The notes beneath the pieces are model-generated. The model saw nothing but the letters and a program-made list of their open reading frames with translations, made no database searches and had not been told where the DNA came from. From contig NZ_BCUT01000001.1 of NCBI RefSeq assembly GCF_001591365.1, forward strand, positions 1,240,001 to 1,304,000: a DNA stretch of 64,000 nucleotides. Direction: 5' to 3'. This document shows, piece after piece, positions 1 to 64,000 of this stretch. Position 1 is the stretch's first letter. Each line of letters begins with the position of its first letter. This DNA is from Variovorax paradoxus NBRC 15149 (GTDB lineage: Bacteria > Pseudomonadota > Gammaproteobacteria > Burkholderiales > Burkholderiaceae_C). Both the position numbers and the translations under genes were made by a program.

Positions 1-575
1 ATGTCGGTTTCGATGAAGCCCGGCGCCACGCAGTTGACCGTGATGCTGCGGCTGCCCAGCTCGCGCGCCAGTGCGCGGGTCATGCCCGCCACGCCGGCCT
101 TGGCTGCCGCGTAGTTGGCCTGGCCGGCATTGCCGGACGCCCCCACCACGCTCGTGATGCTGATGATGCGGCCGTAGCGCTGCTTCATCATCGGGCGGAT
201 CACCGCGCGCGAGAGGCGGAAGACGGCCTTGAGATTGGTGTCGAGCACCGCGTCCCAGTCGTCGTCCTTCATGCGCATGGCGAGCGTGTCGCGCGTGATG
301 CCGGCGTTGTTGACCAGCACGTGGATCGCGCCGTAGGCCTTCACGATCTCGTCGATCAGCGCCTCGACCGCGACGGCGTCGTTCACGTCGAGCGCACGCC
401 CGCGGCCGTCGAAGGCGCTGAGCGCCGAAGTGATCTTGGCGGCGCTGTCGTCGGTGGTGCCGGTGCCGACCACTTTGAGGCCGCGCTGCGCGAGCTCGAG
501 CGCGATGGCCGCGCCGATGCCGCGCGATGCGCCGGTGACCAGGGCGACCTGCCCTTCGAATTTGGGAATGCTCAT
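1..575 (-). CDS. fabG: 3-oxoacyl-[ACP] reductase FabG (3' end outside window)
   Basis: Reduces 3-oxoacyl-ACP with NADPH in fatty-acid elongation in the cytoplasm. About 191 N-terminal residues are present; the family is about 247 long, so roughly 55 C-terminal residues lie beyond base 1. Visible are the Rossmann motif TGASRGIG (residues 14-21), NNAG near 89-92 and the catalytic Ser142, Tyr155, Lys159 set of classical SDRs. The last residues read IETDM, typical of FabG. The ATG at 575 starts MSIPKFEGQV. It is the last visible gene of the plsX-fabH-fabD-fabG run, where acpP and fabF would be expected next. The identification is secure. Confidence 0.96.
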   Translation of the reverse strand, partial: MSIPKFEGQVALVTGASRGIGAAIALELAQRGLKVVGTGTTDDSAAKITSALSAFDGRGRALDVNDAVAVEALIDEIVKAYGAIHVLVNNAGITRDTLAMRMKDDDWDAVLDTNLKAVFRLSRAVIRPMMKQRYGRIISITSVVGASGNAGQANYAAAKAGVAGMTRALARELGSRSITVNCVAPGFIETD

Positions 576-601
576 AAAAGAAGTGTCTGGGCCCGCACCG
601 T

Positions 602-1555
602 TCAGCCGGCGAGCGATTGTCGGGTGTCCGCGAGCGTTGCCGGGTCGTACACCGACGCGGCTTCCAGCTCGGGGGCGATGCGCTTGACCATGCCGGCCAG
701 CACCTTGCCCGGCCCGCACTCGATGATGGAGGCTACGCCGCGCAGTTTCAAGGCCTGCACGCTTTCGACCCAGCGAACCGGGCCGGCGGCCTGGCGCACC
801 AGGGCGTCGCGGATGCGCGCGGGATCGGTCTCGACCGCCACGTCGATGTTGTTCAGCACCGGAATCTGCGGGGGCGCCAATGTGAGGGTGGCGAGCTTTT
901 CGCGCAGCGCCTCGGCGGCCGGCTTCATCAGGCTCGAATGGAATGGCGCCGACACCGGCAGCAGCAGCGCGCGCTTGGCCCCGCCGGCCTTGAGCAGCTC
1001 GCAGGCCTTGTCGACGGCTGCCTTGCTGCCGGCGATCACGGTCTGCATCGGATCGTTGAAATTCACCGCCTCGACGATCTCGGCGCTGCCTGCACCGAAG
1101 GACGCCGTGGCTTCCGCGCAGCCCGCCACCACCTTGGCGGCTTCCATGCCCAGCACCGCCGCCATGGCGCCCACGCCGACCGGCACGGCCTGCTGCATGG
1201 CCCGCGCGCGAAAACGCACCAGCGGCGCGGCCTGCGCGAGCGTCAGCACGCCGGACGCAACCAGCGCCGAATATTCACCGAGCGAATGTCCCGCCACCAC
1301 CGACGGGGTGGGCCCGCCTTCGGCCAGCCAGGCGCGCCACGCGGCGACGCCAGCCACAAGCATCACCGGCTGGGTGTTGGTGGTCAGCGCCAGTTCTTCC
1401 TTCGGGCCGTTCTTGATCAGCCCGCCGATGTCTTCGCCCAGTGCTTCGGAGGCTTCGCGCAGGGTTTCGGCCACGGCCGGGTGATCGCCCCACGCATCGA
1501 GCATGCCGACGGCCTGGGAGCCCTGGCCCGGGAAGACAAAAGCAAAGGATTTCAT
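602..1555 (-). CDS. fabD: Malonyl-CoA:ACP transacylase FabD
   Basis: Transfers malonyl groups from CoA to acyl carrier protein, supplying extender units for fatty-acid synthesis. The 317-residue protein opens with the family signature FVFPGQGSQ and carries the nucleophile Ser91 in GHSLGEYSAL and the partner His206 in SAPFHSS. I place the start at the ATG at 1555 (MKSFAFVFPGQG). A TTG nine bases upstream would add only MIK and looks spurious. It lies between fabH (52 bases upstream) and fabG (26 bases downstream) on the same strand, so all three are probably co-transcribed. Confidence 0.97.
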   Translation of the reverse strand: MKSFAFVFPGQGSQAVGMLDAWGDHPAVAETLREASEALGEDIGGLIKNGPKEELALTTNTQPVMLVAGVAAWRAWLAEGGPTPSVVAGHSLGEYSALVASGVLTLAQAAPLVRFRARAMQQAVPVGVGAMAAVLGMEAAKVVAGCAEATASFGAGSAEIVEAVNFNDPMQTVIAGSKAAVDKACELLKAGGAKRALLLPVSAPFHSSLMKPAAEALREKLATLTLAPPQIPVLNNIDVAVETDPARIRDALVRQAAGPVRWVESVQALKLRGVASIIECGPGKVLAGMVKRIAPELEAASVYDPATLADTRQSLAG

Positions 1556-1607
1556 TTTTATCAAAAGCGTCGTGTCGCATCGCAGCCCGAAGGGGCATTG
1601 CCATGCA

Positions 1608-2585
1608 CTACAGATTCAATAGCACCGCGCCCCAGGTGAAGCCGCCGCCCACGCCTTCCAGCATGACGGTTTCGCCCTTCTTCACCTTGCCGGACCGCAC
1701 GGCCTCGTCGAGCGCCAGCGGAATCGAGGCGGCCGAGGTGTTGCCATGCTCGTTGACGGTGACGATGAGTTTTTCGCGCGGAAGCTTCAGCTTCTTGGCC
1801 GTGCCTTCCATGATGCGGATGTTGGCCTGGTGCGGAATGAGCCAGTCGATGTCGGCCTCGGTCTTGCCCGCCTTTGCGAGCGTGGCACGCGCGGCGTCCT
1901 CGAGCACGCGCACCGCGAGCTTGAACACGGCCTGTCCGTCCATGTGCAGCAGCGGCGTGCCCAGCACGTTGCCGCCGGAGACGTGGCCCGGCACGCAAAG
2001 GATGCCGACGTGCTTGCCGTCCGCATGCAGGTCGCTCGCCAGGATGCCCGGCTCCTCGCTGGCCTCGAGCACCACGGCGCCGGCGCCGTCGCCGAACAGC
2101 ACGCAGGTGGTGCGGTCGTTGAAATCGAGGATGCGCGAGAACACTTCGGCGCCCACCACCAGCGCGCAGCGCGCGGTGCCGGTGCGGATCATCGCGTCGG
2201 CCACGGTCAGCGCATAGACGAAGCCGCTGCAGACCGCCTGGACGTCGAAAGCCGGGCAGCCGGCCACGCCGAGCTTGTTCTGGAGAATGGCCGCCGACGA
2301 CGGAAACACCATGTCCGGCGTCGAGGTCGCGACGATGATCAGGTCGATGTCTTCGGCCTTGCGGCCCGCGGCTTCGAGTGCGTGCCTCGCGGCCTCGAGG
2401 GCGAGATCGCTGCTCGTGACCTCGGGCGCCGCGAAGTGCCGCGCGTGGATGCCGGTGCGCTCGACGATCCACTGGTCCGAGGTTTCGATGCCGCGCGTTG
2501 CCAATTCCTTGGCAAGGTCGTCATTGGTCACCCGGCGCGGCGGCAGGTAGCTGCCGGTGCCGGTGATGCGTGAATAAGAGCTCAT
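1608..2585 (-). CDS. fabH: 3-oxoacyl-ACP synthase III FabH
   Basis: Condenses acetyl-CoA with malonyl-ACP, the first step of the fatty-acid elongation cycle. The 325-residue protein has the complete KAS III triad: Cys119 in DVQAVCSGF, His252 in [10 protein letters not shown] and Asn282 in [10 protein letters not shown], plus the GDGAGA loop near 166-171. The ATG at 2585 overlaps the plsX stop by one base (TGATG), implying translational coupling. A TTG one codon upstream is a less likely start. Length and motifs are ordinary for the family. Confidence 0.97.
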
Positions 2586-3682
2586 CAAACGTGAAGGGCC
2601 GTCGCGTCGGCTGGCACCGCGGGCTCCTGCCGCGCGAGCAATGGCGCGGCGTGAGCGATGCGGGCCCGCACGCGATCGAGCAGGTTGTTGCGAGCGGCAT
2701 CATAAGCGCGATCCAGCGCATGCCCGAAAGCCACTTCGTCAGCCGAGCCATGGCTCTTGAAAACCAGGCCGCGCAGGCCCAGCAGCGCCGCTCCGTTGTA
2801 GCGACGGTGATCGAGCCGGTTTTTAAACGCTTTTAGAACCGGATAGGCAACAATTGCTGCGGCCTTCGTGAAAATGCTCCGCGAGAATTCGACGCGAATG
2901 AACTCGCCGATCATCGAGGCCACGCCTTCGCTGGCCTTCAGTGCCACATTTCCGACAAAACCGTCACATACGACGATATCTGTCGTGCCCTTGAAAATAT
3001 CGTTACCTTCGACGTTGCCGTAGAAGTTCAGATCCTTCGAGTTGGCAGCCGTACGCAGCAGTTGGCTGGCCTTTTTGATTGTTTCGCTGCCCTTGATGGC
3101 TTCTTCGCCGATGTTGAGCAGGCCGACCGAAGGCGCCTCGTTGCCCGTGAGCGCCGATACCAGCGCGGAACCGAGCACCGCGAACTGGAGCAGGTCTTCC
3201 GCGTCGCAGTCGACGTTGGCACCCAGGTCGAGCACCGTGGTGGCGCCGCCCTTGGCGTTTGGAAGCTGGGGCGCGATGGCGGGGCGGTCGATGCCTTCGA
3301 GCGTCTTGAGCAGGTAGCGGGCAATGGCCATGAGGGCGCCCGTGTTGCCGGCCGAGATGGCCGCCTGGGCGGCGCCATCCTTGACCTGCTGGATCGCGAT
3401 GCGCATCGAAGAATCCTTCTTCTTGCGCAGGGCGATTTCGATCGGGTCATCCATGCCCACCACTTCGCTGGCCGCGACGATGCGGGCACGCGGATGCGCA
3501 GCAAAGCCCGCCAGCGCCGCCGGCGCACCAACCAGCAGCAACGAGGCTTCGCTGTGCCGCTCGAGGAACGCGCGGCAGGCCGCAAGCGTGACGCGCGGCC
3601 CATGATCGCCTCCCATGCAATCCACGGCGAGCGTGATTGCGGAAGGCGCAGCAGTGGATTCGGGGGAAGAAGGCGTAGCCAT
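2585..3682 (-). CDS. plsX: Phosphate acyltransferase PlsX
   Basis: Makes acyl-phosphate from acyl-ACP, the first committed step from fatty-acid to phospholipid synthesis, acting at the inner face of the membrane. The 365-residue protein begins with a short polar extension and then [12 protein letters not shown], the N-terminal signature of PlsX; the SAGNTGALM motif follows. The ATG at 3682 starts [10 protein letters not shown]. There is no obvious Shine-Dalgarno sequence, and a strong hairpin ends only nine bases upstream (see the rpmF/plsX hairpin entry). The stop overlaps fabH. Confidence 0.96.
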
Positions 3683-3690
3683 CAAAACAA

Positions 3691-3725
3691 AGGCCCGACG
3701 CTACGGCAAAAGTAGCTTCGGGCCT
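3691..3725 (-). terminator. Terminator-like hairpin between rpmF and plsX
   Basis: AGGCCCGA (3691-3698) pairs with TCGGGCCT (3718-3725). An inner stem, GCTAC (3700-3704) with GTAGC (3712-3716), closes a seven-base loop, separated from the outer stem by a single C/T mismatch. Read on the minus strand, the 13-bp stem is followed at once by TTTGTTTTG. That is the layout of an intrinsic terminator, yet it lies inside an operon and the plsX ATG begins nine bases further on. Partial termination, transcript processing or control of plsX translation are all possible. Confidence 0.7.
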
Positions 3726-3743
3726 CGGCCTTGGGATGCGAGA

Positions 3744-3926
3744 TCAGGCTTCGGACTTGTTCTTGAGCACCTGGCGGCCACGGTAGAAACCGTTGGGGCT
3801 GATGTGGTGGCGCAGGTGCGTTTCGCCAGTGGTCGGCTCAACGGCAATGCCGGGCACGACCAGCGCATTGTGGGAACGGTGCATGCCGCGCTTGGAAGGC
3901 GACTTCTTGTTTTGCTGGACGGCCAT
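3744..3926 (-). CDS. rpmF: 50S ribosomal protein L32
   Basis: A small structural protein of the large ribosomal subunit. It is 60 residues long and starts [20 protein letters not shown], the classic L32 N-terminus, ending [15 protein letters not shown]. The ATG at 3926 is chosen because the longer in-frame extension to 3995 resembles no L32 protein. The four-cysteine zinc site found in some L32 proteins is absent. The gene sits between yceD and plsX, as in many proteobacteria, linking ribosome and membrane synthesis. Confidence 0.97.
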
Positions 3927-4072
3927 GATGGCTCCTGGACTGTTAGGTGAGTGATTGGATGCGCTCTCTTGCGGTGGCAATCCAGGGGCATGCATGGAAT
4001 GCCCTTACCTGTCTTGCTGCTCACGGCGGCGCGCGCGAAGCCCATGATTATAGCCCAGGTGCCGAGAAAGGG

Positions 4073-4630
4073 CTACTTGCCCTCTTCCGGCTTGCGCGAA
4101 CGCAACGCCCCGAGCACCGCGAAAGGGTTCGGCTTGGCCTCTTCGGCCGCCTGGAAGTCGTCGTCGCTGGACGAGAGCCGCACCGGGACCGGGCAGACCT
4201 CGTGCACGGGCATGACGGGAATCTCCATCAGGAGTTCGTCTTCGATCAGGGTGGGCAGGTCGAAGTCCCGGCTCACGACGAGCAGGTCTTCCTCGGATTC
4301 CTCGTCTTCGGCTTCCGCCGTCGCCTCGTCGGCGACGAAACGGAACCAGCGGTCCACCACCAATGGCGTCTCCACAGGCGTCAGGCAGCGCTGGCAGGTC
4401 AGCGGCACGGTCGCGTCGGCTTCCAGATGGAGCCAGGGCACGGCTTTGCCATCGGCGCCCGGGCGCTCTTCGCCGGTCGCCGTCCAGCGGACCACGGCAT
4501 CGGGCGCCGGGGCCGCCAGTTCGGCGGCAAGGCGCACACAGTTGGGCACCGGGTCGGTGGCGCCAAGGGTGGCGGCAGCGGCGGCAAAGCCGGCCACGTC
4601 GAGCCGTTGGGGGGCAAATTCTCTCTTCAT
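4073..4630 (-). CDS. yceD: YceD/DUF177 family protein
   Basis: The 185-residue protein is of the DUF177 family, nearly always encoded just before rpmF. Relatives are implicated in 23S rRNA or large-subunit accumulation, but the biochemical activity is not settled. A CQRC motif lies near residues 99-102 (TVPLTCQRCLTPVET), followed by a very acidic stretch rich in Glu and Asp near 122-133. It starts at the ATG at 4630 with MKREFAPQRL. It is first in the yceD-rpmF-plsX-fab run and divergent from maf; its stop is 146 bases from rpmF. Confidence 0.9.
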   Translation of the reverse strand: MKREFAPQRLDVAGFAAAAATLGATDPVPNCVRLAAELAAPAPDAVVRWTATGEERPGADGKAVPWLHLEADATVPLTCQRCLTPVETPLVVDRWFRFVADEATAEAEDEESEEDLLVVSRDFDLPTLIEDELLMEIPVMPVHEVCPVPVRLSSSDDDFQAAEEAKPNPFAVLGALRSRKPEEGK

Positions 4631-4713
4631 CCACGCCAGTCTAGCGCGCCGGCCGCTTCACCGCCCCAAAGGCATGCCTGAGGGTTTTGCGCGGCTCCCG
4701 CACAATCTGGCCC

Positions 4714-5295
4714 ATGCAACGCCCCTTGATCCTCGCCTCGACCTCGCGCTACCGGCGCGAACTGCTGAACCGCCTGCACCTGCCCTTCGATGTACAACCG
4801 CCTGAAGTCGACGAAACGGCGCTGGACGGTGAAACGCCGCGCGAGCTGGCCGAGCGGCTGGCGCTCGAAAAGGCCCGCGCCGTGGCCGCCCGCTTTCCCG
4901 AAGCCGTGGTCATCGGCTCGGACCAGGTGGCCGAGCTGGCGGGCGAGGCGCTCGGCAAGCCCGGCGACCACGCGCGCGCCACGGCCCAGCTGCGCCGGAT
5001 GCGCGGCCAGACGCTGGTGTTCCAGACCGCGGTGGCCGTCGTCTGCGAGGCCACCGGTTTCGTCCAGCGCGACCTGGCGCCGGTGCGGGTGGTGTTCCGC
5101 GAACTCAGCGACGCGGCCATCGAGCAGTACCTGCAGGCCGAGCAGCCCTACGATTGCGCAGGCAGCGCGAAGAGCGAGGGCCTCGGCATCGCCCTGCTGA
5201 GCGCGATCGACAGCGACGACCCGACGGCCCTGGTCGGCCTGCCCTTGATCCGCACCTGCCGGATGCTGCGCGCCGCGGGGGTCGAACTCCTGTGA
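4714..5295 (+). CDS. yceF: Maf-family nucleotide pyrophosphatase, YceF (m7GTP) type
   Basis: Hydrolyses modified nucleoside triphosphates to monophosphates, a housecleaning role. The 193-residue protein starts with LILASTSRYRRELLNRL, the Maf substrate loop, and carries GSDQVAEL with its catalytic Asp near residue 70. YDCAGSAKSEGLGIALL is characteristic of the YceF subgroup, which prefers 7-methyl-GTP. The ATG at 4714 fits the family; upstream in-frame codons give no homologous sequence. It is divergent from yceD, as in Escherichia coli, and its TGA overlaps the GTG start of the next gene. Confidence 0.92.
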   Translation: MQRPLILASTSRYRRELLNRLHLPFDVQPPEVDETALDGETPRELAERLALEKARAVAARFPEAVVIGSDQVAELAGEALGKPGDHARATAQLRRMRGQTLVFQTAVAVVCEATGFVQRDLAPVRVVFRELSDAAIEQYLQAEQPYDCAGSAKSEGLGIALLSAIDSDDPTALVGLPLIRTCRMLRAAGVELL

Positions 5296-6056
5296 CGCAC
5301 GGCAAGCTCTACCTCGTTCCCGCGCCGCTCGACTTCGGCTGCGACACCCAGGCGCCGCTGCAGGACGCCCTGCCCCTGGGCACGATCCAGGCCGCTGCCG
5401 GGATCACCCACTGGATCTGCGAGAACGCCAAGTCGGCCCGCGCCTACCTGAAGCGGATCGATGCCGTCGCGCCGCTGGCGGCGCCGCTGCAGGCGCAGGA
5501 CATCCGCGAACTGCCGCGCGAGGTGCACAAGAAGGGCGACCACGCCGGCCAGTTCGACGCCCGGCCGCTGCTGGCCGCCGCGCTCGAAGGCCACGACATC
5601 GGCCTGCTGAGCGAGGCCGGCATGCCGGCGGTGGCCGATCCCGGCTCCTCGGTGGCGCGCGCCGCGCACGACCTGGGCATTGCCGTGGTGCCGCTCACCG
5701 GCCCCGTCTCGCTGCTGCTGGCACTGGCCGCAAGCGGCCTCAACGGGCAGAACTTCGCCTTCGTCGGCTACCTGCCGCAGGACGCCGGCGAGCGCCAGGT
5801 GCGCATCCGCGAGCTCGAGGCGCTGGCGCTCAAGACAGGCCAGACGCAGCTGTTCATCGAGACGCCCTATCGCAACGCGGCGCTGCTGCAGGCGCTGGTG
5901 CAGACGCTGCAGCACAACACCCGGCTCGCGGTGGCGCGCGGCCTCACGCTCGCCAGCGCCCACGTGCGCAGCGAAACCGTGAAATCCTGGCGCGCCAAGG
6001 CGCAGCCGGGCACATTGGACGAACGCCTGCCTGCCGTGTTCGCGATCGGGCGTTGA
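5292..6056 (+). CDS. RsmI-like SAM-dependent methyltransferase (tetrapyrrole methylase fold)
   Basis: The 254-residue protein is of the family that includes RsmI, which 2'-O-methylates 16S rRNA C1402. The SAM-site region GLLSEAGMPAVADPGSS and the loop PLTGPVSLLLALAASGL are clear, and VGYLP follows as in RsmI. It is shorter than E. coli RsmI (286 residues), and the N-terminus HGKLYLVPAPLDFGCDTQ lacks the usual VATPIGN box. It therefore looks like the second, RsmI-like paralogue seen in beta-proteobacteria rather than RsmI itself. The GTG start at 5292 overlaps the maf stop (GTGA), so the two are coupled. Confidence 0.82.
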   Translation: MTHGKLYLVPAPLDFGCDTQAPLQDALPLGTIQAAAGITHWICENAKSARAYLKRIDAVAPLAAPLQAQDIRELPREVHKKGDHAGQFDARPLLAAALEGHDIGLLSEAGMPAVADPGSSVARAAHDLGIAVVPLTGPVSLLLALAASGLNGQNFAFVGYLPQDAGERQVRIRELEALALKTGQTQLFIETPYRNAALLQALVQTLQHNTRLAVARGLTLASAHVRSETVKSWRAKAQPGTLDERLPAVFAIGR

Positions 6057-6058
6057 CG

Positions 6059-7213
6059 ATGGGAGTGACCGCCGGCACGCGCTGGGCCTCGCGTGCGCAA
6101 TTCTTTTCGTCCGGATTCATCTTTGCGACCTGGGGCGTCCACGTTCCGACGGTCAAGGCGCACTACGGCATCGACGAGGCCGAGCTCGGGCTGGCGCTGC
6201 TCGCGGCCGGCGCCGGCGCGATGTTCGGGCTGACCAGCGCCGGCCGCTGGATCGGCCGCCACGGCCCGCGGCGCATGGCTGCGCTCTGCGGCTCTATCTA
6301 CGCCCTGCTGCTCGCCGGCCTGATCGCGATGCCGGGCTATCCTTTTCTTTTGGCGTTGCTGGCGGCCTTCGGCCTTGTGACCAGCGTGTTCGACGTGGCC
6401 ATCAACACCGAGGCGGCGCAGCTCGAGCTGCGCGGCGGCAAGCCCCTGATGAGCGGCATGCACGGCATGTTCAGCCTGGGCGGCATGGCCGGCGCCGCGA
6501 GCGGCAGCGCAGCGCTGGCAGCCGGGCTCGGCGCACAGGCGCATCTGCTCTGGGTGGCGGCGGCGATGGTGCTGGTGGTTGCCTGCTCCTCGATGCACAT
6601 GCTGCCCAAGCCGCCCGTTGCGAGCGATGCGGCCCCGGCAGACCATCGCTTCCGGCTGCCCCGCGGCACGCTGGCGGTGCTTGGCGTGCTCGCCGCGCTG
6701 GGCCTGATTGCCGAGGGCGCCATCTACGACTGGAGCGTGCTCTACATGCAGCAGGAACTCGGCAGTCCGCAAAAGCAGGCCGCGCTGGCCTACGCGAGCT
6801 TCTCCGCCGCCATGGCGGCCGCGCGCTTCGGCGGCGACGCCCTGCGCGCGCGCTTCTCGCCGACGGCGCTGCTGCGCGGCAGCGGCATTCTTGCGGCGGC
6901 GGCCATGGCGCTGGTGCTGCTGACCGACCTGCCCTGGCTCGCGCTGGTCGGCTTCGCGGGCGTCGGCATCGGTTTTGCGAACGTGGTGCCGATCCTGTTC
7001 GGCGCCTCGGCGCGCGTGCCCGGCGTCGAGCCCGCCATCGGCATTGCCGCCGTCTCGGCCGTGGCCTACCTGGGTTTCATGGCCGGCCCGGCGGTGATCG
7101 GGCTGCTCGCGCGGGCCAGTTCGCTGACGGCCGCGCTCTATGTGGTCGTGGTGTTTGCCGCGGCGCTGGCGGCGTCGGCCCGCTTCACGGGCGACGAGAG
7201 CCGCCGCGCCTGA
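6059..7213 (+). CDS. MFS transporter (YbjJ-like)
   Basis: A 384-residue inner-membrane carrier with about twelve hydrophobic segments. FIFATWGVHVPTVKAHYGI after the first helix and GRWIGRHGPRR in the loop between helices 2 and 3 match the YbjJ group of the major facilitator superfamily; the substrate is unknown. The ATG at 6059 follows the methyltransferase stop by two bases, so it is the third gene of a maf-methyltransferase-MFS transcription unit. It converges on the S49 peptidase gene. Confidence 0.8.
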   Translation: MGVTAGTRWASRAQFFSSGFIFATWGVHVPTVKAHYGIDEAELGLALLAAGAGAMFGLTSAGRWIGRHGPRRMAALCGSIYALLLAGLIAMPGYPFLLALLAAFGLVTSVFDVAINTEAAQLELRGGKPLMSGMHGMFSLGGMAGAASGSAALAAGLGAQAHLLWVAAAMVLVVACSSMHMLPKPPVASDAAPADHRFRLPRGTLAVLGVLAALGLIAEGAIYDWSVLYMQQELGSPQKQAALAYASFSAAMAAARFGGDALRARFSPTALLRGSGILAAAAMALVLLTDLPWLALVGFAGVGIGFANVVPILFGASARVPGVEPAIGIAAVSAVAYLGFMAGPAVIGLLARASSLTAALYVVVVFAAALAASARFTGDESRRA

Positions 7214-7234
7214 GACGCCTCGCCGCCGCCGGCC

Positions 7235-8278
7235 TCAGCGCAGCGCCGGCGTGGCGGACTGCAGCGAGCGCACGGTGGCCGCGCCCATGGCCGCGCCGAA
7301 TTTCTTCGCGAGCTTCTCGGCCACGTTGTCGCGCCGGGTGTAGTCGGTGACCTCTTCGGCCTTGATGACTTCACGCGCCACGAAGTCGACATTGCCCAGC
7401 TGGTCGGCCAGGCCGAACTCGACGGCCTGTTCGCCGCTCCAGAAGAGGCCGCTGAAAAGGCCCGGGGTGTCGAGCTTGAGCCGGTCGCCGCGACCGTTCT
7501 TCACCACGTTGATGAACTGCGTGTGGATCTGGTTCAGCATGGCCTGCGCATGGGCGCGCTGCGCATCGCTCATGGGGCTGAACGGGTCGAGGAAGCCCTT
7601 GTTCTCGCCGGCCGTCAGCAGCCGGCGCTCGACGCCGACCTTTTCCATCACGCCGGTGAAGCCGAAGCCGTCCATCAGCACGCCGATGCTGCCGACGATG
7701 CTGGCCTTGTCGACGAAGATCTTGTCGGTGGCAGCGGCAATGTAGTAGGCGGCCGAGGCGCAGGTTTCCTCGACCACCGCGTAGATCGGCTTCTTGTGCT
7801 TGGCCTTCAGGCGCTTGATCTCGTCGCTGATGATGCCCGCCTGCACGGGGCTTCCGCCCGGCGAATTGATCAGCAGCACGATGCCCTTGGCGCCCTCGTC
7901 CTCGAACGCGGTCTTCATGGCCGCGACCACGAATTCCGCGCTGGCGTCGCCGCCGTTGGCGATCTCGCCCTTGATCTCGACCACTGCCGTGTGGGCCGTG
8001 GTCTTGGCGGTGCTCGGCGTGCTGCGCGACATCGCGAGCCAGACCAGGAAGATGAAGAAGGCGAGCCACGACAGGCGCGTGAAGGTCTTCCAGCGGCGCG
8101 CCGCCTTTTGTTCGTTGAGCGAGGCGAAGGCGAGTTTCTCGAGCGTTGCGCGCTCCCATCCGGGACGCTGCGTGGGGTCTTTGGCCATGTTTCTCGGCGC
8201 GCCCTGCGAGGACGCAATGGGGGTGGCCGGCTCAAAAGGATCAAAACCTTCGGGTTCCGTGCGGTTCGGGTCGGTCAT
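7235..8278 (-). CDS. sppA: S49 family signal-peptide peptidase (SppA, 36K type)
   Basis: A membrane-anchored protease that degrades remnant signal peptides. It is 347 residues long, with a cytoplasmic polar tail, one signal anchor near 66-82 (FTRLSWLAFFIFLVWLA) and one S49 domain. INSPGGSPVQAG is the family signature. The Ser/Lys dyad is Ser175 (ETCASAAYY) and Lys227 (AGENKGFLDPF); their 52-residue spacing matches short SppA enzymes such as the Bacillus one. Start ATG at 8278, two bases after the Rieske gene stop. Confidence 0.9.
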   Translation of the reverse strand: MTDPNRTEPEGFDPFEPATPIASSQGAPRNMAKDPTQRPGWERATLEKLAFASLNEQKAARRWKTFTRLSWLAFFIFLVWLAMSRSTPSTAKTTAHTAVVEIKGEIANGGDASAEFVVAAMKTAFEDEGAKGIVLLINSPGGSPVQAGIISDEIKRLKAKHKKPIYAVVEETCASAAYYIAAATDKIFVDKASIVGSIGVLMDGFGFTGVMEKVGVERRLLTAGENKGFLDPFSPMSDAQRAHAQAMLNQIHTQFINVVKNGRGDRLKLDTPGLFSGLFWSGEQAVEFGLADQLGNVDFVAREVIKAEEVTDYTRRDNVAEKLAKKFGAAMGAATVRSLQSATPALR

Positions 8279-8280
8279 TG

Positions 8281-8652
8281 TCAAAAGCTCAGGGGATGGA
8301 GGTTCCAGGCAGTATGCCAGTGCACCACGCCGTCACGTTCGCTGAGGGCGATCTTCACGAGCCCGCCGCGGCACGGGCCGCCGGCGCATTCGCCGGTGTC
8401 CGGCCGGTAGACCGCACCATGGGTGGCGCACAGCAGCCACTGGCCGCTGTCGTCGAAGAAGCGGTCGGGCTGGAAATCCAGTTCCATCGCCACGTGGCTG
8501 CACCGGTTGAGATAGGCATGCGGCTGCCCCTCGAAGCGCACCGCGAAGGCCCGGCAGGTTTCGCCGCCGTAGACCACGTCGAAGGGAACGGCCCGGCTGC
8601 CTTCGACCAGGTCCGAGGCATTGCACAGGGGAATGCGCTGTTCTTCGCTCAT
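8281..8652 (-). CDS. Rieske [2Fe-2S] domain protein
   Basis: The 123-residue single-domain ferredoxin has the Rieske ligand pairs Cys51-x-His53 (RCSH) and Cys75-x-x-His78 (CATH), so a 2Fe-2S cluster with two Cys and two His ligands is expected. It has no export signal or transmembrane helix, so it is cytoplasmic, resembling the small NirD-like or ferredoxin-type Rieske proteins. The partner is not evident. It is packed between the HAD phosphatase (10 bases upstream) and the S49 peptidase, an arrangement common in Burkholderiales. Confidence 0.9.
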   Translation of the reverse strand: MSEEQRIPLCNASDLVEGSRAVPFDVVYGGETCRAFAVRFEGQPHAYLNRCSHVAMELDFQPDRFFDDSGQWLLCATHGAVYRPDTGECAGGPCRGGLVKIALSERDGVVHWHTAWNLHPLSF

Positions 8653-8662
8653 GCCGCGATTT

Positions 8663-9334
8663 TCAGGCGTTCTCCAGAAGCCATGCCTCCAGGCTGGCCA
8701 CCGAGTGGGCGACGAACAGCGGCTTCAGTTCATCGAAGCTCTCGGGCTCGTGCGCGCCGTAGCTCACGCCCACGCTCGGGCAGCCGGCATTGAGCGCCAG
8801 CTGCAGGTCGTGCGTGGTGTCGCCGATCATCAGGGTGCGTTCGGGCAGCACCTCGAGTTCTTCCATGAGTTCCAGCAGCATGCGCGGATGCGGCTTGCCG
8901 AAGGTCTCGTCGGCGGTGCGCGAGGCGTCGAAGCGGTCGCGCAGCGCGACCGACTTCAGCGCCTCGTTCAGGCCGCGGCGCGACTTGCCCGTGGCCACCG
9001 CAAGCTTGTGGCCGCGCGCGCGCAGCGCATCGATCATCTGCAGCACGCCGTCGAACAGCACGAGGTCGTCCTGGTGCTGCAGATAGTGGTAGCGGTAACG
9101 GGCGCCGAGCTCGGCGTATTTTTCCTTCGGCACGTCGGGCGCGGCGCGCGCAAGAGCCTCGGCCAGGCCCAGGCCGATCACCCATGCGGCATCGTTCTCG
9201 CTCGGCTTGGCGCCGCCGACGTCGATCACCGCCGCCTGGATGCAGCGCACGATGAGCCGTGTGGAGTCGTAGAGCGTGCCGTCCCAATCGAAGGCGATCA
9301 GGTCGAAGCGCAGGGGTCTGGAGGAATCAGTCAT
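8663..9334 (-). CDS. gph: HAD hydrolase, phosphoglycolate phosphatase-like
   Basis: The 223-residue enzyme has HAD motif I, FDWDGTLYD (nucleophile Asp16, acid Asp18), motif II around VATGKS, the Lys of FGKPHP and motif IV IGDTTHDL. It probably removes phosphate from 2-phosphoglycolate or a similar small substrate; specificity cannot be read from the motifs. The start ATG at 9334 overlaps the end of rluC by eight bases, indicating coupling in an rluC-gph-Rieske-sppA operon. The symbol gph is by similarity. Confidence 0.82.
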   Translation of the reverse strand: MTDSSRPLRFDLIAFDWDGTLYDSTRLIVRCIQAAVIDVGGAKPSENDAAWVIGLGLAEALARAAPDVPKEKYAELGARYRYHYLQHQDDLVLFDGVLQMIDALRARGHKLAVATGKSRRGLNEALKSVALRDRFDASRTADETFGKPHPRMLLELMEELEVLPERTLMIGDTTHDLQLALNAGCPSVGVSYGAHEPESFDELKPLFVAHSVASLEAWLLENA

Positions 9335-10439
9335 TGGCCGTGGGAGTGGGATGTTGGGCGAGCGCTTCGATCGCCTGGGGCGGCATCAACGCATGCAGTT
9401 CAGGGGGCAGGCCGGCCTGCAGCGCCACGCGCTCGCCGGTGGCGGGGTGGTTGAACTGCAGCCGCCAGGCATGCAGGAACATGCGCTTGAGGCCGAGCTT
9501 TTGCAACACGCGCTGGCGCTCGAAGTCGCCGTACTTGTCGTCGCCCGCAATCGCATGGCCGGCCGATGCAAGGTGCACGCGGATCTGGTGGGTGCGGCCG
9601 GTCTTGATGGTGACCGCCAGCAGCGACAGCGGCGCGGCGTCACCCGGCAGCGTGAGCCGCGCCAGCACGCGCACCAGCGTCACGGCCCGCATGGCATCGG
9701 GATGGTCCTTGGCGACCACCCGCACGCGGCGCTCGCCGGCGCCCGCGCCGTCACCCGGCAGCAGGTACTTGGCGAGCGGCGCATCGAGCACCTTCTTGTT
9801 GGCGGGCCAGGCGCCCTCGACCAGCGCAAGGTAGGTCTTGCCGGTCTCGCGTTCGCGGAACTGGTCCTGCAGCGCCACCAGCGCGCTGCGCTTCTTGGCC
9901 ACCAGCAGGATGCCCGAGGTCTCGCGGTCGAGCCGGTGCACCAGCTCCAGGAACTTGGCGCCCGGGCGCGCCGTGCGCAATTGCTCGATCACGCCAAAGC
10001 TCACGCCGCTGCCGCCATGCACGGCCACGCCGGCGGGCTTGTCGATGGCCAGCACCGCGTCGTCCTCCAGCAGCACCGGGAATTCGCGCGCCGGCGCGGG
10101 CGGCGTGGCGCCCTCTTCGGCGCGCGGCGATATCCGGATGGGAGGCAGCCGCAGCACGTCGCCGGCCTCGATGCGGGTCTCGGCCTGCGCCCGCCCCTTG
10201 TTGATGCGCACCTCGCCCGAGCGGATGATCCGGTAGACATGCGTCTTGGGCACGCCCTTCAGATGGCGAAACAGGAAGTTGTCGAGCCGCTGGCCCGCGG
10301 ATTCCGCATCGACGGTGATGAACTTGATGGCCGCATGCGGCGCGCCGGCCTCCGCCGCAGCCTTTTGGACTGCGGGGCCTGGAACTGCGGGATTTGGAGC
10401 GGCCGCGGGGCCTTGCTTCGCACCTATAATGTTTTTCAC
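9327..10439 (-). CDS. rluC: 23S rRNA pseudouridine synthase RluC
   Basis: Isomerises uridines (955/2504/2580 in E. coli numbering) of 23S rRNA. An N-terminal S4-like RNA-binding region (about 50-100, QRLDNFLFRHLKGVPKTHVY) precedes the catalytic domain with Asp171 in HRLDRETSGILLVAKK. It is 370 residues long with an Ala/Pro-rich leader, longer than E. coli RluC (319). The start used is GTG at 10439 with no clear ribosome site, so the N-terminus is uncertain and could begin nearer residue 39. It is divergent from rne across a 559-base gap. Confidence 0.9.
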   Translation of the reverse strand: MKNIIGAKQGPAAAPNPAVPGPAVQKAAAEAGAPHAAIKFITVDAESAGQRLDNFLFRHLKGVPKTHVYRIIRSGEVRINKGRAQAETRIEAGDVLRLPPIRISPRAEEGATPPAPAREFPVLLEDDAVLAIDKPAGVAVHGGSGVSFGVIEQLRTARPGAKFLELVHRLDRETSGILLVAKKRSALVALQDQFRERETGKTYLALVEGAWPANKKVLDAPLAKYLLPGDGAGAGERRVRVVAKDHPDAMRAVTLVRVLARLTLPGDAAPLSLLAVTIKTGRTHQIRVHLASAGHAIAGDDKYGDFERQRVLQKLGLKRMFLHAWRLQFNHPATGERVALQAGLPPELHALMPPQAIEALAQHPTPTAND

Positions 10440-10771
10440 CAGCGCGGTCGTGTAAGTGCTTGATTAGACAGAAGTTTAGATCACTGCAGTCAAACGCCCA
10501 GGACCATGCTGCGAGGTCGATGCCGCTTTGGCGCCGAACCTGCAAACCCCGCGCAATTGCGCAAAGTGGCAGGCGTGGCGCCCAAGTCAAGCCGACACCC
10601 ACGAAACACCGATACGGAATACCCAGCCTGCAGCTTCCAAGCTGCCGGCGGATCGAAGCGAGTCCCTTGTGTTGATGCTGCTGATTCAAATGTGCCTGCG
10701 CTGGCCCACCTGGCTTCTGCCAGCGGCCTCAGGCATTGAGTCATCCGCACCGCGCGCCACCATTGCGCAAC

Positions 10772-10792
10772 CAGCTATCAATAAGATAGCTG
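10772..10792. repeat. Small palindromic element in the rne leader
   Basis: CAGCTATC (10772-10779) and GATAGCTG (10785-10792) form a perfect 8-bp stem with the loop AATAA. It is AT-richer than the genome. From memory, intergenic regions of Comamonadaceae carry many short elements containing an AGCTATC/GATAGCT palindrome followed by TGCT, and here GCTC follows the second arm. That family link is recollection, not a search result. No second good copy was found in this window. Confidence 0.45.
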
Positions 10793-10946
10793 CTCAACAC
10801 CGAACCTGGCTCGCGCCCATCCACGCGCCCCCACCCCGGCTGTCTTCCTGAGCTGACGCTCAAGAGGCCTGTCCGCGCTCGGCGCGGCAGCGACAACATC
10901 CGGGGCCAAGCGGCAATTCCCCTCGTTTCGCGGGCGTCGTCCGTGC

Positions 10947-10978
10947 ATCGTTGGCCCGTCATGGGCCTGTAGAACGAT
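10947..10978 (+). promoter_or_regulatory. Bulged stem-loop just upstream of the rne ribosome site
   Basis: The outer stem is ATCGTT (10947-10952) with AACGAT (10973-10978). It continues on the left directly into GGCCC (10953-10957), which pairs with GGGCC (10963-10967) around the loop GTCAT; TGTAG (10968-10972) bulges on the right. It ends about twenty bases before the rne ATG, with the likely Shine-Dalgarno sequence ATAAGGAC between. In E. coli a leader hairpin lets RNase E cut its own message; an equivalent role here is inference. Confidence 0.5.
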
Positions 10979-10998
10979 ACATATAAGGACAACGCATC

Positions 10999-13900
10999 AT
11001 GAAGCGGATGCTGATCAATGCCACGCAGGCCGAAGAACGCCGCCTGGCCATCGTCGACGGGCAAAAGCTCCTCGACTACGAAATCGAGATCGAAGGGCGC
11101 GAACAGCGCAAGGGCAACATCTACAAGGCCGTCGTCACGCGCGTCGAGCCTTCGCTCGAAGCCTGTTTCGTCGACTACGGCGAAGACCGCCACGGCTTCC
11201 TGCCGTTCAAGGAAATCTCCAAGCAATACTTCGCCGAAGGCGTTTCCGCCAACCAGGCGCGCATCCAGGACGTCATCAAGGAAGGCCAGGAACTGGTCGT
11301 CCAGGTCGAGAAGGAAGAACGCGGCAACAAGGGCGCGGCCCTCACCACCTTCATTTCGCTGGCCGGGCGCTATGTGGTGCTGATGCCCAACAACCCGCGC
11401 GGCGGCGGCGTGAGCCGGCGCATCGAGGGCGACGACCGTGCCGAACTCAAGGAGGCGATGGACCAGCTCGAGTACCCCAAGGGCATGAGCATCATCGCGC
11501 GCACCGCCGGCATCGGCCGCTCGGCGCCCGAACTCCAGTGGGACCTGAACTACCTGCTCAAGCTGTGGAGCGCCATCGACGGCGCGGCCAAGGGCGGCAA
11601 GGGCGCCTTCCTGATCTACCAGGAATCCTCGCTCGTCATCCGCGCGATCCGTGACTACTTCAATCACGACATCGGCGACATCCTGATCGACACCGACGAC
11701 ATCTACGAGCAGGCGCAGCAGTTCATGGCGCACGTCATGCCCGAGCATGCCGCCCGCGTGAAGCGCTACCGCGACGACGCCGCGCTGTTCAGCCGCTTCC
11801 AGATCGAGCACCAGATCGAATCGGCCTATGCGCGCACCGTGCAGCTGCCCTCGGGCGGCGCCATCGTGATCGACCACACCGAGGCGCTGGTCTCGGTCGA
11901 CGTGAACTCGGCCCGCGCCATCAAGGGCGGCGACATCGAGGAAACGGCCACCCGCACCAACCTCGAAGCCGCCGACGAAGTGGCCCGCCAGATGCGCCTG
12001 CGCGACCTGGGCGGCCTGATCGTCATCGACTTCATCGACATGGACGAGTCGAAGAACCGCCGCGAAGTCGAAAGCCGCCTGCGCGACGCGCTGCGCCAAG
12101 ACCGCGCCCGCGTGCAGTTCGGCTCGATCAGCAAGTTCGGCCTGATGGAAATGAGCCGCCAGCGCCTGAAGCCGGCGCTCAGCGAAGGCTCGTCGATCCC
12201 CTGCCCGCGCTGCGGCGGCTCGGGCCACATCCGCGACACCGAATCGAGCGCGCTGCAGATCCTGCGCATCATCCAGGAGGAGTGCCTGAAGGACAACACG
12301 GCCGCCGTGCACGTGCAGGTGCCGGTCGAGGTGGCCTCGTTCCTGCTGAACGAAAAGCGCCCCGAGATCGCCAAGATCGAGCTCAAGCAGCGCGTCACCG
12401 TGCTGATGGTGCCCAACAAGACGCTCGAAACGCCGAACTACAAGCTCGAGCGCCTGAAGCACGACGACCCGCGTCTGGACCACATCGAAGCCAGCTACAA
12501 GATGGCCGACGAGATCGAGGACCCGACCTCGGTCACGCGCCGCTCGCAGGAGCCCACCAACAAGCAGACGCCGGTCATCAAGGGCGTGCTGCCCGATGCG
12601 CCCGCGCCCGTGGTGCCGCCCCGGCCCGAACCGGTGCGCGCGCCGGCCGCCGTGGCCCCGGCACCGGTCGCGCCGCCCGTCGCGAGCGCACCGGCACCGG
12701 CCGAGACCGGCTTCTTCGCCCGCATCAAGAGCTGGTTCGGCGGCACGCCGGCACCGGCACCCGCACCGGCCGTGATCCCGGTCGAGCCTCCGAAGCCCAC
12801 GCGACGTGACGGCGGCCGCCCGGGCCGCGACGGCGAAGCGCGCGGCGCCCGCGATGGCGAACAGCGCCGCGGTGGCCGCGGCGGCGAAGGCCGCGGTGAA
12901 AACGGCAGCCGCTCCGGTGGCCGCGACGGCGAACGCCGCGGCGGCCGCGGTGGCGAGCGCCGCGAAGGACGCGGCAGCGAGATCCGCAGCGAAGCAGCCG
13001 CCCAGCCGCGCGAACAACGCGAGCCCCGTGAACAGCGCGAACCGCGCGAGCTCCGCGAACCTCGCGAGCCCCGTGAAGCACGCGGCCCGCGCGACGGCGA
13101 ACAGCGCCGCGGTGGCCGCGGCGAGCGCCGCGAAGGCGAAGGCCGCGAGGCACGGCCGGCATCGGCCGAGCCGATCGACGGCAGCCTCGAAGCCCAGCAG
13201 CTGGCATCGGGCGCACCCGCCGGCGATGAAGGCAATGCGCCGGCAGAACGCGCGCCCCGCGGCCGCGGCGAACGCCGGGACCGTGGCGAACGCGGTGAAC
13301 GGACCGAACGCGGCGAGCGCAATGGCACCGATGCACCGCGCGATGCCTCCGGCGGCGACAACGTGGCCGCGCAGGACGGCACGCAGGCCGAACGCACCCC
13401 GCGCGGTGGCCGCGAAGAGCGCGCGCCGCGAGGCGAGCGCAGCGATGGCCGCCGCGAGCGCCGCAGCGAAGGCCAGCCGCGTTTCGCCAACGGCGAAGCG
13501 GCACCGGCCAATCTCGACGAAGCCGACATCCGCATCGCCGAGGCCGCCGAAATGGCACCCGCCAATGAAGGCGAAGCCAGCAGCGGCGAGCAGCAGGCAC
13601 CGCGCCGCGAAGGCGAAGAGCGCCGCGGCCGTTCGCGCGACCGCTACGGCCGCGACCGCCGCGAGCGCGGTCCGCGCGACGACAGCGAAGCCAGCGTGGC
13701 CGGCGCATCGGCCGACAACGCCGAGGCGGGCGAAGCACCGGCACGCCAGCAGCCCCAGCCGCCGGCAACGGCCGAACGCGCCGCAGTGCGCGAAGAAGAA
13801 GCACGCGAACCGGCACCACGGAGCTACTTCGATCGCCCGGCCGCAGCCGCTCCCGCAGCTCCCGCAGCCACGGTCGCTGCAGTCGCGGCGGCGCCTGTCG

Positions 13901-14226
13901 CCGTCGAGAGCAGCAGCAGCAAGCCCGCGGCTGCAGCCAACGGCCGTGCACTTCCGAAGGTGCAACCCTTCGAGCTGCCGCTGAGCGAACTCGCGCAGAT
14001 CGCCGAGAGCTCGGGCCTGCAGTGGGTGAACTCGGATGCCGAGCGCATTGCACAGGCCCGCGCAGCGATCGCGGCCGAGCCGAAGCCGGTGCACGTGCCG
14101 CGCGAGCGCCCGCCTGCGATCGTGCTCGACGACGGTCCGCTGGTGCTGGTTGAAACCCGCCGCGAACTCGGCGCGATGACGCTGCCGTTCGAAAAGGCAC
14201 CTTCCGATGCGCAAGGCGTGAACTGA
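10999..14226 (+). CDS. rne: Ribonuclease E (Rne/Rng family)
   Basis: Essential endonuclease of mRNA decay and rRNA/tRNA processing and scaffold of the degradosome. It has 1075 residues. The N-terminal half holds the S1 domain (about 35-125), the catalytic Asp301 (SVDVNSARA) and Asp344 (IVIDFIDM), and the Zn-link CPRC (Cys402, Cys405) that joins protomers. From about residue 530 the protein is disordered: a Pro/Ala linker, then long Arg/Gly/Glu-rich tracts (about 600-950). It ends in a conserved-looking block, [20 protein letters not shown]. The RG-rich tail should bind RNA. Start ATG follows ATAAGGAC at good spacing. Confidence 0.96.
13006..13098 (+). repeat. [12 protein letters not shown] peptide repeat in the RNase E tail
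   Basis: Within rne, about residues 670-699 consist of tandem near-identical units of the type [18 protein letters not shown], encoded by DNA repeats rich in CGCGAA and CCGCGC. Flanking tracts (about 12800-13480) are built from RGG-like units such as GERRGGRGG and [11 protein letters not shown], two of which recur nearly verbatim. Such tracts expand and contract readily. They are low-complexity RNA-binding tail, not a mobile element. Confidence 0.7.
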
Positions 14227-14264
14227 AGAAGAAGCCCGGGCCCGAGGGCCCGGCGGCAAGGAAG

Positions 14265-14292
14265 AACGGCGCCACATCGGCGCCGTTTTTTT
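14265..14292 (+). terminator. Intrinsic terminator of rne
   Basis: AACGGCGCC (14265-14273) pairs with GGCGCCGTT (14279-14287) around the loop ACATC, and the T run spans 14286-14292. It lies 39 bases after the rne stop. A second, very GC-rich hairpin, CCGGGCCC/GGGCCCGG at 14236-14253, precedes it. On the other strand the stem is followed by TCTTCCTT, so it may also stop hemY transcription, which ends at 14341. Confidence 0.88.
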
Positions 14293-14340
14293 ATGGGGAA
14301 CGCAAGAGCGGCAAGCGCCGCAGCGCGGTGCCGATGCCGG

Positions 14341-15624
14341 TCAGGCCTTCTCGGTCTGCGCTGCGCGCTTCCAGGCCGCTGCGGCCTGCTCTTCGTCGCC
14401 GCGCGTTTCGGCCAGTTCGGCCAGTGCCAGCCAGGCACGCCGGTACAGCTCCGTGTCCTGCAGGCCCAGGCCGGCCTGCATCAGCAGCTGCTGGGCCTTG
14501 CCCCAGAGCTGGCGCTTCATGCAGGCCATGCCCGCGAGGTACTGCAGGTTGGGGTCGCGCGGGTTGTTGCGCTGCGCGGTTTCGATGCGGGCCAGCCAAT
14601 CGGCATCCACCGAGTCGAGCCCCGCCTCGAGGGCGCGCGCCATCTTGACGCGCAGCGTGTCGCCCAGGCCCCGGGGCTGCGACACCATGCGCTCCCAGGC
14701 CGGCAGCAGCCAGCCGCGCGCCAGCGACAGGTCGCCGCGCAGCGCCACCATGCGCTGGGCGGCGTGAATCGCGACCTCGGGCATTTCGCGCTCGGCCGCG
14801 TCGAGCTCGGCCCAGGCGCGAAGCAGCTGTGCCGGGTCATGCGCGCCCGACAGCAGCTCGGTCGCGAGGCCGCGCACGATGCTCTGCGCCGCGCCATCGG
14901 AAAAGGCCCGGTGCTTGGCGAGCAGGCGCGCCGTTTCCAGCGCTTCGAGCGTGCGCCCGTCCTGGCGCGCCGCCTTCAGCCGGATGCGCAGCGCGAGCGT
15001 GCGCCGCTGCACGCCTTGGGGAAGCTCCTCGAGCCGGGTGAGGGCTCCCGCGGGATCGTGGTCTTCGAGTGCCCAGCGCGCAGCGCGCAGCTGCACGCCC
15101 TCGCGCGTTTCGGGACTGGCGAGCACGTTGCGCTCGACGCTTTCGTTGAGCGCCTGCTGCAGGTGGGCGTCGCGCGCGGGCCGGTCCTGCAGGGCCTGCG
15201 CGCTCTCGGCAGCCAGCAGGTGGGACAGCACGCGCACCTGCTGGGACTGCGGCAGGCTCGCGCCGAGCGCAGCCAGCGTTTTCTCCTGCACCAGCGCGGC
15301 TTGTGCGGCCTTGCGCGCGCGCGAGAAGCGGCCCGACAGCAGCTGCACCATGGCGTCCAGCAGGGCCGAGTGCAGCATGCGTTCCTTTTGCTGCAGCCGC
15401 CATTGGCGCGCCTGGGTCGGCAGCGAGAACAAGGCCGCCAGGCCGCGCAATGCAAGATGGAGCAGCACGAACGCGGCCAGCAGGATGACCAGCACCAGGT
15501 TCAGCGACAGGTCGACCCGCCACGGCGGCCAGAACACGGTGATCGTGCCCTGGTTGTTGCCCGCGAACAGCGCCACCGCCGCCGCGACGGCGAACAGCGC
15601 GAGGAGCCAGAGGGCGGCTCTCAC
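14341..15624 (-). CDS. hemY: HemY family tetratricopeptide membrane protein
   Basis: The 427-residue inner-membrane protein has two N-terminal helices (about 3-21 and 40-66) and then a helical TPR-type domain. FWPPWRVDLSLNLVLVILL is typical of proteobacterial HemY, a protein linked with haem synthesis whose molecular role is unresolved; it is not the protoporphyrinogen oxidase also called HemY in Bacillus. It starts at GTG 15624, one base after the hemX stop. It is last of the hemC-hemD-hemX-hemY operon and ends facing the rne terminator. Confidence 0.87.
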   Translation of the reverse strand: MRAALWLLALFAVAAAVALFAGNNQGTITVFWPPWRVDLSLNLVLVILLAAFVLLHLALRGLAALFSLPTQARQWRLQQKERMLHSALLDAMVQLLSGRFSRARKAAQAALVQEKTLAALGASLPQSQQVRVLSHLLAAESAQALQDRPARDAHLQQALNESVERNVLASPETREGVQLRAARWALEDHDPAGALTRLEELPQGVQRRTLALRIRLKAARQDGRTLEALETARLLAKHRAFSDGAAQSIVRGLATELLSGAHDPAQLLRAWAELDAAEREMPEVAIHAAQRMVALRGDLSLARGWLLPAWERMVSQPRGLGDTLRVKMARALEAGLDSVDADWLARIETAQRNNPRDPNLQYLAGMACMKRQLWGKAQQLLMQAGLGLQDTELYRRAWLALAELAETRGDEEQAAAAWKRAAQTEKA

Positions 15625-15625
15625 C

Positions 15626-16717
15626 TCAGCGCCCCGCCGCGGCCGTGGCCAGCGCCGACAGCGTGTCGTCGATGCGCGGGGGTTCGGCGGTTTTCATCAG
15701 CGCCTGCAGTTGCTGCAGCTGCGTGGCGGCGGCCTGCGTGCGCCGCGATGCGGGATCGAAATAGCGGTTCAGCGATGCGGCCACCGTGGCGAGTTCGCTG
15801 CGCGCGGCATCGACCTGCCGCGACAGCAGCGAAAGCCGCGCATTGAGCAGCTTGAGCTTGAGGTTCTCGCGCAGGAAATAAGTCTGGTCGGGTGCCAGCA
15901 GCACCGCCTCGGGCCGCTCGATGCGCCCGACCCGCACCAGCGACCGCGCTTCGGCGCGTATCGTCAGCAGCACCCTCTCCCACCAGGCGGCATCGGCGGG
16001 AATGGGTTCCGGCTGCCAGGCATTGAGCCCCGAGCCGCGCATGGCCACGGCGTTGAGCGGCGGCAGGTCGTCCACGCTGCGCATCAGCTCGTCGAGTTTT
16101 TGCAGCGCCTCGCCGCTGTCGGCGCTCGCGCTGCTGCGCAGGCGGTCGGCGTCGCGCTGCATGGCGCGCTGCAGCGGCGCCAGCCGGGGCTGCGCGGCGC
16201 GCGCAATGCGCAGGTCGCCGGACTTGAGGGCCGCGAGCAGGGGCTCGACGCTGCCCGTGACCTGCGCCTGCTGAAGGGCGAGGCGCACGGCCGATTCGAT
16301 GTCGACCACCAGGTTCTCGTCGCGCGAGCGCGAGAGGCTCTGCATCAGTTCTTCGAGCTGCGAGCGCTGCAGCGCGACCTCGGCAACGCGGGTTTCGGTG
16401 AGCGCGGCGCGCGCCGCGGTCTCGCGCACCGTGTCGATGGCTTGGCGGGCCAGGGTGCGCGCCTCGAGCGATTGGGCCAGCGCATCGGCGCTCTGGCGCG
16501 CCAGCTGCTCCTGCATGCCGCCGACCTTCTGCCACAGCGAGATGGCCATCACCAGGGCCGCCAATGCCACGATGGCCAGCAGTCCGAAGCCGACGCGCGA
16601 GAGCATTGTTGCGGCGGCCGCCTGCGACTCGGGCGACTGCGCCATCGCCAGCGTGGCGGGCACCGGCGCGGCGGCAGATGGGGGGGAGAAGTCGTCGGAC
16701 GGGGACGCAGCACTCAT
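15626..16717 (-). CDS. hemX: HemX-type uroporphyrinogen-III C-methyltransferase-like membrane protein
   Basis: The 363-residue protein has a disordered Pro/Ala N-terminal tail, one transmembrane helix near 43-62 (FGLLAIVALAALVMAISLW) and a long, mostly alpha-helical periplasmic part with coiled-coil character (QARQSADALAQSLEARTLARQ region). It belongs to the HemX family, usually annotated as uroporphyrinogen-III C-methyltransferase, although no methyltransferase motif is visible and the role is uncertain. The ATG at 16717 overlaps the hemD stop (ATGA). Confidence 0.85.
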   Translation of the reverse strand: MSAASPSDDFSPPSAAAPVPATLAMAQSPESQAAAATMLSRVGFGLLAIVALAALVMAISLWQKVGGMQEQLARQSADALAQSLEARTLARQAIDTVRETAARAALTETRVAEVALQRSQLEELMQSLSRSRDENLVVDIESAVRLALQQAQVTGSVEPLLAALKSGDLRIARAAQPRLAPLQRAMQRDADRLRSSASADSGEALQKLDELMRSVDDLPPLNAVAMRGSGLNAWQPEPIPADAAWWERVLLTIRAEARSLVRVGRIERPEAVLLAPDQTYFLRENLKLKLLNARLSLLSRQVDAARSELATVAASLNRYFDPASRRTQAAATQLQQLQALMKTAEPPRIDDTLSALATAAAGR

Positions 16718-17487
16718 GTGAAGGATTCTATCGACGCGACCAGGGCTTCCCGCAGCGGCGGGCACACGCGCACCACACCGAATCCCGCGGCCCGCGCGGC
16801 TTCGCCGATGCGCGCATGGGTCGCCACCGCGCATGCCGCATGCCAGCCGGTGCCCGGCATGGCATCGCACAGGTTGGCAATGGCCTCCGAGCTGCTGAAC
16901 AGCCAGACCGCGCGCCCCGCGGCGCCGTCGAGTGCCAGCGCACGCGCCGCGTCGTCGAAGGATGGCGGCAGGCGCCGGTAGGCGACCACCGTGTCGCGCA
17001 ACCCCTTTGCGGCGTCGATCTCGCGCGCGAGCCAGTCGCGTCCGCTCGGCTGGCCGGCCGCATCGCCGCCGCGCACGATCAGCACGCGCACGCCCTGGCC
17101 GACCTGCCCTTTCACGCGCTCCCACAGCGCCTCGGAGTCGAAGCGGGCGGCGTCGGGAGGCGGTGCGTCGATGGCGTCTTGCGGCACGCCGGCACGCAAC
17201 AACGCGCGCGCCGTGCCCGGTCCCGTGGCCCAGAAGCGCGGGCCGGTTGCGCGTTGCCCTTCTTCCGCATGCAGGAAGAAATGCTCGACCGCCGTGGCGC
17301 TCACGAACATCAGCGCCGCGTAGTCGGGAAGATGCTTCCACGCTGCGCGCAGCGGCTCCACCTCGATGGCGGGCTCGATGGCGATCAGCGGCAGCACCGC
17401 GGCGTCCAGCCCGGCGGCCCGGAATTCGTCCGCCCACTGCGCGGCCTCGCGCGCCGGCCGCGTGACGATGACGGGCTTGGCAGCCAT
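16714..17487 (-). CDS. hemD: Uroporphyrinogen-III synthase HemD
   Basis: Cyclises hydroxymethylbilane with inversion of ring D to give uroporphyrinogen III, the branch point to haem, sirohaem and cobalamin. It has 257 residues. The family is poorly conserved, but PVIVTRPAREAAQWADEFRAAG, the LMFVSATAVEHFF segment and the C-terminal WLFSSSEAIANL are recognisable. The ATG at 17487 (MAAKPVIVTRP) is chosen; the much longer in-frame extension runs through hemC in another frame. It follows hemC by 17 bases and overlaps hemX. Confidence 0.92.
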   Translation of the reverse strand: MAAKPVIVTRPAREAAQWADEFRAAGLDAAVLPLIAIEPAIEVEPLRAAWKHLPDYAALMFVSATAVEHFFLHAEEGQRATGPRFWATGPGTARALLRAGVPQDAIDAPPPDAARFDSEALWERVKGQVGQGVRVLIVRGGDAAGQPSGRDWLAREIDAAKGLRDTVVAYRRLPPSFDDAARALALDGAAGRAVWLFSSSEAIANLCDAMPGTGWHAACAVATHARIGEAARAAGFGVVRVCPPLREALVASIESFT

Positions 17488-17504
17488 CGCTCTTTGAAGA
17501 ATCT

Positions 17505-18431
17505 TCAGTGCGCGCCGGCGTCGCGCAGCAGCGCGGCGGCACGCTCGCCGAGGGCGCCGGCCTGCGCGAAGTCGGCGGCCGGCGCTTGCGCATGGACCCG
17601 CACCAGCGCAGCGTTGCCTTCGGGGTCGCCCCAGGCCGCATCGACGCGCAGCGCACCGTCGGCCTGCCAGCGCGCATGGGCCGCCAGCGGCATGGAACAG
17701 CTGCCGCCCATCGACCGGCTCACCGCGCGCTCGGCGGCGGTGGCCAGCCAATCGCGCGGATGCGACAAGGCGGCCAGCAGCGCGATCAGGTCCGTGCGGT
17801 CGGCCCGCACCTCGATGCCGAGTGCGCCCTGCCCCGCGGCCGGCAGCATGGTGTCGGGATCGAAGGCGACCCGGATGCGATGCTCGAGCCCGAGCCGCTT
17901 GAGCCCGGCCGCCGCGAGCACGATGGCGTCGTAGTGGCCTTCGTCGAGCTTGCGCAGGCGGGTGTCGAGGTTGCCGCGCAGCGGCTCGATGCGCAGGTCG
18001 GGCCGCAAGGCGCGCAGCAGCACCACGCGCCGCAGGCTGGAGGTGCCGACGACGGCGCCCTGCGGCAGTTCGTCGAGCGAGGCATGGCGCGGCGACACCA
18101 GCGCATCGCGCGGGTCTTCGCGCTCCAGCACGCAGGCCAGCACGAAGCCCTCGGGCAGGTCCATCGGCACGTCTTTCAGCGAATGCACCGCGATGTCGGC
18201 GCGGCCTTCCTCGAGCGCGAGTTCGAGTTCCTTCACGAAGAGGCCCTTGCCGCCCACCTTGCTGAGCGACTTGTCCAGGATCTGGTCGCCGCGCGTGGTC
18301 ATGCCCAGCAGGCTGACCGCGTGGCCCCGTTCCTGCAGCAGCGCCTGCACGTGCTCGGCCTGCCACAGGGCGAGCCGGCTTTCGCGCGTGGCGATCACGA
18401 TATTGCTCAAGGCCGCTCCCAAAAAGTACAT
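17505..18431 (-). CDS. hemC: Porphobilinogen deaminase HemC
   Basis: Polymerises four porphobilinogens to hydroxymethylbilane on a covalent dipyrromethane cofactor. It has 308 residues. The cofactor-binding Cys245 lies in [10 protein letters not shown], the catalytic Asp87 in HSLKDVP, and substrate-binding arginines lie in GTSSLRR and [11 protein letters not shown]. It starts at ATG 18431; [14 protein letters not shown] follows nine residues in, as usual. First gene of the hem operon and divergent from ppc across 82 bases. Confidence 0.96.
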
Positions 18432-18457
18432 GTTGAAGACCTCTGGAATGCTAGCAT

Positions 18458-18470
18458 GTTGCGCCGCAAC
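18458..18470. promoter_or_regulatory. Short inverted repeat between hemC and ppc
   Basis: GTTGC (18458-18462) and GCAAC (18466-18470) flank GCC in the 82-base divergent region between hemC and ppc. The promoters of both genes must lie here, and a TTGAAG at 18433-18438 could be a weak ppc -35 box. The repeat is short enough to be chance; an operator or small ppc-leader hairpin are alternatives. Confidence 0.25.
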
Positions 18471-18513
18471 AACGCAGGCGGCGCATTCTTTCTAGACCAG
18501 GAAAAACATCGAA

Positions 18514-21357
18514 ATGAAAGCCAGCAAGACTCCTGCGCCGCCCAAGCGCCGGCAAGCCGAAGACCAGCCGCTGATCGACGACATCCGGCTCCTGGGCCGC
18601 ATCCTCGGCGACGTGATCCGCGAACAGGAGGGCGAGGAAAGTTATGCGCTGGTCGAGAAGATCCGCACGCTGTCGGTGGCTTTCCGCCGCGATGCCGACC
18701 AGGCGGCCGACCGCGCGCTCAAGAACCTGCTCAAGGGCCTGAGCGCGGCCGAGACGGTGCGCGTGATCCGCGCCTTCACCTATTTCAGCCACCTGGCCAA
18801 CCTGGCCGAAGACCGGCACCTGATCCGCCGCCGCACCGAGGCCGAGCGCGCGGGCGAAAGCGCCGACGGCGACCTGCAGACCGCCCTTGCGCGCATCCGC
18901 AAGGCCGGCGTCAAGCCCGACGAGGTGGTGGCTTCGCTGGCACGCAGCTACGTGTCGCCGGTGCTCACCGCGCACCCGACCGAAGTGCAGCGCAAGAGCA
19001 TCCTCGATGCCGAGCGCGCCATTGCTCAGCTGCTCACCACGCGCGACGAGATCAAGCTGCGCCAGAGCGCCTACGCGGGCGCCAAGGACGCGCTTACGCC
19101 GCTCGAGTTTGCCGAGAACGAAACGCAGATGCGCATCCGCGTCACGCAGATCTGGCAGACGCGGCTGCTGCGCTTTTCCAAGCTCACCGTGGCCGACGAG
19201 ATCGAGAACGCGCTGAGCTACTACGAAGCCACCTTCCTGCGCGAGATTCCGCGCGTCTATGCCGACCTCGAAAAGGCGCTGGGCCAGGGCGGCGTGCTGC
19301 CTTCGGTGGCGCCCTTCCTGCGCATGGGCCAGTGGATCGGCGGCGACCGCGACGGCAATCCCAACGTGACGGCCGAAACGCTCGAATACGCGCTGCGCCG
19401 CCAGGCCGAGCTGGCACTGCGCCACTACCTCACCGAAGTGCATTACCTCGGCGGCGAGCTCTCGCTGTCCGCCACGCTGGTGGACGTGTCGGTCGAGATG
19501 CAGGCGCTGGCCGCGCGCTCGCCCGACACCAGCGAGCACCGCAAGGACGAGCCCTACCGCCGCGCGCTCACCGGCGTGTATGCGCGGCTGGCGGCCACGC
19601 TGCGCGATCTCACCGGCGGCGAGGCCGCGCGCCACGCCGTGCCGCCGCAGAACCCCTATGCGAAGGCCGAGGAATTCCTGGACGACCTGCGCACGGTGGA
19701 AGAGTCGCTCGTCGAGAAGCACGGCAGCGTGCTGGCGGCGCCGCGCCTGCGGCCGCTGATCCGCGCGGTCGAGGTGTTCGGCTTCCACCTGGCCACGGTC
19801 GACCTGCGCCAGAGCTCGGACAAGCACGAGGCCGTGATCGCCGAACTGCTGGCCACCGCACGCATCGAGCCGGCCTACGCTTCGCTGGCGGAAGAAGCGA
19901 AGCAGACGCTGCTGCTCAAGCTGCTCGACGACGCGCGTCCGCTGCGCGTGCCCGATGCCGAGTACTCGCCGCTGGCGCAGAGCGAGCTCGCGATCTTCGC
20001 GGCCGCACGCACGGCGCGTGCGCGCTACGGCGCGGCGGCCATCCGCCACTACATCATCAGCCACACCGAGACGGTGAGCGACCTGCTCGAGGCCCTGCTG
20101 CTGCAAAAGGAAGTGGGCCTCCTGCGCGGCGCGATGAACGGCAAGGCCACCTGCGACCTGATCGTGGTGCCGCTGTTCGAAACCATCGAGGACCTGCGCA
20201 ATGCCGCGCCCATCGTGCGCGCCTTCTATGCGCTGCCGAACATCCAGGCGCTCATCGAGCGCTCGGGCGCCGAGCAGGACGTGATGCTCGGCTACAGCGA
20301 CAGCAACAAGGACGGCGGCATCTTCACGAGCAACTGGGAGCTCTACCGCGCGGGCATCGCGCTGGTGGCGCTGTTCGACGAGCTCAACAAGAAGAAGGCC
20401 AACCCGATTCGCCTGCGCATGTTCCATGGCCGCGGCGGCACGGTGGGACGCGGCGGCGGACCGAGCTACCAGGCGATCCTCGCGCAGCCGCCCGGCACGG
20501 TGCGCGGCCAGATCCGCCTCACCGAACAGGGCGAAGTCATTGGCTCGAAGTACGCCAACCGCGAGATCGGCCGGCGCAACCTCGAGACGCTGGTGGCCGC
20601 CACGCTCGAAGCCACGCTGCTGCCGCAGGCCAAGTCGGCGCCCGCCACGTTCCTGTCGGCGGCCGGGGAGCTGTCGAGCGCGAGCATGTCGGCCTACCGC
20701 AAGCTGGTCTACGAAACCCCGGGCTTCGGCGACTACTTCTTCGGCTCCACGCCGATCCGCGAGATTGCCGAACTCAACATCGGCTCGCGTCCCGCCTCGC
20801 GCAACCCGAGCCACAAGATCGACGACCTGCGCGCTGTGCCATGGAGCTTCAGCTGGGGCCAGTGCCGGCTCACCATTCCCGGCTGGTTCGGCTTCGGCTC
20901 GGGCGTGGAGCAGTTCCTGGCCTCGGCCGCAACGCCGGCCGCGCGCAAGGAGCGCACTGCGCTGCTGCGCCGCATGTATGCGCAGTGGCCGTTCTTTCGC
21001 ACGCTGCTCTCCAACATGGACATGGTGCTGGCCAAGAGCGACCTCGCGCTGGCCTCGCGCTACGCCGAGCTGGTGACCGACCGCAAGCTGCGCCAGAAGG
21101 TGTTCTCGATGATCGACACCGAATGGCACCGCACCTCCGATGCGCTCACGCTCATCACCGGCGCCAAGCAAAGGCTCGAAGGCAACGCCGAGATGCAACG
21201 CTCGGTGCGCCACCGCTTTCCGTACATCGATCCGCTGCATCACCTGCAGGTCGAGCTGATGCGCCGCTACCGCGCGGGCGAAGGCGGCGAGCGGCTGCAG
21301 CGCGGCATCCACATCTCGATCAACGGGGTGGCGGCCGGCCTGCGCAACACCGGATGA
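18514..21357 (+). CDS. ppc: Phosphoenolpyruvate carboxylase
   Basis: Carboxylates phosphoenolpyruvate with bicarbonate to oxaloacetate, refilling the TCA cycle. The 947-residue protein has the N-terminal motif VLTAHPTEV with the essential His154, the glycine loop [14 protein letters not shown] near residue 640 and [10 protein letters not shown], all diagnostic. The C-terminus [14 protein letters not shown] is the conserved tetramer-binding end. It starts at ATG 18514 ([10 protein letters not shown]) and is divergent from hemC. The last bases overlap the ATG of the next gene (ATGA). Confidence 0.97.
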
Positions 21358-21929
21358 AGGCCAATGCACCGAAGGGCAATGCCTCCACGATGACCACCAT
21401 CCAGTCCCGCCGCAGGCTCATCGTCCTCATCCTGCTGGGCCTGGCGGTCGCGGGCGCGATCGTGCGGCACTACGCCGAGCGCGGCACGACCACGCGCGAC
21501 ATCGGCACGCTGCTGATGGTGCTGTGGGTGCCGATCATCGGCAACGTCATTGCCTGGCTCATCGGCAAGCTGCCGCGGCGCGCGGCGCCGGCCGAGCCCG
21601 CGGGCTTCGATGCGGCGCGCGCGTTCACGCCCCACTTCCTGGCCGAGCTCAGGCTGCGCCCGCCGGCACTGCCTTCGCACGACGTGCCGCTCGCGCCGGG
21701 CGAATACCGCTGCGCGCTGGTGGTCGGCAACGAAGGCTTCTCGGCGCGCTGGTTCGTGCCGCCGGGGGGAGCGCTCGCGCGGGGCAAGCCGCATGCGCTG
21801 GACATCGAGCTGCTGTCGCCGCAGACCGCCGGCCCCCGGTTTCCTGCAGGTGCGGCCTTCCGCGTGCTGGTGGGCGATTCGTTCATTGCCGATGGGCGCG
21901 TGCTGGAGCTTCGCGCACCGCATATCTAG
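21354..21929 (+). CDS. Hypothetical two-helix membrane protein downstream of ppc
   Basis: I do not recognise a family. The 191-residue protein has two hydrophobic segments, about 21-38 ([16 protein letters not shown]) and 50-65 ([17 protein letters not shown]). A soluble, probably beta-rich C-terminal domain of about 110 residues follows ([26 protein letters not shown]). The ATG at 21354 overlaps the ppc stop, implying translational coupling; an ATG at 21390 ([10 protein letters not shown]) is the alternative start. A link to PEP carboxylase is only positional. Confidence 0.7.
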
Positions 21930-22088
21930 GGAAGGTGGGGAACGGCAAAAGGGTCGATTGTTCGCCGCCGGGAAACTGACTACTGCCGGCAGGCCCCTTG
22001 GTGGCGGGCCTGTCCGCCCGGACACTGGGAAGCCTTTCGCAACAACGTGTCGGTATGCGCTTGCCGACGCGGTCCAGGACTTCTTCCC

Positions 22089-23327
22089 ATGATGAATTCA
22101 CCCAGCAGCAACCCCTGCATCGACGATCTTGCGCCCGAGCCCGCCAGGACCGCCCGCTCCGCCTGGCTGGCGGTCGGCTCGATCGCCGTCGGCACCTTTG
22201 CCATGGTCTCGACCGAGTTCATGCCCATCGGCCTTTTGACCGACATCGCCCGCGGCCTGAACGTGTCCGACGGCACGGCCGGCCTGATGATCACCATGCC
22301 CGGCGTGCTGGCGGCCTTTGCCGGCCCCGCGCTCATCGTCGCTTCGGGCCGGCTCGACCGGCGCACCGTGCTGATCGCGCTCACCACCTTGCTGATCGCC
22401 TCGAACCTGCTGGCCGCCTTTGCGCCCAACTTCGCGACCATGCTGGTCGCGCGCCTCATGCTCGGCCTGTGCGTGGGCGGCTTCTGGACCTTTGCGCCGG
22501 CCGCCGCCACGCAGCTGGTGCCGGACGCCTCCAAGGCGCGCGCCATGTCGCTGGTGCTGGCGGGCGTGTCCGCCGCCACCGTGCTGGGCGTGCCCGCGGG
22601 TTCGTTCCTGGGCACGCAGTTCGGCTGGCGCGCCTCGTTCGCGGTGACCGGCGCGCTCGCGGCCGCGGTGCTGCTGGTGCAGCTGTGGCTGCTGCCCGCG
22701 ATACCGCCGGTGCGCGCCATCGGTGCGCGCGACCTGCTCACGCCGCTCACGCGGCGCATGGCGCAGGTCGGGCTGCTCGCGGTGCTGTTCTTCATTGCCG
22801 GCCACTTCGCGGCCTACACCTACCTGAAGCCGCTGCTGCAGCAGGTGTTCGGCCTCGCGCCCAACTCGGTCTCGACGCTGCTGCTGGTGTATGGCGCGGT
22901 GGGCTTTGTCGGCACCTTCCTCGGCGGCAGCCTGGTGGCGCGCAGCGTGCGCGGCACCACCCTGCTGGCGGCGCTGATGCTCGCGACCGCGCTCCTGCTG
23001 TCGACGGTGATCGGCTCCGGCTTCGTGCCCGGCGCGGTGGTGGTCGTGATCTGGGGCGTGGCCTTCGGCCTGATCCCGGTCGCGCTCACGGGCTGGATGA
23101 TGGAGGCCGTGCCCGACGCGCCCGAAGCCGGCCAGGCCCTGCTCGTGAGCGGCTTCCAGGTGGCAATCGCTTCCGGCGCGCTGATCGGCGGCGTGACGGT
23201 CGACAACCACGGCATCTCCAGCGCGATGGTGCTCAGCGGCGTGCTGGTGCTGATCGCGGCGCTGATCGTCGGCACGCTGGGCCGGGCGCGCGGCGGCGCC
23301 GCGCTCGCTACTTCTTCGGCCGAGTAG
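22089..23327 (+). CDS. MFS transporter, sugar-efflux (SotB/YdhP/AraJ) type
   Basis: A 412-residue twelve-helix carrier. GTFAMVSTEFMPIGLLTDIA in helix 1 is the hallmark of the DHA1 sugar-efflux and chloramphenicol-resistance group that includes SotB, AraJ and YdhP; the substrate here is unknown. Two adjacent ATGs (22089, 22092) give the start MMNSPSSN. The 159 bases upstream hold no gene. Its 3' end overlaps the convergent LysR gene by 20 bases, so the two transcripts are antisense at their ends. Confidence 0.82.
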   Translation: MMNSPSSNPCIDDLAPEPARTARSAWLAVGSIAVGTFAMVSTEFMPIGLLTDIARGLNVSDGTAGLMITMPGVLAAFAGPALIVASGRLDRRTVLIALTTLLIASNLLAAFAPNFATMLVARLMLGLCVGGFWTFAPAAATQLVPDASKARAMSLVLAGVSAATVLGVPAGSFLGTQFGWRASFAVTGALAAAVLLVQLWLLPAIPPVRAIGARDLLTPLTRRMAQVGLLAVLFFIAGHFAAYTYLKPLLQQVFGLAPNSVSTLLLVYGAVGFVGTFLGGSLVARSVRGTTLLAALMLATALLLSTVIGSGFVPGAVVVVIWGVAFGLIPVALTGWMMEAVPDAPEAGQALLVSGFQVAIASGALIGGVTVDNHGISSAMVLSGVLVLIAALIVGTLGRARGGAALATSSAE

Positions 23328-24249
23328 CGCGGCTGGCCTGTGCGCCCGCCGCAAGGATCGCATCGAGCACCACGCGCAGGGCCTTGTTGACCGGCTTGTC
23401 GCGCCGGATCACCACGGCCAGCGTGCGGTGCATGCGGGGGGCCAGGCGGCTGATCTTCAGGCCCGGGTGCGCGCCGCGGCCCGTCATTGCCATGCGCGGG
23501 ACGATGCCGTAGCCCAGCCCCGCAGCCACCATTTCCTTCATCGCCTCGACACTGCCCAGTTCCATGACGGGCTGCGGCTGCAGGCCTTCGTCCGCGAACC
23601 AGCGGTCGACCAGCTTGCGCGTGTTGGCCGCGGGCTCGAACAGCACCAGCGGCAGCGCCGCCAGGTCGGCGGGTGCCACGCGCGCCTTCAGCGGCGCAAG
23701 GTCGCTGCGGCCGATGGCGACGAATTCGTCGTCGAGCACCGGCACCACGCTCAGTGAGCGGCCCGCGGCCGGCAGCGTCACCAGCGCAAGGTCGCTGCTG
23801 TTCTCCTCCACCTTGCGGACATGGTCGTCGGTGTTGCCCGTGCTCACCACGATGCCGAGCGCCGGAAACTGCTCGCGCAGGCTGCGCAGCACGGCCGGCA
23901 AAAAATAGAGGCAGGCGGTGGCACCGGTGCCCAGCCGCACGCGGCCCGTGACGCCGCTCGCATGGTCCGCCAGCGCGTCGATGGCGTTCTCCACCGCGGT
24001 TTCGATGTGGTGGCTGTGCCGCAGCAGTTCCGCACCGGCCGGCGTGGCCTTGGCGCGCTTGCCGACGCGCTCGACCAGGCGCACCGCGAGCCTGCGCTCC
24101 AGCTGGCGGACCTGCAGGCTCACCGCGGGCTGCGTGAGGCCGAGCCGGTCGGCCGCAGCCGAGAAGCTGCCGGTTTCGATCACCAGGCCGAAGGACCGGA
24201 GCTGGTCGAGGTTGAGCGTCTTATCCAAAGTATTCCTTATGCCTTGCAT
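23308..24249 (-). CDS. LysR-family transcriptional regulator
   Basis: DNA-binding regulator of about 313 residues: N-terminal winged helix (LNLDQLRSFGLVIETGSFSAAADRLGLTQ by its key residues, about 12-70) and a periplasmic-binding-protein-like sensor domain. The start is uncertain. ATG 24249 gives MQGIRNTLDKTLN, but AAGGA sits six bases before a TTG that would give the very typical MDKTLNLDQLRSF. The palindrome GAAGCTTC (24258-24265) lies in the 49-base gap to the divergent acetyltransferase gene, the most likely target together with the following MFS gene. Confidence 0.88.
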   Translation of the reverse strand: MQGIRNTLDKTLNLDQLRSFGLVIETGSFSAAADRLGLTQPAVSLQVRQLERRLAVRLVERVGKRAKATPAGAELLRHSHHIETAVENAIDALADHASGVTGRVRLGTGATACLYFLPAVLRSLREQFPALGIVVSTGNTDDHVRKVEENSSDLALVTLPAAGRSLSVVPVLDDEFVAIGRSDLAPLKARVAPADLAALPLVLFEPAANTRKLVDRWFADEGLQPQPVMELGSVEAMKEMVAAGLGYGIVPRMAMTGRGAHPGLKISRLAPRMHRTLAVVIRRDKPVNKALRVVLDAILAAGAQASRATRPKK

Positions 24250-24298
24250 CAGTCGGCGAAGCTTCACTTATCGTCCGCGCAGCGTCAAGATCCGGACC

Positions 24299-24832
24299 AT
24301 GCCTTCGCCTGTTCAAGCCACCCAAGCTCTCGCCTCCACCGAAATCCTCGACGCCGGGGCGCACCACATGCCTTCGGTACAGGCCATCTACAGCCGCTAC
24401 GTGCTGCACGACCTGTGCTCCTTCGAGGAAGAGGTGCCGAGCGTCGAAGAGATGCAGGCGCGCCGCGCCGGCGTGCTGGCGCGCGGCCTCCCCTACCTTG
24501 TCGCGCTGAAGGACGGCGAGGTGGCCGGCTACGCCTATGCAAGCCCCTACCGCAGCCGCTCCGCCTACCGCCACACGGTCGAAGATTCGATCTACGTGGC
24601 AGAAGGCATGCAGGGCCGTGGCATCGGCCGCGCGCTGCTCCAGGAGCTGATCCGGCGCTGCACCGACGGCGGCTTCGCGCAGATGGTGGCGGTGATCGGC
24701 AACAGCGCCAATGCGGGCTCGCAGCGCGTGCACCAGGGCCTGGGCTTCGAGACGGTGGGCGTGCTGCGCAACGTCGGCTTCAAGTTCGGGCAGTGGGTCG
24801 ACACCGTGCTCATGCAACGTGCGCTGCGCTGA
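24299..24832 (+). CDS. GNAT acetyltransferase, phosphinothricin-acetyltransferase type
   Basis: The 177-residue enzyme N-acetylates a small molecule using acetyl-CoA. The CoA-binding motif is Q/RxxGxG/A (EGMQGRGIGRALLQELI), and the C-terminus GFETVGVLRNVGFKFGQWVD is the signature of the PAT/YwnH group, which acetylates phosphinothricin or methionine sulfoximine-like compounds; the actual substrate here is unknown. It is divergent from the LysR gene and overlaps the start of an MFS gene, suggesting a regulated modify-and-export unit. Confidence 0.85.
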   Translation: MPSPVQATQALASTEILDAGAHHMPSVQAIYSRYVLHDLCSFEEEVPSVEEMQARRAGVLARGLPYLVALKDGEVAGYAYASPYRSRSAYRHTVEDSIYVAEGMQGRGIGRALLQELIRRCTDGGFAQMVAVIGNSANAGSQRVHQGLGFETVGVLRNVGFKFGQWVDTVLMQRALR

Positions 24833-26075
24833 ACCGGCCCCCGCGCGCGGATGGCTTGCGCTGCTGTGCGCGAGCCGGCTGCTGCAGGCCATGGTGGTCA
24901 CCGCCTATTCCGGCGTGCTGCCCTTCATGATGGCCGACTGGCACATGACGGCCGCGCAGGCTGGCTCGATCCAGAGCGCATGGCACGTGGGCTACATGAG
25001 TTCGCTGTTCGCCGTCGGCCTGCTGGCCGACCGCTACGGCCCGCACCGCGTCTTCCTGATCGGCAGCGCGGTCAGCGCGTGCTCGGCACTGGCTTTTGCC
25101 GCCTTCGCGCACGGCCATCTTTCGGCGCTGCTGCTCTACGGCCTGGCCGGGCTGTGCGCGGGCGCCTCGTACACGCCGGGCCTGCAGCTGCTCGCGCGCA
25201 ACGCCGAGCCCGCCGTGCGCGGCCGGGCGATGGGGCTCTTTCTTGGTTCGGCGTCGATGGGCTACGCCTTGTCGCTGGCGGTGGTGGCGGCCTTCAGCCA
25301 CGCCCTGCACTGGCGCTTCGGCCTGCTGGCGGCGGCGGGCTGCACCTTCGCCGGCGCACTGCTCACGGTGCCGGCGCTGCGGCGCATGCGGCCGCCCGCA
25401 CCGGCCGCCGGCGCAGGAACGCCGCCGCGCGAAGGCACCTGGCATGCGCTGGCCGAGACGGTGCGCGACAAGCCCGCGATGGCCGGCAACTGGGCCTATG
25501 CCTTCCACTGCTGGGAACTGATGGCGCTGTGGGCCTGGCTGCCGGCCTACCTGGTCGCCTCGGCCGGCGGCGCCGCGCCGTGGCAGGGCGCGGGCATTGC
25601 GCTGGCGGCGTTCGCGCACCTGGTGAGCGTGTTCGGCAGCATCGGGGGCGGTGCCGCGTCCGACCGCTTCGGCCGCGCACGCATCATGATGGCCGCCACG
25701 CTCATGAGCCTGTGCATGTCCTTCGCGTTCGGCTGGATGTGGACCTGGCCGCTGTGGCTGCTGGCCGTGATGGCCGCCCTCTACAACCTGCTCGCGATTG
25801 CGGACTCCTCCGTCTATTCGACCGCGCTGGCCGACGTGGTGGCGCCGCACCGGCTGGGCGTGGCGTACTCGGTGCGCTCGGTGATGGGCTTCGGCGCGGG
25901 TGCGCTGAGCCCCTGGGTGTTCGGCCTGGTGCTGGACAGGGGACAGACGCGCTTCGGCTTCGGCAGCACGTACAGCTGGGTGGCGGCATGGAGCTCGGTC
26001 GGGCTCGGCGCGCTGCTGGGGCCGTGGATGATCGTGCGCTTCGGCCGGCTGGAGCGCGCGCGGCGTGCGCGCTGA
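24819..26075 (+). CDS. MFS transporter coupled to the acetyltransferase
   Basis: A carrier of about 418 residues with twelve predicted helices. GLLADRYGPHRVFLIGS is the MFS loop 2-3 signature. The start is probably GTG at 24819, 14 bases inside the end of the acetyltransferase gene; an ATG at 24891 would remove the first helix. Translational coupling suggests it moves the substrate or product of the acetyltransferase, but direction and substrate cannot be read. It converges on the porin gene. Confidence 0.78.
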   Translation: MRCAEPAPARGWLALLCASRLLQAMVVTAYSGVLPFMMADWHMTAAQAGSIQSAWHVGYMSSLFAVGLLADRYGPHRVFLIGSAVSACSALAFAAFAHGHLSALLLYGLAGLCAGASYTPGLQLLARNAEPAVRGRAMGLFLGSASMGYALSLAVVAAFSHALHWRFGLLAAAGCTFAGALLTVPALRRMRPPAPAAGAGTPPREGTWHALAETVRDKPAMAGNWAYAFHCWELMALWAWLPAYLVASAGGAAPWQGAGIALAAFAHLVSVFGSIGGGAASDRFGRARIMMAATLMSLCMSFAFGWMWTWPLWLLAVMAALYNLLAIADSSVYSTALADVVAPHRLGVAYSVRSVMGFGAGALSPWVFGLVLDRGQTRFGFGSTYSWVAAWSSVGLGALLGPWMIVRFGRLERARRAR

Positions 26076-26097
26076 ACTTCGCCGGCGTCTCGCACCA

Positions 26098-27504
26098 TCA
26101 ACTCCCGATCGGATATTCGACGGCCACGCGGATCTGGCGGGCGTCGAGTTCGGCCTGCGCCTTGTTGCTGCGGTGCTCGCCATAGCGCAGCAGCAAGGCC
26201 AGTCCCTTGGCCGATCCGGCCTGCACCGTGTAGCGCAGCCAGAGGTCGCGCTCCCAGTGCCGGCCGTCCTTGCCGTAGCCCAGCCAGGCATAGCCGCCGC
26301 GGGCGGGCACGCGGCTGCCGTCGATGCCGCTGCCGCGGATGTAGGCGGCGCCCATCGCGAGTCCCGGCGCGCCCCAGCTTGCGGCATCGACTTCGTAGCG
26401 CAGCTGCCACGATTGCTCGTGCGGCGCATTGAAGTCGGACAGCTGCGCGGCATTGCCGAGCCAGATGGCACCGCGCGTCAGGTAGTCGAAGGGCGTGTCG
26501 CCGTCCACCTTCTGCCAGCCCACGCCCAGGCGGTGGGGGCCGTGCGTGTAGGTGGCCATGAGGCTCGCGGTGGTGTTGTCGATCGGGCCGGCCAGCGCGC
26601 GGCCGGTGTCCTTGCTGTGATAGAGCTGCAGGTCGAAGGCCAGGGCGCGCTTCGCGCCGAGCGGCACCGCGTAGGAGGCACCGAGGTAGCCGGTGCGCCA
26701 GGTGTCCTTCAGCCGCCCGAGGTAGGCCGAGAGCGAAAGCGCGGGCGCCGCCTTCCACGTGGCGCCGGCAAAGTCGAAGGCATCGCCGCGCGGCGACTTC
26801 GGGTCGAGGTAGTTGACGACCAGCGGATTGGCGGTGCCGCGCGCGTTGCGGTCGGCCGAGCCGGTGAAATGGCCGGCCTGCAGCGTGAGCTTGTCGATCT
26901 CGTGGCTCGTGAGCAGCCAGCCGCGCATGGTCTCGGGCAAGAGGCGCGTGTCGGAGGAACTGAAGATCGGCGCCTTGGCGCGCTGCTCGCCCACCTTGAG
27001 GACCGTGGAGGAGATGCGCACCTTCAGCGCCGCGCCGCCGCGCGCAATGCCGTCCTGTGCGTAGCCCTGGCGGTCCACCGGCAGCATGCGGACCTTGCCG
27101 ACGCGCAGGTCGTCGCCCGAGAGCTTGTGCGCAAAGTAGGCGTGCGCATCGGCGCCGAAGCCGACCACGCCGCGCGTGAAGCCCGACTCCACCGCGCCCA
27201 TGAGGCCGTAGCCCCATTCCTGCGCGTAGTCGCTGCGCCTGGCCCTGGGCAGCACGGCATTGCGTCCGCCGTTGCTCCTGCCGCCGTCCAGGTAGTCGCG
27301 GCGTTCAAGGACGGTGCGGTTCAGCAGGCTCCATCGCGTGTCTTCGACGAAGCCTCCGGTGGCTTCGGCAACCGGGGCTTCGGCACCGGCCGCGGCACCG
27401 CCGAGCATCATCAGTGCGGCGCCCCAGCAGCGTCGCCCGGCCCTCGGGAAACGCCGGCACGGGGCCGGACGGGCGGCAGGGAATGCCGATTGCGTGCGGA
27501 TCAT
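26098..27504 (-). CDS. OprD-family outer-membrane porin
   Basis: The 468-residue protein has an Arg-rich, hydrophobic signal peptide ending near residue 35-40 (LMMLGGAAAGAEA). FVEDTRWSLLNRTVLERRDY then opens the OprD beta-barrel, and alternating strands continue to the C-terminus RQIRVAVEYPIGS. These porins take up small carboxylates, amino acids or peptides. The ATG at 27504 has a good ribosome site (GGAGGGG seven bases upstream). It lies 13 bases after the DUF4198 gene, so it is the last of an acyltransferase-DUF4198-porin unit. Confidence 0.88.
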   Translation of the reverse strand: MIRTQSAFPAARPAPCRRFPRAGRRCWGAALMMLGGAAAGAEAPVAEATGGFVEDTRWSLLNRTVLERRDYLDGGRSNGGRNAVLPRARRSDYAQEWGYGLMGAVESGFTRGVVGFGADAHAYFAHKLSGDDLRVGKVRMLPVDRQGYAQDGIARGGAALKVRISSTVLKVGEQRAKAPIFSSSDTRLLPETMRGWLLTSHEIDKLTLQAGHFTGSADRNARGTANPLVVNYLDPKSPRGDAFDFAGATWKAAPALSLSAYLGRLKDTWRTGYLGASYAVPLGAKRALAFDLQLYHSKDTGRALAGPIDNTTASLMATYTHGPHRLGVGWQKVDGDTPFDYLTRGAIWLGNAAQLSDFNAPHEQSWQLRYEVDAASWGAPGLAMGAAYIRGSGIDGSRVPARGGYAWLGYGKDGRHWERDLWLRYTVQAGSAKGLALLLRYGEHRSNKAQAELDARQIRVAVEYPIGS

Positions 27505-27517
27505 GTCCTGCCCCTCC

Positions 27518-28276
27518 TCATTCCGGCGCATGCGCGAGCCGGAACGACAGCGTGGCCAGGTGCTCGACCTTGTCGGTGGCGGCGGGATCGTCCGCGGGCG
27601 CATCGAGCCTGGCGGCGATCACGTTGAGTCCCTGGTTGCGCACCGGCAGCGTGACCGTGCCGTCGGCGGCGGTCAGCACCGCTTCGCCATCGGGGTCGTT
27701 GACGAAGTCGGCCAGCACCGGCACGCCGGCAGCGGGCTCGCCGCGGTAGAGCACGCGCAGGCGCAGCGGTTCGCCGCGCATCGCGGGCAGCGCGGCATCG
27801 ACCGGCACGATCTGCAGCGCATGGCCAGGCAGCCCTCCAAGCGGCCGGCCCAGCGGCGCGCGCAGATGCACCGCGTATTTGAAGTTGTGGCCGCTGGCCG
27901 AGGCGCCCGGCACCTCGCCCCTGGGTTTCTTGAACCACTGCCCGTTGGCTGCCTTGGTCCAGATGCCGTTGTCCAGCACGGCAGCGACGATGGCGGGCTG
28001 CTCGCGCAGGTCGACCAGCGCGAGCTTGCCGGCCGCTTCGAGCGCGGTCTGCACCGGGCGGCCCGCCGCGTCGTAGCCGGCCACCGCCTTGATGAGCGGC
28101 AGGCGCTTGGCGGCGTCGAGGTCGTCGCCGCCCTCGCCGTAGATCAGCGCCAGGTCGCCCGAGCGCTGGGCAAACCAGATGCCGTGGGCCTGGGCCGCGG
28201 CCGATGCGGCCCACAGCAGCGAAGCCGCGACGGCGCCGCGCAGCATGGGGTTGTGAAGAAGGAATGCCATGGCCAT
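27518..28276 (-). CDS. DUF4198 periplasmic protein
   Basis: The 252-residue exported protein has a signal peptide (about 1-29, ending AAAQA) followed by HGIWFAQRSGDLALIYGEGG, the usual start of DUF4198 proteins. Its Ig-like C-terminal half includes GVPVLADFVNDPDG. DUF4198 members often sit beside metal (Ni/Co) or TonB-dependent uptake genes, but no such gene is adjacent here. The ATG at 28276 overlaps the upstream acyltransferase stop by one base; 28270 is an alternative. The OprD porin follows. A periplasmic accessory role is inference. Confidence 0.8.
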   Translation of the reverse strand: MAMAFLLHNPMLRGAVAASLLWAASAAAQAHGIWFAQRSGDLALIYGEGGDDLDAAKRLPLIKAVAGYDAAGRPVQTALEAAGKLALVDLREQPAIVAAVLDNGIWTKAANGQWFKKPRGEVPGASASGHNFKYAVHLRAPLGRPLGGLPGHALQIVPVDAALPAMRGEPLRLRVLYRGEPAAGVPVLADFVNDPDGEAVLTAADGTVTLPVRNQGLNVIAARLDAPADDPAATDKVEHLATLSFRLAHAPE

Positions 28277-29448
28277 CACAGGTACTTGAGCCAGGCGATG
28301 TCGCGGCGCCGCGCCTTCAGGCCGGCGAAGGCGCGCACCGCGGGGTACAGCGCAACGGCCAGCACGGCCGCGGCGGCCCACACCATCCACATCGCATCGA
28401 AACCGAAGAGCGCCCCGTGGTTCCGGCCCCAGGCCGCTTCGGCGCCGAGATAGAGGAACTTGAGCACGTACAGGTGCAGCACGTAGAAGAACATGGGCGC
28501 GGCACCGAACACGGCCAGCGGCGCCAGCCATGCCGCACCCTGCCGGCGCTCGAACGCGCGCAGCAGCAGCAGGCCGATGCCGAGCGTCAGCGCAATGAAC
28601 AGCAGCGAGGGCGGGTACTTGGTGATGTTGAGAAAGCCCATCCAGCTGGCCAGGGCGGTGTCGCCGGCCGTCCAGGGCTTGTCGCCATACACGTCGAGCA
28701 GCCGCAGCAGCACGAAGCCGGCCAGCAGCCCCGCGCCCCAGCCCAGCTGCCGCCGCTGGCGCTGCGCGGCATCGGCGCCGGCCGCGAACCATGGCCCGGC
28801 GGCGTAGCCCAGCGCGATCACGCCGATCCATGGAAGCAGCGGATAGGAGGTGCGCAGCTTCAGTGCAGCACCGGGCAGTTCGATCCAGCCCCGGTCATGC
28901 AGGATGGCCCAGGGCACGTGCAGTGCATGGCCCACGGGAAAGTGCAGGCCGTCGAGCAGGTTGTGCCCCGCGACCAGCACGATGCCCAGCACGATGAGCA
29001 CCTTGCGCGGCAGCCATACCAGCGCCGCCAGCGCCAGCATCGACAGGCCGATGATCCAGATCACCTGCAGGAACACCTTGGCCGGCGGGAACTGGAAGGT
29101 CCATGCGAAGTTGATGACCGTGACCTCCAGCAGCACGAGGAACAGGCCGCGCTTCCACAGGAAGGAGGAAGCCGCCGCGCGGCCGCCGGGCTGCTTCGCG
29201 GCATAGAGAAAGGCCGACAGCCCGGTCAGGAACACGAACACCGGCGCGCACAGGTGGGCCAGCAGGCGGCTGAAGAACAGCTCGGACGGCGTCTCGGCCG
29301 CGACCATCGGGTCGGGCACCTGGTGGTGCAGGTAGAAAGTCTCGCGCACGTGGTCCAGCAGCATGAACAGGATCACGAGGCCGCGCAGGGCATCGATGGA
29401 AAGCAGCCGGGCGCGGGCCGGCATGGAAGGAGGCGGGATTTCAGGCAT
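28276..29448 (-). CDS. Membrane acyltransferase, DUF1624/YeiB-like
   Basis: The 390-residue integral membrane protein has about ten helices. It begins RLLSIDALRGLVILFMLLDHVRETFY, the R-x-x-x-D-x-x-R-G start typical of DUF1624 and heparan-glucosaminide-acetyltransferase-like proteins, with His37 positioned as in relatives that acylate periplasmic or surface sugars. The acceptor is unknown. It starts at ATG 29448, 55 bases after the exporter gene, and its stop overlaps the DUF4198 start. It may be co-transcribed with the upstream kinase-regulator-exporter genes. Confidence 0.8.
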   Translation of the reverse strand: MPEIPPPSMPARARLLSIDALRGLVILFMLLDHVRETFYLHHQVPDPMVAAETPSELFFSRLLAHLCAPVFVFLTGLSAFLYAAKQPGGRAAASSFLWKRGLFLVLLEVTVINFAWTFQFPPAKVFLQVIWIIGLSMLALAALVWLPRKVLIVLGIVLVAGHNLLDGLHFPVGHALHVPWAILHDRGWIELPGAALKLRTSYPLLPWIGVIALGYAAGPWFAAGADAAQRQRRQLGWGAGLLAGFVLLRLLDVYGDKPWTAGDTALASWMGFLNITKYPPSLLFIALTLGIGLLLLRAFERRQGAAWLAPLAVFGAAPMFFYVLHLYVLKFLYLGAEAAWGRNHGALFGFDAMWMVWAAAAVLAVALYPAVRAFAGLKARRRDIAWLKYL

Positions 29449-29503
29449 GGTGTTATCGGGAATGAATTCCCAATAATGTAGCGTACCGGAAATTCCGCGC
29501 CGG

Positions 29504-30766
29504 CTATTCCCCGAGCAGCTCCCCGATCGGCTGCAGGTCTTCGACCCGGTCGCAGATCGACTTGATCACCATGGTGATCGGAATGCCCAGCAGCAGCCCC
29601 CACACGCCCCAGAGCCAGCCCCAGAAGATCACGCCCACGAACACGGCCACCGGGTTCATGCGGCTGGTGCGGCTGGTGAGCCAGGGCATCAGCAGGTTGC
29701 CCACCAGCGTGTGGATGGCAAGCGACACGCCGCCCACCAGGATGCCCATCTCCAGGCTGTTGAACTGCAGGAAGGCCACCAGCCCGGCGGCCACCATGAC
29801 GATCACCGAGCCGACGTAGGGAATGAGGTTGGTCACGGCCGCGATGATTCCCCACACGGCGGCGCTCTCGACCCCGATGGCCCAGAAGGCGAGGCCCGTG
29901 GTCACGCCCACCAGCGCGCTGATCAGGATCTGCACCAGCAGGTAGCGCTCGATGTTGCGGGTGATGTCGTCGAGCACGTGCACCGTGACCTTCTTCTTCT
30001 GCAGGCTCGGACCGGTGATCTTGATCAGCTTGCGCCGGAAGGTGTCGCCGGAGCACAGCGCGAAGTAGGTCAGGAAGGCGACCAGCGTGAGCTGCCCGAT
30101 CGCCTCGAGCAGGCCGACGGTGCCGCTCAGCAGGTAGTCGCGCACGTTGAAGGACGGCCGCTCGATCACCACGCGCGCAACGCCCTTGCGGGCCGCGACG
30201 CGCGCGGAGTTTTCCTCGGCCGCCTTCTCGAGCTGCGCGGCCGCCTGCTGCACGCTTTCGAGCGGCGTGGCGTTGGCGCTCCTGCTCCGGCGCATGGCCT
30301 GCCCCAGTTTCTGGGCCGCGATGGGCAGCGATTCGGCCAGTTGCGTGGCATTGCCCGAAAGCGAATAGCCGGTCCAGCCCAGGCCGCCGAACAGGCCGAC
30401 GAGGATCAGCGCGGCGGCGATCCAGCGCGGCAGCCACAGGCGGTGCAGCCGCTCGACCAGCGGCGACAGCGCGTAGGTCAGCAGCAGGCTCAGCATCAGC
30501 GGGATGAAGACGGCCTGGCCCCATCGCAGCGCGAAGACGCTGGCCAGCACGGCCAGCACCACCAGCGAGGCGCTGCGCACGTCGACCGGCATGTGCAGCA
30601 GCAGGCGTTCGGGCTCCGGCCGCAGCTCGGGCGGCACGGCTTCGGGCGGGGACTCCAGCACGGGTTCGGGCGGCACCTCGGCCGGGGGCTCCGCCGGCGA
30701 TGGCGGCGGCTCCGGGGGCGGCTGCGCGGCCGGGGCATCGCCGGCCGGTTTGTGGTCATCTGTCAT
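29504..30766 (-). CDS. AI-2E family transporter (PerM/YdiK type)
   Basis: The 420-residue membrane protein has a Pro/Glu-rich cytoplasmic tail (about 1-58), hydrophobic segments near 64-110 and a large loop (about 125-205). Four to five further helices include the conserved LIPYVGSVIVMV and the C-terminal GLLLGIPITMVIKS. The family name comes from TqsA; many members have other or unknown cargo. Its ATG overlaps the response-regulator stop (ATGA), so it is the third gene of the kinase-regulator operon. Confidence 0.87.
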   Translation of the reverse strand: MTDDHKPAGDAPAAQPPPEPPPSPAEPPAEVPPEPVLESPPEAVPPELRPEPERLLLHMPVDVRSASLVVLAVLASVFALRWGQAVFIPLMLSLLLTYALSPLVERLHRLWLPRWIAAALILVGLFGGLGWTGYSLSGNATQLAESLPIAAQKLGQAMRRSRSANATPLESVQQAAAQLEKAAEENSARVAARKGVARVVIERPSFNVRDYLLSGTVGLLEAIGQLTLVAFLTYFALCSGDTFRRKLIKITGPSLQKKKVTVHVLDDITRNIERYLLVQILISALVGVTTGLAFWAIGVESAAVWGIIAAVTNLIPYVGSVIVMVAAGLVAFLQFNSLEMGILVGGVSLAIHTLVGNLLMPWLTSRTSRMNPVAVFVGVIFWGWLWGVWGLLLGIPITMVIKSICDRVEDLQPIGELLGE

Positions 30767-31509
30767 CGCGCTTCCTTCAGCACTTCGCGCACTGCAGCCA
30801 ATTGTCGCCGCGACACCGCCACGGGTTCGGGAATCGCGTCGAGCCGCAGGGCCCAGCCTTCGGCGTCTTCCCCGTCGTCGTATTTCTCGAGCGCACGGAT
30901 GGCCGAGCGCGCCACCAGCGCATTGCGGTGCACGCGCAGGAAGCGGGTGGGATAGCGCTCCTCGAATTCGTTCAGCGAGCCATCCAGGATGTGGCTGCGC
31001 GTGGCGGTGCGCACCGTGAGGTACTTGTACTCGGACTTCAGGTAGAGCACCTCCGACAGCGGGACCCGCTCGGCGCGGCCGCGGTCCTGGATGAGCACGC
31101 TTTCCTGCAGCGCGTCGGCCTGCAGCGCGCGCCGCTCCTTCAAAAAACGCTCGGCCTTCTGCAGCGCCTGCTGGAGCCGCTCGGCGCGCACCGGCTTGGT
31201 CAGGTAGTCGACCGCATCGAGGTCGAAGGCGGTCACGGCATGCGCCGCGTGGGCGGTGACGAACACCACCGCCGGCGCGTCGGCCCGCCCGCGCAGGGCG
31301 CGCGCCACCTCGATGCCGTCGATGCCGGGCATGTGGACGTCGAGCAGCACCAGGTCCAGCGCCATGCCCGCGAGATGCTGCTGCGCCTCGGCGCCCTGGG
31401 CGGCCTCGGCCACCACTTCGGCGGCGGGCGAGCGGCAGTCGCGCAGCAGCGTGCGCAGGCGCGAGCGGGCCAGGGCTTCGTCGTCAACGATCAGGGTCTT
31501 GAGGGTCAT
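30763..31509 (-). CDS. LytTR response regulator (AlgR-like)
   Basis: The 248-residue regulator has a receiver domain (1-120) with acidic pocket Asp9/Asp10, phospho-acceptor Asp57 (LVLLDVHMPG) and Lys in YLTKPV. A LytTR DNA-binding domain (about 140-245: SEVLYLKSEYKYLTVRT, FEERYPTRFLRVHRNALV) follows. It is the orthologous type of AlgR and overlaps the kinase stop (ATGA) upstream and the exporter downstream. Position beside argH matches the AlgZ/AlgR locus of Pseudomonas. Targets here are unknown. Confidence 0.92.
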   Translation of the reverse strand: MTLKTLIVDDEALARSRLRTLLRDCRSPAAEVVAEAAQGAEAQQHLAGMALDLVLLDVHMPGIDGIEVARALRGRADAPAVVFVTAHAAHAVTAFDLDAVDYLTKPVRAERLQQALQKAERFLKERRALQADALQESVLIQDRGRAERVPLSEVLYLKSEYKYLTVRTATRSHILDGSLNEFEERYPTRFLRVHRNALVARSAIRALEKYDDGEDAEGWALRLDAIPEPVAVSRRQLAAVREVLKEAR

Positions 31510-32579
31510 GATTCGGCGGGAATGGCAATGCGCACGCGGTAGTTCTTCTGGTCCATGCCGGCGCTGAACTGCATCTGCATGTCGTGCAAGAGCCGCAGCC
31601 GGTCGCGCACGTTGGCCAGCGCAATGCCATGGCCGCGCGGCAGGGGCTCGTCGGCCCAGCGCAAGGGCGGCAGGCTGTTGACCACCTCGATCACCACCAC
31701 GCTGCCGCGGCGCTCGGTGCGGATGCGCAGCTTGGCGCCCTCGGGGCTGGGCTCCACGCCGTGCTTGATGGCGTTTTCGACCAGCGGCTGCAGCAGCAAT
31801 GGCGGCAGCCGCGCGCTGCTGGCCGCGGCATCGAGGTCCCAGCGGATGCGCAGCCGGTCGCCGAAGCGCACCTGCTCGATGGCCAGGTAGCGCTCGGCCA
31901 GCGCGATCTCGTCGGCCAGCGTGCCCGATTCGCCCGGATCGGCCAGCGCCTGGCGGAACAGCTCGGCCAGGTCTTCGAGCATGGTCTCGGCCTTGGCGGG
32001 TTCTTCCCGCACCAGCGCAATGGCGCTGTTGAGCGTGTTGAACAGGAAGTGGGGGCGGATGCGCGACTGCAGCTCTTCCAGCCGGGCCGTCATGGCGGCC
32101 GGCGTCTGGCCGCGCGCGCGCAGCACCATCGCCGCCATCACCATGCCCGCGACGAAGGCGCCCGCCACGGCGCTCGCGAGCCAGGGCGCCGTGCCCAGCA
32201 CGCCGGTCAGCCGCAACAGGCCGCAGCCATAGAGCGAGGAAACGGCACCCAGCGCGGCGCCGGCCGCGTACTGCGCCTGGCGCGGCAGGCGCCCGAGCGG
32301 CTTCTTGAGCCCGCAGGCCGCCACCAGCCACAGCAGCGTGGCGGGCAGCGCGCCGCCCGTGACGGTGGCGGTCTGCACCAGCCATTCCCCGGGGGAGGAG
32401 GACACGAACAGCGTGGCGGTCGCCACCAGCGCCTCCACGAACAGCACCGCGCGCAGCACCACCCCGATCTGGCAGGCGTCGAACAGCCCCGGGCTGCCGC
32501 GCGCGGCCAAACGCCCTCTTTCCGGCGGGGCCGGGGGCGTGGGGGTGGAGGTGGCCGATAAAATCGCCGGATTGCGCAT
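31506..32579 (-). CDS. LytS/AlgZ-type sensor histidine kinase
   Basis: A membrane sensor of about 357 residues. A disordered Pro-rich N-terminus precedes four hydrophobic segments (about 38-150), then a His_kinase domain with phospho-acceptor His177 in [13 protein letters not shown]. The ATP-site N box [13 protein letters not shown] and the G box [12 protein letters not shown] follow. It lacks a HisKA dimerisation domain, as is normal for this class. The ATG at 32579 is the most likely start; an upstream in-frame start would run into the argH promoter region. The stop overlaps the regulator. Confidence 0.88.
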
Positions 32580-32628
32580 CACTGATACATCGGGTAACCA
32601 ACCCATTATTGCCTCTACCACGGCTCCC

Positions 32629-34026
<1,398 letters not shown>

Positions 34027-34041
34027 CGCCCAAGGCCCCGC

Positions 34042-35520
34042 TTGTTCTACGCCATCCCGCTCGAGAACAAACCGAGCTGGCGCAATCCACCGTGGATGAC
34101 GGTGCTGCTGATCCTCGTGAACATGATCGTGTTCTGGGGGCCGCAGCGCAGCGAGGAAAAGGCCGAGGAGCGCGCGGCCCGCTACTACGTGAACAGCGTG
34201 CTGCCCGAGCTGGAGCTGCCGCCCTTCGTGGAGTGGCTCGAGAAGACGGACCCCAGGCGCGGCAAGCAGGCGCGGCGCATGCTGCCGCACGAGGAAACCC
34301 ATCCGCAGCTGCTGGACAGCCTGCAGAACGACAGCAAATTCCTGCAGAAGCTGCAGGCCGGCGAGGTCATCACGCCCGCGAACCCGCGCCATGCCGAATG
34401 GAAGCGCGACCGCCAGCAGTACGAGGCGATGCGGCCGGCGTCCTTCACCCAGCGCTGGTCGCTCGACCATGACAAGGGCGCCGAGCCCAAGCCCTGGACC
34501 TGGATCACCGCGGCCTTCCTGCACGCCGACACCGGCCACCTTCTGGGCAACATGCTGTTCCTCTTCCTGTTCGGCTTCTCGGTCGAACTGGCGCTGGGGC
34601 GCGGCACCTACCTGGCCTTCTACCTGCTCGGCGCCGTCGGCTCTTCGCTGTTGTCTGGCTGGGCCTATGCCGGCAACGGCGGCCACGGCCTTGGCGCCTC
34701 GGGTGCGATCTCGGCGCTGATGGGCATGTACGCCGTGATGTACCGGCTGCGGCGCATCCGGTTCTTCTACCAGCTCTTCTTCTATTTCAACTACGTCACG
34801 GCGCCTGCCCTCCTGCTGCTGCCGGCCTGGATCGCCAACGAGCTGATGCAGCAATGGTGGGGTGACCAGAGCGTCGGCTACATGGCACACCTGGGCGGCC
34901 TCCTGACGGGCGCCGCGCTGATGGCCGGTGCCATGTGGCTGGGCCGCGTGAAGGCGCCCGAGACCGTGAAATCGGAAATGGCGACCGACGACGACCGCTT
35001 CGAACAGCACGTGGCCGCCGCGCGCAAGCTGTCGGCGGCAATGAAGTTCGAGCCCGCCTGCGCCGAGTGGCGCGCCGCCGCCGCCTTGCGCCCCGGCGAC
35101 ACCGACACGCTGCGCGCCTGGTTCAACACCGCGCGGCTGCAGCCCGCGGGCGAAGATTTCCACCAGGCCGCGCGCCGCATCTTCCGCCTCCCCGCCACCG
35201 ACCCCGACACCCTGGCCCTGCAGCACGCCAGCTACACCACCTACCTCGACCAAGCGAAGCCCGGCGCGCGCCTGAAGGCCGACGACATGGCCCGCCTGGC
35301 GCGCCGCTTCACGCGCGTGCGCCAGTTCCAGGACGCCGACAAGCTGTGCCGCGTGCTGCTGAAGACCGCGCCCGACCATCCGGAGCTGGCCGACACGCTG
35401 TCGGTCTGCGCCAACGGCCTGCTGCATGCCGGCGAGCGCGACATGGCCGTCGGCTGGCTGCCGCACCTGCTGCGGATCGCGCCCAACGACATGGTGACGC
35501 GCGCCCTCGAGCGCGCCTGA
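34042..35520 (+). CDS. Rhomboid intramembrane protease with a C-terminal repeat domain
   Basis: Cleaves membrane proteins within the bilayer. It has 492 residues: one helix (about 18-33), a 120-residue insert, then the rhomboid core with HADTGHLLGNMLFL, catalytic Ser220 in GASGAIS and His283 in MAHLGGLLTG. The last 170 residues are soluble and helical, TPR-like (FEPACAEWRAAAALRPGD). The start appears to be TTG at 34042, 15 bases after argH; the next ATG at 34096 would cut into the first helix. The substrate is unknown. Confidence 0.87.
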   Translation: MFYAIPLENKPSWRNPPWMTVLLILVNMIVFWGPQRSEEKAEERAARYYVNSVLPELELPPFVEWLEKTDPRRGKQARRMLPHEETHPQLLDSLQNDSKFLQKLQAGEVITPANPRHAEWKRDRQQYEAMRPASFTQRWSLDHDKGAEPKPWTWITAAFLHADTGHLLGNMLFLFLFGFSVELALGRGTYLAFYLLGAVGSSLLSGWAYAGNGGHGLGASGAISALMGMYAVMYRLRRIRFFYQLFFYFNYVTAPALLLLPAWIANELMQQWWGDQSVGYMAHLGGLLTGAALMAGAMWLGRVKAPETVKSEMATDDDRFEQHVAAARKLSAAMKFEPACAEWRAAAALRPGDTDTLRAWFNTARLQPAGEDFHQAARRIFRLPATDPDTLALQHASYTTYLDQAKPGARLKADDMARLARRFTRVRQFQDADKLCRVLLKTAPDHPELADTLSVCANGLLHAGERDMAVGWLPHLLRIAPNDMVTRALERA

Positions 35521-35533
35521 CCGCGGCTGGAGA

Positions 35534-36835
35534 TCAGGCCGCGGGCCGCAGCAGCCAGCGCACTTCCTGCGTCTGCTCGCTGTCCGGAAAACGAGATTCG
35601 AGCGTCGCCAGGATCGGCTGCGCCATGTCGGCGCGGCCGAGCCCCTGCACCAGCACCCGGGCTGCCAGTTCGTAGGCCTGCGGAATGGCTGCATGGCCGC
35701 GAAAGCGCCGGTCGAAACCCGACAGCAGCGCCAGCGCCGCATGCGCATCGCCATTGCGCCATTCGGCCTTGGCCAGCGTCATGACGGTGGGGGCGTCGTC
35801 GAGCGCGAAGGCCTTGTCCTTTTCGCGGCAGGCCTTGAAGACCTTGAGCGCCTCGGATGCCAGGTCGCGCCGCAGCAGCAGCGGAATGAAGCGGCGCGCC
35901 TGGTCGAGCAGCGTGGACGCCTTCTCGGGCGCGAGCAGCAGCACGCGGTGGTAGCGGCGCTGCGCCGCCAGGTCGTCGGCCGCCGCCACGCGCTGCGCCT
36001 CGTAGGCGACGCCAAGCGCACCGGCCACGTCGCCGTCGGTGATGAGCTGCGCCACTTCGGCATCGGTGCGCTGCGCGGCGATCTGCTCGGGCGTGCGGCG
36101 GTCCACCGGCGCGCCGCCGTCCACGCCGCCGCCGGGCAGGAGGTCGATGCCGAAGGCGTCGTGGTGCTGGTACATCACGTAGCCCAGCAGGCTCGCCATC
36201 ACCCAGCCGAAGTAGATGAACGCGAAATTGGCGATCGGCAGCATGATGAGGCCGTCGATCATCGGCAGCAGCATGCCGATGGCAATCTGCGCACCCGCGC
36301 TCAGCAGGAACAGGAAGAAGCACAGCAGCGCATAGGGCCAGCCGATGATGCGCATCGCATCCATCACGTAGCCGGGGTTCATGGCCTGGAAGAAGCTGCC
36401 CGACTGCACCAGCACGATCACCGCGGCCGGAAAGGTGAACGACACCACGAACACCGCGACCGTGCCCAGCACCGGTTCGTACCAGGCGAGCCAGCCGATC
36501 AGCGCGCCCTGCACCACCGAAATGGCAAACAGCTTCCAGGGCAGGTTGACCCAGTCTTCGTTCAGCTCGCGCGGAAAATCGGCCGAGCGCCAGATGCCGC
36601 GCGATCCGAGCGCCGTGACCTTGAAGCCGTAGCGGCTGGCCGCCAGCACGATGCCCAGCTCGATCACGACCAGCGACAGGCCGGGATGCAGGAAAGGAAT
36701 GGCCTCGAACAGCAGGCTGCAGAACGCGAGCACCAGGCCGTACATGAACGGCCGCAGCTGGAACGGAAACGCGAAGAAGCTGTTGAGGCGGTGCCAGAAA
36801 GGCGGCGGGGGCGGGAGCGATTCCTTGATGCGCAT
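35534..36835 (-). CDS. Membrane protein with helical-repeat C-terminus, unknown function
   Basis: I do not recognise a named family with certainty. The 433-residue protein has about six hydrophobic segments between 22 and 235 (PFMYGLVLAFCSLLFEAIPF, LLCFFLFLLSAGAQIAIGMLL), then a soluble TPR-like region of about 180 residues (LLLRRDLASEALKVFKACRE). It resembles the rhomboid neighbour in joining membrane and helical-repeat parts. The ATG at 36835 (MRIKESLPPPPP) is preceded 17 bases upstream by the end of the next gene, so the two form an operon; it converges on the rhomboid gene. Confidence 0.75.
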   Translation of the reverse strand: MRIKESLPPPPPFWHRLNSFFAFPFQLRPFMYGLVLAFCSLLFEAIPFLHPGLSLVVIELGIVLAASRYGFKVTALGSRGIWRSADFPRELNEDWVNLPWKLFAISVVQGALIGWLAWYEPVLGTVAVFVVSFTFPAAVIVLVQSGSFFQAMNPGYVMDAMRIIGWPYALLCFFLFLLSAGAQIAIGMLLPMIDGLIMLPIANFAFIYFGWVMASLLGYVMYQHHDAFGIDLLPGGGVDGGAPVDRRTPEQIAAQRTDAEVAQLITDGDVAGALGVAYEAQRVAAADDLAAQRRYHRVLLLAPEKASTLLDQARRFIPLLLRRDLASEALKVFKACREKDKAFALDDAPTVMTLAKAEWRNGDAHAALALLSGFDRRFRGHAAIPQAYELAARVLVQGLGRADMAQPILATLESRFPDSEQTQEVRWLLRPAA

Positions 36836-36852
36836 GATGGCGTTGCCTGCGG

Positions 36853-37389
36853 CTACTTGAAGAAGTCGCTCTGGCTCATGGCGCCGCGCCCGCCCAGGCG
36901 CACTACCGTGACGCCGTCGCCGTGCACGAGCCGCATCTGGCCCAGTTCGCGCTCCAGCCGCTGCGTGAAGCTGCTCTTGAACTGCATGGCCGCCTCGCCC
37001 ATCTTCAGCACGCTGGTGCCTTCGACGGTGGCGCTCTTGCGGTCGCTTGCCACGTCGATGCTGTCGATGTGGTACTCGTACTCGATGGTGAGCATGCCGC
37101 CCATGCGCTCGCCCACCGACTCGAACATCTTGAAGGACTTGCGGATGCCGTCGCAGGCCTGCTCGCGGTCGCTGGTGGTCTCCTGCGTGCGGCCCATCAT
37201 GATCGTCTTGTTCTGGATCACGGCCTTCTTGCTGAGCTGCTTGCACAGCTGCTCGGCATCGCGCGAGTAGATGGCGTGCGCCTCTTTCTCGTAGTACTTG
37301 CGCACCATGGCCTCGTCGAGCTTGCGCCCGCCGATGAAAAAGTACCACGCGCCCACGCAGAGCGCGACGACGATCGCTATTTGCTTCAT
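36853..37389 (-). CDS. Hypothetical membrane-anchored protein
   Basis: The family is unrecognised. The 178-residue protein has one N-terminal helix or uncleaved signal (IAIVVALCVGAWYFFIGG) and then a soluble periplasmic domain. That domain, which includes KYYEKEAHAIYSRDAEQLCK and YEYHIDSIDVASDRKSATVE, suggests an NTF2/SnoaL-like fold, with residues for a helix pair followed by beta strands. It lies just upstream of the membrane-TPR gene and is divergent from the SGNH hydrolase. Function unknown. Confidence 0.72.
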   Translation of the reverse strand: MKQIAIVVALCVGAWYFFIGGRKLDEAMVRKYYEKEAHAIYSRDAEQLCKQLSKKAVIQNKTIMMGRTQETTSDREQACDGIRKSFKMFESVGERMGGMLTIEYEYHIDSIDVASDRKSATVEGTSVLKMGEAAMQFKSSFTQRLERELGQMRLVHGDGVTVVRLGGRGAMSQSDFFK

Positions 37390-37542
37390 TTCCCCGCCCG
37401 CACGCCCGTGCGCCCCGCTCCGATTTTGCGGGGCAGTATACGTTGCGGGATGTTTCTTGAGGGGCTTCGGGCGGGGACCGGATGGCTGCGCTCCATGCCC
37501 CACAATCCGCAGATACGATCTGATCAGCGTTCCGCCTTTCCG

Positions 37543-38337
37543 ATGCCTTCGATGAAAACCGCGCTGGCCGCCGCGCTGCTGCTGACAACCGCACTCGCCT
37601 CGCAGGCCCAGAACCACAATGCCGTGCTGCCCTACGAGTCGCTGGACGGCACGGCGGCCGATGCGGCCGCCTCCTCCTCCGAATACCTGGCGGCCAAGGC
37701 GCGCTGGCACAACGAACTGGCCGCCTTCTTCCGGGCCGACCAGCAGCAGTTCCCGGCGCCCGGCGGCGTGGTGTTCGTGGGCAGCTCCACCGTGCGCATG
37801 TGGAAAAGCCTCGCGCAGGATTTCCGCCAGGTGCCCGGCATCGTCAACCGCGGCTTCGGCGGCTCGACCCTGGCCGACTGCAGCCTGTTCGCGCGCGACC
37901 TGGTGGTGCGCTACCGGCCGCGGCAGGTGCTGGTGTACGCCGGCGACAACGACCTGGCCGAGGGCCGCACGCCGCTGCAGGTGCTCGAGAGCTTTGCGCG
38001 CTTTGCCAATGCGGTGCGTGCGGAGCTGCCGAACACGCGCATCAGCTTCATCTCGATCAAGCCGAGCCCTTCGCGCGAGCACCTGATGCCGCAGATACGC
38101 GAAACCAACAACGTGATCTCGGCCTATCTCAACCGGCTGCCCGACAGCGAATACATCGACGTCTTCACGCCCATGCTCGGCGCCGACGGCCGGCCGCGGC
38201 CGGAGCTGTTCAGGAGCGACCGGCTGCACATGACCGACGAGGGCTACCGGCTCTGGCAGTCGGTCATCGCGGGGCACTTGCCAGGGGCCGCGCCGGCACC
38301 CGTGCCGGTCGCGGCGCCCGCAGCGGCGCTGCCCTGA
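37543..38337 (+). CDS. Secreted SGNH/GDSL-family hydrolase
   Basis: The 264-residue exported esterase has a signal peptide (about 1-22, ending ASQA). Block I is FVGSSTVRMW (nucleophile Ser81 or Ser82), block II includes NRGFGGST, block III is AGDND and the late Asp/His pair is SDRLHMTDEGY. Relatives deacylate sugars, lipids or peptidoglycan; the substrate here is unknown. It starts at ATG 37543, or 37552, which gives a cleaner signal peptide. It converges on the OpgC-like acyltransferase, possibly an acyl-transfer and acyl-removal pair. Confidence 0.85.
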   Translation: MPSMKTALAAALLLTTALASQAQNHNAVLPYESLDGTAADAAASSSEYLAAKARWHNELAAFFRADQQQFPAPGGVVFVGSSTVRMWKSLAQDFRQVPGIVNRGFGGSTLADCSLFARDLVVRYRPRQVLVYAGDNDLAEGRTPLQVLESFARFANAVRAELPNTRISFISIKPSPSREHLMPQIRETNNVISAYLNRLPDSEYIDVFTPMLGADGRPRPELFRSDRLHMTDEGYRLWQSVIAGHLPGAAPAPVPVAAPAAALP

Positions 38338-38356
38338 GCGGCGCTCCCGGCCGGGC

Positions 38357-39499
38357 TCAGGCCCGCACCGTCTCCCCCGGCACGTCTTCCGCCGGCGGCG
38401 GCAGGTCGGCCCCGCGCGTGAAGCGCGCCACCGCGTACATGCCCGCGAACACCGCCAGCAGCAGCAGGCCGTCGCCCCACCAGGGCCGGGCGGTCTGGCT
38501 GTCGCCGTAGAAGGCCAGCACCAGCAGCACCGCCACCAGGTGCGCGCAGAACACCGGCAGCGAGGCCGCGCCCATGGCCTCGAGCCAGTGCAGGCGCGGA
38601 ATCCTGCGCATGAGCCCGGGCCCGAAGCGCACCGCCAGGATGCCCAGCGCCACCAGGTTCACGAGGCGCAGCGGCCCGAGCTGCCACTTGTCGAACAGCA
38701 GGTTCATCTCCACGTCGCCGCCGAACGGCGCCTGGCCATTGATGCCGTGGTGGCGCCACCAGAAGCCGTAGAGCGCAATGGCCAGCGCGGGCACCCACAG
38801 CCAGGCCGGAAAGCGCAGCGGCCGCGCGCCGGGCAGGTTGCGGCTGGCGCCGAGGCACAGGCCGGCAAACCACAGGAACTGCCAGGCGTAGCTGTTGAAG
38901 GCGCCCATCTCGTGGAATGGCACCGGCAGGCCGAGGTAGTTCACCGCCAGCCCGTAGATCCATTCGCTCAAGTCGAACTGCGCGAGCGCCCACAGGGTGA
39001 CGCTGGCGGCCATCACCAGCGTCCAGCCGTGGCGCATGGCAAAGGCCAGCACCCAGGGGCTCATCAGCATGAAGAAGATGTACATCGGCAGGATGTCGAG
39101 CAGCGCGGGCTCGTAGATCAGCAGCAGCCCGAAGAGAAAGCCGTCGCGCGGCTCGGCCAGGTAGTAGGACACCAGGTTCTTCACCGCGGGCTGGTCGATA
39201 TGCAGCCCGAGCGCGGCAATCACGGTGAACAGGAACAGCAGGATCGCCGCCTGGCACAGGTAGACCTTGAGCACGCGCCGCCAGAAGGCCTGGCGCATCG
39301 GGTCGACGCCGCGCACGTAGCCGATGCGGCTGTAGACCAGCCCGGCCACGAAGGCCGACAGCAGCACGAAGCCTTCGGCGGCCGAGACGAAGCCGAAGGG
39401 CTGGCCCAGCGGGTCGGTCAGGCGGGTGGGCAGATGGGTGACGGTCATCAGCACGAGCATCAGCCCGCGCAAGGCGTCTATTTCCCAGTAGCGTTTCAT
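38357..39499 (-). CDS. OpgC-family membrane acyltransferase
   Basis: The 380-residue protein has about ten helices. It starts MKRYWEIDALRGLMLVLMTVTHLPTRL in outline; the Asp-Ala-Leu-Arg-Gly opening and the GQPFGFVSAAEGFVLLSAFVAGLVY segment are characteristic of OpgC proteins, which add succinyl groups to periplasmic glucans. The longer upstream start at 39607 reads as non-coding leader, so the ATG at 39499 is preferred. It is divergent from the alpha-2-macroglobulin gene and convergent with the SGNH hydrolase. Confidence 0.85.
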   Translation of the reverse strand: MKRYWEIDALRGLMLVLMTVTHLPTRLTDPLGQPFGFVSAAEGFVLLSAFVAGLVYSRIGYVRGVDPMRQAFWRRVLKVYLCQAAILLFLFTVIAALGLHIDQPAVKNLVSYYLAEPRDGFLFGLLLIYEPALLDILPMYIFFMLMSPWVLAFAMRHGWTLVMAASVTLWALAQFDLSEWIYGLAVNYLGLPVPFHEMGAFNSYAWQFLWFAGLCLGASRNLPGARPLRFPAWLWVPALAIALYGFWWRHHGINGQAPFGGDVEMNLLFDKWQLGPLRLVNLVALGILAVRFGPGLMRRIPRLHWLEAMGAASLPVFCAHLVAVLLVLAFYGDSQTARPWWGDGLLLLAVFAGMYAVARFTRGADLPPPAEDVPGETVRA

Positions 39500-39650
39500 C
39501 GGTCGGCGGCGAGGTCTTGGTGGCGGTCCGCGCGGCGCACGCACGACAGTGCCGATTGTATGAAGAGCGGCCAAGGCATATGACGACTGGCACTGCCGGA
39601 GCGCCATTCAAATCGGCTACGCTGCGCGCTGCTTCCAGGTGGAGAAAAAA

Positions 39651-42600
39651 TTGAAAAGAACCATTCCAGCATTGCTTCTGGCCGGCAGCGCCTTGCTCGC
39701 CGTCCCGGCCCTCGCCCTCCAGATCACCAGCCTGACGCCGCAGGGCGAAGTGGCACGCGTGCGCCAGGTGGTCGCCAAGTTCGACCAGCCGGCCGTCAAC
39801 TTCGGCGACCCGAAGGCGCCCGCGCCGCTCGCCGTGAGCTGCACCGACGCGCAGGCCGGCAAGGGCACCGGCCGCTGGACCGATGCAAAAGCCTGGGTCT
39901 ACGATTTCGAGAACGACCTGCCGCCCGGCGTGCGCTGCACCGTCACGCGGATTGCCGGCTTCAAGCCCGCCTCGGGCGGGGAGCTGACCGGGCCGGAACG
40001 CTATCAATTCAATAGCGGCGGACCGTTCGTGCGCAACCACATGCCGGGCAGCTATGGGCGAATCGACGAGCAGCAGATGTTCGTGCTCGAGCTCAATGGC
40101 GCCGCCACCGTGGAGAGCGTGCGCCAGAACGTCTGGTGCGCGGCCGACGGCCTCGGCGAGCGCATTCCCGTGCGGCTGCTCGAAGGCGAGCAGCGTGCCG
40201 GGCTCCTCAAGGCCTTCGGCCGCGAGGCGGAAGCCGCCAAGGACCCGCTGCGCTTCATCGCGCTGCAATGCAACCGCACGCTCACGCCGGGCAGCAAGGT
40301 GCAGATCGTCTACGGCAAGGGCGTGGCCACGCCCTCGGGCGTGGCCAACAACGTGGAGCGCCGCCTGAGCTTCCAGGTGCGCGAGCCGTTCGCCGTGTCT
40401 TTCAGCTGCGAGCGCGAGAACGCCCAGGCCGCCTGCCTGCCGCTGCGGCCGATGCAGCTGCAGTTCAATGCGCCGGTCACGCGCAAGATGGCCTCGCAGA
40501 TCCAGCTCAAGGGCGGCGGCAAGTCGATTGCCGCCACGCTCGAGAACGACGGCGGCACGCCGAGCGAAGACGACGTCGTCAGCGCCGCGAGCTTCAGCCC
40601 GCCGTTCGCCGAGGACACCAAGTTCAGCATCGAGCTGCCCGCCAAGTTCGAAGACGCCTCGGGCCGGCCGCTGGCCTCGCCCGGCAGCTTTCCGCTGAAG
40701 GTGGCCACCGGCGCGATGCCGCCGCTGGCCAAGTTCGCGGCCTCGCCCTTCGGCGTGGTCGAGCGGCTGGCCGAGCCCGGCACGCCGGCCATGATGCCGG
40801 TGACCGTGCGGCGCGTGGAACCCGCGCTGATGGTGCAGGCGCTGACGCCCGGCAAGGTCAGCGACATGAACCCGAAGACCGACGCCGAGATCATCGCGTG
40901 GTTCCGCAAGGTGCGCCGCTACGACGAATACACCGTGAGCCGCGAACAGGCGCGCAAGGACATCAAGGGCGCGCTGCCCGCCGTCATCGAAAACAGCGAG
41001 CGCAGCCGCGTGCAAAGCCGCATGCTGTCGCTTCTGGCGGGCCAGCCGGGCGTGAAGGCGCTCGACATGCCCAAGGCCGAGAGCGGCGATCCGCGGCCGT
41101 TCGAGGTCATCGGCATTCCGCTGACGCCGGGCTTCCACGTGCTCGAGATCGCTTCGCAAAAGCTCGGCGACGCGCTGCTCGACGAGCGCTACGGCGCCAG
41201 CCGCACGATGTACGTGCGCACCACCGCGTTGGCCACCAACCTGGCGGTGCACTTCAAGCTCGGCCGCGAGAACTCGATGGCCTGGGTCACCACGCTCGAC
41301 AAGGGCAAGGTGGTGCCGAATGCCGAGGTGCGCGTGTCCGACTGCCGCGGCGTTGCCGTCGCCTCGGGCACCACCGACGCCAACGGCATCGTCAACCTCA
41401 CGGGCATCGCGCCCGATGCGCCCAACTGCAACGGCCCGGACGAATACAACGCGGGTGCCTGGTTCGTCAGCGCCCGCGCCAAGGACGACAAGGGCGTGGA
41501 AGACCTCGCCTTCACCTGGAGCGACTGGCAGCGCGGCATCGAGCCCTGGCGCTTCAACGTGCCCACCAGCCTGCAGGCCGAGCCCGACCGCGTGGCCCAC
41601 ACCATCTTCGACCGCACCCTGCTGCGCGCCGGCGAAACGGTGTCGATGAAGCACCTGATCCGCACCCAGACCAGCAAGGGCTTCGGCCTGCCCGAGAACC
41701 GGCCCGACACGCTGGTCATCACCCACACCGGCAGCGGCCAGCGCTTCACGCAGCCGCTGGCCTGGCGCAAGACGCCGACTGGCGGCCTGAGCGCGGAGAA
41801 CAGCTTTGCCATTCCGCCGGCCGCCAAGCTCGGCCTGTACGAAGTGATGCTGCGCAGCGGCAAGGGCAAGGACGCGAACGGCAGCAGCTCAGAGGAAGAA
41901 GTCGAAGTCGACGACGACGGCGGCTTCAACCGCAGCTTCGCCACCGGCCAGTTCCGCGTCGAGGAATTCCGCCTGCCCGTGCTCGAAGGCCGCATCGCGC
42001 CCACCGACAAGAAGCCGCTGGTGAGCGTGGCCTCGGTGCCGGCCGAGGTGCAGATCAACTACGTGGCCGGCGGCGGCGCTGCCAACCTGCCGGTGCGCGT
42101 GTCGGCCATGGTGCGCGGCAAGAGCCTCGGCTTTGCCGACCACGAGGCCTTCAGCTTCAGCCCGCCGCGCGTGCAGGCCGACAGCTCGCAGGCACCCGCC
42201 GCGGCGGCGGCCGACACCGCGGGCGCCGAGGAAGACATCAACAGCGCCAGCGACACCCGCGTGATCGCCGACAAGCTGCCGCTCACGCTCAACAAGGATG
42301 GCACCGGCAAGCTCACGATCGACAAGGTGCCCAAGGTCAAGGCCGCGCGCGAGCTGCTGCTCGAAGCCACCTATGCCGACCCGAACGGCGAGGTGCAGAC
42401 CATCCGCAGCACGCAGACGCTGTGGCCCGCCTCGGTGATCGCCGGCATCAAGACCGAAGGCTGGGTCTCGACCAGCCAGAAGCTCAAGTACCAGGCGCTC
42501 GCGCTCGACCTCTCGGGCAAGCCGCAGGCCGGCGTCACCCTCAACGTGCGCGCCGTGGCGCGCATCACCACCACCAGCCGCAAGCGCATGGTGGGCGGCT

Positions 42601-45600
42601 TCTACACCTACGACAACAAGACCGAGACGAAAGACATCGGCACCGTCTGCAGCGGCAAGAGCGACGCGCGCGGCCTGCTGCTGTGCGAGTCCGAGCTCAA
42701 GGAAGCCGGCGAGGTCGAGCTGGTGGCCAGCGCCACCGACAGCGAAGGCCGCGACAGCCGCGCCGCCAGCTCGGTGTACGTGACGAAGCAGGGCGAACTC
42801 TGGTTCGGCGGCGAGGACAACGACCGCATCGACGTGCTGCCCGAGAAGAAGAGCTACCAGCCCGGCGAGATTGCCAAGTTCCAGGTGAGGAGCCCCTTCC
42901 GCTTTGCCACTGCGCTGGTGTCGGTGGAACGCGAGGGCATCATCGAGACCCACGTGGTGCAGCTCGACGGCAAGGACCCGACCGTGAGCCTGCAGGTCAG
43001 GCCCGAATGGGGGCCGAACGCCTACGTGAGCGTGCTCGCGCTGCGCGGCCGGCTGCGCGAAGTGCCGTGGTACAGCTTCTTCACCTGGGGCTTCAAGGCG
43101 CCGCGCGAATGGTGGACCGCCTTCTGGTACGAAGGCAAGGAATACGTCGCGCCCACCGCAATGGTCGACCTCAGCAAGCCCGCCTATCGCCTCGGCATGG
43201 CCGAGATCCGCGTCGGCACGCGCGCGCACCAGATCGACGTGACCGTCACCAGCGACAAGCCCAGCTACCCGGTGCGCAGCAAGGCGCAGATCACCATCTC
43301 CGCCAAGCTGCCCGACGGCAAGCCCGCGGCGGGCGCCGAAGTGGCGCTGGCCGCGGTCGACCAGGCGCTGCTCGAGCTGATGCCCAACGACAGCTGGAAC
43401 CTGCTCAACGCGATGCTGCAGCGGCGCAGCTGGGGCGTTTCCACCTCCACCGCGCAGATGGAAATCGTCGGCCGGCGCCACTACGGGCGCAAGGCCGTGC
43501 CCGCGGGCGGCGGCGGCGGCAAGGGCCAGACGCGCGAGCTGCTCGACACCCTCCTGCTGTGGAACCCGAAGGTGGTGCTCGATGCCAACGGCCAGGCCGT
43601 GGTGACGGTGCCGCTCAACGATGCATTGACCACGTTCAAGATCGTGGCCGTGGCCGACTCGGGCACCAGCCTGTTCGGCACCGGCCAGGCCAGCATCCAG
43701 GCCACGCAGGACCTGCAGATCATCAGCGGCCTGCCGCCGCTGGTGCGCGAGGACGACCAGTTCCGCGCCCAGATCACGCTGCGCAACACCACGCAAAAGC
43801 CGATGAAGGTGGAGGCTGCGCCGCGCGCCACGCTGCTCACGCTCCCGCCGCAGACGGTGGACATCCCGGCCGGCGAAGCGCGCGAAGTCGCATGGACCGT
43901 GACCGCGCCCGCGCAGCTCGCGCAGACGCGCGCCGAAGCCATCCTGTGGGAGATCGAGGCCAAGGACACCCTCGGCGGCGCGCGCGATGCGCTCAAGGTG
44001 CGCCAGCGCATCATCCCGTCGGTGCCGCTCACGGTGCAGCAGGCCACGCTGGTGCAGCTCGACGGCCCCTTCACCATCGACGTGGCGCCGCCCGCCGACG
44101 CCCTGCCCGGCCGCGGCGGCCTGAAGCTGTCGCTGCAACCCAAGCTGGCCGAGGGCCTGCCGGGCGTGCGCGACTGGTTCGCCAACTACCCGTTCATCTG
44201 CCTCGAGCAGAAGACCAGCAAGTCGGTCGGCCTGCGCGACGCGAAGATGTGGCAGGGCGTGATGGCCCAGTTGCCGACCTACCTCGACAGCGACGGCCTG
44301 GCCAGCTACTTTCCGCCGCGCGACGGCGAATCGAACCGCGGCAGCGACATCCTCACTTCCTACCTCTTGGCGGCCACGCACGAGGCGGCGGCGCTGAACC
44401 CCGCCTTCGCGCTGCCCGACGCGGCGCGCGCGCCGATGGAGTCGGGCCTCATCGCCTTTGTCGAAGGCCGCATCCAGCGCGAGTTCTGGAGCCCGCGCAA
44501 GGACCTGGACGTGCGCAAGCTCGCCGCGCTCGAGGCCCTGTCGCGCTACGGCACGGCCAAGGGCAGCATGCTCGGCAGCATCACCATCGCGCCGAACCAA
44601 TGGCCCACCAGCGCGGTGATCGACTGGCTCAACATCCTCAAGCGCGTGCAGGACGTGCCGCAGCGGCAGCAGCGGCTGGAGGAGGCCAACAACGTGCTCA
44701 AGGCGCGCCTGTCCTACCAGGGCACCAAGCTCATCTTCAGCACCGAGCAGGACGACTACTGGTGGTGGCTCATGACCAACGGCGACGTCAACACCGCGCG
44801 CCTCCTGCTCAGCGTGATGGACGACCCGGCCTGGAAGGACGACATCGGCAAACTGGCCAACGGCTTCATCGGCCGCCAGCAGAACGGCGCCTGGCACACC
44901 ACCACCGCCAACCTGTGGGGCGGGCTCGCGCTCGAGAAGTTCTCCAAGGTGTTCGAGAGCACGCCGGTGGCCGGCGTCACGGCCGCCACGCTCGGCGCCG
45001 TGAAGGCGCAGGTCGACTGGCGCAGCGTCGAGCGCGTGAAGACCACCGACGCGGCCGGCGCGCCCAACCAGAGCACCTTCTTCGGCGCGCCCGCGTCGCC
45101 CGGCAACCTGAAGAACAACAGCATGTTCCTGCCCTGGGCCGCATCGCCCGCGGGCACGCCGGTGCGCGACACGCTGCTGGTCACGCAGCAGGGCAGCGGC
45201 AAGCCCTGGCTCACGATGCAGTCGATTGCCGCGGTGCAATTGAAGGCGCCGTTCGCCGCGGGCTATGCGATCAAGAAGACCATCACGCCGGTCGAGCAGG
45301 CCACCGCGGGCAAGTACACGCGCGGCGACGTGCTGCGCGTGACCGTCGAGGTGAACGCCAGCACCGACATGACCTGGGTGGTGGTGAGCGACCCGATCCC
45401 GGGCGGCGCCACCATCCTGGGCACGGGCCTCGGCCGCGACTCGCAGATCGCCACGCAGGGCGAGCGCAAGTCGGGCGCCGGCTGGCTGGCCTTCGAGGAG
45501 CGCAGCTTCGAGGCCTTCCGCAGCTACTACGAGTACCTGCCCAAGGGCGTGGTGAAGATCGAATACACCGTGCGCCTCAACAATGTGGGCGACTTCGCGC

Positions 45601-45689
45601 TGCCGCCGAGCCGCGTCGAGGCGATGTACGCGCCCGAGATGTTCGGCGAGACGCCGAATGCGCGCGTGAAGGTGGAGGCGGCGAAGTAA
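39651..45689 (+). CDS. Bacterial alpha-2-macroglobulin, large form
   Basis: A periplasmic protease trap of about 2012 residues. A Sec signal (LLLAGSALLAVPALA) precedes many macroglobulin beta domains. The thioester Cys1517-Leu-Glu-Gln1520 lies in YPFICLEQKTS, followed by the helical thioester domain and a receptor-like C-terminal domain. A Gly-rich, Lys-rich stretch (GGGGGKGQTREL) and an acidic SSSEEEVEVDDD loop are candidate bait or linker. The start is probably TTG 39651 with GGTGGAG before it; GTG 39639 is the alternative. No lipobox is present, unlike E. coli YfhM. It is divergent from the OpgC gene; pbpC, the usual partner, lies 7 kb away. Confidence 0.93.
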   Translation: MKRTIPALLLAGSALLAVPALALQITSLTPQGEVARVRQVVAKFDQPAVNFGDPKAPAPLAVSCTDAQAGKGTGRWTDAKAWVYDFENDLPPGVRCTVTRIAGFKPASGGELTGPERYQFNSGGPFVRNHMPGSYGRIDEQQMFVLELNGAATVESVRQNVWCAADGLGERIPVRLLEGEQRAGLLKAFGREAEAAKDPLRFIALQCNRTLTPGSKVQIVYGKGVATPSGVANNVERRLSFQVREPFAVSFSCERENAQAACLPLRPMQLQFNAPVTRKMASQIQLKGGGKSIAATLENDGGTPSEDDVVSAASFSPPFAEDTKFSIELPAKFEDASGRPLASPGSFPLKVATGAMPPLAKFAASPFGVVERLAEPGTPAMMPVTVRRVEPALMVQALTPGKVSDMNPKTDAEIIAWFRKVRRYDEYTVSREQARKDIKGALPAVIENSERSRVQSRMLSLLAGQPGVKALDMPKAESGDPRPFEVIGIPLTPGFHVLEIASQKLGDALLDERYGASRTMYVRTTALATNLAVHFKLGRENSMAWVTTLDKGKVVPNAEVRVSDCRGVAVASGTTDANGIVNLTGIAPDAPNCNGPDEYNAGAWFVSARAKDDKGVEDLAFTWSDWQRGIEPWRFNVPTSLQAEPDRVAHTIFDRTLLRAGETVSMKHLIRTQTSKGFGLPENRPDTLVITHTGSGQRFTQPLAWRKTPTGGLSAENSFAIPPAAKLGLYEVMLRSGKGKDANGSSSEEEVEVDDDGGFNRSFATGQFRVEEFRLPVLEGRIAPTDKKPLVSVASVPAEVQINYVAGGGAANLPVRVSAMVRGKSLGFADHEAFSFSPPRVQADSSQAPAAAAADTAGAEEDINSASDTRVIADKLPLTLNKDGTGKLTIDKVPKVKAARELLLEATYADPNGEVQTIRSTQTLWPASVIAGIKTEGWVSTSQKLKYQALALDLSGKPQAGVTLNVRAVARITTTSRKRMVGGFYTYDNKTETKDIGTVCSGKSDARGLLLCESELKEAGEVELVASATDSEGRDSRAASSVYVTKQGELWFGGEDNDRIDVLPEKKSYQPGEIAKFQVRSPFRFATALVSVEREGIIETHVVQLDGKDPTVSLQVRPEWGPNAYVSVLALRGRLREVPWYSFFTWGFKAPREWWTAFWYEGKEYVAPTAMVDLSKPAYRLGMAEIRVGTRAHQIDVTVTSDKPSYPVRSKAQITISAKLPDGKPAAGAEVALAAVDQALLELMPNDSWNLLNAMLQRRSWGVSTSTAQMEIVGRRHYGRKAVPAGGGGGKGQTRELLDTLLLWNPKVVLDANGQAVVTVPLNDALTTFKIVAVADSGTSLFGTGQASIQATQDLQIISGLPPLVREDDQFRAQITLRNTTQKPMKVEAAPRATLLTLPPQTVDIPAGEAREVAWTVTAPAQLAQTRAEAILWEIEAKDTLGGARDALKVRQRIIPSVPLTVQQATLVQLDGPFTIDVAPPADALPGRGGLKLSLQPKLAEGLPGVRDWFANYPFICLEQKTSKSVGLRDAKMWQGVMAQLPTYLDSDGLASYFPPRDGESNRGSDILTSYLLAATHEAAALNPAFALPDAARAPMESGLIAFVEGRIQREFWSPRKDLDVRKLAALEALSRYGTAKGSMLGSITIAPNQWPTSAVIDWLNILKRVQDVPQRQQRLEEANNVLKARLSYQGTKLIFSTEQDDYWWWLMTNGDVNTARLLLSVMDDPAWKDDIGKLANGFIGRQQNGAWHTTTANLWGGLALEKFSKVFESTPVAGVTAATLGAVKAQVDWRSVERVKTTDAAGAPNQSTFFGAPASPGNLKNNSMFLPWAASPAGTPVRDTLLVTQQGSGKPWLTMQSIAAVQLKAPFAAGYAIKKTITPVEQATAGKYTRGDVLRVTVEVNASTDMTWVVVSDPIPGGATILGTGLGRDSQIATQGERKSGAGWLAFEERSFEAFRSYYEYLPKGVVKIEYTVRLNNVGDFALPPSRVEAMYAPEMFGETPNARVKVEAAK

Positions 45690-45699
45690 GAAAAGAAGT

Positions 45700-45727
45700 G
45701 GCGGGGCCTGCTTATGCCGGCCCCGCC
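45700..45727. terminator. Hairpin between A2M and the macrodomain gene
   Basis: GGCGGGGCC (45700-45708) and GGCCCCGCC (45719-45727) form a 9-bp GC stem with a ten-base loop, eleven bases after the A2M stop and spanning the stop of the convergent macrodomain gene. On the minus strand ACTTCTTTTCTTACTT follows, on the plus strand no T run, so it is better as the terminator of the macrodomain gene, with some bidirectional effect likely. Confidence 0.6.
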
Positions 45728-46233
45728 GCCGCAAGCGCCGCTTCGTACACCGCCAGGTCCGCGTCCGAGAAGCAGCAGAACGTGGTCTCCTGCACGCTGG
45801 CACTCGCGGCCAGCGCCGATCGGACCGTGGCCACCGCAATGGGCGCCGCGAGCTCGATCGGGTAGCCGTAGATGCCCGTGCTGATCGAGGGGAACGCGAT
45901 GCTGCGAACGCCGTGCTGCCCGGCGATTTCCATCGACTTCCGGTAGCACGAGGCCAAGAGCTCCGGCTCGCCGCTCGCACCGCCGCGCCAGACCGGCCCG
46001 ACGGTGTGGATGACGAAGCGGGCCGGCAGCCGGTAGCCCCGGGTCAGCTTGGCGTCGCCGGTCTTGCAGCCCGACAGCAGGCGGCATTCATGCAGGAGCT
46101 CGGGCCCCGCGGCGCGGTGGATGGCGCCATCGACGCCGCCTCCGCCGAGCAGCGAGGAATTGGCCGCATTGACGATGGCATCGACCTGCAGCGTGGTGAT
46201 GTCGCCGCGGATGGCACGAAGCGCTTTCTGCAT
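45712..46233 (-). CDS. Macrodomain protein, O-acetyl-ADP-ribose deacetylase type
   Basis: The 173-residue macrodomain resembles YmdB. It hydrolyses O-acetyl-ADP-ribose and can remove or bind ADP-ribose. The diagnostic [20 protein letters not shown] (22-41) and the phosphate loop [10 protein letters not shown] (about 121-130) are intact. The ATG at 46233 ([12 protein letters not shown]) fits the family; the longer upstream start adds unrelated residues. It lies 13 bases after the pectate lyase stop on the same strand, so the two may share a message, though their functions seem unrelated. Confidence 0.9.
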
Positions 46234-46246
46234 GATCCAGGACAGA

Positions 46247-48058
46247 TTAGGCGACCGGCGCGGTGAATGCAATCAGCTTGCCCATGTTGGCGACGAAGCT
46301 CGCGACCGTGATGCCCTGCGGCTGCTCCTTCTTGACGTAGGGCTCGATCAGCGGCGGGTCCGCCGGGTCGTAGGGCGAGGTGTCGAACACGTCGCCCACA
46401 TGCTTGCTGCGGTAGGCATCGCCCGTGTACGGCGTGGAAGGCCCGTCGCCCTTGTAGGGGTTGGTCACGGCCGCCAGCGGCGCGAGCCAATAGCCCTTGG
46501 GGTCGAGCTTGTCCATCACCGCCGCGGCATCGGCGGCGCTCACCACGGGGCTGGTCATCACGCGGTCGGCGAACAGGTCGGCAAAGTCCACCTCGCGCAG
46601 CGAAAAGTACTTGGGCAGCGGCCGCTGCTCGCCGTGGCGCAGCGGAGAAGCCGCCACCATCTGCTGGATGGCGGTGTCGCTCATGCCGTTGAGCTGGGCG
46701 TAGGTCTGGCGCATGCCGGCAATGTCGATGGCGCGGCCGGCCGAGTAGTGGCTGGGCGTTGCGCGGTGGTCGTGGTCGACGTAGTAGGCGCCGTTGTGGA
46801 TGTTCGAACCGTAGCGGTGCACGAAGCGCGGCTGGTTGGTGCCGAGCTCCACGAAAGTGGGATGCGTGCGGCCCTTGAGCAGCGGATTCTCCGCAATCAT
46901 GGTGTCGGTGAGCTTGCAGCTGTCCAGCCAGTCGAGCGCCTCGGGCACGCGCGCCAGGTAGCCGCGGTCGCCCGTCAGGCGGAAATAGTTGAACAGCTGC
47001 TGCACGTTGGTCTGCGTCGTGTGCGTGGCCAGCGACCGCGGCTCGTAGCTGCGCGCGCCGGCGGGCGCCCCGGCCAGGCGGCCGTTCTGGTCCGTGGCCA
47101 GGTGCTGCAGGCCCCAGCCGGCCTGCGGCCCGGGCTGCTGCATGCGGCGCAGGCAGTCCATTGCGCGGGTGATGTACGGCACCAGGCTCTGGTCGCCCAG
47201 CGCCACCACGCACATCAGCAGGAACTTGATGTTCTCGCCCGCCACGTCGTCGTTGAAGGTGACGTGGCGCGTGTAGTCGCCGTCTTCCATGCCCGCGGTC
47301 GCGCCCGAAGGCAGCTGCTGCGGGTTGGGCAGCGGCATCGACGAGATCGCATCGGGCGAGGGCGGATAGCGCTGCGGCCAGCCGCCGTCGGCCACGCCGG
47401 AGCTGAACTGCGCCTGCGTGACGAAGCCGATGGCCTTCTGCAGCGCCGCCAGGAAGCGCGCATCGCGCTTTTCCAGGTACATGCGCAAGAGGAACTGCGA
47501 CGACACCGCCGTGCCCGCATCGTCGAAGGTGGCGTTGCCGTAGTAGTGCTGGAACTCCTCGAGCCGCCAGCCATTGGCGCCCACGGTGGCGTACCACTCG
47601 CGCAGCGAGGCTTCGCCGGCAAAGTCGTGGATGTAGTTCCAGCCGCCTGCCGGATGCTGCGCCTCGACCAGCGCGAGCGCGGTGCGCTCGGCGGCGCTGT
47701 AGAAGAGTTCGTCGCCCGTGGCATGGTAGGCATCGAGCATGCAATGGCCGGCGGTCGGCGTGCCGGGCGGCTGGATCCAGCACATGGTGCGGCGCGCCTC
47801 CATTTCGCCCCAGATGGTGGAGAAGTCGGGCAGGTAGGCCCAGACGTAGCCGCCGCGATAGGACACCGTCTCGTCCATGAAGCCCGCGGCGCGCCGCATC
47901 GCCTTGCGCGCCAGTGCCTCGGTGCTCGGCGGAGGTTCGGGCGCGGGTGCCGGCGGCGGCACCGGGAACGGCGGAAAGCCGGGGCCGTCTCCCCCGCCGC
48001 CGCACGCGCTCAGCGCCAAGGGAGAAAGTGTCGAAATGACGAAGTTCCTGCGTTTCAT
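46247..48058 (-). CDS. Pectate lyase lipoprotein (PelA/PL10 type)
   Basis: Cleaves polygalacturonate by beta-elimination outside the cytoplasm. It has 603 residues and a lipoprotein signal (LSPLALSAC then GGGG), so Cys22 should be lipidated. A Pro-rich linker leads to an alpha-toroid catalytic domain with [43 protein letters not shown] and [11 protein letters not shown], characteristic of the PF09492 pectate lyases. It starts at ATG 48058 with GGAGACAAAAG before it. Two inverted repeats upstream suggest regulation. A role in using or sensing plant pectin is inference. Confidence 0.87.
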
Positions 48059-48105
48059 CTTTTGTCTCCAGTTAGGCAGCGGTTGAGCCGCCTTGGTACT
48101 TTTCA

Positions 48106-48127
48106 ACTCATACGATGTCCGATGAGT
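48106..48127. promoter_or_regulatory. Inverted repeat upstream of the pectate lyase gene
   Basis: ACTCAT (48106-48111) and ATGAGT (48122-48127) are perfect inverted arms around a ten-base centre that is itself partly symmetrical (ACGATG). It lies 48-69 bases before the pectate lyase ATG, inside a noticeably AT-richer 226-base intergenic stretch, a typical operator position. Confidence 0.35.
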
Positions 48128-48164
48128 CGCTGGAATTCTGCCATTTTCGATGGTTTTCGAATCC

Positions 48165-48179
48165 AGTTGTACGACAACT
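48165..48179. promoter_or_regulatory. Candidate FadR-type GntR operator upstream of the pectate lyase gene
   Basis: AGTTGT-ACG-ACAACT is a perfect palindrome with a 3-base centre. Its core TTGTACGACAA (48167-48177) fits exactly the consensus TNGTNNNACNA known for FadR-subfamily GntR regulators, a group that includes hexuronate regulators. It lies 107-121 bases before the gene. The regulator is not identified; the GntR gene at 55460 is one candidate but has a different palindrome in front of it. Confidence 0.45.
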
Positions 48180-48284
48180 AAAGATGCAAGAACGCCGACT
48201 TTTTTGTGTTGAATCGTTCGTTTCATGGCCGAGCGGAGCGCCCGGCGGCTCGGGCACTGCGCATGTGCCCGGTGCTGCTCAGCC

Positions 48285-48533
48285 TCAGCGGTAGAACGCC
48301 TCGACCCTGCCCTTGAGCTTGAGCAGCAGCGGCTTGCCCTTGCGGTCCACCGTCTTGCCCGCGGGCACCTTGATCCAGCCTTCGCTGATGCAGTACTCCT
48401 CCACGTCGAGGCGTTCCTTGTCGTTGAAGCGGATGCCGATGTCGTGCTCGAAGACAGCCGCCACGTGGTGGGGGCTGCGCGGGTCGGTGGACAGGTGGTC
48501 GGGAAGAGGGGGAAGAGAATTGGCTTCGGTCAT
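48285..48533 (-). CDS. DUF3297 family protein
   Basis: A small 82-residue cytoplasmic protein of the DUF3297 family: PPLPDHLSTDPRSPHH then FEHDIGIRFNDKERLDVEEYCISEGWIKV. Function is unknown; the family is widespread in proteobacteria and nearly invariant in length. The ATG at 48533 (MTEANSLPPL) is used. A GC hairpin (CGGGCAC/GTGCCCG, 48251-48271) lies 14 bases after the stop but lacks a T run. The RNase H-like gene lies 44 bases upstream on the same strand. Confidence 0.85.
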   Translation of the reverse strand: MTEANSLPPLPDHLSTDPRSPHHVAAVFEHDIGIRFNDKERLDVEEYCISEGWIKVPAGKTVDRKGKPLLLKLKGRVEAFYR

Positions 48534-48577
48534 GCCGCGGATGATATGGCCTCTGCCCCGCGCCCCCGGGGCCGCAC

Positions 48578-49027
48578 CTACCGCCGCGTCTTCTTCTTCG
48601 CCATGCGGGCCGCCGGCTTGGGCCCAACGCCCAGCGAGGCGCGCGCGAGCGCATCGGCCTCGTGGTTGCGGTGCCGCGGCACCCAGCGCAGGCTCGCCTC
48701 CTCGAACGAGCCGAGCAAGGCGCGGGCGTCCTCGAACAACCCGGCCATGCGCGCGATCGGCCGGGCGCCGGGCGCACCGAGCTGCTCGACGAGGATGCTG
48801 TTGTCGGTATAGGCCAGCACCGCGGTCGCGCCCCTGGCCTTGAGGTCCTCGAGCGCGAGGGTCAGCGCCCTGAGTTCGGCTTCGTTGTTGCAGCCCGTCG
48901 CATGGCTGGCCAGCGAGAGGGTGTGGCGGGTGCCGTCGGGCTCGGTGATGACCGCGCCGGCGCCCATGCGGCCGGGGTTCGGCATCGCGCTGCCGTCGCA
49001 GTACACGGTCCAGTGGGGGAGTTGCAT
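48578..49027 (-). CDS. RNase H-fold protein (RNase HI-like)
   Basis: The 149-residue protein has the RNase HI fold: YCDGSAMPNPGRMGAG with Asp11, NNEAELRAL with Glu51, AYTDNSIL with Asp75 and RHRNHEADALA with Asp125. All four catalytic acids are present, so it may cut the RNA strand of RNA-DNA hybrids. It belongs to the reverse-transcriptase-like branch rather than canonical RnhA, which usually has a basic handle lacking here. It ends in a basic AKKKTRR tail. Start ATG 49027. Confidence 0.85.
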   Translation of the reverse strand: MQLPHWTVYCDGSAMPNPGRMGAGAVITEPDGTRHTLSLASHATGCNNEAELRALTLALEDLKARGATAVLAYTDNSILVEQLGAPGARPIARMAGLFEDARALLGSFEEASLRWVPRHRNHEADALARASLGVGPKPAARMAKKKTRR

Positions 49028-49040
49028 CGGCTGCGTCGAT

Positions 49041-49529
49041 TCAGCAGTTGTTGCGCTTGATGCCCGCGAGGTTCTGGCAGGGCCGCTGGCCCGGAGGCGG
49101 TCCCGGATCCTGCGGGCGCGGAGGCCGTGGCGGGCGAACAATCGGGCGGCCGGGGTCGTAGTACGGGTCGGGCCCCCAGCTATAGACCGGCGGCGATTCG
49201 GGCGCGGGGCGCTGCGGCTCGCCGACGTTGCGCGGAATGATGGCCGGGCCCTGCGGCGCGTTGCTGGCCGCGGGCGGCGGCGGTGGTGGTGGCGGCGTGT
49301 ATGCCGGCCGGCGCGCTTCTTCGGGGGAAGCGGGCGGCGTCACCGTCAGCGGTTCGGTGATGGGCACCTGGCGCGAGAGCCGGCTGCCGGCGGGGCAAGG
49401 GCCGTCGGTGTAGACGATGCCTCCGCCCGCATCGGTGCAGCGCACCACCTCGGCCGCCTGCGCACCCATGGCCGCGGCGGCCGCGCCGAAGAAGAAGACC
49501 GGAATGAACAGAACCGATGTGCGCATCAT
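49041..49529 (-). CDS. DUF4124 exported proline-rich protein
   Basis: The 162-residue exported protein has a signal peptide (about 1-25, ending MGAQA), a short DUF4124 domain (EVVRCTDAGGGIVYTDGPCPAGSR) and a long Pro-rich disordered tail. The tail includes a run of eight prolines, and the end PCQNLAGIKRNNC has two cysteines. Function is unknown; such proteins are thought to act in the envelope. The ATG pair at 49526/49529 gives MMRTSVLF. It lies 13 bases upstream of the RNase H-like gene and is divergent from mnmH. Confidence 0.8.
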   Translation of the reverse strand: MMRTSVLFIPVFFFGAAAAAMGAQAAEVVRCTDAGGGIVYTDGPCPAGSRLSRQVPITEPLTVTPPASPEEARRPAYTPPPPPPPPAASNAPQGPAIIPRNVGEPQRPAPESPPVYSWGPDPYYDPGRPIVRPPRPPRPQDPGPPPGQRPCQNLAGIKRNNC

Positions 49530-49639
49530 GCGACCTCCGCCGTTGGCAGCCGAAGACGACAGTGTCTCCCCTGCCCTGCATTCTGGCCGGGTTTCTACAA
49601 TCGAAGGTTGTCCGCTCCTTCCTCCAACCGCACCAGGCC

Positions 49640-50710
49640 ATGACCGTATACAACCCGCGCCACCAGCCCACGCGCGTGGCCGACCTGCACCGCTTCGACA
49701 CCCTCATCGACGCGCGCTCGCCCTCCGAATTCGCGCTCGACCATATTCCCGGCGCCATCAACTGCCCGGTGCTCGACGACGAGGAGCGCCGCATCGTCGG
49801 CACCATCTACAAGCAGACCGGCGCCTTCGAGGCGCGGCGCGTGGGCGGCGCCATGGTGGCCGCCAACCTCGCGCAGCACCTGCGCGAACGCTTTGCCGAG
49901 CAGCCCGCCAACTGGCGCCCGCTCGTGTATTGCTGGCGCGGGGGCTTGCGCAGCGGCTCGATGGTGACCTGGCTGCGCCTGGTCGGCTGGGACGCGCAGC
50001 AGCTCGCCGGCGGCTACAAGAGCTATCGCCAGCACGTGCTGGCGCAGATCGAGGCCACGGTGCCCAAGCTCCGGCTCAAGGTGATCTGCGGCGCCACCGG
50101 CAGCGCCAAGACGCGCGTCCTGCAGGCGCTGGCCGCGCGCGGCGAACAGGTGCTCGACCTGGAGCACTGCGCGAGCCACAAGGGTTCGCTGCTGGGCGCC
50201 CTGCCCGGCGTGCCGCAGCCTTCGCAAAAGCAGTTCGAGACGCGCATCGCCACCTGCTTCGATGCGCTCGATGTGTCGCGCACGCTCTACGTGGAAGGCG
50301 AAAGCGCGCGCATCGGCCGGCTCTCGGTGCCCATCCCGCTGGTCGCGCACATGCGCGCGGCCGACTGCATCGAGGTGCAGGCCGACGCGGCCGCGCGGCT
50401 CGACTACCTGCTGCGCGACTACGCCTACCTGGGCGACGACCGCGCCGCGCTGGCGGGCCAGCTCGACAGGCTCAAGGAAATGCAGGGCAAGGCCGTGGTG
50501 CAGCGCTGGCAGGAATGGGCGCTCGCGGGCAACCTGCCGCAGCTCTTTGCCGAACTGATGGCGCTTCACTACGATCCGCACTACGAACGCTCGCAGGCGC
50601 GCCATTTCGAGAAGTGGCCGCTGCGCCAGCAGGTGGCGGCGCCCGACCTGACCGACGCGGGCATCGACACGGTGGCGGAGGCCATCCTGCGGTTGAACGC
50701 CGCAGGGTAG
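49640..50710 (+). CDS. mnmH: tRNA 2-selenouridine synthase MnmH
   Basis: Replaces sulphur by selenium at the 2-thiouridine wobble base of Lys, Glu and Gln tRNAs, using selenophosphate, via a geranylated intermediate. It has 356 residues. The rhodanese domain (1-130) holds catalytic Cys98 in VYCWRGGLRSGS, and a P-loop domain begins GATGSAKT (151-158). The ATG at 49640 (MTVYNPRHQP) is the family start; upstream in-frame sequence overlaps the DUF4124 gene. No selD is in the window, but activity would need one elsewhere in the genome. Confidence 0.94.
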   Translation: MTVYNPRHQPTRVADLHRFDTLIDARSPSEFALDHIPGAINCPVLDDEERRIVGTIYKQTGAFEARRVGGAMVAANLAQHLRERFAEQPANWRPLVYCWRGGLRSGSMVTWLRLVGWDAQQLAGGYKSYRQHVLAQIEATVPKLRLKVICGATGSAKTRVLQALAARGEQVLDLEHCASHKGSLLGALPGVPQPSQKQFETRIATCFDALDVSRTLYVEGESARIGRLSVPIPLVAHMRAADCIEVQADAAARLDYLLRDYAYLGDDRAALAGQLDRLKEMQGKAVVQRWQEWALAGNLPQLFAELMALHYDPHYERSQARHFEKWPLRQQVAAPDLTDAGIDTVAEAILRLNAAG

Positions 50711-50743
50711 CGGGCACATTCACGGCAACGGCAAGGCAGGCTC

Positions 50744-51169
50744 ATGACACTCGAATGGCGCGATTCGCTCGAAGGCCTCGACTGGGACGAACTCTCGCGG
50801 CTCTACCAGGCCGCACCGCTGGGCAACAAGCAGCCGGACGGCCTGAAGCTCGTGTTCGGCAACAGCATGTTCAAGTGCCTGGTGTTCGACGCGGGCCGGC
50901 TCGTCGGGGCGGGCCGCGCGATGGCCGACGGGCTCGACTGCTCCTACATCTGCGACGTGGCGGTGCACCCGAGCCACCAGGGCACCGGCCTGGGCAGGCA
51001 GATCGTCTCGCGGCTGCTGGAGCTCTCGCGCGGACACCGCAAGATCATTCTCTATGCGGTGGCCGGCAAGGAGCCCTTCTACGAGAAGCTCGGCTTCAGG
51101 CGCATGAAGACCGCGATGGCGATCTTCGAGAACCAGGCGCAGGCGGCCGAGCGCGGGCTGATCGAGTGA
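50744..51169 (+). CDS. GNAT acetyltransferase (YjcF/ElaA-like size)
   Basis: The 141-residue single-domain N-acetyltransferase has the acetyl-CoA motif HPSHQGTGLGRQIVSRLLE, the preceding strand CDVAVH and the C-terminal YEKLGFRRM. The substrate is unknown; small GNATs of this layout often acetylate amines or antibiotics. It starts at ATG 50744, 33 bases after mnmH, and overlaps the next acetyltransferase (GTGA). Probably co-transcribed with mnmH by position only. Confidence 0.85.
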   Translation: MTLEWRDSLEGLDWDELSRLYQAAPLGNKQPDGLKLVFGNSMFKCLVFDAGRLVGAGRAMADGLDCSYICDVAVHPSHQGTGLGRQIVSRLLELSRGHRKIILYAVAGKEPFYEKLGFRRMKTAMAIFENQAQAAERGLIE

Positions 51170-51660
51170 ACCATTCCGTCGTCGCCACCGAAGAGCACCA
51201 CTTCGAAAGCCTGCACCAGGCGCTCGACGTGGTGGCGCGGGAACGGAAGTACCTTGCGCTCATGCAGGCGCCGCCCTGGGAACAATCGCTGGCCTTCTAC
51301 CGCAGCGTGCTGGCGGCGGGCTTCCCCCATTTCGTGGCGGTGAATGGCAGCGGCAAGGTGGTGGGCTGGTGCGACGTGTCGCCGGTCTTCGGCCACTCGC
51401 GGGCCCACATCGGCCTGCTCGGCATCGCGCTGCTGCCCGAGGCACGCGGGCTCGGACTCGGCGCCAAGCTGCTGCAGGCGGCCATCGACAGGTCATGGGC
51501 GCGCGGCCTCACCCGCATCGAGCTTGCCGTCCGCGCGGACAACCTGAATGCGAAGGCGTTGTACGAACGGTTCGGCTTCGAGCACGAAGGCCTGCTGCGC
51601 CGCGCAAGCCTGGTCGACGGCACCTACCACGACGCCCACGCGATGGCGTTGCTTCGCTAG
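51166..51660 (+). CDS. Second GNAT acetyltransferase
   Basis: A 164-residue GNAT related to ribosomal-protein-type and RimJ/RimL-like acetyltransferases: LPEARGLGLGAKLLQAAI is the CoA loop and NLNAKALYERFGFEHEGLLRRAS the C-terminal motif. The start GTG 51166 overlaps the stop of the preceding GNAT, so the two differ in sequence but are translationally coupled. The first ATG lies much further in. The substrate is unknown. Confidence 0.85.
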   Translation: MNHSVVATEEHHFESLHQALDVVARERKYLALMQAPPWEQSLAFYRSVLAAGFPHFVAVNGSGKVVGWCDVSPVFGHSRAHIGLLGIALLPEARGLGLGAKLLQAAIDRSWARGLTRIELAVRADNLNAKALYERFGFEHEGLLRRASLVDGTYHDAHAMALLR

Positions 51661-51697
51661 ACTGAAGCATCCACTGCATGCAACCGGAGAGCGCCCC

Positions 51698-51967
51698 ATG
51701 TGCAGAAGCATCAAGACCCTCTACAACTTCGAACCTCCCGCCACCGAGCAGGAGATCCGCGCCGCCGCGCTGCAGTTCGTGCGCAAGCTCAGCGGCTTCA
51801 GCGTGCCGTCCAAGGCCAACCAGGAAGCCTTTGAACGCGCGGTCGACGAGGTGTCCGCGAGCGCCTCGCGGCTGATCGGTTCGCTGGTCACCACCGCCGA
51901 GCCGCGCGACCGCGCCATCGAAGCCGAACGCGCAAAGGCCAGGTCGGCCGCGCGCTTCGGCACCTGA
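51698..51967 (+). CDS. DUF2277 family protein
   Basis: The 89-residue protein starts MCRSIKTLYNFEPPATEQEI, the fixed N-terminus of the DUF2277 family, and is almost wholly alpha-helical. Function is unknown. It is short, soluble and without export signal. It lies 37 bases after the second GNAT and 28 before the LysE gene, all on the plus strand. GGAGAG in front of the ATG at 51698 is a good ribosome site. Confidence 0.87.
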   Translation: MCRSIKTLYNFEPPATEQEIRAAALQFVRKLSGFSVPSKANQEAFERAVDEVSASASRLIGSLVTTAEPRDRAIEAERAKARSAARFGT

Positions 51968-51995
51968 CTGCCAACTGCATTTTTCTGGAGAACCC

Positions 51996-52622
51996 ATGCC
52001 GATCGAACTCTGGCTCGCCTTCGTCGCCGCATCGTCCGTGCTGCTGATCATTCCCGGGCCGACCATCCTCACGGTGATCAGCTATTCCATGTCGCACGGC
52101 CGGCGCGCCAACGTGCCGCTGGTGGCCGCGGTGGCGCTCGGCGATTCCACCGCGCTGGTGGTGTCGCTGCTCGGCCTGGGCGCGCTGCTGGCCGCGTCGG
52201 CGTTCTGGTTCACGGTGGTGAAGTGGGTGGGCGGGCTGTATCTGCTGTACCTCGGCATCAAGCTGCTGCGCGCGGGCATCGGCGGCACCGAAATCGCGGC
52301 GCCCGCGGCGCCCGATTCGCGCTGGCGGCTGTTCGCCAACACCTACCTGGTGACGGCACTCAACCCCAAGGGCATCGTGTTCTTCGTGGCGTTCCTGCCG
52401 CAGTTCCTGAGCCCCGCGGCCGACATGACGCGCCAGCTCTGGGTGCTGGCCGTCACCTTCGTGGCGATGGCTGCGCTCAATGCCACGTTCTATGCCGTGT
52501 TCGCGGGATCGGCCCGCAAGCTGCTGTCTTCGCCGCGCGCGCAGCGGCGCTTCAACCTTGCGGGCGGCTCGCTGCTGAGTGCGGCGGGCGTGTGGGCGCT
52601 GCTCGCGCGCCGGCCCGCCTGA
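51996..52622 (+). CDS. LysE/RhtB family amino-acid exporter
   Basis: A 208-residue inner-membrane exporter with about six helices. IPGPTILTVISYSMSHGRR is the LysE/RhtB signature and NPKGIVFFVAFLPQFL is the conserved helix 4 region. These proteins export amino acids such as threonine, homoserine or lysine; specificity cannot be predicted. It starts at ATG 51996 with TCTGGAGAACC before it. It is last of the plus-strand mnmH-GNAT-GNAT-DUF2277-LysE series and converges on the small lipoprotein gene. Confidence 0.88.
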   Translation: MPIELWLAFVAASSVLLIIPGPTILTVISYSMSHGRRANVPLVAAVALGDSTALVVSLLGLGALLAASAFWFTVVKWVGGLYLLYLGIKLLRAGIGGTEIAAPAAPDSRWRLFANTYLVTALNPKGIVFFVAFLPQFLSPAADMTRQLWVLAVTFVAMAALNATFYAVFAGSARKLLSSPRAQRRFNLAGGSLLSAAGVWALLARRPA

Positions 52623-52640
52623 GGCGCGCGGCGGCCAGGC

Positions 52641-52853
52641 TCAGCGGTAAGGATTGTTCGGGTTGCGGTCGTAGCGGTTCGGTATGCCGTCGCCGTCGCG
52701 ATCGCGGTCATAGCGGTTGGGCACGCCGTCGCGGTCGCGGTCTCCGTAGCCGTAGTTCGGGCGCGGCGCCGGACGGTCATAGGGTGCCACAACGCAGCCG
52801 GCCAGCACGGCCGATGCGGCAAGCACAAGGGCCAATGTCTTCGTCATCATCAT
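52641..52853 (-). CDS. Small lipoprotein with calcium-type DxDxDG repeats
   Basis: The 70-residue lipoprotein has a signal ending in VLAGC, so Cys20 should be lipidated after cleavage. The mature part is nearly all acidic repeat: GDRDRDGVPNRYDRDRDGDG continues into IPNRYDRNPNN, resembling thrombospondin type 3 calcium-binding repeats. Three consecutive ATGs (52853, 52850, 52847) offer starts. It is divergent from pbpC across 264 bases. Calcium binding at the outer membrane is inference from the repeat. Confidence 0.78.
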   Translation of the reverse strand: MMMTKTLALVLAASAVLAGCVVAPYDRPAPRPNYGYGDRDRDGVPNRYDRDRDGDGIPNRYDRNPNNPYR

Positions 52854-53117
52854 TTGGTTTCTCCTTGGAGTTGTAGGAAGGCGGCTCGCCTCGCGCAAGC
52901 CGGCAACTGCATTGAAGGCCATCTGCGTCTCGGCTGCGTATCCGCCATGAGGCCGGGACGTGAAGTTGGTTACCGGATGTGGAACATGCTGCGGACTTTG
53001 GCGCCAAGTTCCTGCGGCCGCAGGCGGCGGCGCACCCGTTCGCAAGTAGGTGCAGTTCCCGTGGCCGCTTCGCCGAGAATGGCGCCGCCACGCCGCCGAT
53101 TTCCGCTTTCCACCGCC
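52854..53117. other. Intergenic region between the small lipoprotein and pbpC
   Basis: This 264-base divergent region holds no gene I can support. Two palindromes lie close together: TTGGCGCCAA (52998-53007) and the 14-base perfect palindrome CCTGCGGCCGCAGG (53011-53024). Both are GC-rich and could be chance in this genome. An in-frame ATG at 53079 could extend pbpC by 13 residues. Confidence 0.35.
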
Positions 53118-55358
53118 ATGCACCGCCCGCCCTTCCCCGCCAGCCGCAGCCGCCTTGCCGCAGCGCTGGCGGCCATCGCCTGCGCGCTGCCGGTTGCTGC
53201 CGGCGCCGTGAGCTTCGACGAGGTGAAGCGCGAGTTCCGCCCTTCCGACACCGCGGTGCTCGACCGCAACGGCGAGCTGCTGCAGCGCGTGCGCACCGAT
53301 GCCAGCGTGCGGCGCGGCCAGTGGGTGGTGCTGGCCGATGTTTCGCCCGCGCTGCGCATGGCCATGGTGCTGAGCGAAGACCGGCGCTTCTACGAGCACA
53401 GCGGCATCGACTGGCGCGCGGTGTCGTCCGCCGCCTGGGGCAACCTCTGGAACACCCGCACGCGCGGCGCATCCACCATCACGATGCAGCTGTCGGGCCT
53501 GCTCGACGAAGACCTGCGCCGCGCCAACAGCGGGCGCAGCTTCACGCAGAAGATCGGCCAGACCGTGGCAGCCGCGCAGTTGGAGCGCAGCTGGCGCAAG
53601 GACCAGATCCTGGAGGCCTACCTCAACACCGTGCCCTTCCGCGGCGAGATCGTGGGCATCGACGCGCTCTCGCGCACGCTGTTCGGCAAGGCGCCCAGTG
53701 GCCTGGACGCGCGCGAGGCCAGCGTGGCCGCGGCGCTGGTGCGCGCGCCCAACGCCAAGCCGGCCCTGGTGGCGCAGCGTGCCTGCGAGGTGATGCGCGC
53801 GATGGAGCCGGGGCAGAAGATCGATTGCGATGCGCTCGACATGTTCACGAGCGCGGCGGTGCAGCGGCGGGCCTTCGATGCGACCGAAGGCATTGCACCG
53901 CATGCGGCGCGGCGCGTTCTGAAGGAACTGCGCGAGGCCGGCGAGACGGCCGCGCCGCCCTCGCGCCAAGCAGCAGCAGCCGGCAAGGAGGCCGCCGTGC
54001 GGACCACGCTGCGTGCGCCGCTGCAGCGCTTTGCGCTGGCCACGCTGCAGCGCCACCTGAAGGAATTGCGCGGCCGCCACGTGGAAGACGGCGCGCTCGT
54101 GGTGCTGGACAACGCGAGCGGCGAGGTGCTCGCCTGGGTCGGCTCCTCGGGCCCGCTGAGCCAGGCGGCCGAGGTCGATGCGGTCACCGCGCTGCGCCAG
54201 CCCGGCTCCACGCTCAAGCCGCTGCTCTATGCGCAGGCCATCGCCGAGCGGCGGCTCACGGCGGCTTCGCTGATCGACGATTCGTCGGCGCAGATCAGCA
54301 CCGCGAGCGGGCTCTACATTCCGCAGAACTACGACCGCCAGTTCAAGGGGCCGGTATCGGCGCGCACCGCGCTGGCCGCCTCGCTCAACGTGCCGGCCGT
54401 GCGCACGCTGGTGATGGTGTCGCCCGAATCGTTCGCGCGCCAGCTGCGCGCGGCCGGCCTGCCGCTGCGTGAAAGCGGCGACTACTACGGCTACAGCCTG
54501 GCGCTGGGCAGCGCCGAGGTGTCGCTGCTGTCGCTCGCCAACGCCTATCGCATGCTGGCCAATGGCGGGCGCTACGGGCCGCCCACCCTGATGGCGCGGC
54601 CTCCCGTGCCGGCGCCGGCTGCGCCCATCCTCGATCCGCGCGCGGCCTTCATCGTCGGCGACATCCTGTCCGACGCGAACGCACGCACGCGCACCTTCGG
54701 GCTCGACAGCATTCTTTCCACGCGCTTCTGGACCGCCGTGAAAACGGGCACCAGCAAGGACATGCGCGACAACTGGGCCGTGGGCTGGTCGCAGCGCTAC
54801 ACGGTCGGCGTGTGGGTCGGCAACGCGAGCGGCGCATCGATGTGGGACGTGAGCGGCACCAGCGGCGCGGCCCCGGTGTGGGCCGAGGTGATGCGCTTCC
54901 TGCACGCGCGCGAGCCGAGCCGCGCGCCCCGGCCGCCCGCCGGCCTGGTCGAGGCGCAGGTGACGTTCGGCCCCGGCGCCGACGGCAACGCGCTCGAGGC
55001 GGCGCGCAGCGAATGGTTCCTGCAGGGCACGGAGCAGCCGCTCTTCGCGCTCGACAACGCCGGCACGCCGGCAGGCGCCGGGGCCGCGCCGCGCATCACC
55101 GCGCCGGCCGACGGCACCATCATCGCGCTGGACCCCGACATTCCGCCGCTGCACCAGCGCGTGCGCTTCGAGTCCGAAGGCCGCGGCGTGCAATGGCGCA
55201 TCGACGGCAAGCTGTTTGCGCGCGGCAACAGCGCGCAGTGGCTGCCGTGGCCCGGGCGCCACGTGATCGAACTCGCCGATGCCACGGGCAAGGTGGTCGA
55301 CCAGCGCAAGCTCGAAGTGCGCGGCGCGGGCGTGGTCGCGAAAAGCGCGCGCCGGTAG
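53118..55358 (+). CDS. pbpC: Penicillin-binding protein 1C
   Basis: A bifunctional peptidoglycan enzyme of 746 residues. A signal or anchor (about 11-30) precedes the GT51 glycosyltransferase domain with catalytic Glu87 (VLSEDRRFYEHSG), and the transpeptidase domain has Ser364-x-x-Lys367 (PGSTLKP) and KTGTS (542-546). The C-terminal PBP1C-specific beta domain includes ITAPADGTIIALDPDIP. Length is close to E. coli PbpC (770). In many bacteria it is encoded beside alpha-2-macroglobulin, here 7 kb away on the same strand. Start ATG 53118; 53079 is an alternative. Confidence 0.94.
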   Translation: MHRPPFPASRSRLAAALAAIACALPVAAGAVSFDEVKREFRPSDTAVLDRNGELLQRVRTDASVRRGQWVVLADVSPALRMAMVLSEDRRFYEHSGIDWRAVSSAAWGNLWNTRTRGASTITMQLSGLLDEDLRRANSGRSFTQKIGQTVAAAQLERSWRKDQILEAYLNTVPFRGEIVGIDALSRTLFGKAPSGLDAREASVAAALVRAPNAKPALVAQRACEVMRAMEPGQKIDCDALDMFTSAAVQRRAFDATEGIAPHAARRVLKELREAGETAAPPSRQAAAAGKEAAVRTTLRAPLQRFALATLQRHLKELRGRHVEDGALVVLDNASGEVLAWVGSSGPLSQAAEVDAVTALRQPGSTLKPLLYAQAIAERRLTAASLIDDSSAQISTASGLYIPQNYDRQFKGPVSARTALAASLNVPAVRTLVMVSPESFARQLRAAGLPLRESGDYYGYSLALGSAEVSLLSLANAYRMLANGGRYGPPTLMARPPVPAPAAPILDPRAAFIVGDILSDANARTRTFGLDSILSTRFWTAVKTGTSKDMRDNWAVGWSQRYTVGVWVGNASGASMWDVSGTSGAAPVWAEVMRFLHAREPSRAPRPPAGLVEAQVTFGPGADGNALEAARSEWFLQGTEQPLFALDNAGTPAGAGAAPRITAPADGTIIALDPDIPPLHQRVRFESEGRGVQWRIDGKLFARGNSAQWLPWPGRHVIELADATGKVVDQRKLEVRGAGVVAKSARR

Positions 55359-55391
55359 ACGCGCCGGCGGCCGCCCGAATCCCCCTGCTTT

Positions 55392-55411
55392 CGACTGCGG
55401 CATTGCAGTCG
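55392..55411 (+). terminator. Hairpin after pbpC
   Basis: CGACTGC (55392-55398) and GCAGTCG (55405-55411) form a perfect 7-bp stem with a 6-base loop, 33 bases after the pbpC stop. Only a mixed AT stretch (GCGAAAATTCAT) follows, so it is a weak intrinsic terminator at best; an RNA end-protecting hairpin is the alternative. Confidence 0.4.
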
Positions 55412-55418
55412 CGCGAAA

Positions 55419-55441
55419 ATTCATCCAATGATTGAATGAAT
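55419..55441. promoter_or_regulatory. Candidate operator upstream of the GntR gene
   Basis: A 23-base imperfect palindrome centred on G55430 has left arm ATTCATCCAAT and right arm ATTGAATGAAT. Ten of eleven pairs match, the single break being C55425 against A55435. It lies 18 bases before the GntR ATG, overlapping where a -10 box would fall, and is far more AT-rich than the surroundings. Autoregulation of the GntR gene and its coupled carrier is the obvious reading. Confidence 0.55.
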
Positions 55442-55459
55442 TAGGTCTTTCTTATTCAT

Positions 55460-56149
55460 ATGCTGCTCCAAGCCCCCCGAACCTCCCTGGCCGACAGTGC
55501 CGCCGACAGCATCCGCGCCGAGATCGCGGCCGGCCGCTGGACCGTCGGATCGCGCATTCCGATCGAGCCGCAGCTCGCGCAACTGCTCGGCGTGAGCCGC
55601 GGCACCGTGCGCGAAGCGGTGAAGACGCTGGTCTCGCGCGGCCTGCTCGAAGTGCGGCAAGGCTCGGGCACCTATGTGCGCTCGGGCTTCGACCCGTCGG
55701 CCAGCCTGCAGAAGATGCGGCGCGCAAGCCTGCGCGACCAGTTCGAGGTGCGCCGCGCGCTCGAGGTCGAGGCCGCGCGGCTGGCCGCCGTGCGCCACAC
55801 CGCCAAGGACCTGCGCAACCTCAACAGCCTGCTCAACAAGCGCGGCGTGCCCGACGCGAGCGACGGCGGCGCGGGCTTCATCGAGCGCGACCTGGCCTTC
55901 CACCTGGCCATCGTCGACATCTCGGGCAACCTCGCGCTGGCAGAAACCTGCCGCTTCATTGCCGGCTACATCAAGGAAACCATCGCGAGCACGATGGGCA
56001 CCAGCCTGCCCGAACCCGACACGGCTGCGCACACCGCCATCCTCGAGGCCATTGCAAGCCGCGACCCCGACCGCGCCGCCGAGGCGGTGCGCGCCTTCAT
56101 GTCGCCGATGATCGACGCGCTGGCGCAAGACGCCGAGCCTGTCCGATGA
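55460..56149 (+). CDS. FadR-type (FCD) GntR transcriptional regulator
   Basis: The 229-residue regulator has an N-terminal winged helix (about 8-75, with PIEPQLAQLLGVSRGTVREAVK by its features) and a C-terminal all-helical FCD domain. Metal-site residues of that domain appear in ERDLAFHLAIVD and DTAAHTAILEAI. The ligand is unknown, usually a carboxylate or sugar acid in this class. It starts at ATG 55460. The stop overlaps the ATG of the CynX-like carrier (ATGA), the likely regulated gene. Confidence 0.92.
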   Translation: MLLQAPRTSLADSAADSIRAEIAAGRWTVGSRIPIEPQLAQLLGVSRGTVREAVKTLVSRGLLEVRQGSGTYVRSGFDPSASLQKMRRASLRDQFEVRRALEVEAARLAAVRHTAKDLRNLNSLLNKRGVPDASDGGAGFIERDLAFHLAIVDISGNLALAETCRFIAGYIKETIASTMGTSLPEPDTAAHTAILEAIASRDPDRAAEAVRAFMSPMIDALAQDAEPVR

Positions 56150-57426
56150 GCGCGGTGGCATTCCGGACGGCCCGCGCTGCCGACGAACTGCTGATCGACG
56201 CCGAGGCCGACAGCACGCCCGCGCCGCGCCCCACGCCGGCGGCCGGCCTGGGCCGGCGCATCCTGCTGGGTGCGAGCGTGGTGCTGATCGCCTTCAACCT
56301 GCGGCCGGTGTTCGCCAGCCTGTCGGTGGTGCTGCCGGAGATCATCGCGGCCACCGGACTCTCGGCCACCGCCGCGAGCCTGCTGACCACGCTGCCGATC
56401 GTCTGCTTGGGCGTGTTCGCGCCGCTGGCGCCGGGCCTGGGCCGGCGCTTCGGCACCGAGCGCACGCTGCTCGCCTGCATGGTGCTCATCCTCGTGGGCA
56501 CGCTGCTGCGCGGCACCGGCAGCATCCCGCTGCTGTTCGTGGCCTCGGCCATCGCGGGCAGCGGCATCGCGGTGTCGAACGTGCTGCTCTCGGGCCTGGT
56601 GAAGCGCGACTTCGCCAGGCAGGCGGCGCTGATGATGGGCCTCTACACCATGGCGGTGTGCGGCGGCGCGGCCAGCGCGGCGGGCCTCACGGTGCCGCTC
56701 GAACATGCGCTGGGCGGCGGCTGGACCTATGCGCTGGCGATGTGGGCGGTGCCCGCGTTGCTGGTCACGCTGATCTGGGCGCCGCAGGCGCTGCCGCTGA
56801 AACCGGTGGCCAGCGAATCGGGCTTCACCGTGCGCGGGCTGTGGCGCGACCGGCTGGCCTGGCAGGTCACTTTCTTCATGGGCCTGCAATCGGCACTGGC
56901 CTACACCGTGATGGGCTGGCTCGCGCCCATCCTGCGCGAACGCGGACTCGGCGGCGAAACGGCCGGCTACGTCGTGTCGCTGGCGGTCATGACGCAGGTC
57001 GTGACCTGCCTCATCGTTCCCGCAGTGGCCGTGAGGCTGCGCAACCAGCGCGGGCTGGCGGTGGTGCTGGCCGTCATCACCGTGGCCGCCATGCTGGCGA
57101 TGCTGTTCGCACCGCTGGGCGGCGTGTGGCTGTGGGCCGTGCTGCTGGGCATTGCTCAGGGCGGCACCTTTGCGCTGGCGCTCACCTTCATGGTGCTGCG
57201 CTCGCCCGATTCGCACGTGGCGGCGCACCTCTCGGGCATGGCGCAGGGCGTGGGCTACGTGGTGGCTGCCTGCGGGCCGCTGGTGGCGGGCCTGCTGCAC
57301 GGCTGGACCGGCAGCTTCCGCGCGTCGTCATGGCTCTTCATCGGGCTGGGCATTGCGCTGGTGATGGCGGGCCTTGGCGCGGGGCGCTCGATGCACGTGG
57401 GCGCGGTGACGGTTCCGCGGCACTGA
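56146..57426 (+). CDS. CynX/NimT family MFS transporter
   Basis: A carrier of 426 residues with twelve helices. IAFNLRPVFASLSVVLPEI and TLPIVCLGVFAPLAPGLGRRFG are diagnostic of the CynX/NimT family, whose members include the E. coli cyanate-operon protein CynX and nitroimidazole efflux proteins. A polar N-terminal extension of about 40 residues is present. It is translationally coupled to the GntR regulator. cynS lies about 5 kb downstream on the opposite strand, so a direct cyanate role is only a possibility. Confidence 0.88.
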   Translation: MSAVAFRTARAADELLIDAEADSTPAPRPTPAAGLGRRILLGASVVLIAFNLRPVFASLSVVLPEIIAATGLSATAASLLTTLPIVCLGVFAPLAPGLGRRFGTERTLLACMVLILVGTLLRGTGSIPLLFVASAIAGSGIAVSNVLLSGLVKRDFARQAALMMGLYTMAVCGGAASAAGLTVPLEHALGGGWTYALAMWAVPALLVTLIWAPQALPLKPVASESGFTVRGLWRDRLAWQVTFFMGLQSALAYTVMGWLAPILRERGLGGETAGYVVSLAVMTQVVTCLIVPAVAVRLRNQRGLAVVLAVITVAAMLAMLFAPLGGVWLWAVLLGIAQGGTFALALTFMVLRSPDSHVAAHLSGMAQGVGYVVAACGPLVAGLLHGWTGSFRASSWLFIGLGIALVMAGLGAGRSMHVGAVTVPRH

Positions 57427-57453
57427 GAAGAGAAGAGCGCGCGGCGCTGCCGC

Positions 57454-58251
57454 CTACTGCGGTCCGCCGCAGAAGCTCGCCCTTTCGGTGGTCCGGGCCG
57501 TGAAGTGCAGGCGCGTGGTGGTGGTCTCGCTGGCCGGCGTGTTCTGCGGCCATTCGCTCTGCAGCCAGGTGTACTGCCAGGCGTAGGCTCCACCCGGGTT
57601 CGCGGGTTCGCCGTAGCTGATGCGAAGGCTGCCGCTGCTTTCGTCGTGGCAGTGCTTCGACTGCTTGTATTCCTTTTCGCTGAAGCAGGCGCGGACCATC
57701 TTCGAGCACGAAAAAGGAATGCCTTCATGCACGGCGCGGCTCGCATCCTCGAGCGGAACGAAGTCGGCCTTGCTGAACGAAGCACCGCCGCCCGAGTACA
57801 TCTCCGACACGGTCTGGAGCACCGCCACGGCCCACTGCCCTTCGGCCAGCGGATAGAGCGCCGGCGCCAGCGAAATGCGTGCGTCCGCGGTGGCCGGGTC
57901 GGCCGCCTTCTTCAGCAATGCGGCCGCATAGCCGCTGAAGTCGTGCAGGCGGTTCAGCTGCCACGCGCCTGTGCCCGCGATGCGCTTGACGCGCGCCATG
58001 GCCAGCGGCTCGCCCGAGAACACCGCGTAGTCGCCCGCTGCGCCGCCGCGCGGCCGGTACAGGCCCAGCGCCTGCGGATCGCAGGGCTGCGGCAACAGCG
58101 CACAAAGCTGCGCGCGCCAGTCCGCATCGAGCGACTCCGGCTTCTTGACCGCATCGAAAAGCTGCGCCGACGGCGCGGCGCCCGCAGGCCCCGCAAGCAG
58201 CAGGGCGAACATCGGCAGGGCGGCGGTGCGAAGAATGGGCAGCGGGTTCAT
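57454..58251 (-). CDS. Hypothetical secreted protein
   Basis: I recognise no family. The 265-residue exported protein has a signal peptide (about 1-24, ILRTAALPMFALLLAGPAGA). The mature part has seven cysteines, including LCALLPQPC, FSCSKMVRAC and the C-terminal SFCGG, suggesting disulphides and hence a periplasmic or secreted location. The ATG at 58251 (MNPLPILRTAAL) is preferred over an upstream start at 58338 that precedes no signal. It converges on the CynX-like gene and is divergent from the flavin reductase. Confidence 0.7.
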   Translation of the reverse strand: MNPLPILRTAALPMFALLLAGPAGAAPSAQLFDAVKKPESLDADWRAQLCALLPQPCDPQALGLYRPRGGAAGDYAVFSGEPLAMARVKRIAGTGAWQLNRLHDFSGYAAALLKKAADPATADARISLAPALYPLAEGQWAVAVLQTVSEMYSGGGASFSKADFVPLEDASRAVHEGIPFSCSKMVRACFSEKEYKQSKHCHDESSGSLRISYGEPANPGGAYAWQYTWLQSEWPQNTPASETTTTRLHFTARTTERASFCGGPQ

Positions 58252-58373
58252 GGACCGGCATGGTAGCCAGCCCGCCCGGAACTTGCTGCAACCAATTGCG
58301 GTGCGGGCGGGTCGATGCTGTAGCCTTCGTTCGTTCATTCACGCGGGCCATTCCGGCCTCGAACGGAGCAGAG

Positions 58374-58964
58374 ATGGCTGACAGGATCCTGGTGTTCTAT
58401 GGCTCGTACCGCTCGGACCGCATGGGCATCCGCCTGGCCGACTACCTGGTGGCGGGCCTCGATGCGCGCGGCGCCGAGGCCGAACTGATCGACGCCAAGG
58501 CCGTCGGCCTGCCGATGCTCGACCGCATGTACAAGGAATATCCCCCCGGCACCGCGCCCGCGGCGATGGAAGCGCTGGCGCAGAAGATACGCGGCGCGGA
58601 TGCTTTCGTCTTCGTGACCGGCGAATACAACTGGGGCCCGCAGCCCGGCCTGAAGAACCTGACCGACCACTTCCTCGAGGAATGGTTCTGGCGCCCCGCC
58701 GCCATCGCGAGCTATTCGGCCGGCCGGTTCTCGGGCGTGCGCTCGGGCACCGTGTGGCATTCGGTTTTGTCGGAGATGGGCATGGTCGTGGTGTCGAGCA
58801 CATTGGCCATCGGCCCGATCTCGCAGACGCTCGATGCGAGCGGCAAGCCCACCGGCAGCGCGGGCGAATCGCTCGATCGCTCATTCGGAAGGTTCGCGGA
58901 CGACCTGGCATGGTGGACCGAGGCGGCGCGCGCGCAGCGGGCGCGCAAGGCGCCGCCTTATTGA
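58374..58964 (+). CDS. NADPH-dependent FMN reductase-like flavoprotein
   Basis: A 196-residue flavodoxin-fold enzyme that binds FMN and reduces flavin or quinones with NAD(P)H. GSYRSDRMGIRLADY forms the phosphate loop and FVTGEYNWGPQPGLKNLTDHF is the family signature. It resembles the chromate- and azo-reductase group. It starts at ATG 58374 with GGAGCAGAG before it. It converges on the aminotransferase gene with six bases between stops. The natural substrate is unknown. Confidence 0.86.
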   Translation: MADRILVFYGSYRSDRMGIRLADYLVAGLDARGAEAELIDAKAVGLPMLDRMYKEYPPGTAPAAMEALAQKIRGADAFVFVTGEYNWGPQPGLKNLTDHFLEEWFWRPAAIASYSAGRFSGVRSGTVWHSVLSEMGMVVVSSTLAIGPISQTLDASGKPTGSAGESLDRSFGRFADDLAWWTEAARAQRARKAPPY

Positions 58965-58970
58965 GCGACC

Positions 58971-60104
58971 CTAGACACCCGCCTTCGCAGCCTCCGTCAG
59001 CGCCACCGACACGCACTCCAGCGCAATCGCCAGCTGCGTGAGCGTCGGCAGGCCGAAGCCCAGCCGGAACACCAGCGGGTCGTCGCCGAACCACGGACCG
59101 GGCGCGACGCGCGTGCTGTACCTGGCCAGCGCCGCATAGAAGCGCTCGACGGCCGCGGCGTCGAAGAGCTCGCGCCTGAGCCGCATGCAGCACAGCGCCC
59201 CGGCGTCCGGGCGCACCCACTCGATGTGGCTGGCATGGCGCGACACCCAGGCCTCGGTGAGCTGCAGGTTTTGCGCGAGGAGCTTGCGCCGCTCGCCGAT
59301 GATCCGGTCGCGCTGCCTGAACACGGCCAGCGCAAGCGCCTCGTCGACCGGCGAGCACGAGATCACCGTGCTGAACTTCGCCGTGACCAGCGCCTGGCGC
59401 AGCGCCGCGTCGCGCGTGATGGCCCAGCCGATGCGCAGGCCCGCCGAACCATGGCACTTGGACAGCGAGGACACCGAGATCACCCGGTCCCCCAGCCCGG
59501 CAGCAGGGGGCACCGCGGCGGCGTCGCCATAGGCCGCCTCGCGGTAGGTCTCGTCGATCACGAGCCAGGCCTTCGGCGCAAGTTCGGCCAGCATCGCCAC
59601 GATCTCGCGCAAGGTCTGCGACGGAATCGCGACGCCCGAAGGGTTCTGCGGCGAGGCCAGGCTCAGCACCCTGGTCTTCGGGGAGAGCAGCTGGCGCAGC
59701 GCGTCCAGGTCGATGCGGTAGCCGGTGTCGAAAGCGAGCGGCAGCGCGCGCGTGGTGGCGCCGACGGCGGCCAGCGCGTTGCGCGCCAACGGAAACACCG
59801 GCTCGGCCACCACGGCTTCGTCGCCCGCCTGGCACAGCGTGAAGGCGATGAGGAACAGCGCGTGGGCACCGCCGACCGTGACCACCACGTCGTCGGCCTC
59901 GACGCCATGCTCGTTCGCGATTTCCTGGCGCAGGGCGGAGCTGCCGGCCGCGGTGCCGTAGTCCAGCGAAAAATCCGCATCCTCGCCGAAGGCCATGTCC
60001 GCCAGTTCCGACAGCCGCACGCTCGGCCCCACGCTTTCGGCAAGGTCGAAGCGCGGTGCCTTGCTGACGAGGGAAATGATTTCGTTGTCGGGAAACCGTG
60101 CCAT
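58971..60104 (-). CDS. PLP-dependent aminotransferase, class I/II
   Basis: The 377-residue fold-type I enzyme has the PLP Lys216 in SVSSLSKCHGSAGLRIGW, the Asp/Tyr pair in VIDETYREAAYG and SPQNPSGVAI, with the substrate arginine near the end in VFRLGFG. The substrate is unknown. The ATG at 60104 (MARFPDNEII) is preferred; 60155 would add a basic, unconserved leader. It is divergent from a MocR regulator, a usual arrangement in which the regulator controls the aminotransferase gene. Confidence 0.87.
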   Translation of the reverse strand: MARFPDNEIISLVSKAPRFDLAESVGPSVRLSELADMAFGEDADFSLDYGTAAGSSALRQEIANEHGVEADDVVVTVGGAHALFLIAFTLCQAGDEAVVAEPVFPLARNALAAVGATTRALPLAFDTGYRIDLDALRQLLSPKTRVLSLASPQNPSGVAIPSQTLREIVAMLAELAPKAWLVIDETYREAAYGDAAAVPPAAGLGDRVISVSSLSKCHGSAGLRIGWAITRDAALRQALVTAKFSTVISCSPVDEALALAVFRQRDRIIGERRKLLAQNLQLTEAWVSRHASHIEWVRPDAGALCCMRLRRELFDAAAVERFYAALARYSTRVAPGPWFGDDPLVFRLGFGLPTLTQLAIALECVSVALTEAAKAGV

Positions 60105-60187
60105 GAACTGCCGCTTGATCCGTTGCTGTCGATGGCTCCGATGTTGCAGTTTCATGACCGTCGATAACAGCCACACTTTTCTGAAAT

Positions 60188-60212
60188 TTGGTGCAGTACA
60201 GTTGGGTGCAGT
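60188..60212. promoter_or_regulatory. Direct repeats between the aminotransferase and MocR genes
   Basis: TTGGTGCAGT (60188-60197) recurs as TTGGGTGCAGT (60202-60212), with the shared core GGTGCAGT starting 15 bases apart. They lie 27-51 bases before the MocR start and 84-108 before the aminotransferase start. MocR-family regulators characteristically bind such direct repeats rather than palindromes, so this is a good operator candidate. Confidence 0.55.
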
Positions 60213-60238
60213 GCCATCCACGCCAGCAGGAGTGATCC

Positions 60239-61702
60239 GTGTCGCAATCTCCCCGGTTCCGCTATGAAGAAATTGCCGATTTCGTGGCCGGCCTGGCCGG
60301 CCGCGGCACGCTGAAGCCGGGTGCGCGGGCGCCTTCGCTGCGCGAGATCAGCACGCAGCAGCGCACCAGCCTGAGCACCGCGGTGCAGGCCTACCGCCTG
60401 CTCGAAGACCGCGGCATCCTCGAAGTGCGGCCGCAGTCGGGCTACTACGTCGCCAAGCCGCCGCCCGCCCTGCCCGTGCCCACCACCGCGCGCCATTCGA
60501 TCCGGCCCGCCAAGGTGGAGCTGTCGGGCCTCATGCTCGACCTGCTGAAGCACGCGTCGGACGAAGCCTTCGTGCCGCTCGGCTGCGCCATTCCCAACCA
60601 GCGGCTGCTGTCTTCCTCCAGGCTCGACCTCGTGCTGGCCCGCACGGCCCGCGTGAAGGGCAGCCAGTGCAACACCTACTCGCCGCCGCACGGCGAGATG
60701 TCGCTGCGGCTGGAGATCGCGCGCCGCGCGCTGCGCTTCGGACAGGCGCTGGCACCCGACGACATCGCCATCACCTGCGGCTGCACCGAGGCGCTGGCGC
60801 TCGCGCTCGATGCGGTCACGGAGCCGGGCGACACGGTCGCCATCGAATCGCCGACCTACTTCGGGCTGTTGCAGGTGCTGCGCGCAAAGAGACTGAAGGT
60901 GGTCGAGCTGCCGACCGATGCGGACACCGGCGTCGCGGTCGATGCGCTGCGCGAGGTCGTGGCCTCGGGCAAGGTGCGCGCCTGCGTGCTGGCGTCGAGC
61001 TTCAGCAATCCGCTCGGCTGCACCATGCCCGAAGAGAACAAGCGCGCCGTGCTGCGCATCCTGGCCGAACACGGCGTGCCGCTGATCGAGGACGACGTGT
61101 ACGGCGACGTCCATTTCGGCGAGGAGCGGCCTCTGCCCTTCAGCGCGCTCGACACGCACGACAACGTCATCTATTGCGGCTCCTTCTCCAAGACGCTCGC
61201 GCCGGGCTACCGCATCGGCTGGATCGCCACGCGCCGCCACATGGCCCGCGTGCTCGAAACCAAGTTCGCCACCAGCCTGGCGACGCCGGTGCTGACGCAG
61301 GTGGCGCTCGCCACCTTCCTGTCGAACGGCGACTACGACCGCCACCTGCGCCGCGTCCGGCGCGAGTTCGCCGACACGCTGGCCCGCATGACGCGGGTGA
61401 TCGAGCAGGCGTTCCCGCCGGGCACCAAGGTGTCGAGGCCGGCCGGCAACTTCGTGCTGTGGGTCGAACTGCCCGAGCCCGCGGACACGCGGCTCCTGTT
61501 TGCGCAGGCGCTGGAGAAACGCATCTGCTTTGCGCCCGGCGTGGTGTTCTCGGCCAGCGGCAAGTACGCCCACTGCCTGCGCCTGAGCGGCGGCCACGGC
61601 TGGGACGCGCGCATCGAGAAGGGCCTGCGCACGCTCGGCGCCATGGCGGGCCGGACCGCAGGTCTTGCAGGATCAGGCAAGAAGCCTGTTCGATCCGGAT
61701 AA
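60239..61702 (+). CDS. MocR-family (GntR/aminotransferase) transcriptional regulator
   Basis: The 487-residue protein fuses a GntR winged helix (about 8-72, LREISTQQRTSLSTAVQAYRLLE by its features) to a PLP-binding aminotransferase-like domain with Lys318 in GSFSKTLAPGYRIGW and SNPLGCTM for the cofactor ring. It should use PLP or an aldehyde/amine adduct as effector. The start is GTG 60239 with CAGGAG eight bases before. It is divergent from an aminotransferase across direct repeats; the SDR-like gene lies 88 bases downstream. Confidence 0.92.
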   Translation: MSQSPRFRYEEIADFVAGLAGRGTLKPGARAPSLREISTQQRTSLSTAVQAYRLLEDRGILEVRPQSGYYVAKPPPALPVPTTARHSIRPAKVELSGLMLDLLKHASDEAFVPLGCAIPNQRLLSSSRLDLVLARTARVKGSQCNTYSPPHGEMSLRLEIARRALRFGQALAPDDIAITCGCTEALALALDAVTEPGDTVAIESPTYFGLLQVLRAKRLKVVELPTDADTGVAVDALREVVASGKVRACVLASSFSNPLGCTMPEENKRAVLRILAEHGVPLIEDDVYGDVHFGEERPLPFSALDTHDNVIYCGSFSKTLAPGYRIGWIATRRHMARVLETKFATSLATPVLTQVALATFLSNGDYDRHLRRVRREFADTLARMTRVIEQAFPPGTKVSRPAGNFVLWVELPEPADTRLLFAQALEKRICFAPGVVFSASGKYAHCLRLSGGHGWDARIEKGLRTLGAMAGRTAGLAGSGKKPVRSG

Positions 61703-61790
61703 CGCCCGAGGCCCCATCCGCGAGAGACTTGCCTCCATGCCCGGCGCAGTGTTGCGCCATGGTCCACACCCATCGCACGAGGAGAGTCTC

Positions 61791-62543
61791 ATGAGCGCAA
61801 TCCAGGAAAAAGTCGTCCTCATCACGGGCGCAAGTGGTGGCATCGGCGCGGCGGCCGCGCGGCTCCTGGCGCGGCGCGGCGCCAAGGTGGTGCTCGGCGC
61901 GCGCCGCACCGACCGGCTCGAAGCGCTGGCCGAAGAAATCGCCGCCGCCGGCGGCACCGCGCACTTCCAGCGGCTGGACGTCACCTACCGGCCCGACGTG
62001 GAAGCATTTGCCGAATTCGCACTCGAAACGCACGACCGCATCGACGTGCTGGTGAACGCCGCGGGCGTGATGCCGCTGTCGCCGCTGTGGACGCGCAAGG
62101 TCGACGAATGGGAGCTGATGCTCGACGTCAACCTGCGCGGCGTGCTGCTGGGCATTGCGGCGGTGCTGCCGACCATGCAGGAACAGGGCTGGGGCCACAT
62201 CGTCAACGTGGCGCCGGTGCCCGCGCAGGGCGTGTCGCCGAACTCGGCCGTGTATTGCGGCACGCAGTATGCGGTGGACGCCATCTCCGAGGGCCTGCGG
62301 CAGGAGCATGCAGGGAAGGTACGCGTGACGGTGGTGCGCCCCGACGTGAGCGAGGCGGACAGCACGCTGGCCGACCGCATCGCAGCCTGCAGCAGCTTCG
62401 AGCGCATGGTCACGCGGCGGCGCATCGCAGTGCCCGCGGAGGCCGTGGCCCGCTCGATTGCGGGCGCCATCGAGGGCAGCAGCATCTCGGCCCCGCGGCG
62501 CCCCGCGTGGCGCCCAAGGCCGGCCGAGCACGCGGCGTTCTGA
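61791..62543 (+). CDS. SDR-fold protein lacking the catalytic Ser and Lys
   Basis: The 250-residue Rossmann protein of the short-chain dehydrogenase family has intact coenzyme motifs TGASGGIG and NAAG. Tyr155 is present, but position 142, normally the catalytic Ser, is Pro (NVAPVPA), and position 159, normally Lys, is Gln (YCGTQ). The spacing (13 and 4) matches active SDRs, so alignment is not in doubt. It probably binds NAD(P) without normal dehydrogenase activity. It starts at ATG 61791 behind GGAGAG. It follows MocR and converges on cynS. Confidence 0.88.
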   Translation: MSAIQEKVVLITGASGGIGAAAARLLARRGAKVVLGARRTDRLEALAEEIAAAGGTAHFQRLDVTYRPDVEAFAEFALETHDRIDVLVNAAGVMPLSPLWTRKVDEWELMLDVNLRGVLLGIAAVLPTMQEQGWGHIVNVAPVPAQGVSPNSAVYCGTQYAVDAISEGLRQEHAGKVRVTVVRPDVSEADSTLADRIAACSSFERMVTRRRIAVPAEAVARSIAGAIEGSSISAPRRPAWRPRPAEHAAF

Positions 62544-62564
62544 GGTTCGTTCCGAGGGACCGCG

Positions 62565-63008
62565 TCAGTAGGTCTTGTAGGGCAGGAACTTGCCCGACAG
62601 CACCACGTTGACGCGGTCGCCCTTGGGGTCGGCCTGGCGCTGGATGTCCATGCTGAAGTCGATCGCGCTCATGATGCCGTCGCCGAATTCTTCATGGATC
62701 AGTTCCTTGATGGTGGTGCCATACACGCTCACCACCTCGTACCAGCGGTAGATGAGCGGATCGGTCGGCACCGGCGTGGGCAGCGAGCCCTTGTAGGGCA
62801 CCACCTGGAGCCACTTCTGCTCTGCGGCCGTGAGGCCGAAAATCTTGCCCACGACCTTGGCCTGCTTGTCGTCGAGCGTCATCTGGCCGAGGCAGGCGGC
62901 GGTGGTCCACTCCTTGGAGAGGCCGACCTTCTTTGCCACGTCGGCCCACTGGATGCCCTTGGACACCTTCACGGTGATGATTTTCTCGGTGACGTCGTTG
63001 CGGTTCAT
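62565..63008 (-). CDS. cynS: Cyanate hydratase CynS
   Basis: Converts cyanate and bicarbonate to carbon dioxide and ammonia via carbamate. It has 147 residues against 156 in E. coli. The catalytic Arg88 and Glu91 (YRWYEVVSVYG) and Ser114 (GIMSAIDF) are all present, at a constant offset of eight from E. coli Arg96, Glu99 and Ser122. The end GKFLPYKTY is close to the E. coli KFLPY-x end. It starts at ATG 63008. No carbonic anhydrase gene accompanies it here, and it stands alone between the SDR-like and DUF1348 genes. Confidence 0.95.
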   Translation of the reverse strand: MNRNDVTEKIITVKVSKGIQWADVAKKVGLSKEWTTAACLGQMTLDDKQAKVVGKIFGLTAAEQKWLQVVPYKGSLPTPVPTDPLIYRWYEVVSVYGTTIKELIHEEFGDGIMSAIDFSMDIQRQADPKGDRVNVVLSGKFLPYKTY

Positions 63009-63086
63009 GCGGGTTTGCTCCTGATGGGGTGTGTCACCCGCAGCAAGCAACAGCCGTGCCGGGCGATCGGCATCGGACCGCGGCCC

Positions 63087-63512
63087 TCATACGCGTTCCC
63101 AGCGGAACTTGCGCTCCGACTCGGCAATGGGCTGGTCGTTGATGCTCGCGAAGCGCCGCTGCATCAGGCCGTTCTCGGCGAATTCCCAGTTCTCGTTGCC
63201 GTGGCTGCGGAACCATTGCCCGGCCGCGTCGTGCCATTCGTACTCGAAGCGCACCGCGATGCGGTTGTCCATGAAGGCCCAGAGCGACTTCTTCAGGCGG
63301 TAGTCGTGCTCGCGCTCCCATTTGCGGGTGAGGAATTGCACCACCTGCTCGCGGCCGTTGACGAAGTCGGCGCGGTTGCGCCATTCGGTGTCGGGCGTGT
63401 AGGCCAGGCTCACGCGCACCGGGTCGCGCGTGTTCCAGGCGTCTTCGGCGGCCTGCACCTTCTTCGTTGCGGTTTCGAGGGTGAAGGGAGGCAGCGGCGG
63501 GCGGGATTCCAT
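63087..63512 (-). CDS. DUF1348 (NTF2-like) family protein
   Basis: The 141-residue protein is of the DUF1348 family, an NTF2/SnoaL-like cone fold: [20 protein letters not shown], then [44 protein letters not shown]. These small alpha/beta proteins may act as enzymes or binding proteins; function is unknown. The ATG at 63512 ([10 protein letters not shown]) is used. It is divergent from a TetR gene across a perfect palindrome, so it is the likely regulated gene. Confidence 0.88.
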
Positions 63513-63562
63513 GGCGGTCTTTCGTTGAATGAGGGATGGCGAAGGCCCGCAATGTGCCACAC

Positions 63563-63580
63563 GTAGACAGACCTGTCTAC
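63563..63580. promoter_or_regulatory. Perfect palindrome between DUF1348 and tetR
   Basis: GTAGACAG (63563-63570) and CTGTCTAC (63573-63580) are perfect inverted arms around AC, centred in the 85-base divergent region, 18 bases before the TetR start. Size, symmetry and position are those of a TetR-family operator controlling both genes. Confidence 0.75.
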
Positions 63581-63597
63581 ATGCCTACAATCGCGCC

Positions 63598-64000
63598 ATG
63601 GACATCTCCGCACTGCCCGCGCGCGAACGCATCCTGCTCACCGCGCACGACCTCTTCTATGCCGACGGCATCCGCGCCACCGGCATCGACCGCGTCATTG
63701 CCGCATCGGGCGTCACCAAGGTCACCTTCTACCGGCACTTCCCATCGAAGGACGACCTGGTGCGCGCCTTTCTCGATCACCGGCATGCACGATGGATGGC
63801 ATGGTTCGTCGATGCACTGGGGCGCCGCGGCGCGCACGAACGCGCCGGCAATGCCGGGGCCCTGCTGCTGCTCGCCGACGCGATGGCCGAATGGTTCGCC
63901 GACGCGGCCTTTCGCGGCTGCGCCTTCATCAACGCGGTGGCCGAGGTGGGCGGCAGCGTGGAGGGCGCCGCCGAGCGCGCGCGCGAACACAAGCGCGAGA
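63598..64000 (+). CDS. TetR/AcrR-family regulator (3' end outside window)
   Basis: The first 134 residues are visible. The N-terminal helix-turn-helix domain reads RERILLTAHDLFYADGI, then TGIDRVIAASGVTKVTFYRHF and PSKDDLV, all typical of TetR regulators. The ligand-binding helices begin near residue 65, with FADAAFRGCAFINAVAEVG as in the common AcrR-like group that often represses small oxidoreductases or DUF genes. It is divergent from the DUF1348 gene across a perfect 8+8 palindrome. About 55-60 C-terminal residues are missing at the window end. Confidence 0.92.
   Translation, partial: MDISALPARERILLTAHDLFYADGIRATGIDRVIAASGVTKVTFYRHFPSKDDLVRAFLDHRHARWMAWFVDALGRRGAHERAGNAGALLLLADAMAEWFADAAFRGCAFINAVAEVGGSVEGAAERAREHKRE

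Follow-up and report, generated by a model that had tools for sequence, protein, structure and literature searches.

Proteins with an SDR fold can act as NADPH sensors, as HSCARG/NMRAL1 and NmrA do. BdcA from E. coli is an NADPH-binding SDR that has a physiological role and for which the consulted part of its description names no reaction (PMC4171110). MAT2B, according to the consulted part of PMC3793261, is an SDR-fold, NADP-binding regulatory subunit of another enzyme. In E. coli, as far as the consulted parts of the papers tell, YqhC responds to aldehydes and drives yqhD (PMC6115493, PMC12274486), which is activated by YqhC on aldehyde exposure (PMC6115493). The searched part of PMC10211241 contained no SDR example for the terms used, and no literature on the protein described below was found among the matches listed; most subscription papers lay outside the scope of the search, and we make no claim of absence from print. 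The closest solved relative of this protein, both by sequence (E 1.5e-62) and by predicted fold, is 3tfo, a putative 3-oxoacyl-ACP reductase from Sinorhizobium meliloti.

The gene, which we refer to as the pseudo-SDR gene, lies in a window of 64,000 nucleotides (the whole stretch of DNA that was analysed) from Variovorax paradoxus NBRC 15149. The gene and the parts of it that concern the former active site are:

61780..61785, + strand: probable ribosome-binding site AGGAGA, in a GAG-rich stretch conserved in the upstream alignment
61791..62543, + strand: pseudo-SDR gene, 250 aa, with an intact Rossmann half and with the catalytic Ser and Lys replaced by Pro and Gln
62058..62060, + strand: codon 90, Ala, by which the second Asn of NNAG is gone (NAAG), in 35/35 orthologues
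62130..62132, + strand: codon 114, the Asn of the tetrad, retained
62214..62216, + strand: codon 142, CCG (Pro), in place of the catalytic Ser
62253..62255, + strand: codon 155, Tyr (TAT), retained
62265..62267, + strand: codon 159, CAG (Gln), where YxxxK has its catalytic Lys
62343..62345, + strand: codon 185, Asp, by which the PG glycine is gone (PD), Asp being present in 34/35 orthologues
62478..62540, + strand: C-terminal tail, residues 230-250, which replaces the canonical last segment (EIVVRPT)

The pseudo-SDR is a classical SDR by descent and fold, as seen from its Pfam match to adh_short (PF00106, E 6e-45), its glycine motif and its SDR fold. In alignments with the nearest relatives and with 3tfo, the catalytic Ser and Lys fall opposite Pro142 and Gln159; translation and alignment thus agree with the preliminary description, which had reported Ser142 to Pro and Lys159 to Gln. 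Its further statement that the Rossmann motifs and Tyr155 are intact is borne out as well: within the glycine motif G13 and G19 are kept in all 35 distinct full-length Variovorax orthologues and G17 in 33, and Tyr155 is invariant. The Asn-Ser-Tyr-Lys tetrad is incomplete, two of its four residues being lost and Asn114 and Tyr155 being kept in 35/35 orthologues, and both the NNAG and the PG motifs are broken. R38, R39 and D63 are also kept in the clade, while five hallmarks changed together.

The losses are real, as had been claimed, and Pro142 and Gln159 are fixed in every one of the 35 distinct orthologues, none of which keeps Ser or Lys; strain-specific decay and sequencing error are thereby ruled out. 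The underlying codons vary synonymously (CCG in 29, CCC in five and CCA in one orthologue at position 142; CAG in 34 and CAA in one at position 159), as does that of Tyr155, and the Pro142/Gln159 pattern is more than chance. The related-locus search of the genome-contig collection gave 44 loci, among them 29 Variovorax loci with 72-98% identity. In a set of 61 relatives, which overlaps with that collection, the pseudo-SDR is present in 17 of the 37 same-genus genomes at 72-100% identity (full length in 16, in two pieces in genome G028) and absent from all 24 genomes of other genera, where the best matches reach at most 58% identity. The orthologues comprise 44 full-length open frames, of which 35 are distinct, nine identical nucleotide sequences having been dropped.

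A degenerate DNA pattern for Y-x-GTQ matched four of 299 family genomes, these four being the Variovorax genomes of the sample, and a profile search (A2) of 399 genomes of the order matched 10 genomes at E<=1e-65, two of Variovorax and eight of other genera, the matches in the latter all having Ser and Lys. Among 81 other PF00106 matches of the same genome, compared in one global alignment in which individual rows may be misaligned, position 142 is Ser in 68 and Pro in none, position 155 is Tyr in 67, and position 159 is Lys in 73, Arg in four, Asn in two, a gap in two and Gln in none. Departures from the tetrad occur in several of these matches; tetrad loss in itself is therefore nothing singular, and the earlier assertion that only a few SDR-fold proteins have abandoned catalysis was overstated. 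Some of the deviating proteins presumably belong to known divergent SDR families. In four aligned paralogues (L124, L151, L157 and L166) the Tyr is replaced by Ser or Thr and the Lys by Arg.

The origin of the altered form can be traced. Its closest canonical relatives of full length, 44-61% identical to it, still have Ser, Tyr, Lys and NNAG, and in a tree of 12 pseudo-SDRs and 16 other SDRs the pseudo-SDR rows form one branch (support 100/100, length 0.55), in agreement with a FastTree of 98 rows. The losses of Ser and Lys have a single origin, on a long branch that also carries the changes of NNAG to NAAG and of PG to PD and the replacement of the C-terminal tail; the alignment behind the tail and hallmark comparison comprises the window and 38 of the 61 listed loci. 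At 25 positions at least 95% of the 35 pseudo-SDRs share a residue that is found in at most one of 15 canonical sequences, and besides P142 and Q159 these include A90, D185, W100, R102, W134, H173, R196, R205 and R211. By its sequence, then, the protein is a conserved, singly derived SDR pseudoenzyme.

An AF2 model built from a diverse alignment of 37 rows has a classical SDR fold (pLDDT 82.7, pTM 0.81), with pLDDT under 50 for residues 190-210 and 231-250; an earlier, poor model (pLDDT 59.3), made from 28 close sequences, was left unused. The tail from residue 230 to 250 is both fast evolving and modelled with low confidence. Foldseek places 3tfo first (E 1.6e-24), with many classical SDRs ranking below it. 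Binding of NADP(H) is suggested by the glycine motif, D63 and R38/R39, all of which are retained. The preliminary description had named NmrA-like regulators as an example of SDR-fold proteins turned to sensing; the Pfam matches at E<=0.001 include no NmrA family, and membership of that family was rejected.

The preserved and the newly fixed residues could also belong to an active enzyme with an altered mechanism, in which Tyr155 and Asn114, with clade residues such as His/Cys156, His173 and the lid arginines, would act on a substrate derived from an aldehyde, either by slow redox chemistry or in a reaction of non-redox type. The invariance of Tyr155 and Asn114, the conservation of the gene and the 25 clade-fixed positions, W100, R102, W134, H173, R196, R205 and R211 among them, are in keeping with such an activity. 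However, Ser and Lys are both replaced, as is the PG glycine, and the lid and the last segment are rebuilt; the loss of the lysine usually abolishes SDR activity. We consider such an enzyme unlikely, if still worth keeping in mind, and the pseudo-SDR is a stable protein that has probably lost SDR chemistry.

The gene is kept under purifying selection. The median pairwise dN/dS over residues 1-229 is 0.25 in the 35 orthologues, and 0.13 and 0.20 within the two pseudo-SDR subclades (12 and 23 sequences), the median of a canonical paralogue set (n=8) being 0.16; by pooled pairs the same residues give 0.25 for the pseudo-SDR vs 0.22 for the paralogue. Constraint is unevenly spread along the protein. 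The pooled values are 0.11 vs 0.15 for residues 7-40 and 0.18 vs 0.22 for residues 85-120, whereas the pseudo-SDR is looser in residues 136-163 (0.38 vs 0.13), 177-189 (0.72 vs 0.32), 190-212 (0.64 vs 0.28) and 213-229 (0.16 vs 0.06). The former active-site half is thus under weaker or different constraint than in the canonical paralogue and its partial relaxation is real; Pro142 and Gln159 are invariant. Since the changes are real, fixed in the orthologues and carried by a gene under purifying selection, the description of the product as a probable pseudoenzyme stands.

Relaxation of this kind might also mark a decaying former SDR, conserved through recent common ancestry, a reading to which the elevated dN/dS of the active-site half, lid and tail lends some weight, as do the large in-frame deletions of a related SDR in genomes G003 and G013. 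It appears quite improbable, given 44 full-length open frames (35 distinct), an overall dN/dS of about 0.25 and a conserved upstream element (see below). A broken frame occurs only in loci L017 and L059, apparently the same MAG, both of which were left out of the dN/dS calculations and trees.

The deletion-bearing SDRs of G003 (L221:905-1393, 163 aa) and G013 (L229:834-1421, 196 aa) have open frames, carry the upstream operator described below and have lost parts of the active-site region in frame. The whole Ser-Tyr-Lys stretch is missing from the G003 copy, whereas in the G013 copy the Ser segment is missing and Arg stands in place of the Lys. Neither copy has lost its Rossmann half or its C-terminal end. 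Within the same SDR group and genus these may possibly represent a second route of catalytic loss.

The regulatory context of the pseudo-SDR gene was predicted from its upstream DNA and from its neighbours, which in the window are:

60239..61702, + strand: MocR-type regulator (GntR and aminotransferase domains), the upstream neighbour in 3/29 genome-contig loci
61670..61701, + strand: predicted AraC_N (YqhC-type) operator, with the core GGATCAGGCAAGAA at 61670-61683
62568..63008, − strand: cynS, cyanase, the convergent downstream neighbour in 29/29 genome-contig loci

A conserved element with the core GGATCAGGCAARAA lies 120-132 bp before the ATG in all 28 pseudo-SDR loci tested (L059 was left out), and a block containing ATCAGGCAARAA is common to these 28 upstream regions whatever gene precedes. 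The element may have XylS-like half-site geometry. A weight matrix was made from 11 sites flanking AraC_N genes, that of yqhD included and no pseudo-SDR site among them, which were hand-picked for a GGCAA core. It scores at least 20.9 in 28/28 pseudo-SDR upstream regions, a level not approached in 2,800 mononucleotide shuffles, the best of which reached 17.4, and in a scan of the 64-kb window the SDR site scores 20.9, the next best 14.6. The predicted operator overlaps the 3' end of the MocR ORF, falling in its last codons. Exact copies of the 14-mer GGATCAGGCAAGAA number 22, spread over 13 of the 61 genomes, and its reversed control pattern has none: eight copies are before the pseudo-SDR, 11 beside AraC_N genes and three before related SDRs (G043, G003 and G013), the one in G043 being also beside an AraC_N gene. 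In genome G007 the usual site, about 130 bp ahead of the pseudo-SDR, is accompanied by a further exact 14-mer (L224:1501) 264 bp ahead of the gene. A regulon with several copies of the exact 30-bp SDR-type element was rejected for the NBRC 15149 genome, where one copy was found when up to 3 mismatches were allowed.

Two AraC_N regulators are encoded in the NBRC 15149 genome. One (L187) adjoins the [2Fe-2S] subunit of an aldehyde oxidoreductase type and carries GGATCGGGCAAGAA upstream; the other (L188) is divergent from an aldo-keto reductase gene and carries GGAGAAATAGGCAAGGA. In E. coli, the yqhC-yqhD intergenic DNA contains TCTGGAGAAATAGGCAAG and has 18 nt in common with the L188 promoter. 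At L225, another of the scanned loci, the AraC_N neighbours are subunits ([2Fe-2S] and FAD) of the molybdopterin aldehyde oxidoreductase type, and the subunits of L225 and L187 we take to belong to PaoAB-like aldehyde oxidoreductases. An AraC_N (PF06719) regulator lies beside the SDR in four of the eight canonical-relative loci scanned (L018, L176, L177 and L179), the others having an AraC regulator of another type (Cupin_6; L019), LysR (L029 and L060) or an integrase-family gene (L030) as neighbour. By the weight matrix, five of 13 related SDR loci score above the shuffle maximum (L018, L177, L178, L221 and L229), weaker sites occur in L030 (16.7), L176 (16.1) and L179 (13.2), and L029, L060, L062, L020 and L026 have no operator-like site.

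The association with AraC_N regulators has its bounds. An unbiased count of 7-mers, which took 30 of the 31 AraC_N loci (L190, cut by a contig end, was dropped), found AGGCAAG in 10/30 AraC_N upstream regions vs 5/30 control regions and did not rank it at the top, so the site fits some AraC_N subtypes and not all. AraC_N genes (E<=1e-20) are present in 16 of the 17 carrier genomes, G010 (a draft, 89% complete) being the exception, but also in 17 of 20 same-genus non-carriers, and lineage confounds the comparison. AraC_N genes of the L187 type (>=72% identical) occur in 10/17 carriers and 0/20 non-carriers, a distribution that shared lineage alone could explain. Copies of the L188 type (>=83%) were found among the fetched loci in at least 11 genomes, all of them carriers, for which shared ancestry could account; two non-carriers (G027 and G035) have relatives of the aldo-keto reductase at 75-77%.

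As the upstream element matches one beside aldehyde-defence genes and the protein is intact across related species, the pseudo-SDR probably helps the cell to deal with aldehydes in a way that is non-enzymatic or unusual, and we place it as a probable member of a YqhC-like aldehyde response. A role in cyanate metabolism together with the cyanase might be read from the constant presence of the convergent cynS, whose match ends at most 60 bp from that of the SDR in 17/17 carrier genomes. It seems very improbable, for 14 of the 37 genus genomes have cynS without such an SDR (no SDR was found in the up to 7 kb examined around cynS in these), the upstream element is of the aldehyde-regulon type, and the convergent arrangement means that the two genes do not form one operon. 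On a cynS tree of 49 sequences, the base of which is poorly resolved, the presence of the SDR requires three changes vs a shuffle mean of 12.4. The cynS match is confined to 89 aa at L039:4756-5022 (Variovorax sp. E3) and to 90 aa in G007, which may be the same strain; the gene may be truncated there. In the window a DUF1348 gene follows cynS, and the ABC-transporter genes that accompany cynS in many relatives are absent. The partnership with MocR suggested by the preliminary description, in which the protein would be an accessory or redox sensor of that regulator, is scarcely credible and was rejected. In the window 88 bp separate the end of the MocR ORF from the gene, both being on the + strand, and MocR and the aminotransferase are found upstream in L031, L032 and L036. 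These are only 3/29 loci (L059, with just 238 bp upstream, is uninformative), other genes being found elsewhere, and synteny thus largely refutes the partnership; the element, which matches AraC_N/YqhC-side sites instead, is conserved whatever gene precedes.

We propose that the pseudo-SDR is a lineage-specific NADP(H)-binding pseudoenzyme of a YqhC-like aldehyde regulon, governed by the predicted operator and having an accessory or sensor role, a reading to which we give a probability of roughly 0.55. Its ancestor would have been an SDR of the 3tfo-like subfamily, of which several members lie beside AraC_N regulators with Ser-Tyr-Lys kept, and would have come to lie beside cynS in Variovorax. 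The catalytic Ser and Lys and the glycine of PG were lost a single time, and the putative NADP(H)-binding half and the AraC_N-type operator were retained. An AraC_N (YqhC-type) activator that senses aldehydes would then cause the pseudo-SDR to be made along with the products of the aldehyde oxidoreductase and aldo-keto reductase genes, and the protein would carry out no hydride transfer but would bind NADP(H) and/or carbonyl compounds, as an accessory or a sensor. It is a rather doubtful extension of this proposal that the Variovorax regulon recruited dead SDRs repeatedly, as the full-length Pro/Gln form beside cynS and as the "shell" forms of G003 and G013, which would serve under the same operator as NADPH- or carbonyl-binding sensors or partners and not as reductases. 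If the proposal is true, the protein is a bacterial instance of a classical SDR that became a conserved pseudoenzyme, one whose origin can be traced, whose regulatory element can be recognised and whose canonical relatives are close enough for comparison, which would make it a clean test case for the use of the SDR fold once its chemistry is gone; it would also suggest that labelling every PF00106 gene an oxidoreductase misses some regulatory or binding proteins.

Compared with the known systems, BdcA differs from the pseudo-SDR in that it keeps Ser132-Tyr146-Lys150, according to the consulted part of PMC4171110, and MAT2B in that its Ser-Tyr-Lys triad is kept and it is a nucleotide-sugar-type SDR, according to that of PMC3793261. 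The Rossmann motifs of 3tfo are the same as those of the pseudo-SDR, but 3tfo keeps NNAG, Ser, Tyr, Lys and PG. The AraC_N-linked canonical SDRs (L018, L176, L177 and L179) form a sister subfamily beside AraC_N regulators, with an upstream site that is strong in L018 and L177 and weaker in L176 and L179; unlike the pseudo-SDR they keep Ser and Lys, and L018 also keeps the last segment. The yqhD-dkgA aldehyde response of E. coli, whose genome served as a control and likewise contains AraC_N, has a YqhC-type regulator and a similar operator core, but its targets are active reductases and include no pseudo-SDR. HSCARG/NMRAL1 and NmrA, unlike which the pseudo-SDR has no NmrA Pfam match and is a classical SDR by sequence, share with it the idea proposed here, that of a non-catalytic, dinucleotide-binding SDR fold.
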